18,324 nt of DNA from Sulfurimonas sp. (GTDB lineage: Bacteria; Campylobacterota; Campylobacteria; Campylobacterales; Sulfurimonadaceae). Shown piece after piece: positions 1-18,324 of the stretch. The notes under the pieces were generated by a model. It had not been told where the DNA came from and made no database searches. It saw only the letters and a list, made by a program, of their open reading frames with translations. The translations under genes and the position numbers were made by a program. The stretch lies in assembly GCA_026987995.1 (NCBI GenBank), contig JALSMC010000119.1, forward strand, positions 1-18,324, in the 5' to 3' direction. Numbering within the stretch: the stretch's first letter is position 1; each line of letters begins with the position of its first letter.

Positions 1-359
1 CAGACATTTTCTTGTCTTCCTTCTTCATTAAAAAAAACTGCCTCTTTCATCTGTACTACACCTTGTAAAAAATCATATCTGTACACTTCTATACTACTAT
101 CAAAAAAAGCTTCTATCTTCTCTTTTTGTTCTTCACCATCAACATAAATGCTACAACTTTCACAATCATCAAGACAGAGTAACTCTACCTTTTGTGCATC
201 ATCTTTTACATATGTCAAGAGATACTCTTTGAGATTTTCAAAGCTAGGAGTCAACTTCTGTGCTCCTACATTTTGTAGTTTACTCACAGCTAGGGTATAA
301 ACAACCCCGATGATGACTATAACTATCATCAACTCTATGAGAGAAAAAGCTTTTTTCAC
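1..359 (-). CDS. Type II secretion / type IV-like pseudopilin, 3' end outside window
   Basis: The visible 119 residues start with a prepilin-type leader: a four-residue MKKA head, then FSLIE and a hydrophobic helix (about residues 5-25). Cleavage by a prepilin peptidase would fall between A4 and F5, leaving Glu at mature position +5, the residue that guides pilin assembly. The rest is a soluble domain with a Cys pair (CLDDCESC) and no motif that I can assign to a particular minor pseudopilin. I chose the GTG start at 357-359 because it lies 5 bases after the stop of the GspG-like gene and places the leader exactly at the N terminus. It is probably co-transcribed with that gene and would act at the inner membrane as part of a secretion pseudopilus. 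The stop codon lies beyond the left edge of the window. Confidence 0.8.
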   Translation of the reverse strand, partial: MKKAFSLIELMIVIVIIGVVYTLAVSKLQNVGAQKLTPSFENLKEYLLTYVKDDAQKVELLCLDDCESCSIYVDGEEQKEKIEAFFDSSIEVYRYDFLQGVVQMKEAVFFNEEGRQENV

Positions 360-364
360 GTGAC

Positions 365-778
365 TTATTTACACTCGCTCAGTCTTATGTCTTTACCTTC
401 ATCTTTACCACCCTCTTTTTTATCTGCACCTAAAGAGATAAGCTCAATAGCTCCATCATCATTTATGTAGATAAACTCTTGACCCCATGAATCTTTTGGC
501 ATTTTGCTATCTTTAAAGTAGCTACTTGTCTTTGTAAGGAGTTTTAAACCCTCTTCTGTAGATGGATACACGCTGTTCTTAATCTTGTACATATCAAGTG
601 CACCATCATAAATAGACTTCATCTGCACACAAACCAAGTCGCGTTTAGCCTCTTCGCCTTTCCCTGTTAATGCTGGCATAACCATCGCCGCTAATAGTCC
701 CAAGATAACGATAACTATCATAAGTTCTATAAGAGAAAATGCTTTTTTGAAGTTTCTTTTTTGTCTATTTTTTTGCAC
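365..778 (-). CDS. gspG: Type II secretion major pseudopilin, GspG-like
   Basis: This 137-residue protein has a 13-residue charged leader, the prepilin motif AFSLIE (cleavage predicted between A13 and F14, Glu18 at mature +5) and a hydrophobic helix to about residue 35. The globular part carries GspG hallmarks: the YPSTEEGLKLL segment, a DSWG turn, and a C-terminal Asp/Glu/Gly-rich loop (GADKKEGGKDEGKDI) in the place where GspG proteins bind calcium. GspG is the main subunit of the type II secretion pseudopilus. The residue before the cleavage site is Ala, not the usual Gly. The start is GTG at 776-778, with an AAGG ribosome site 8 bases upstream and a TATAAT box further up. A second pseudopilin gene follows 5 bases after the stop. 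A generic type IV-like pseudopilin is the alternative reading. Confidence 0.85.
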   Translation of the reverse strand: MQKNRQKRNFKKAFSLIELMIVIVILGLLAAMVMPALTGKGEEAKRDLVCVQMKSIYDGALDMYKIKNSVYPSTEEGLKLLTKTSSYFKDSKMPKDSWGQEFIYINDDGAIELISLGADKKEGGKDEGKDIRLSECK

Positions 779-807
779 TATTTTTACCTTTTTAATTTAT
801 ATCTATT

Positions 808-813
808 ATTATA
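808..813 (-). promoter_or_regulatory. Predicted -10 box for the pseudopilin genes
   Basis: On the minus strand this reads TATAAT, about 30 bases upstream of the GTG start of the GspG-like gene, so transcription would begin near position 801. No good -35 box is visible, as is usual for sigma-70 promoters in Campylobacterota. Inferred from sequence only. Confidence 0.5.
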
Positions 814-889
814 GTACAAAACAGTTACATTTAGGGAATAAGAAAAGAAAAGTGAGTATAAGTACTAAGGAGGTAATTGCTAAAATATT

Positions 890-915
890 TAAAAAAACCC
901 ACATAAAGTGGGCTA
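890..915 (-). terminator. Rho-independent terminator of the large lipoprotein gene
   Basis: On the minus strand AGCCCAC pairs with GTGGGTT across the five-base loop TTTAT (one G-U pair) and is followed at once by a run of T. It begins 13 bases past the lipoprotein stop codon, and separates that gene from the pseudopilin promoter. Confidence 0.85.
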
Positions 916-927
916 AAAAATTACTTT

Positions 928-3900
928 TTAATAATTTATACGTGCATCATATACTTCAAGAGGTGCTGTAAAAGGAATAGCTGTTAAACTATCAAACTCT
1001 GTAGCCCAATCAAGTTTTCCTATACCAAAGTTAACAGAATTAGTGAGTGTGTCTTTATTTGTATCATAAAAAGTAACAAATTCACCTAATGCTGTAGCAT
1101 CAAAGAAGTATCCATATCCTCCAGATTGTGGATCTGTATAGTCACCGTAAACAACAGCGCCAAGACCTTGATCTAAAACAAATGCTCTGTGATAACCTCT
1201 TGATACATCATCATTTAAAAATACAATGATTTTATCTGCATCATATGTGTAGTAGCCGGCATCACTCTGAATAGTTGAACCATCAGCATAATCAACTATA
1301 CTCACACTACCATTCATATCTGTCGTATTTGCTACTTCAAAAACATAACCTTGATTAGAAGCTAACTCATTATTAGCAAAGGGTGTTCTATTTGTTACAT
1401 AATCAGTTAAATATCCATCTATTGTAGTATATGTTGCTCCCGTTGGATTATAAACTGTATCTCCATAAGATTCTAACTTTGCATCTACATTGTAGAATGC
1501 TGTTTTATAAACTACTCCATTCGTAAAGATAGTTGTATTGAGTTCACTATTTGCTGTAGCTGCATTTAGTTGTGCTAATATTTTCGCTTTCATAATAAGT
1601 GTACCATTTACATCAACTACATTCATTGTATTGTTTGTATCAATAGTGTATGCAATTGTGAATGCTGGACTACTTGTATCTGCACTAAAAGTTGTAGCAT
1701 TAGCATCACGAACGAGTGCTTGCTCTTCATAACTAGTAGTACCAAATGTTGCACTGTTTACTTCTAATCTATAAGTAGCATTAACATCTGTTGATGTTGT
1801 ATTCGTATCTACTGTGTATTGAGCTACTAAGTTATAAACATTTCCTTCGCATGTAAGATCTAAACTATCCCCAAAGCGACCAAAACTACATGTTACAGAA
1901 GTTGTTCCACGGAAAAGTCCATTTACATCACTTGTATCACTGTTTTTTGTAAATGTAATATTTCCATCTACATCAGCATAAGGATTGCTTAGGTTACTGT
2001 CATATATAGTACCAATAGCAAGGCTATAGCTACCGTATTCAAGCTCACCAGACTCATTTGTATCAAAAAAGCCATCACTTGTTAAACGCAGGAGCATATC
2101 TGTTGTAGATGAAGTTGTATTATCATCAAACCACTCTCCAGCGAGAGAGATTGTTGTGTTTGTATCTGCTACCGTTGTAGTAGTGCTACTAGATAGTGCA
2201 AAATCTAACAATCGTAAAGCTGCTACTTCATTAAATGTAGGAAAATCATCTTGTGAAAAATCAGGACTAGCTAGACGATGTTCTCCAAAATAAACTTCAC
2301 CGTTATATATAGCAATGAGGTTTGCTGGGTAGTCTCCAAAGAGTGCTTCGTTTCCAGTACTAGGATAAAACTCTATTGCTAAGTCACTTGTGTTTGGAAG
2401 TGTTACTACACCCCATGATCCAACAACATCACTTACATTGTTCTCAAAGACTAAATCTCCACCATCACCATCACTGAATGTAGTAACATTTGTATCTGCA
2501 AGTTGTACATCTAAGTTAATACCTTTATAGTTACCAGTCGCATCCCAAGTCCCTGCTACAAAAAGTCCAGAGTTAACAAAACCTTCAAGTGTTGTAAATG
2601 TAGCACCTGTACTATAGTTTGTTGCTTTCCAGTTAAGCACATATGTTTCAAGGAACTTTGAACTTACGATATATGCAAGATCTCCATCTACAAATGAAAT
2701 ATTAGTGTCAGATGGAATATTTAGATTGATTTCAGTTTCAACTGCACTTCCAGGAAGAGCTACAACTGCATCTAAACGTTTTTGTGAACCATTTCCAAGA
2801 GTTATAATTCCCGTTGTAGGATCAACTGCATACGATGATGTATTATCAGGTTCCCAAACGCCATTACTACTAAGTACTAAGTCACTGTTAGTATTATTAT
2901 TATCTAACCATGAAGAAGTATTCGTATCATAATAATACTCTCGAATCACTCCATTATCTAGTAGAATTTTTAGAGCTTTTACATTTCCATTTTCATCACT
3001 ATCAACAGCATAAACAGTTGTTATATTGACAAATGTATCAGTTCCTGTTGTCGCTGCTATTGCTGCTGCTATAGCCGCATCACGAATTGCTTCTGCCTGA
3101 ACTCTAATAGCTGCTATCTCTGCTGCTTTTGCTTCTAAGACCACAAACTGCTCTTCAAGTATAACAAGTGCTGCTGCTGCATCAGACTGTGCATTGAGGG
3201 CTGCGGTTTCATTTGCATCTACGACTGCAGTTCCCGCTGCAATCTTTGCATCACTGATAATAGTCATTTGGTTTCCAATGATATTAGCTGCTGTATCAGC
3301 AAGACTAAAAGAAGCATTTGCATCATCTGCAGCTTGTTGTGCATCTGGATATATTGTTACGATTGCTCCGATTGCATCAAGGTCATCTATAACTGCTGTA
3401 GCATTAAAATCATTAAAACGAGTCGTTACATTACTATTTAGTGTTATGAGTTCACTCTCTATTAGTTGAATTCTCGCAATCTTAGCATCAAGTACTATTT
3501 GTGCTGCTGCTATAAGCTCTATATTTGCTTTTTCTCCATAAATAGCCTCAAGAATAGTTTCTAAACTTGTAGAAGATGCTTGAATCTCATCTTTGTAAAG
3601 TATAGACTGGTTCACATCTGTAGAGTTTGTATCTACTAAAGATTGTAAAGATGCAAGTGTAGCTGTTGTTGTATCATAAATACTTTGGGCTGCTGTAAGA
3701 TTTGCATCGATAACTGAGCTAGTAATACCTACTACAGCAATTTTTGTGCTATTGAGGTCACTATTCATCTGTGTCACAATAAACTTCGCTATTTCGTTGT
3801 TTGTGTTTACCTGTGCTTGTACTATTAGTGCCTCTGCATCTGCTGCTGCTTGTGCTGCTGCTGCTTGTGCTGCTGCTAAATCTACTGCTGCTTTGGCATC

Positions 3901-5214
3901 TGCTTCTGCTTGTGCTGCTGCTGCTGCTACTAGTTCTGCTTCTAATTTTTCAGCTAAAGCTTGAGCTGCTGCTGCTGCTGCTTCTGCCTCTCTCTGTGCT
4001 GCTTCTGCCGCAATGAGTTTTTCTTGTGCTGCTGCTGCCTCTGCCGCTAATGCTGCTGCTTCATCTGCTGCCGCTTTTTCTGCTGCTGCCTGTGCTGCTG
4101 CTGCCTCTGCCGCTAAGTATGCTTCATACTTTACTCTATCATCTGCTGCGGCTACTGCTGCTGCTTTAGCTGCTGCTAATTCTGCATCCGCTACTGCTTG
4201 TGCTGCTTGTGCAGCTGCTACTGCTGCTTCTTTTTCTTGTTGTGCTTGTTGTAGAACTTCAATATTAGCAATTTGAGCATCGCTTAAAGTATCTGCATTT
4301 GTTTTTGCATCTACTGCTGCTGCTTTTAAAGTAGTTTCTGTAGTAGTATTTACTTTCGTAATTGCTGCATCTAGATTTGCTGTTGCTTCAGATTGTGTTC
4401 CACTTGTTATAGCACTCTCTGCACTATCTGCATCTCTTACTGCACTCTCTGCTGCACTAACCGCTACAACTTTTGATGCAACACGTGCTGAAGGATTAGC
4501 TGCATAAACTGCATCTGCTGCAGTTTTTGTCGCTGCAGACACTGTTGCTGCATCCAAAGTGACTACTGCAGTCACTCCATCAAAATTTGCTGCTATTGCA
4601 TCAAAAACAGAATTCATTGTCTGATTTGTATCTGTGTTTGCATCTGCTCCTGCAAGTGTCACTGCTGCTGAGTGTACAAGAACTTGAAGTTGTGTCTGTT
4701 TTGCAAGAACTGCTTGTGCATTTGCACTCACTTCATTGTATGGATCAAATGAAGTAAGGTTTACATCTACATTTGTTAGCCCCATTGCTGCTTTAACATT
4801 TGCTTCTGCATCTTCTGCTGACTTTCCACTCTCTACTAAAGACTGAATAGCAGATGTAAGAGGTGTAACAACTGATGATCCCGCTGGAGCTTTTAATGTA
4901 CCAGTAAATGCTTGACCTGTTGAGTTATCGATTCCACCTACTAAAAGTAATGGTCCTGTTTGTGTTGTCTCTGCAATGCTAAACTTACCTAAAGCATCGG
5001 TAACTGCACTCGGCTCACCTGCATCACAAGTACCGCTTTTATCTACATCTATACAAACTGTAGAACCAACTAAGATACCATCTATACCTATACCACTATA
5101 TGCATTGCTTACTGCGTTTGCAATGGAATTGCTATCACTACTACATCCTGTAATAGTCAGTAAAGCTGCCGTTGTAATAGAAAGTAATATATTTTTACTA
5201 TTAAAATACTGCAT
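928..5214 (-). CDS. Very large lipoprotein with alanine-rich coiled coil and beta-rich C-terminal modules
   Basis: About 1428 residues. The N terminus is a lipoprotein signal peptide ending in the lipobox ITGC (lipidated Cys24), so the protein should be anchored to a membrane and face the periplasm or cell surface. Residues about 40-90 hold an acidic DVDKSGTCDAGEP loop followed by a short beta module, similar in style to calcium-binding or carboxypeptidase-regulatory-like folds. Residues about 320-470 are almost only Ala, Glu, Lys, Gln and Asp, predicted as a long TolA-like helical coiled coil; helical sequence continues to about 720. The rest is Asn/Thr/Asp/Gly-rich and probably beta-stranded. 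A motif, TGATFTTLEG near 869-878, recurs as TGATYTTIDG near 1258-1267, which suggests module duplication. I prefer the ATG at 5212-5214 over that at 5218-5220, because AAGGAG at 5221-5226 lies 6 bases from the former and touches the latter. The family is not recognised; an adhesin or cell-envelope spacer role is a guess. Confidence 0.8.
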   Translation of the reverse strand: MQYFNSKNILLSITTAALLTITGCSSDSNSIANAVSNAYSGIGIDGILVGSTVCIDVDKSGTCDAGEPSAVTDALGKFSIAETTQTGPLLLVGGIDNSTGQAFTGTLKAPAGSSVVTPLTSAIQSLVESGKSAEDAEANVKAAMGLTNVDVNLTSFDPYNEVSANAQAVLAKQTQLQVLVHSAAVTLAGADANTDTNQTMNSVFDAIAANFDGVTAVVTLDAATVSAATKTAADAVYAANPSARVASKVVAVSAAESAVRDADSAESAITSGTQSEATANLDAAITKVNTTTETTLKAAAVDAKTNADTLSDAQIANIEVLQQAQQEKEAAVAAAQAAQAVADAELAAAKAAAVAAADDRVKYEAYLAAEAAAAQAAAEKAAADEAAALAAEAAAAQEKLIAAEAAQREAEAAAAAAQALAEKLEAELVAAAAAQAEADAKAAVDLAAAQAAAAQAAADAEALIVQAQVNTNNEIAKFIVTQMNSDLNSTKIAVVGITSSVIDANLTAAQSIYDTTTATLASLQSLVDTNSTDVNQSILYKDEIQASSTSLETILEAIYGEKANIELIAAAQIVLDAKIARIQLIESELITLNSNVTTRFNDFNATAVIDDLDAIGAIVTIYPDAQQAADDANASFSLADTAANIIGNQMTIISDAKIAAGTAVVDANETAALNAQSDAAAALVILEEQFVVLEAKAAEIAAIRVQAEAIRDAAIAAAIAATTGTDTFVNITTVYAVDSDENGNVKALKILLDNGVIREYYYDTNTSSWLDNNNTNSDLVLSSNGVWEPDNTSSYAVDPTTGIITLGNGSQKRLDAVVALPGSAVETEINLNIPSDTNISFVDGDLAYIVSSKFLETYVLNWKATNYSTGATFTTLEGFVNSGLFVAGTWDATGNYKGINLDVQLADTNVTTFSDGDGGDLVFENNVSDVVGSWGVVTLPNTSDLAIEFYPSTGNEALFGDYPANLIAIYNGEVYFGEHRLASPDFSQDDFPTFNEVAALRLLDFALSSSTTTTVADTNTTISLAGEWFDDNTTSSTTDMLLRLTSDGFFDTNESGELEYGSYSLAIGTIYDSNLSNPYADVDGNITFTKNSDTSDVNGLFRGTTSVTCSFGRFGDSLDLTCEGNVYNLVAQYTVDTNTTSTDVNATYRLEVNSATFGTTSYEEQALVRDANATTFSADTSSPAFTIAYTIDTNNTMNVVDVNGTLIMKAKILAQLNAATANSELNTTIFTNGVVYKTAFYNVDAKLESYGDTVYNPTGATYTTIDGYLTDYVTNRTPFANNELASNQGYVFEVANTTDMNGSVSIVDYADGSTIQSDAGYYTYDADKIIVFLNDDVSRGYHRAFVLDQGLGAVVYGDYTDPQSGGYGYFFDATALGEFVTFYDTNKDTLTNSVNFGIGKLDWATEFDSLTAIPFTAPLEVYDARINY
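3795..4330. repeat. Imperfect GCT/GCA trinucleotide-rich tract inside the lipoprotein gene
   Basis: The plus strand shows many runs of TGCTGCTGC and related triplets; these are Ala codons (GCA, and also GCG or GCT) read on the minus strand. The tract encodes the Ala-rich coiled coil. The repetition is codon-level and imperfect, not a perfect microsatellite, and it also creates long open frames on the plus strand that I do not regard as genes. Confidence 0.7.
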
Positions 5215-5349
5215 TATCATCTCCTTTTAATTAAAGCTATCATTATTTAGATATCCTTCTACTCATATCTTATCTATATTTAAATTAAAAAAACTAAATT
5301 TAATATTTTGAGAGTGAAGTGAATTATTGAATGGAGTTAGTTGTAAGAA

Positions 5350-5456
5350 GACTCTTCTCCAGATACCTGCGGCACATAACTACTCAGAGTTGGCTGCTGT
5401 ATTCCTACCCTGACCAATTGCTCTAAGCAATCATTGCACAGGTCTAAAGAAGAGAA
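5350..5456 (-). ncRNA. ffs: Small signal recognition particle RNA (4.5S type)
   Basis: On the minus strand positions 5415-5392 read GGTCAGG, GTA, GGAA, TAC, AGCAGCC, which is the conserved SRP domain IV: the symmetric and asymmetric loops that bind Ffh and a GGAA tetraloop closed by a short stem. TTGG and CCAA extend this helix, and GTGCCGCAGG with ATCTGG follow, as in 4.5S RNA. The ends pair perfectly (CTCTTCT at 5454-5448 with AGAAGAG at 5358-5352), so the molecule folds as one long hairpin of about 107 bases. A TATACT box sits just upstream. It would bind Ffh and target nascent membrane proteins to FtsY. The exact ends are estimated from the pairing and the promoter position. Confidence 0.93.
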
Positions 5457-5461
5457 CTGAA

Positions 5462-5467
5462 AGTATA
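5462..5467 (-). promoter_or_regulatory. Predicted -10 box of the SRP RNA gene
   Basis: On the minus strand this reads TATACT and ends about 6 bases before the start of the terminal SRP RNA stem. A T-rich stretch lies upstream of it. It falls in the short gap after the Hpt gene, so the RNA can be made independently of that gene. Confidence 0.6.
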
Positions 5468-5482
5468 GCGAAAAAAAATTAT

Positions 5483-5821
5483 TTATATCTTAATAGTAGC
5501 CACTGCTGTAGTTATAGCCTCTAAATACTCTGTGTACTCAAAAGAGTCATTCGCATCTGCTGCTGAGAGTTCCATCTCTTTTGCCATCTCATAAAGTTCA
5601 TTAAAACGCATGTTTCCAGAACTTCCCTTTATGGAGTGAACCGCTGCTCGAATTTCATCATAGTTATTGTTTTGTATAGAAGTCTTGAGTTTAGGGAGAA
5701 TAGCTTCACTCTCTTCTAAAAAGCTACTCAAAAGAAGTGGAATGTGCTTTGGTTTAAGTCCGATAGCTTTTGCCATATCATCATAATCTAAAACAGAATA
5801 GTCTGGATGTGAAAGTGCCAT
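5483..5821 (-). CDS. Orphan Hpt-domain histidine phosphotransfer protein
   Basis: This 112-residue protein is a single Hpt four-helix domain. The signature AAVHSIKGSSGNM lies at residues 59-71, with His62 as the expected phosphoryl-accepting residue, and the helix FLEESEAILPKLKTSIQNN before it is typical of the family. Hpt proteins pass phosphoryl groups between hybrid histidine kinases and response regulators in the cytoplasm. No kinase or receiver gene is next to it, so the partners cannot be named from this window. The start ATG (5819-5821) follows an AAGGAA ribosome site. The gene lies head to head with the recycling operon, separated by 57 bases, and is followed on its own strand by the SRP RNA. 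No terminator hairpin was seen between the two. Confidence 0.88.
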   Translation of the reverse strand: MALSHPDYSVLDYDDMAKAIGLKPKHIPLLLSSFLEESEAILPKLKTSIQNNNYDEIRAAVHSIKGSSGNMRFNELYEMAKEMELSAADANDSFEYTEYLEAITTAVATIKI

Positions 5822-5847
5822 AAAAAATTTCCTTATAATATTTCCAC

Positions 5848-5853
5848 TATAAT
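5848..5853. promoter_or_regulatory. Divergent promoter region between the Hpt gene and the recycling operon
   Basis: TATAAT on the plus strand, about 25 bases before the TTG start of the first operon gene, is the best -10 candidate for the operon. The same bases read ATTATA on the minus strand, and the overlapping TATTAT shifted by one base could serve the Hpt gene. With only 57 bases between the divergent starts, the two promoters must be close or overlapping. No -35 boxes are clear. Confidence 0.45.
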
Positions 5854-5878
5854 AACGAAATAAACTTTAAAGGGAAAC

Positions 5879-6418
5879 TTGTTGATTTATTTAGTTATAG
5901 CACTCAAGAGCGAAGCTCAGGCCTTTGTAGACAGGTATAAACTTAAAAAAACAAAACTTGGTGATTTTACTCTCTATTTTGACGAGAAGAGATCTCTTAT
6001 AGTAAGTGGTATTGGTATTGTAAACGCAAGAGAAGCTACACAAACACTTATAAACTATTATGACATTAGTGATGATGATATATATATCAATGTTGGCATT
6101 TGTGGTGCAAGTAAAGAGCATAAAATTGGCTCACTTTTAGAGATAGGGGAGGTAGTGCACGATGGCATAGACCACCCCTTTATAAAGAATAAAAAAAGTA
6201 TAGTCTGTGTTAATGAAGCTATGAGTGAAAACAAATATGAACTAGTAGATATGGAATCTTATGGTTTTTTAGATGCTGTTTCTCATTCTCCTGCGATCAA
6301 AAACTTTCATATACTAAAAGTAGTCAGTGACCATTTTGAGCCAGAGAAAGTAACAAAAGAGTTTACAAAATCACTTATCTTTAAAGCGATTAATGATATA
6401 AATAAGTTAATAAACTAA
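5879..6418 (+). CDS. MTA/SAH nucleosidase-like protein of the nucleoside phosphorylase superfamily
   Basis: This 179-residue protein resembles a shortened 5'-methylthioadenosine/S-adenosylhomocysteine nucleosidase (family members are usually near 230 residues). Three residues expected in the active site are in place: Glu12 in ALKSEAQAF, the ribose-binding pair Met125-Glu126 in VDMESYGF, and Asp151 in VVSDHFE. The glycine-containing strands SGIGIVNA and NVGICGA also fit the fold. The missing length lies mainly in the middle and C-terminal parts, so substrate choice is uncertain; it may cleave another nucleoside. The start is TTG at 5879 (a second TTG at 5882 is equally possible), following AAGGG. 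It ends 12 bases before the NagZ-amidase gene and is probably co-transcribed with it. Whether it belongs functionally to wall recycling cannot be judged from sequence. Confidence 0.75.
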   Translation: MLIYLVIALKSEAQAFVDRYKLKKTKLGDFTLYFDEKRSLIVSGIGIVNAREATQTLINYYDISDDDIYINVGICGASKEHKIGSLLEIGEVVHDGIDHPFIKNKKSIVCVNEAMSENKYELVDMESYGFLDAVSHSPAIKNFHILKVVSDHFEPEKVTKEFTKSLIFKAINDINKLIN

Positions 6419-6430
6419 GAGGAATACTAT

Positions 6431-8089
6431 TTGAAAATATTTTTGCTACTTTTACAGACGCTTTTACTTTTAAGTGCAGTACCCAAAGAAGATGTCCAAC
6501 TTAAAAAGATGATTGGTAGAATGCTCATCGTAGGATTTGATGAGCAAACTATTTTTTATGACTCACAAATTGTAAAAGATATACACAATTACGATTTGGG
6601 TGGTGTTATTCTCTTTGACCGCTTTTATGATGACAGAACTCGTGTAAAAAACATACTCAATCCACATCAACTAAAGTATCTCACAAGTGACTTGCAAAAG
6701 TACTCTAAAAAACCTCTTTTTATCGCTATAGACCAAGAAGGTGGCAAAGTTGCTAGACTCAAACATAAGTATGGCTTTATCAAAATACCCTCTGCATATT
6801 CAGTTTCTAAAATGAAGACAGAAGAAGCAAAAAAAATCTATGATGCTCAATCTCAAATGCTCAAAGACTTAGGTATTAACTGTAACTTTTCTCCTGTAGT
6901 TGATTTGAGTGTAAACCCAAAAAACAGGGTGATAGTAGGGCTTGAGCGTTCGTATGGCAAAGATAGTCAAGATGTTGTAAAGTATGCATCTTTAGTGATA
7001 GATTCACAAAAGGAGAAAAACATTATGAGTGTTTTAAAGCACTTTCCAGGACATGGTTCCTCTCTTGGGGATTCGCATAAAGGTTTTGTTGACATTAGTA
7101 AATCGTGGAGTAAAAAAGAGTTAGAGCCCTACAAAACACTCATACAACTAAACAGAGCTGATGCCATAATGACAGCACATGTTTTTAACTCACACCTAGA
7201 TACAAAGTACCCAGCCACTCTTTCATATAAAACAAATACACAACTGCTTCGTAAAGAGCTTCACTTTAAAGGGCTTATCATCAGTGATGATATGCAGATG
7301 AAAGCAATCTCTTCACACTATACGCTTAAAGAGAGTACAACTTTAGCTATAAACGCGGGAGTCGATATACTTCTCTTTGGAAATCAACTCGCCCATAATA
7401 GTGTAGAGGAGATAGTAAACACTATATATAAGCAGGTAAAAAGTGGGAATATAGCCTTAGAAAAGATTAAAACTGCAAACAGACGAATAGAAGACATGCA
7501 CACAAAAAATGCAATCATACAAAAGCCCATCATATTTACAGATAAACGCAGACAACTTACCAAAGAGTACATCAAAACTCATTATGGACTGGATGTTAAA
7601 AATATAAATATTATTCCTCAAAATATAGTCGTTCACTGGACTGCTATGATGGACTTTGAGAAGTCTTTTGAGCGTTTAAACCCTGAACTTCTTTTTAGTG
7701 ATAGAAAAGATATAGTTAAAGCTTCAGCACTTAATGTCTCAGCTCACTTTCTTATAGACCGCAAAGGGACTATTTATCAACTAATGCCAGATAATATAAT
7801 GGCTCGCCATGTCATAGGCTTAAACTATTCAAGTATAGGCATAGAAAATGTTGGTGGTAAAGATAATACAAACGAGGACTTAAGCCCTGCCCAACTTCAA
7901 GCAAATATAAACCTTATAAATCACCTTAAAAGTAAGTACCCAAGCATAAAAAATGTTCTTGGGCATTACGAGTATAGAGAGTATGAAAACACAGAATTTT
8001 GGTTAGAAAAAGATGAGGGCTACAGAACCAAGAAAAAAGACCCAGGAAAGGAGTTTATGTCTAAACTCAGAAAAGCTCTTGATAAATAG
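6431..8089 (+). CDS. nagZ: Exported beta-N-acetylglucosaminidase (NagZ, GH3) fused to an N-acetylmuramoyl-L-alanine amidase
   Basis: A 552-residue two-domain enzyme behind a hydrophobic N-terminal signal (residues 1-18). Residues about 25-350 are a NagZ-type GH3 domain: DQEGG near 101, KHFPGHG at 203-209, the Asp214-Ser-His216 pair that serves as general acid/base in NagZ enzymes, and SDDM at 285-288 holding the nucleophile. Residues about 385-550 form an Amidase_2 (AmpD-like) zinc domain: ligands His402 (VVHWT), His512 (GHYEY) and Asp537 (KDPG), with Glu472 (SIGIE) as the expected catalytic residue. Together they would remove GlcNAc and the stem peptide from muropeptides. The signal suggests periplasmic action, unlike the cytoplasmic NagZ and AmpD of E. 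coli. TTG start with AGAGGA upstream; the stop overlaps the symporter start. I am sure of the domains, less so of the export. Confidence 0.92.
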   Translation: MKIFLLLLQTLLLLSAVPKEDVQLKKMIGRMLIVGFDEQTIFYDSQIVKDIHNYDLGGVILFDRFYDDRTRVKNILNPHQLKYLTSDLQKYSKKPLFIAIDQEGGKVARLKHKYGFIKIPSAYSVSKMKTEEAKKIYDAQSQMLKDLGINCNFSPVVDLSVNPKNRVIVGLERSYGKDSQDVVKYASLVIDSQKEKNIMSVLKHFPGHGSSLGDSHKGFVDISKSWSKKELEPYKTLIQLNRADAIMTAHVFNSHLDTKYPATLSYKTNTQLLRKELHFKGLIISDDMQMKAISSHYTLKESTTLAINAGVDILLFGNQLAHNSVEEIVNTIYKQVKSGNIALEKIKTANRRIEDMHTKNAIIQKPIIFTDKRRQLTKEYIKTHYGLDVKNINIIPQNIVVHWTAMMDFEKSFERLNPELLFSDRKDIVKASALNVSAHFLIDRKGTIYQLMPDNIMARHVIGLNYSSIGIENVGGKDNTNEDLSPAQLQANINLINHLKSKYPSIKNVLGHYEYREYENTEFWLEKDEGYRTKKKDPGKEFMSKLRKALDK

Positions 8090-9560
8090 TAGCTTCTCCT
8101 CACTTGACTGGTCTATATTTTTAGCCTATTTTGCTGTTTTAGCTTTTAGTTCTTACTGGTTTTCTCGTAAAAAAATCAACTCAAGTAGAGAGTACTTTAC
8201 AGCTACAAACGCCATGCCAACTCTTGCAGTGGCTATCTCTATCTTAGCAACTTCTCAGTCAGCCGCTACTTTTTTAGGTGTACCAGAATTTTCATATGCA
8301 CATAACTTCACACTCATAGGTTTTTACTTCTCATCTTTACTCGCTGTAATCTTTGTTGCAAAGTACTTTGTACCTAGGTTTTATGAGATAAAGGCTATCA
8401 CAGTTTATGAACTCTTGGGTACTCGTTATGGTGAGAGTGCAAAAAAACAAGCAGGTGTAATGTTTCTTCTGGGTCGTATCATGGCGAGTGGAGCTAGACT
8501 CTACATCGCTGCACTCGCTATAAGTATGATACTTTTTCTTGATATTAGCCTTGTTCATATGATGGTTTCTATCTCTATTTTACTTCTTGGGGCTTTGGCT
8601 TATACTTACTTTGGTGGGGTCAAGTCGGTTATTTTGAGTGATGTTATTCAAGCCATTACTTATGTGAGTGCTGGTCTGCTAGTTGTGTTTTATCTTTACA
8701 GTTCACTTGACAGCTCTAGTATTATAAATATTTTACAAGACAATAATAAACTTACATTTATAGATACAAGTCTTGATGGAAAATTTAGTATCATAGGACT
8801 ACTGAGCGGTTGGTTACTGCTAAATATCGCAGCATTTGGGCTTGACCAAGATATGACGCAAAGAGTTCTCTCTTGTAAAGACAAAAATGAAGCGAGTCGC
8901 TCACTCATTCTCTCCATACTTTTTACTATCCCTATCGTTTTACTTTTTTTAAGTATTGGGGCTTTACTTTTTGTACATTATGAAAGTACAGAGGTTCTCC
9001 AGCATTTTGAAGGTGAAAAAATCACTATCTTTATGTACTACATCTTAAACGAGATGCCAGAGGGAATCCGTGGTTTTGTAACGGTCGGAGCTATTGCCGC
9101 GGCACTTTCAAGCACAAACTCCGTCCTAGGAGCTCTCTCTTCTGTAGCCATTGAAGATTTATACCGACCCTACAAACTAAACAAAGATGCCAATACAGAT
9201 GAGTCACACTTTATAAAAACCTCAAGAAATGCAGTTTTACTCTTTGCTCTTTTACTCTTTGGTATGGCACTACTCTCCTACTTCTGGCAAAGATATGCCG
9301 AACTCTCACTCATAGGTTTCGCACTTGGAGTGATGGCATTTGCATACACAGGACTGCTCGGTGTTTTCTTCTCAGCAATATTTACCGCACGAGGTACTGC
9401 TAAACTCGTCCCATATGCTCTTTTAGGGGGTTTCTTAACAGTTCTAGTCCTACAACCCTACACCTTTGGAATAAGTTTAGGCTTTGCATGGCAGATAACT
9501 TTTGGGACTATGGTATCATTTGCGATAATGCAACTAAATTCAAGGGGCAAAAATGAATAA
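8079..9560 (+). CDS. Sodium:solute symporter (SSS/SLC5 family), candidate muropeptide-sugar importer
   Basis: About 493 residues with some 13 hydrophobic segments. Family hallmarks include the first helix LDWSIFLAYFAV, the conserved AISILATSQSAATFLG segment in the unwound helix 1-2 region, and GGVKSVILSDVIQAI in the middle. Such proteins sit in the inner membrane and use a sodium gradient to import sugars, sialic acid, amino acids or other solutes. The substrate cannot be read from the sequence. Its place between the NagZ-amidase and anmK suggests anhydroMurNAc, MurNAc or GlcNAc. The frame is open from an ATG at 8013, but that would overlap the previous gene by 77 bases. I prefer the TTG at 8079, which puts the start just before the first helix and overlaps the previous stop by 11 bases; no clear ribosome site precedes it, so coupling is likely. 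It overlaps anmK by 8 bases. Confidence 0.85.
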   Translation: MINSSFSSLDWSIFLAYFAVLAFSSYWFSRKKINSSREYFTATNAMPTLAVAISILATSQSAATFLGVPEFSYAHNFTLIGFYFSSLLAVIFVAKYFVPRFYEIKAITVYELLGTRYGESAKKQAGVMFLLGRIMASGARLYIAALAISMILFLDISLVHMMVSISILLLGALAYTYFGGVKSVILSDVIQAITYVSAGLLVVFYLYSSLDSSSIINILQDNNKLTFIDTSLDGKFSIIGLLSGWLLLNIAAFGLDQDMTQRVLSCKDKNEASRSLILSILFTIPIVLLFLSIGALLFVHYESTEVLQHFEGEKITIFMYYILNEMPEGIRGFVTVGAIAAALSSTNSVLGALSSVAIEDLYRPYKLNKDANTDESHFIKTSRNAVLLFALLLFGMALLSYFWQRYAELSLIGFALGVMAFAYTGLLGVFFSAIFTARGTAKLVPYALLGGFLTVLVLQPYTFGISLGFAWQITFGTMVSFAIMQLNSRGKNE

Positions 9561-10641
9561 AAAAGAACTTTATATTGGTGTCATGAGTGGTACGAGTTTA
9601 GATGGAGTTGATATTGCTCTATGTGAGATAGATAGTAGCACTTGTTCTCTGACACATTATAATGAATACCCTTTCCCCACACAACTCAAAGAGTCTATTT
9701 TAAATGCCATTTCTACTCCTCTTACACTGCAAAGCATGGGTGAGCTTGACCATAAACTCGGAGCTCTTTTTGCTGAGTGTATCAATGAGTTTATACTTAC
9801 TCACAAACTCAATACTCAAAGCATAAACGCCATCGGACTTCACGGACAAACACTGTGGCATGCTCCTGATGGGGGTACTCCTTTTTCTATGCAGTTGGGC
9901 GATGCAAATATTGTTGCTTCAAGAACTGCCATACAGACCATAGCTGATTTTCGTCGTATGGATATAGCTAATGGTGGACAAGGAGCTCCTTTTGCCCCTG
10001 CATTTCATAAGTTTCTTTTTGCACACCTAGAGGAAAAAGTGGCTGTTTTAAACATAGGGGGTATGGCAAACATCACTATACTTGATGAGGAAGTCCTTGG
10101 TTGGGACTCTGGCTGTGGTAATGTTTTGCTTGACTACTGGATGAGTCAAACGCAGCTCAAACCGTATGATAAAGATGGAGAATTTGCTTGTATTGGCACA
10201 ATACATAAAGAACTTTTAGCACTGATGCTGAGTGATGCCTACTTTAAAAAAGAGGCTCCAAAAAGCACTGGAAGAGAGTATTTTAATGGACATTGGCTTG
10301 AAGAGAAGCTCTCCTCTTTTTCAAATATTAGCGAACAAGATGTACAAAGAACACTCTTAGAACTCACTGCAAAAAGCATCTCAAATGATTTAATAAATAG
10401 AGATACTAAAAAACTTGTAGTTTGTGGTGGTGGTGCTAAAAATATTTTTCTTATGCAAAGACTCAAAGAACTAGGCTGTTGTAAGATAAAAAGCAGTGAT
10501 GACTTTGGGGTAAATAGTAATGCACTTGAGGCGATGGCATTTGCTTGGTTTGCTTACAAACGCAGCCATGGAGAAGTAGTAAACCTCTGCTCTATCACAG
10601 GTGCGAAAAAGCCTTCACAACTCGGAGCTATTTATGGATAA
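9553..10641 (+). CDS. anmK: Anhydro-N-acetylmuramic acid kinase
   Basis: A 362-residue cytoplasmic kinase of usual length. It opens with the AnmK signature GVMSGTSLDGVDIAL, followed by GLHGQTLWHAP (residues about 96-106), ADFRRMDIANGGQGAPF (about 132-148) and LNIGGMANIT. Asp185 in WDSGCGN matches the catalytic Asp of the family motif DTGPGN, with Ser and Cys replacing Thr and Pro. AnmK opens the 1,6-anhydro ring and phosphorylates the sugar, giving MurNAc-6-phosphate. AAGGGG at 9542-9547 is a good ribosome site for the ATG at 9553. The gene overlaps both neighbours by 8 bases. In this organism the product must meet either an etherase (MurQ) or a phosphatase (MupP) before the downstream AmgK can act; neither is in the window. 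Confidence 0.95.
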   Translation: MNKKELYIGVMSGTSLDGVDIALCEIDSSTCSLTHYNEYPFPTQLKESILNAISTPLTLQSMGELDHKLGALFAECINEFILTHKLNTQSINAIGLHGQTLWHAPDGGTPFSMQLGDANIVASRTAIQTIADFRRMDIANGGQGAPFAPAFHKFLFAHLEEKVAVLNIGGMANITILDEEVLGWDSGCGNVLLDYWMSQTQLKPYDKDGEFACIGTIHKELLALMLSDAYFKKEAPKSTGREYFNGHWLEEKLSSFSNISEQDVQRTLLELTAKSISNDLINRDTKKLVVCGGGAKNIFLMQRLKELGCCKIKSSDDFGVNSNALEAMAFAWFAYKRSHGEVVNLCSITGAKKPSQLGAIYG

Positions 10642-11584
10642 ACTGCTAAGCTGGATAAGAACAACCCCTTACAAACATCATACACTCACAGTTGCAAGTG
10701 CTGATGCAAGTTTTCGTAAGTACTATCGTTTAACACATCAAGAGCAAACTGTTATAGTGATGGATAGCTCTTTAGAGCTAGACTCTCTTACTCCTTTTTT
10801 AGATGTAACAACTAGACTCTTAAACGCAGGTGTTAAAGCTCCTCATATTTTAGAACAAAACACAAAAGATGGTTTTTTAATTTTAGAAGACTTTGGGAAT
10901 GTACAACTCTTAGATGTTTTAAATACTACTAACTTTAAAATGAACTATAAAAAAAGTATACACGAGATACTTAAAATGCAAAATGCAAATACAGATAATC
11001 TTCCACTTTATGATAAAGAATTTTTGCACTTTGAGATGAACTTAATGCAAGAGTGGTTTTTAGAAAAAAAGCTAAATATTGTACTCAGCAGTCAAGAGTC
11101 TATGGTACTCTCAAAAACTCTAAATATAATTTCAGCAGTAGTTTTACAACAGCCTCAAGATGTTTTTGTACATCGTGACTTTCACTCTCGAAATATTATG
11201 CTCACTCCTAAAAGTGAGATAGGAGTCATCGACTATCAAGATGCTATGTGCGGAGCTATTACTTACGACTTGGTTTCACTGCTTAAAGATTGCTACATCG
11301 CATTTGATAGAGTAGAGATAGAATCTTTAGCACTTTACTTTCGAGATAAAAAAGGCCTAGATGTCAGCGATAAAGTGTTTTTAAAGTGGTTTGATTTCAT
11401 GGGGCTACAACGCCACATAAAAGTACTTGGTATCTTCTCTCGTTTGTCAATAAGAGATGCTAAAAATGGCTACTTAAAAGACATACCTCTTGTTCTAAAG
11501 TATACTATTGAGACTGCATTACGTTATGAAGAAACCAAAGAGTTAGCTCTTTTTTTACAACAATTTAACAAAAACACCCTATAA
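10634..11584 (+). CDS. amgK: MurNAc/GlcNAc anomeric kinase AmgK
   Basis: About 316 residues, an aminoglycoside-phosphotransferase-fold kinase. The AmgK-like ADASFRKYYRLT comes near residue 23. The catalytic loop HRDFHSRN begins at His180 with catalytic Asp182, and the metal-binding Asp200 is in GVIDYQDA, followed by the family-typical TYDLVSLLKDCYI. AmgK phosphorylates MurNAc (and GlcNAc) at C1, giving MurNAc-alpha-1-phosphate for MurU. The frame is open from an ATG at 10601, but I chose the ATG at 10634 because GGAG at 10624-10627 lies 6 bases upstream and it overlaps anmK by only 8 bases. murU is two genes downstream, which strongly supports this call over a generic aminoglycoside kinase. 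An aminoglycoside substrate is unlikely given these motifs and neighbours. Confidence 0.93.
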   Translation: MDKLLSWIRTTPYKHHTLTVASADASFRKYYRLTHQEQTVIVMDSSLELDSLTPFLDVTTRLLNAGVKAPHILEQNTKDGFLILEDFGNVQLLDVLNTTNFKMNYKKSIHEILKMQNANTDNLPLYDKEFLHFEMNLMQEWFLEKKLNIVLSSQESMVLSKTLNIISAVVLQQPQDVFVHRDFHSRNIMLTPKSEIGVIDYQDAMCGAITYDLVSLLKDCYIAFDRVEIESLALYFRDKKGLDVSDKVFLKWFDFMGLQRHIKVLGIFSRLSIRDAKNGYLKDIPLVLKYTIETALRYEETKELALFLQQFNKNTL

Positions 11585-11612
11585 TATTACATACTCAAAT
11601 TAAAGAAGTTTT

Positions 11613-13052
11613 ATGCAGTCAAAATACAAAATCATTCTCACTGTTCTCTCTTTGCTTTTATTGCTCTCTGTTGGAATCTCACTAGCAAACTATGAAGTTT
11701 CTATGCGAGCAACAAAGGAACAACTTAAAACTCAGTCCCTTCCACTCTCAGTTGACAACATCTACACAGAGATTCAAAAACAGATAATAGAGCCCTATTT
11801 AGTCTCTTCTATGATGGCTAATGACACCTTTGTTTTGGAATGGCTTCAAGAGGAAGAACACTCTGTTATAAAAATTCAAAACTATTTAGAGAGTATAAAA
11901 AATAGGTATGGGATGTTGGGTGCTTTTTTAGTCTCAGATACAACAAAAAACTACTATTCACAAGATGGTTTTGTAGAAAAAGTTACTCCTGCAAAGAAGG
12001 ACAACAAGTGGTACTTTGAGTTTAAGAAGTCCGTGAAACAGAGTGAAATCAACATCGACTTAAACAAGCACCTAAACAAGGACCTTATCATGTTTATAAA
12101 CTTTAAAATGTTTGATAGGGACTTTCACTACTTAGGGGCAACTGGAGTAGCTATAGAAATCTCTTACATCAAAAAAATGCTTATGATTTTTAAAGATAAG
12201 TATAAACTGCATGTGAGCTTTTTAGATGCAAAAGGAAACTATGTCTTACTAGATGGTGTTGATAAAGAAGAAAACTACCAAAATATAAATGAAATTCCTG
12301 AGATTCTTCCATTTAAAGAAAAAATTCTCTCATCACAAAATCATCTCATTGAGTACACAAAAGATGGCGATAAATACATTCTCAACACTAAGTATATCCC
12401 AGAGCTTGATGCACACCTGCTTGTAGCAGCAAAACTTGATGACTTTACACACCAAACCAAGAGAGCTTTTTACCTCAACAGTGTTATCTCTTTACTTTTA
12501 GCACTTATCATTGCCGCTGTTCTTATAAATATCATCCGTAACTACAACAAAAAGCTTGAAAAACTTGCTGATTTTGATGAGCTTACAGAAATTCCAAATA
12601 GAAGAAATTTTCATAATCGTTTTGCCTATCTTTTAGAGCTTCAAAAGCGGACAAAACAGGACTTATGTCTGCTCTATATTGATCTGGATAACTTCAAACA
12701 AATCAACGATACACTTGGGCATGATGTAGGCGATAAAGTGCTTCAGGAATTTGCACTTATATTGCAAAAAAATGTAAGAGCAAGTGATCTTTATGCAAGA
12801 TGGGGTGGAGAAGAGTTTATAGTGGCATTTGTCAACACTTCTTTGGAGGATGGACTACATCTAGCTGAAAAGATTAGACTTGCAGTAGAGCACTCTGTTA
12901 GAATCACAAATGTACTACCTACAAATATAACCATTAGTTCTGGACTCACACTTGTAACTCCTCAAGACACGATTAACAGTGTCATTTCACGGGCAGATGA
13001 AGCTATGTATGAAGCAAAGTCTACTGGAAAAAATAAAATCTGTACTCTCTAA
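11613..13052 (+). CDS. Membrane-bound diguanylate cyclase with periplasmic Cache-like sensor
   Basis: A 479-residue inner-membrane protein: one helix at about 7-27, a periplasmic region of about 255 residues with the look of a double Cache ligand-binding domain (paired segments GMLGAFLVS and YKLHVSFLDAKGNYV), a second helix at about 287-309, then a GGDEF domain. The active-site motif is intact, GGEEF at 398-402, and DLDNFKQINDTLGHDVGD matches the nucleotide-binding region. An inhibitory site RASD lies at 389-392, exactly five residues before GGEEF, so product feedback by c-di-GMP is expected. It should make c-di-GMP in response to a periplasmic ligand. It sits 28 bases after amgK and directly abuts murU, so it is probably part of the operon. 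The ligand is unknown; a cell-wall fragment is a hypothesis from context only. Confidence 0.9.
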   Translation: MQSKYKIILTVLSLLLLLSVGISLANYEVSMRATKEQLKTQSLPLSVDNIYTEIQKQIIEPYLVSSMMANDTFVLEWLQEEEHSVIKIQNYLESIKNRYGMLGAFLVSDTTKNYYSQDGFVEKVTPAKKDNKWYFEFKKSVKQSEINIDLNKHLNKDLIMFINFKMFDRDFHYLGATGVAIEISYIKKMLMIFKDKYKLHVSFLDAKGNYVLLDGVDKEENYQNINEIPEILPFKEKILSSQNHLIEYTKDGDKYILNTKYIPELDAHLLVAAKLDDFTHQTKRAFYLNSVISLLLALIIAAVLINIIRNYNKKLEKLADFDELTEIPNRRNFHNRFAYLLELQKRTKQDLCLLYIDLDNFKQINDTLGHDVGDKVLQEFALILQKNVRASDLYARWGGEEFIVAFVNTSLEDGLHLAEKIRLAVEHSVRITNVLPTNITISSGLTLVTPQDTINSVISRADEAMYEAKSTGKNKICTL

Positions 13053-13712
13053 ATGAAGGCAATGATACTAGCAGCCGGTCGAGGTGAGAGAATGCGACCA
13101 CTTACAGACTCCCTTCCAAAACCGCTTTTAAAAGTGAGAGGTAAAACTCTCATCGAGTGGCATATAGAAAAACTTGTGCGAAATGGTTTTAAAGAGATAG
13201 TCATAAACATCGCCCACTTAGGATATAAAATTCCTGAGCACTTAGGTGATGGAACCAGATATGGTGTGAAGCTACTCTACTCAGATGAACAAAATGAAGG
13301 AGCTTTAGAATCTGCTGGTGGCATTAAAAAAGCCCTTACTCTTTTAGGTCATGAGCCTTTTTTAGTTGTCAATGGGGATATCTTTTGTGAGTATGAATTT
13401 GACTCTAGTTTTGATTTCAAAGAAAAAAAAGCACATCTAATTTTAGTACCAAACCCTGAACATAATTTAGAAGGAGATTTTGGACTTTTAGGGGATGTAG
13501 TTTTAAATGAAGCTGATGAAATGTTCACCTTCTCAGGTATAGGGTACTATACTCATGAGTTTTTTGATACTATAAACATTCAAAAGAAATCACTTGCACC
13601 ACTTTTAAGAAAAAGCATAGACAAAAAAGAGATAAGTGGCGAAGTATTTACAAAAATGTGGCACGATATCGGCACACCTAGAAGATTAAAAGAGATAAAC
13701 AATGAAAACTAA
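13053..13712 (+). CDS. murU: N-acetylmuramate alpha-1-phosphate uridylyltransferase
   Basis: A 219-residue sugar-nucleotide transferase. The N-terminal pyrophosphorylase motif LAAGRGERMRPLTD with PKPLL lies at residues 6-25, NGDI at 107-110 supplies a metal-binding Asp, and GDFGLLGD, FSGIG and the C-terminal WHDIGTPRRL are as in MurU. MurU joins MurNAc-alpha-1-phosphate to UTP, giving UDP-MurNAc directly and bypassing GlmU and MurA/MurB, the last-named pair being the fosfomycin-sensitive route. The length and the absence of an acyltransferase domain separate it from GlmU. The ATG follows the diguanylate cyclase stop with no gap and no clear ribosome site, so translation is probably coupled. 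It overlaps the next gene by 11 bases. Without amgK nearby the call would be a generic nucleotidyltransferase; together they are persuasive. Confidence 0.92.
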   Translation: MKAMILAAGRGERMRPLTDSLPKPLLKVRGKTLIEWHIEKLVRNGFKEIVINIAHLGYKIPEHLGDGTRYGVKLLYSDEQNEGALESAGGIKKALTLLGHEPFLVVNGDIFCEYEFDSSFDFKEKKAHLILVPNPEHNLEGDFGLLGDVVLNEADEMFTFSGIGYYTHEFFDTINIQKKSLAPLLRKSIDKKEISGEVFTKMWHDIGTPRRLKEINNEN

Positions 13713-14673
13713 ACTACTACTCATACTCCTAACCCTAAGCACTTTACTTCAAGCGAAGTATACTAACTGTACTTTTAAAAACAAAGACTACTCAGATGTC
13801 TGTACACAAGCTGTAAAAAGTGGTGTTTCTTACAAATATGCTAACGAGTTTCTCACGTCGTACTTCAAAACACAAAAATTTGATGAAGTGAGTTGGACAT
13901 ACCTACAGCCAAGTAAAATAAAACACCATCAAGCACAAGAGAAAAAAGCAAATAATGTACTTGTCAAATACATACCACAGATGATAGAAAACCTGCATGA
14001 GTACAAAGAAGTATATGATTATGTAGAAAAAAAGTATGGGGTAAATCGTGAGATAATCGCTGCTATTCTTCTAAAAGAGACAAAATTAGGAAAGATTAAA
14101 CCAACACATGATGCTTTTATAGTTTTTAACACTATGGTCGTACGAACAAAACCAAACTCTACGAGAGAAAAATGGCTACTTAAAATGGGTAAAACTAATA
14201 TGGCATCCATCATAAGTCACTGCTATAAAAAAGGGGTAGTACCTGAACAATGCAATCTCCCCGCTTCATATGCAGGAGCAGTAGGTATCCCTCAGTTTAT
14301 GCCAAACAGTTTTATCTATGCTAAGTCCTACAAGGGAGAAGTTGCTGACCTTACAGATATGCAAGATGCCATCGTATCAGCTGCAAACTTTTTGCATCAA
14401 AAGGCTGCGTTTAACAAGCTGATAGATTGGGATACAATGCCAGATATTCCTCAAGTAGAAGCACAATGGTACCAGTACGATTATGCTACAAAAAATGCTT
14501 CTTTTGTGTACGAAGTAAATAAAAGTGGTAAAGTCTATAACTGTTTTACAAAAAACAAACCTAAGCTAGAGAAAATGAGAGAGTACACAAAAAAGATTAT
14601 GCGTTATAACAACTCATCAAACTATGGCGTTGGGGTTATGAGACTCGCTTATGAGGCTCACTACTATCTTTAA
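13702..14673 (+). CDS. mltB: MltB-type lytic murein transglycosylase
   Basis: A 323-residue exported enzyme with a signal peptide (about residues 1-18, ending LLQA). It has the family B lytic transglycosylase core: the catalytic Glu126 in LLKETKLG and the substrate-groove motif YAGAVGIPQFMPNSF near 193-207. These enzymes cut the glycan chain between MurNAc and GlcNAc, leaving 1,6-anhydroMurNAc ends, the very substrate of the operon's AnmK. No lipobox follows the signal peptide, so it is probably soluble in the periplasm. There are four Cys residues (two near 23-34, and others near 175-185 and 280), which could form disulfides. The ATG at 13702 lies 11 bases before the murU stop. It is the last gene of the operon; a convergent gene starts 9 bases beyond. 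Confidence 0.9.
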   Translation: MKTKLLLILLTLSTLLQAKYTNCTFKNKDYSDVCTQAVKSGVSYKYANEFLTSYFKTQKFDEVSWTYLQPSKIKHHQAQEKKANNVLVKYIPQMIENLHEYKEVYDYVEKKYGVNREIIAAILLKETKLGKIKPTHDAFIVFNTMVVRTKPNSTREKWLLKMGKTNMASIISHCYKKGVVPEQCNLPASYAGAVGIPQFMPNSFIYAKSYKGEVADLTDMQDAIVSAANFLHQKAAFNKLIDWDTMPDIPQVEAQWYQYDYATKNASFVYEVNKSGKVYNCFTKNKPKLEKMREYTKKIMRYNNSSNYGVGVMRLAYEAHYYL

Positions 14674-14674
14674 C

Positions 14675-14691
14675 GATGCTCTTTAAGCATC
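14675..14691. terminator. Short hairpin between convergent genes, possible weak terminator
   Basis: GATGCT and AGCATC form a perfect 6-base-pair stem around the loop CTTTA, just after the transglycosylase stop and overlapping the end of the convergent GAF gene. No T-run follows on either strand, so termination by this hairpin alone is doubtful. Confidence 0.3.
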
Positions 14692-15168
14692 TAAGAGAAG
14701 GACAAGTTCTAAACTACCACTTATGTAATTTGCTAAAAATGTAAGTATCTCTAAATCTTTTTCATCAAAATCAAATCTTGTCTTATTTAGTAGTTGCATG
14801 ACACCCATTACCTCGCGTTTAGAGTTAAATATCGGGATAGTAAGCATATTTTTTGTGATAAAACCACTTTTTTTATCTATGTTTGGTAAAAATCTTGAGT
14901 CTTCATAAGGAGCATTTACAATTTGCCCCTCTTTTTTTGCATACGTATCGCCAACTATACCCGAGTCTAATCCTATTACTATTCTACCTATGCCGTTGTT
15001 TAGTTTTGTCCAGAGCATATTTGCTTCGTTATCTACGATGAAGACTGAACAACGTTCTGCATGTGAGAGTCTTTTTGCTTCTTCACCTATCAGATCAAGA
15101 GCATTATCCATATTATCGAGTGATGCTAGCTTCTTACCAAACAAGGCTATTTCGTTAAATTTTTTCAC
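14683..15168 (-). CDS. Stand-alone GAF-domain protein (second of a tandem pair)
   Basis: A 161-residue protein made of one GAF domain and no effector domain. Recognisable segments are CSVFIVDNE, the IVGDTYAKKEGQIVNAPYEDSRF-type stretch (about 72-95), DKKSGFITKNMLTIPIF and GVMQLLNK. GAF domains bind small ligands such as cyclic nucleotides or sense redox state; here the NK...F...D part of the NKFDE motif is kept but the final Glu is not. The protein is probably cytoplasmic. The start is GTG at 15166-15168, abutting the stop of the paralogous upstream gene, so the two are co-translated. The two proteins share their segment order and many residues, which points to local gene duplication. Its partner and signal are unknown. 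Confidence 0.85.
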   Translation of the reverse strand: MKKFNEIALFGKKLASLDNMDNALDLIGEEAKRLSHAERCSVFIVDNEANMLWTKLNNGIGRIVIGLDSGIVGDTYAKKEGQIVNAPYEDSRFLPNIDKKSGFITKNMLTIPIFNSKREVMGVMQLLNKTRFDFDEKDLEILTFLANYISGSLELVLLLDA

Positions 15169-15687
15169 TTATGCTTCTCGTTTTATCTGTTCTTTCTCAC
15201 TGAGGTAAACATTTGTAAGTTCTAAAAATCCACTAATGTAGTGTGCAAAAAATATCATGAACTTTTTATCTTCTTCATCAAAATCATCGCTTTTGTTGAT
15301 TAATTGTAATACTCCAAGGATATGGCGTTTTGAACTGAAAATAGGGGCTGTGACAACATTTTTTGTCTCAAAACCTGTCTCTTTGTCTACATCCGACAAA
15401 AAGTCTGGATGAGAGTAAGGATCATTTGTCATTATAGGTTTCTTTTCTCTAAGTGTTACTCCGACAAGTCCTTTATCTGATGGCACGATTATCTTCTCAA
15501 CACCATCGGCAATAGTTGTCCATAACTCTTGATTTTTGGCATCGTTGATAAAGATAGAACAACGTTGTGCCCCTATGACACTTTTAGCATAAACAGAGAT
15601 AAGCGGTAAACCTTCAGAGAGTGTTTTTTTCTCTAGCAACTCTCTTCCGAAGTTTGCGAGTGAATGGTAAGTGTTAGCATATTTCAT
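15169..15687 (-). CDS. Stand-alone GAF-domain protein (first of a tandem pair)
   Basis: A 172-residue paralogue of the following gene. It shows CSIFINDAKNQELWTTIADGV, a KGLVGVTLREKKPIMTNDPY stretch, DKETGFETKNVVTAPIF and GVLQLINK, which together define a GAF domain covering nearly the whole protein. The C-terminal tail, about ten residues, is charged (SEKEQIKREA). No enzymatic domain is attached, so it probably works with another protein. The ATG at 15685-15687 has an AAGGAA ribosome site, and a TATAAT box lies in the divergent region shared with the ArsC-like gene. It differs from the second copy mainly at the N terminus, and the loop DDFDEED is shorter than RFDFDEKD in the other. Confidence 0.87.
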   Translation of the reverse strand: MKYANTYHSLANFGRELLEKKTLSEGLPLISVYAKSVIGAQRCSIFINDAKNQELWTTIADGVEKIIVPSDKGLVGVTLREKKPIMTNDPYSHPDFLSDVDKETGFETKNVVTAPIFSSKRHILGVLQLINKSDDFDEEDKKFMIFFAHYISGFLELTNVYLSEKEQIKREA

Positions 15688-15733
15688 TGTAAAAATTTCC
15701 TTATAGATTCATTCTTTCAATTATTTTAGAACT

Positions 15734-15739
15734 ATTATA
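15734..15739 (-). promoter_or_regulatory. Predicted -10 box of the GAF gene pair
   Basis: The minus strand reads TATAAT about 47 bases upstream of the first GAF gene's ATG. The same 84-base gap must also hold the promoter of the divergent ArsC-like gene, for which TAAAAT at 15743-15748 on the plus strand is the best but weaker candidate. Confidence 0.45.
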
Positions 15740-15771
15740 GTGTAAAATACTAATAAAATAAAGGAATTTTT

Positions 15772-16125
15772 ATGAAAATTACAATCTGGCACAATCCTCG
15801 ATGTTCAAAATCTCGTGAGGCAGTCAATACAGTAGAAGAAAGTACTTGTGAAACTGAAGTTGTAAAGTATTTGGATGAGAAGATTACTAAAGAGACAATG
15901 ACAAAAATGCTAAAAATGTTAGGGTTTCAAAGTGCAAGAGAGTGGATGCGAACAGGCGAAGCTGTTTATAAAGAGCTTGATTTAAAAAATGTTACGGATG
16001 AAGATACTCTCATTGAAGCGATGATTCAAAACCCTAAACTCATTCAACGTCCTGTTCTCATAAAAGGTAACAAAGCAATTATTGGTCGTCCTGCTGAAAC
16101 TATCCCAGCATTCATCAAAGAATAA
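15772..16125 (+). CDS. arsC: ArsC-family thioredoxin-fold reductase, probable glutaredoxin-type arsenate reductase
   Basis: A 117-residue protein of the ArsC/Spx family. The N-terminal IWHNPRCSKSRE holds Cys11, in the place of the catalytic Cys12 of E. coli ArsC, and Arg60 (EWMRTGE), Arg93 (QRPVLIKG) and Arg106 (IGRP) match the three arginines that bind arsenate in that enzyme. It would reduce arsenate to arsenite with glutathione/glutaredoxin-like help in the cytoplasm. There is no ars operon around it (no ArsR, ArsB or Acr3), so a related reductase role (YffB-like) remains possible. The ATG follows AAAGGAA by five bases. A strong hairpin terminator follows the stop, so it is a single-gene unit. 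Confidence 0.8.
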   Translation: MKITIWHNPRCSKSREAVNTVEESTCETEVVKYLDEKITKETMTKMLKMLGFQSAREWMRTGEAVYKELDLKNVTDEDTLIEAMIQNPKLIQRPVLIKGNKAIIGRPAETIPAFIKE

Positions 16126-16147
16126 TCTTTAGCAATAATAAGCCGTG

Positions 16148-16171
16148 ATTTACTCGCTAGAGTAAATTTTT
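16148..16171 (+). terminator. Rho-independent terminator of the ArsC-like gene
   Basis: ATTTACTC and GAGTAAAT form a perfect 8-base-pair stem with the loop GCTA, followed by TTTT. It lies 22 bases after the stop codon. Confidence 0.75.
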
Positions 16172-16217
16172 GGCTCCGCAGAGACTGTAAAATAAGAAGT
16201 ATAACCTCTCTGTTTTG

Positions 16218-16463
16218 TTATACAGCTACTTTATGATGTTCAATTTGCATAATTTTATCAGCCAACCAAGTTTTAATAATAGCTTGACGACTTACTCCAA
16301 TATGCTGTGCTTCTTCATCAAGTTTTTTAACCATCCATGTAGGAAAATCTATATTAATTCTCTTAGGTTCTAAGTTTGGTCTTCTGATTGTGGATAAATC
16401 AAGGTACTCAATAATATCTTCTTGATCATCATCAAATATCTTATCAAATTCTTCAGCTTTCAT
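16218..16463 (-). CDS. brnA: BrnA-type antitoxin (ribbon-helix-helix)
   Basis: About 81 residues. The acidic N-terminal half (EEFDKIFDDDQEDIIEYLD) is typical of the segment that wraps the toxin. The C-terminal half, RINIDFPTWMVKKLDEEA followed by GVSRQAIIKTWLADKI, fits a ribbon-helix-helix DNA-binding domain of the BrnA/CopG type. It should neutralise the BrnT-like toxin and repress the shared promoter. The frame is open from a TTG at 16472, but AAGGAG lies only one base from that codon; the ATG at 16461-16463, with a spacing of 10, is more plausible and gives an 11-base overlap with the toxin gene. The order toxin then antitoxin is usual for brnTA. Confidence 0.82.
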   Translation of the reverse strand: MKAEEFDKIFDDDQEDIIEYLDLSTIRRPNLEPKRINIDFPTWMVKKLDEEAQHIGVSRQAIIKTWLADKIMQIEHHKVAV

Positions 16464-16713
16464 AAATCTCAATCTCCTTTCTTCTTGCTCTTCGGGCAGA
16501 AATAATTCTTATGTTTTCTTTACGATAAGTTGTAACTACAGCATATGTCTTTGCGGTAATTTTTCCAATAGTGATAAATCGTTCCTCATCTTCATAAGAT
16601 GTCTTGATTTCAATCATTTTGTCATCCTTCCAAAGAAGTTTCGCTTCTTCAAAATCAATACCATGTTTTTGCTTATTTGATAAGCTTTTCTTTATATCGT
16701 ACTCAAACTTCAT
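16453..16713 (-). CDS. brnT: BrnT-type ribonuclease toxin
   Basis: An 86-residue protein of the BrnT (DUF497) family. It starts with FEYDIKKSLSNKQKHGIDFEEA, close to the family pattern of Asp-x-x-Lys, Asn-x-x-Lys-His-Gly and Phe-x-x-Ala, and continues with DEERFITIGK and IRIISARRA-RRKE near the C terminus, all family hallmarks. BrnT proteins are RelE-fold RNases that block translation when free. The antitoxin gene overlaps its end. The ATG at 16711-16713 has no ribosome site; a TATACT box lies only 7 bases upstream, which suggests that the message is leaderless. The pair is followed by, not preceded by, the ArsC-like unit and appears to be an independent accessory insertion. Confidence 0.88.
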   Translation of the reverse strand: MKFEYDIKKSLSNKQKHGIDFEEAKLLWKDDKMIEIKTSYEDEERFITIGKITAKTYAVVTTYRKENIRIISARRARRKEIEIYES

Positions 16714-16726
16714 ATAAGAAGTATAT
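16712..16726 (-). promoter_or_regulatory. Predicted -10 box (TATACT, 16720-16725) and palindrome at the toxin-antitoxin start
   Basis: On the minus strand TATACT at 16725-16720 ends just before the toxin ATG. The arms ATATA (16712-16716) and TATAT (16722-16726) form an inverted repeat with a five-base spacer that covers both the -10 box and the start codon. A ribbon-helix-helix antitoxin could bind here; the palindrome is short and AT-only, so chance is possible. Confidence 0.4.
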
Positions 16727-16788
16727 CATTTTTATATTAAATAGTAAAATTTCGAGAAAGTTGATGTGAGTATATAACGATTAAAGAG

Positions 16789-16824
16789 AGCTAATATTAA
16801 CCCGCTATTGGATTCATATTAGCT
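16789..16824. repeat. Perfect 9-base inverted repeat with 18-base loop
   Basis: AGCTAATAT (16789-16797) and ATATTAGCT (16816-16824) are exact inverse copies. The repeat starts 12 bases past the stop of the membrane-protein gene on the minus strand and may end its transcript, although only a weak T-rich stretch follows on that strand. On the plus strand a T-rich sequence follows, but no gene there would need it. Confidence 0.5.
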
Positions 16825-16835
16825 TCTGTGTTTTG

Positions 16836-17498
16836 TTAAATATGATATTTTAACCTAATTAATAACATTGCAACCATTTGTCCGATTAATATGAGGAATA
16901 GAAACATAGTGATTTTTCTTATCTTCTCGTTTCTTCTTTCTAAAGACAAGCAAGAAATTTTATCTTCTTGAATGAATTTATCTGTTGCTTCTCTATTATC
17001 TAAGGATTTTGATTCAATAATATTTTTGATTAGTTCAGGACTATTGTAAAAGAAAAAAGTATCATAAAATCTATATACAAAATGACCGATTGTTTTTTTA
17101 CTATTTTTTTCCCTTAATGTAAACCAACGGGAAACTGTACTAATATATGGCATATCCACATATTCAACATTCTGAATGTCATACATATCTTTAGAGTTTA
17201 TAAGAATATGATTTTTAGATATGCTAAAATTAGAATATTTTTTTTGCAAAAAATGCATTGAACCATAAAACATTAATATTGTAAAAAATACAATCGTTAA
17301 ACCTGCTAATATTACAAAAGATAAAGCAAACGGACCGCTTAAATCTTGTAGATTTTTATATGTTAAAAGTGAATATAAAGTCATCAAGTTAATAATTGAG
17401 ACAATGGGTAAAGAATAATAACTAAAAATACTTTTTAAAATTTTTTTACTTGCATCAATATACTTTATTGATAATAATACATCTTCACTTTGTTCCAT
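16836..17498 (-). CDS. Unrecognised membrane protein with three predicted helices
   Basis: A 220-residue protein that I do not recognise. Predicted membrane helices lie at about 28-46, 57-79 and 196-215. Between the second and third is a cytoplasmic-looking segment of about 115 residues, with beta-type stretches (SNFSISKNHILINSKDMYDI, then NVEYVDMPYISTVSRW) and an acidic-basic linker before the last helix. The layout of two helices and a following small beta-rich region resembles PH-like membrane proteins such as YcxB-type families, but this is only a visual impression. ATG at 17496-17498 with AAAGG six bases upstream, and a good TATAAT box. The base composition is more AT-rich than in the flanking housekeeping genes and there is no operon partner, in keeping with accessory DNA. 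Confidence 0.65.
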   Translation of the reverse strand: MEQSEDVLLSIKYIDASKKILKSIFSYYSLPIVSIINLMTLYSLLTYKNLQDLSGPFALSFVILAGLTIVFFTILMFYGSMHFLQKKYSNFSISKNHILINSKDMYDIQNVEYVDMPYISTVSRWFTLREKNSKKTIGHFVYRFYDTFFFYNSPELIKNIIESKSLDNREATDKFIQEDKISCLSLERRNEKIRKITMFLFLILIGQMVAMLLIRLKYHI

Positions 17499-17534
17499 TT
17501 ATTGCCTTTAGTATTTAGCTGTTTATCAACATAC

Positions 17535-17540
17535 ATTATA
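17535..17540 (-). promoter_or_regulatory. Predicted -10 box of the unrecognised membrane-protein gene
   Basis: The minus strand reads TATAAT in the context GGTATATAATG, 36 bases upstream of the ATG. A poor -35 (TTACAA) lies 17 bases further up. The rest of the 238-base gap up to 17736 is AT-rich with no gene or clear structure. Confidence 0.5.
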
Positions 17541-17736
17541 TACCATAAGTCTTACATTGTAACAATAACACATGTATAAAATAGTTGTTATTTCTTGAAA
17601 AATATAGCAAAACACAATATATTTGAATAAATTATACGATTTATAATACTATACTTAAGAATGATATGTATGTTATTTAACTCAAAAAATCAGGGCTTAG
17701 GACAAATCCTTTTTTCAAACTCAATTTCGTGGACTA

Positions 17737-18168
17737 TCATAGTTTTTCTATAACAACACCGTTATCTTTGATAAACTTTGAGATAACAGCCGAATGAGTA
17801 TGTTCATACTCTTTGGCATATACTATGCGTTTTATCCCACTCGCTATGACATTTTTGGAGCATTCACTACAAGGTTCTAATGTTACATAGATAGTTGCCC
17901 CATTTATACTTATACCCTCTCGAGCTGCCCAGATGATGGCATTCATCTCTGCATGAATTTCATATGTTTTACTCCACTCATGATGCTCAGTTGTGTACTC
18001 ATTATCCCAATGATCACAACAGTTGGTAAAGCCTGCTGGCGTTCCGTTGTAACCTGTACTAAGTATGCGACCATCTTTTACGATGACTGCACCCACTTGT
18101 TTACTAACACACTTTGAAGCACTCGCTATCTCAGTAGCAATATTTATAAAATTTGCATCACTAAGCAT
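17737..18168 (-). CDS. Deoxycytidylate (dCMP) deaminase-family enzyme
   Basis: A 143-residue zinc-dependent deaminase. The zinc and catalytic motif HAE is at 72-74 (Glu74 as the proton shuttle), and PCSEC at 99-103 supplies Cys100 and Cys103. VGAVIVKDGRILSTGYNGTPAGFTNC and the region around HHEWSK are typical of dCMP deaminases and their ComEB relatives, in contrast to tRNA adenosine or cytidine deaminases. It would convert dCMP to dUMP for thymidylate synthesis in the cytoplasm. The ATG abuts the stop of the upstream gene (TAGATG), so the two are translated together. No strong terminator was seen after the stop; a short AGGA/TCCT hairpin near 17699-17711 is too weak to call. Confidence 0.88.
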   Translation of the reverse strand: MLSDANFINIATEIASASKCVSKQVGAVIVKDGRILSTGYNGTPAGFTNCCDHWDNEYTTEHHEWSKTYEIHAEMNAIIWAAREGISINGATIYVTLEPCSECSKNVIASGIKRIVYAKEYEHTHSAVISKFIKDNGVVIEKL

Positions 18169-18324
18169 CTAGTTTACTTTACGTATAACATTGATGTCCG
18201 CATTATGTCTAAGTCGCGCAAAGTAGTCACTTAAAACTTGCTCGCGTTTTTCAGCCATGATAGAATTTACTATCTGAGTTCTTACACTTGAGAGTCCACC
18301 TTGTTTGGCAGATTCTATCTCTTT
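18169..18324 (-). CDS. 3' end of an unidentified gene, possibly a SurA/PpiC-type periplasmic chaperone
   Basis: Only the last 51 residues and the TAG stop are visible; the start lies beyond the right edge. The tail is amphipathic and highly charged, with SSVRTQIVNSIMAEKREQVLSDYF-like helical character followed by ARLRHNADINVIRKVN. A C-terminal helix ending in 'YFxxLRxxAxIxVI' is common in SurA/PpiC peptidyl-prolyl isomerases of this group, so that is my best guess, but the diagnostic parvulin domain is outside the window. The stop codon is directly followed by the ATG of the deaminase. Confidence 0.45.
   Translation of the reverse strand, partial: KEIESAKQGGLSSVRTQIVNSIMAEKREQVLSDYFARLRHNADINVIRKVN

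Follow-up and report, generated by a model that had tools for sequence, protein, structure and literature searches.

Gene content, order and occurrence of the locus

The window analysed here is an 18,324-nucleotide stretch of DNA from a Sulfurimonas sp. genome that is 81.6% complete. Direct reading of the open reading frames (ORFs) and junctions placed eight genes on the plus strand between positions 5879 and 14673 (Table 1), confirming the gaps of 0–28 bases and overlaps of 8–11 bases described in an earlier note on this DNA. The genes are presumably co-transcribed. Two terminator-like sites were found on the plus strand, both intragenic and neither at a junction; the seven sites on both strands together, versus 5.6 expected by chance, were at chance level.

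Table 1 Genes and junctions of the locus in the window, with the profile scores or readings behind each call.
Feature	Position or spacing (bases)	Strand	Basis
Nucleosidase-like protein, 179 aa, TTG start	5879..6418	+	Weak MTA/SAH-nucleosidase 32.6 bits (cut-off 161)
Nucleosidase-like to NagZ-amidase junction	gap 12	+	ORF reading
NagZ (GH3) fused to Amidase_2, predicted exported	6431..8089	+	Glyco_hydro_3 215.8 bits; Amidase_2 73.3 bits; one ORF
NagZ-amidase (6431-8089) / SSS (TTG 8079) junction	overlap 11	+	ORF reading
SSS-family symporter, likely TTG start 8079	8079..9560	+	PF00474 (SSF) 88 bits (cut-off 22.8)
SSS (end 9560) / AnmK junction	overlap 8	+	ORF reading
AnmK	9553..10641	+	PF03702 443 bits; NF007139 456.5 (cut-off 367)
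AnmK / AmgK (ATG 10634) junction	overlap 8	+	ORF reading
AmgK-like anomeric MurNAc (GlcNAc) kinase, APH family	10634..11584	+	APH 72.5 bits; NF045759 235 (cut-off 550)
AmgK to dCache-GGDEF junction	gap 28	+	ORF reading
dCache-GGDEF membrane diguanylate cyclase	11613..13052	+	GGDEF 160 bits; dCache_1 30 (cut-off 45)
dCache-GGDEF to MurU junction	gap 0	+	ORF reading
MurU, MurNAc alpha-1-phosphate uridylyltransferase	13053..13712	+	NF045761 292.7 (cut-off 250)
MurU / MltB-like junction	overlap 11	+	ORF reading
MltB-like lytic transglycosylase, predicted exported	13702..14673	+	SLT_2 114 bits; TIGR02282 67 bits (cut-off 281)

Gene order in other Campylobacterota, a comparison that the earlier note had proposed, was examined in the best 80 of 352 relatives, and the order recurred in Sulfurimonas and Sulfurovum loci. 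Among these 80, the gene directly 5′ of the SSS symporter gene encoded a NagZ-amidase fusion in 34, NagZ in 29 and an exported amidase in 12; for 71 of these 75 loci, the distance from hydrolase end to symporter start lay between −17 and +2 bases. The symporter gene overlapped both anmK and the NagZ/amidase gene in many loci. By an overlap rule, anmK lay 3′ of it in 39 of 43 loci, which is an undercount, since locus maps added L093, L128 and L145 and left L153 as the sole miss among these four. Where both amgK and murU were present in relatives' loci, they adjoined in 46 of 50. In 24 of 68 loci, other genes separate the symporter gene from anmK, so that a single transcript is not universal. 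The loci of a few relatives additionally encode a VanY-like carboxypeptidase or a further transglycosylase, and two-component or GGDEF genes are present in some.

The locus type is conserved in Sulfurimonas/Sulfurovum, and its core set comprises the NagZ-Amidase_2 fusion with its export-type N-terminus, the SSS symporter, AnmK, the AmgK-like kinase, MurU and the MltB-like protein. The earlier note had counted all eight genes to one recycling operon; two of them fall outside any conserved pathway. The diguanylate cyclase gene represents a local insertion and is not core: among the best 80 of 352 relatives, only L094 has a GGDEF gene in the amgK–murU interval, and a role as core regulator was rejected because only the window and L094 have it at that position. 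The nucleosidase-like protein had no Pfam match. Of the 34 fusion loci, 22 have its gene directly 5′ of NagZ (six more were cut by a contig edge), as do 8 of the 29 NagZ-only loci; the gene is linked to the locus but probably stands outside the sugar pathway.

Across 150 Campylobacterota genomes, AnmK, MurU over its cut-off and the symporter (at least 556 bits) were each found in seven, and these were the same seven carriers, an all-or-none pattern. The locus is also present in cultured species that bear names, e.g. Sulfurimonas autotrophica and S. paralvinellae, and two of eight members of the genus lack the system. The carriers are all related, so their co-occurrence does not amount to many independent events; the MurU cut-off is strict (0/14 control genomes pass it, while 150/150 genomes match at E 1e-3), so the restriction of MurU to seven genomes may be an undercount. 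The relatedness of the loci and the interrupted symporter–anmK intervals would fit genes that adjoin by chance or through common descent and serve no joint pathway. The grouping is nevertheless more than chance, because the same order is repeated across many related loci, and a hydrolase of one of three architectures adjoins the symporter in 75 of the best 80 of 352 relatives; with the all-or-none co-occurrence in 150 genomes, this leaves chance or ancestry alone extremely improbable.

Predicted export of the hydrolases, and features of the symporter

The NagZ-amidase comprises a signal-peptide-like segment (residues ~1–18), a GH3 part (32–354) and an amidase domain (396–539). Residues D214/H216, D286/D287, H402, H512 and D537 were invariant in all 32 aligned fusions. 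A hydrophobic N-terminus was present in 34/34 fusions, 29/31 NagZ proteins and 15/16 separate amidases (78/81 together), compared with 0/62 AnmK, 0/52 AmgK and 0/47 MurU proteins of the cytoplasmic arm; the MltB-like protein also has one. Seven of the 16 separate amidases carry a TAC lipobox-like motif, and in genomes G126 and G139 the amidase is a separate protein with its own export-type N-terminus. Export was called from the hydrophobic N-terminus, a sequence prediction made without a dedicated signal-peptide predictor. On this reading, NagZ and the amidase look exported, as the earlier note had suggested, whether they are fused or separate proteins. In profile comparison, the GH3 part was nearest to the lipoprotein YbbD/NagZ of Bacillus subtilis (210 bits), ahead of entries named just beta-hexosaminidase (116–140 bits), which we take to include Gram-negative NagZ enzymes. 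YbbD/NagZ is described as acting outside the B. subtilis cell in the excerpted text of PMC5061867.

Each carrier genome had one NagZ-like match and, in 7/7, exactly one Amidase_2. AmpG (TIGR00901, E 1e-3) gave no match in any of the seven carriers, and none of the 150 genomes had one over the cut-off; weak matches occurred in 18/150, none of them carriers. An AmpG encoded elsewhere and carrying the flux, which the earlier note had named as a finding that would speak against it, was therefore rejected. An ordinary AmgK-MurU pathway with cytosolic processing would need the export signals to be misread and a divergent MFS or ABC importer to act for AmpG. YejBEF-YepA stands in for AmpG in Agrobacterium, according to the portion of PMC9790009 available; our importer search was confined to AmpG, and the weak AmpG-like matches and the manner of calling export also leave it some room. 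We nevertheless regard this as very unlikely, given hydrophobic N-termini in nearly all NagZ, amidase and fusion proteins, carriers free of even the weak AmpG matches, and the lack of a second Amidase_2 in them.

The symporter scored 152.8 bits against the NCBIfam superfamily model TIGR00813, under the cut-off of 184, and its best solved relative was the sialic-acid symporter SiaT (5nv9; E 8.7e-45). The Na2 site is kept in the alignment, with equivalents of Ser342 and Ser343 in 41 and 42 of 42 sequences, as are Asp182 and Ser346 of Na3, while the Ser345 position is Asn in 41/42. The SiaT substrate residues Ser60 and Thr63 are kept in 42/42 (and in the distant SSS protein L041), whereas the positions of Gln82 and Arg135 are Phe and Ala, respectively, in 42/42, so that the SiaT set of four substrate residues is only half preserved. 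Two arginines, Arg133 and Arg140, are invariant in 42/42 and absent from L041; they flank the Arg135 position in TM3, one turn either side. We predict a Na+-coupled importer of (anhydro)MurNAc, a substrate left unproven by the Gln82/Arg135 differences and by the sharing of Ser60/Thr63 with L041. One related symporter gene (L171) has a NamZ muramidase gene upstream, the only NamZ match among the loci examined; as NamZ had no match in the 150 genomes, this is a single case.

Import of free GlcNAc or another released product (e.g. peptide), with (anhydro)MurNAc using another carrier and the cluster still serving recycling, appears rather improbable. NagZ frees one GlcNAc per fragment, AmgK models are named MurNAc/GlcNAc kinases, and the SiaT pocket positions Gln82 and Arg135 are not conserved in register. 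Set against this, many loci have the symporter gene overlapping both anmK and the NagZ/amidase gene, and the symporter occurs together with AnmK and MurU, which are MurNAc-specific steps; its nearest solved relative transports a carboxylated N-acetyl sugar, and one relative lies near NamZ.

Proposed steps from anhydroMurNAc to UDP-MurNAc

Both AnmK and MurU of the AmgK-MurU pathway are present. The best NCBIfam model for the kinase is AmgK, although its score lies under the equivalog cut-off, and its sole solved relative is 3csv, a chain named as an aminoglycoside phosphotransferase; the best solved relatives of MurU are 4y7t and a chain that itself bears the name MurU, 8hhd. MurQ was over the cut-off in 0/150 genomes, and a MurQ route was rejected; weak matches in 148/150 look like other SIS-domain proteins. 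Mpl likewise stayed under its cut-off (0/13). None of ten HAD proteins (seven from relatives and three from the window's genome) fitted MupP: nine scored 57–121 bits and the SerB-type one had no match, against a cut-off of 359 that may be too strict for a distant true MupP. AnmK yields MurNAc-6P; with neither MurQ nor a fitting MupP found, the operon lacks a phosphatase step, and AnmK and AmgK stand without a known connecting enzyme. The unbroken operon to UDP-MurNAc proposed in the earlier note is thus not borne out.

Several sources of the missing step were considered. NamZ supplying free MurNAc, which would make the phosphatase needless, was rejected because it had no match in the 150 genomes. 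Insertion of a phosphatase gene into the clusters of relatives was likewise rejected: four HAD queries had no match in the loci of the best 80 of 352 relatives, and no HAD came up when 19 selected genes, inserted or neighbouring, were scanned with Pfam. A HAD family (family B; G000:C6:774-1403, beside a ferrochelatase gene) has close copies, at 62% identity or above, in the genus's six carrier genomes; G139 has just a relative at 37%, and the two same-genus non-carriers lack the family. It is also present in 3/4 other same-family non-carriers, with relatives spread through much of the phylum, so it was not upheld as a dedicated MupP and is only a candidate. The window's own incomplete genome holds two non-SerB HAD_2 proteins that are phosphatase candidates. 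At L036, a metallophosphoesterase gene lies between the symporter gene and anmK.

Proposed route and comparison with known systems

We consider it likely that this is a Sulfurimonas/Sulfurovum-type peptidoglycan recycling locus in which trimming precedes import. The MltB-like lytic transglycosylase, with others in the cell, would free GlcNAc-anhydroMurNAc fragments in the periplasm, where exported NagZ would take off GlcNAc. The peptide would be stripped by the Amidase_2 domain, either within the fusion or as a separate exported protein, to give anhydroMurNAc. The symporter would import the bare sugar together with sodium. AnmK would convert it to MurNAc-6P, a putative phosphatase would remove the 6-phosphate, and AmgK then MurU would produce UDP-MurNAc, bypassing MurA/MurB. 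This order of events, which the earlier note had put forward, holds as the best reading because the NagZ and amidase with export-type N-termini occur in one copy each, AmpG gave no match and the symporter is linked. The idea that the symporter takes AmpG's place stands insofar as its gene is tied to NagZ/amidase and AmpG is unmatched; it is not a function-for-function substitute, since AmpG moves disaccharide-peptides and the symporter would move a monosaccharide.

Salvage of foreign peptidoglycan from the surroundings to obtain carbon, nitrogen or wall material, instead of recycling of the own wall, seems unlikely, and the two are not mutually exclusive. Exported NagZ and amidase would suit both uses, Tannerella lives on outside fragments, and the VanY-like carboxypeptidase or extra transglycosylase of a few relatives would fit salvage. 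Yet the route ends in UDP-MurNAc, the catabolic etherase MurQ was not found, and none of the eight window genes encodes an outer-membrane importer.

The stronger claim of a distinct Gram-negative recycling topology has about an even chance of being right. It comprises full periplasmic dismantling to anhydroMurNAc, a new Na+-coupled (anhydro)MurNAc symporter clade with two invariant TM3 arginines, and AnmK-AmgK-MurU rebuilding that relies either on a novel MurNAc-6P phosphatase or on an AmgK able to bypass that step. Recycling in Gram-negatives without AmpG is only partly explained, by YejBEF-YepA in some Alphaproteobacteria (PMC9790009). The locus offers a specific alternative, allows a substrate to be predicted for a symporter clade and reveals that a phosphatase is missing, one that can be looked for among a few HAD candidates. 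If no muropeptide reaches the cytoplasm, there would be no AmpR-type signalling by cytosolic muropeptides. Its presence in named cultured species makes the system open to testing.

An exported NagZ-amidase coupled to an SSS symporter and an AmgK-MurU branch was not found in searches of an open-licence library. With the AnmK-MupP-AmgK-MurU recycling of Pseudomonas/Caulobacter, the locus type shares the cytoplasmic arm of AnmK, an AmgK-like kinase and MurU, and no MurQ was found. It differs in predicted export of NagZ and amidase, in one cluster with the symporter, and in carriers without an AmpG match or a protein fitting MupP or Mpl; cytosolic NagZ and AmpD were not seen, the proteins read having export-type N-termini. 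Agrobacterium, with YejBEF-YepA, also recycles without AmpG, but imports whole muropeptides and keeps NagZ/AmpD inside the cell, as far as the excerpt of PMC9790009 describes. Rhodothermus marinus RmNag3 is a signal-peptide NagZ, with AnmK present and no AmpG or AmpD reported in the accessible part of PMC6987092; it carries a beta-lactamase-type domain and, in that part, is not placed among recycling genes and no importer is named. The MurT-MurK-MurQ operon of Tannerella forsythia resembles the locus type in its dedicated inner-membrane MurNAc importer, but uses a MurQ route, with AmpG present and no AnmK predicted. Exported NagZ and amidase are already known from B. subtilis, where the NagZ-AmiE rescue genes (murQRP-amiE-nagZ-ybbC) are clustered, NagZ and the amidase work on the outer side of the membrane and the cell takes up the bare sugar, as given in the section of PMC5061867 available. 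The locus type shares the clustering, the predicted export of both enzymes with proposed uptake of the bare sugar, and a GH3 part nearest YbbD; it differs in lacking MurQ over the cut-off and NamZ (0/150), and where B. subtilis, in that section, uses the PTS protein MurP and MurQ catabolism, it has the SSS symporter, AmgK-MurU and an Amidase_2-type amidase.

Gene content and order of the recycling operon

The ORFs and junctions were read directly in the window, and the eight genes and their spacing were as the earlier note had described them. Domain searches revealed that NagZ (GH3) and Amidase_2 are joined in a single 552-residue protein. For the sodium:solute symporter (SSS), TTG 8079 is the likely start codon, since the corresponding position is where a number of relatives open with MNSAF or a similar sequence. 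Other features are tabulated, with L-numbers denoting loci of relatives; 8hhd was named MurU by its depositors.

Features of the operon, its flanks and related loci
Feature	Source	Positions	Strand	Observation
Symporter	window		+	SSF domain
AnmK	window		+	Domain/family match
AmgK-like kinase	window		+	APH family; AmgK model is best match, score under its cut-off
GGDEF protein (diguanylate cyclase)	window	11613-13052	+	GGDEF domain; dCache match sub-cut-off; between amgK and murU
MurU	window		+	Over curated cut-off; nearest solved chains 4y7t, 8hhd
MltB-like	window		+	SLT_2
Alanine-rich protein	window	928-5220	-	1430 residues; lipobox-like N-terminus; no Pfam match; related ORFs at same position in L096, L120
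Two GAF-domain proteins	window	14683-15687	-	Adjacent, mutually related; pair beside operon in several relatives
GGDEF gene (diguanylate cyclase)	L094	17309-18028		Between amgK and murU
Mrr-type restriction endonuclease and metallophosphoesterase genes	L036 (genome G139)	9297-12007		Between SSS and anmK
anmK	L142 (Sulfurimonas MAG)	11439-12537		Two overlapping reading frames; frameshift or assembly error
Nucleosidase-like/NagZ	L114	4809-6533		Nucleosidase-like frame continues into NagZ, one reading frame
NamZ exo-N-acetylmuramidase gene	L171 (3.2 kb Helicobacteraceae contig)	2-1153	same as SSS	Upstream, 404 bases before first possible SSS start; both Pfam halves present
SSS	L171	1558-3129	same as NamZ	
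MltC-like SLT transglycosylase gene	L101	15159-16325		Inside cluster, overlaps anmK
VanY-like carboxypeptidase gene	L117	8510-9253		Inside cluster, after SSS

The SSS alignment was scanned against named species genomes, and the best 80 of 352 relatives (named Sulfurimonas, Sulfurovum, Helicobacteraceae and other Campylobacterota, with one named just "bacterium") were analyzed; the following counts refer to these 80. The gene directly before SSS was the fusion in 34 loci, NagZ in 29, an amidase in 12 and another gene in four, with a contig edge in one. The hydrolase-to-SSS distance was -17 to +2 bases in 71/75 loci, gene starts being set at the first possible codon so that overlap lengths are upper bounds. 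SSS adjoined anmK in 44/68 loci and lay apart from it in 24/68, and amgK adjoined murU in 46 of the 50 loci having both (with an overlap of ~4 bases in most relatives). The unbroken order hydrolase-SSS-anmK-amgK-murU was found in 30/80, the others having contig ends or insertions. Among the 43 loci whose downstream sequence reaches 6 kb or more, amgK and murU were present in 39, mltB in 36, and anmK in 39 by the overlap rule, or 42 counting three overlap cases seen on maps.

In a quick-method tree of 79 rows, amidase-type loci grouped together. The fused label and the NagZ-only label each required about six changes, of which the well-supported branches force only one. Gene order across other Campylobacterota, a comparison that the earlier note had called for, thus keeps the slot before SSS while its architecture varies. 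A conserved hydrolase slot with changing content is the best indication that these genes work together. The SSS/anmK junction seems to accept insertions, since L036 and L114 both have extra genes there (DNA methylase and HNH genes in L114). Two-component or GGDEF genes occur elsewhere in the cluster in L119, L120 and L143.

Predicted export of the hydrolases and proposed sugar uptake

The NagZ and amidase N-termini are hydrophobic and signal-like. An ad hoc threshold was applied, under which the highest Kyte-Doolittle mean over 10 residues had to reach 2.2 within the first 45 residues; proteins truncated at contig ends were excluded. By this measure, a hydrophobic N-terminus was found in 34/34 fusions, 29/31 NagZ, 15/16 amidases and 36/38 MltB, and in 0/62 AnmK, 0/52 AmgK and 0/47 MurU of the cytoplasmic arm. 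Three NagZ or amidase proteins fell below 2.2: those of L042 and L163 are signal-like by eye, and the NagZ of L114 is joined to a nucleosidase-like frame. A TAC lipobox-like motif was present in 7/16 separate amidases.

The GH3 profile of 32 fusions was nearest to the lipoprotein YbbD/NagZ (210 bits), followed by other GH3 enzymes (191, 179 and 169 bits) and by entries for Gram-negative NagZ at 116–140 bits. H402, H512 and D537, candidate amidase metal ligands, are invariant in 32/32 fusions. D214 and H216, also invariant, align with the Asp-His dyad of RmNag3 described in PMC6987092.

The closest solved relative of the SSS was 5nv9 (E 8.7e-45). This is SiaT, a sialic-acid symporter from Proteus; its substrate is an N-acetyl sugar with a carboxylate group, and the roles of its sodium- and carboxylate-site residues are given in PMC5931594. 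In the alignment of the SSS clade (SiaT numbering), the Na2 serines are kept in 41/42 and 42/42, and the Na3 residues Asp182 and Ser346 are kept, whereas Ser345 is Asn in 41/42. Ser60 and Thr63, which bind the carboxylate in SiaT, are present in 42/42 but are not specific, because the distant SSS of genome G050 (L041) also has both. Gln82 is replaced by Phe and the Arg135 position by Ala. Arginines at window residues 133 and 140, three before and four after the Arg135 position, are invariant in 42/42 and are not found in L041. We propose that Arg133 and Arg140 would bind the lactyl carboxylate of MurNAc; the alignment may be one turn off. The NamZ family, encountered in L171 ahead of a member of this SSS clade, is MurNAc-releasing going by its Pfam name, and was matched in 0/150 sampled Campylobacterota genomes.

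Distribution and the cytosolic steps

AnmK, MurU over its cut-off and SSS at ≥556 bits were each found in 7/150 phylum genomes, the same seven in every case. Any SSS match was obtained in 19/150, the next best at 148 bits. The MurU model had some match in 150/150 genomes at E 1e-3, mostly weaker nucleotidyltransferases; 0/14 control genomes pass its cut-off, which is therefore strict. The carriers comprise six of the eight sampled genus members, including the window's genome (81.6% complete, 334 contigs, the window being contig C119), and G139 from another family. None of the three was found in the genus members G015 and G027. The fusion-protein query gave any match in 54 genomes, with the fused form in five; G126 and G139 have NagZ and amidase as separate proteins, and most of the rest match the NagZ part only, three matching mainly the amidase part.

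The earlier note had allowed for an AmpG elsewhere carrying the flux. At E 1e-3, none of the seven carriers was matched by the AmpG model (TIGR00901). Among the 150 genomes, 18 had weak matches and none was over cut-off; the model matches 5/14 controls and passes in 2/14, and is therefore an imperfect detector. Amidase_2 occurred exactly once per carrier in 7/7 and in 1/6 same-family non-carriers. MurQ was over cut-off in 0/150 (weak matches in 148/150) and Mpl in 0/13 (all 13 were matched weakly, most likely through other Mur ligases). As far as searched, the cytosolic muropeptide branch seems absent from the carriers.

The operon had also been read as a complete path to UDP-MurNAc; the recycling genes are there, but the path is not unbroken. 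The step from MurNAc-6P to MurNAc is absent from the earlier note. In Pseudomonas, AnmK yields MurNAc-6P, which MupP turns into MurNAc for AmgK (PMC5371407). Of the proteins from a HAD_2 search in nine genomes, ten were scored, and none of these ten fits the MupP model (cut-off 359). Two of the three from the window's genome scored 85.5 and 60.8 bits, and the third is SerB (240 over 144 with its own model); seven from relatives scored 57 to 121 bits, the 121-bit protein being a closer fit to the phosphoglycolate phosphatase model, whose cut-off it exceeds with 272 bits. HAD family B is no more than a candidate for the MurNAc-6P phosphatase.

Comparison with known recycling systems

The locus is real, conserved and functionally coherent, and trimming outside followed by import of the free sugar, the central proposal of the earlier note, is probably right, although its completeness was overstated. 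Nothing was found on Sulfurimonas peptidoglycan recycling in the open-licence literature, and a review of prokaryotic SSS transporters (PMC7918813) does not mention muramic acid or peptidoglycan by term search. The combination of periplasmic trimming, SSS import and AmgK-MurU salvage was not found described in the open-licence literature; other work could exist. Extracellular NagZ and amidase followed by sugar import are described for B. subtilis (PMC5061867) and proposed for Rhodothermus (PMC6987092), YejBEF-YepA stands in place of AmpG with processing staying inside (PMC9790009), and Caulobacter has AmpG together with the MurU branch (PMC13046382). The individual parts are already known.
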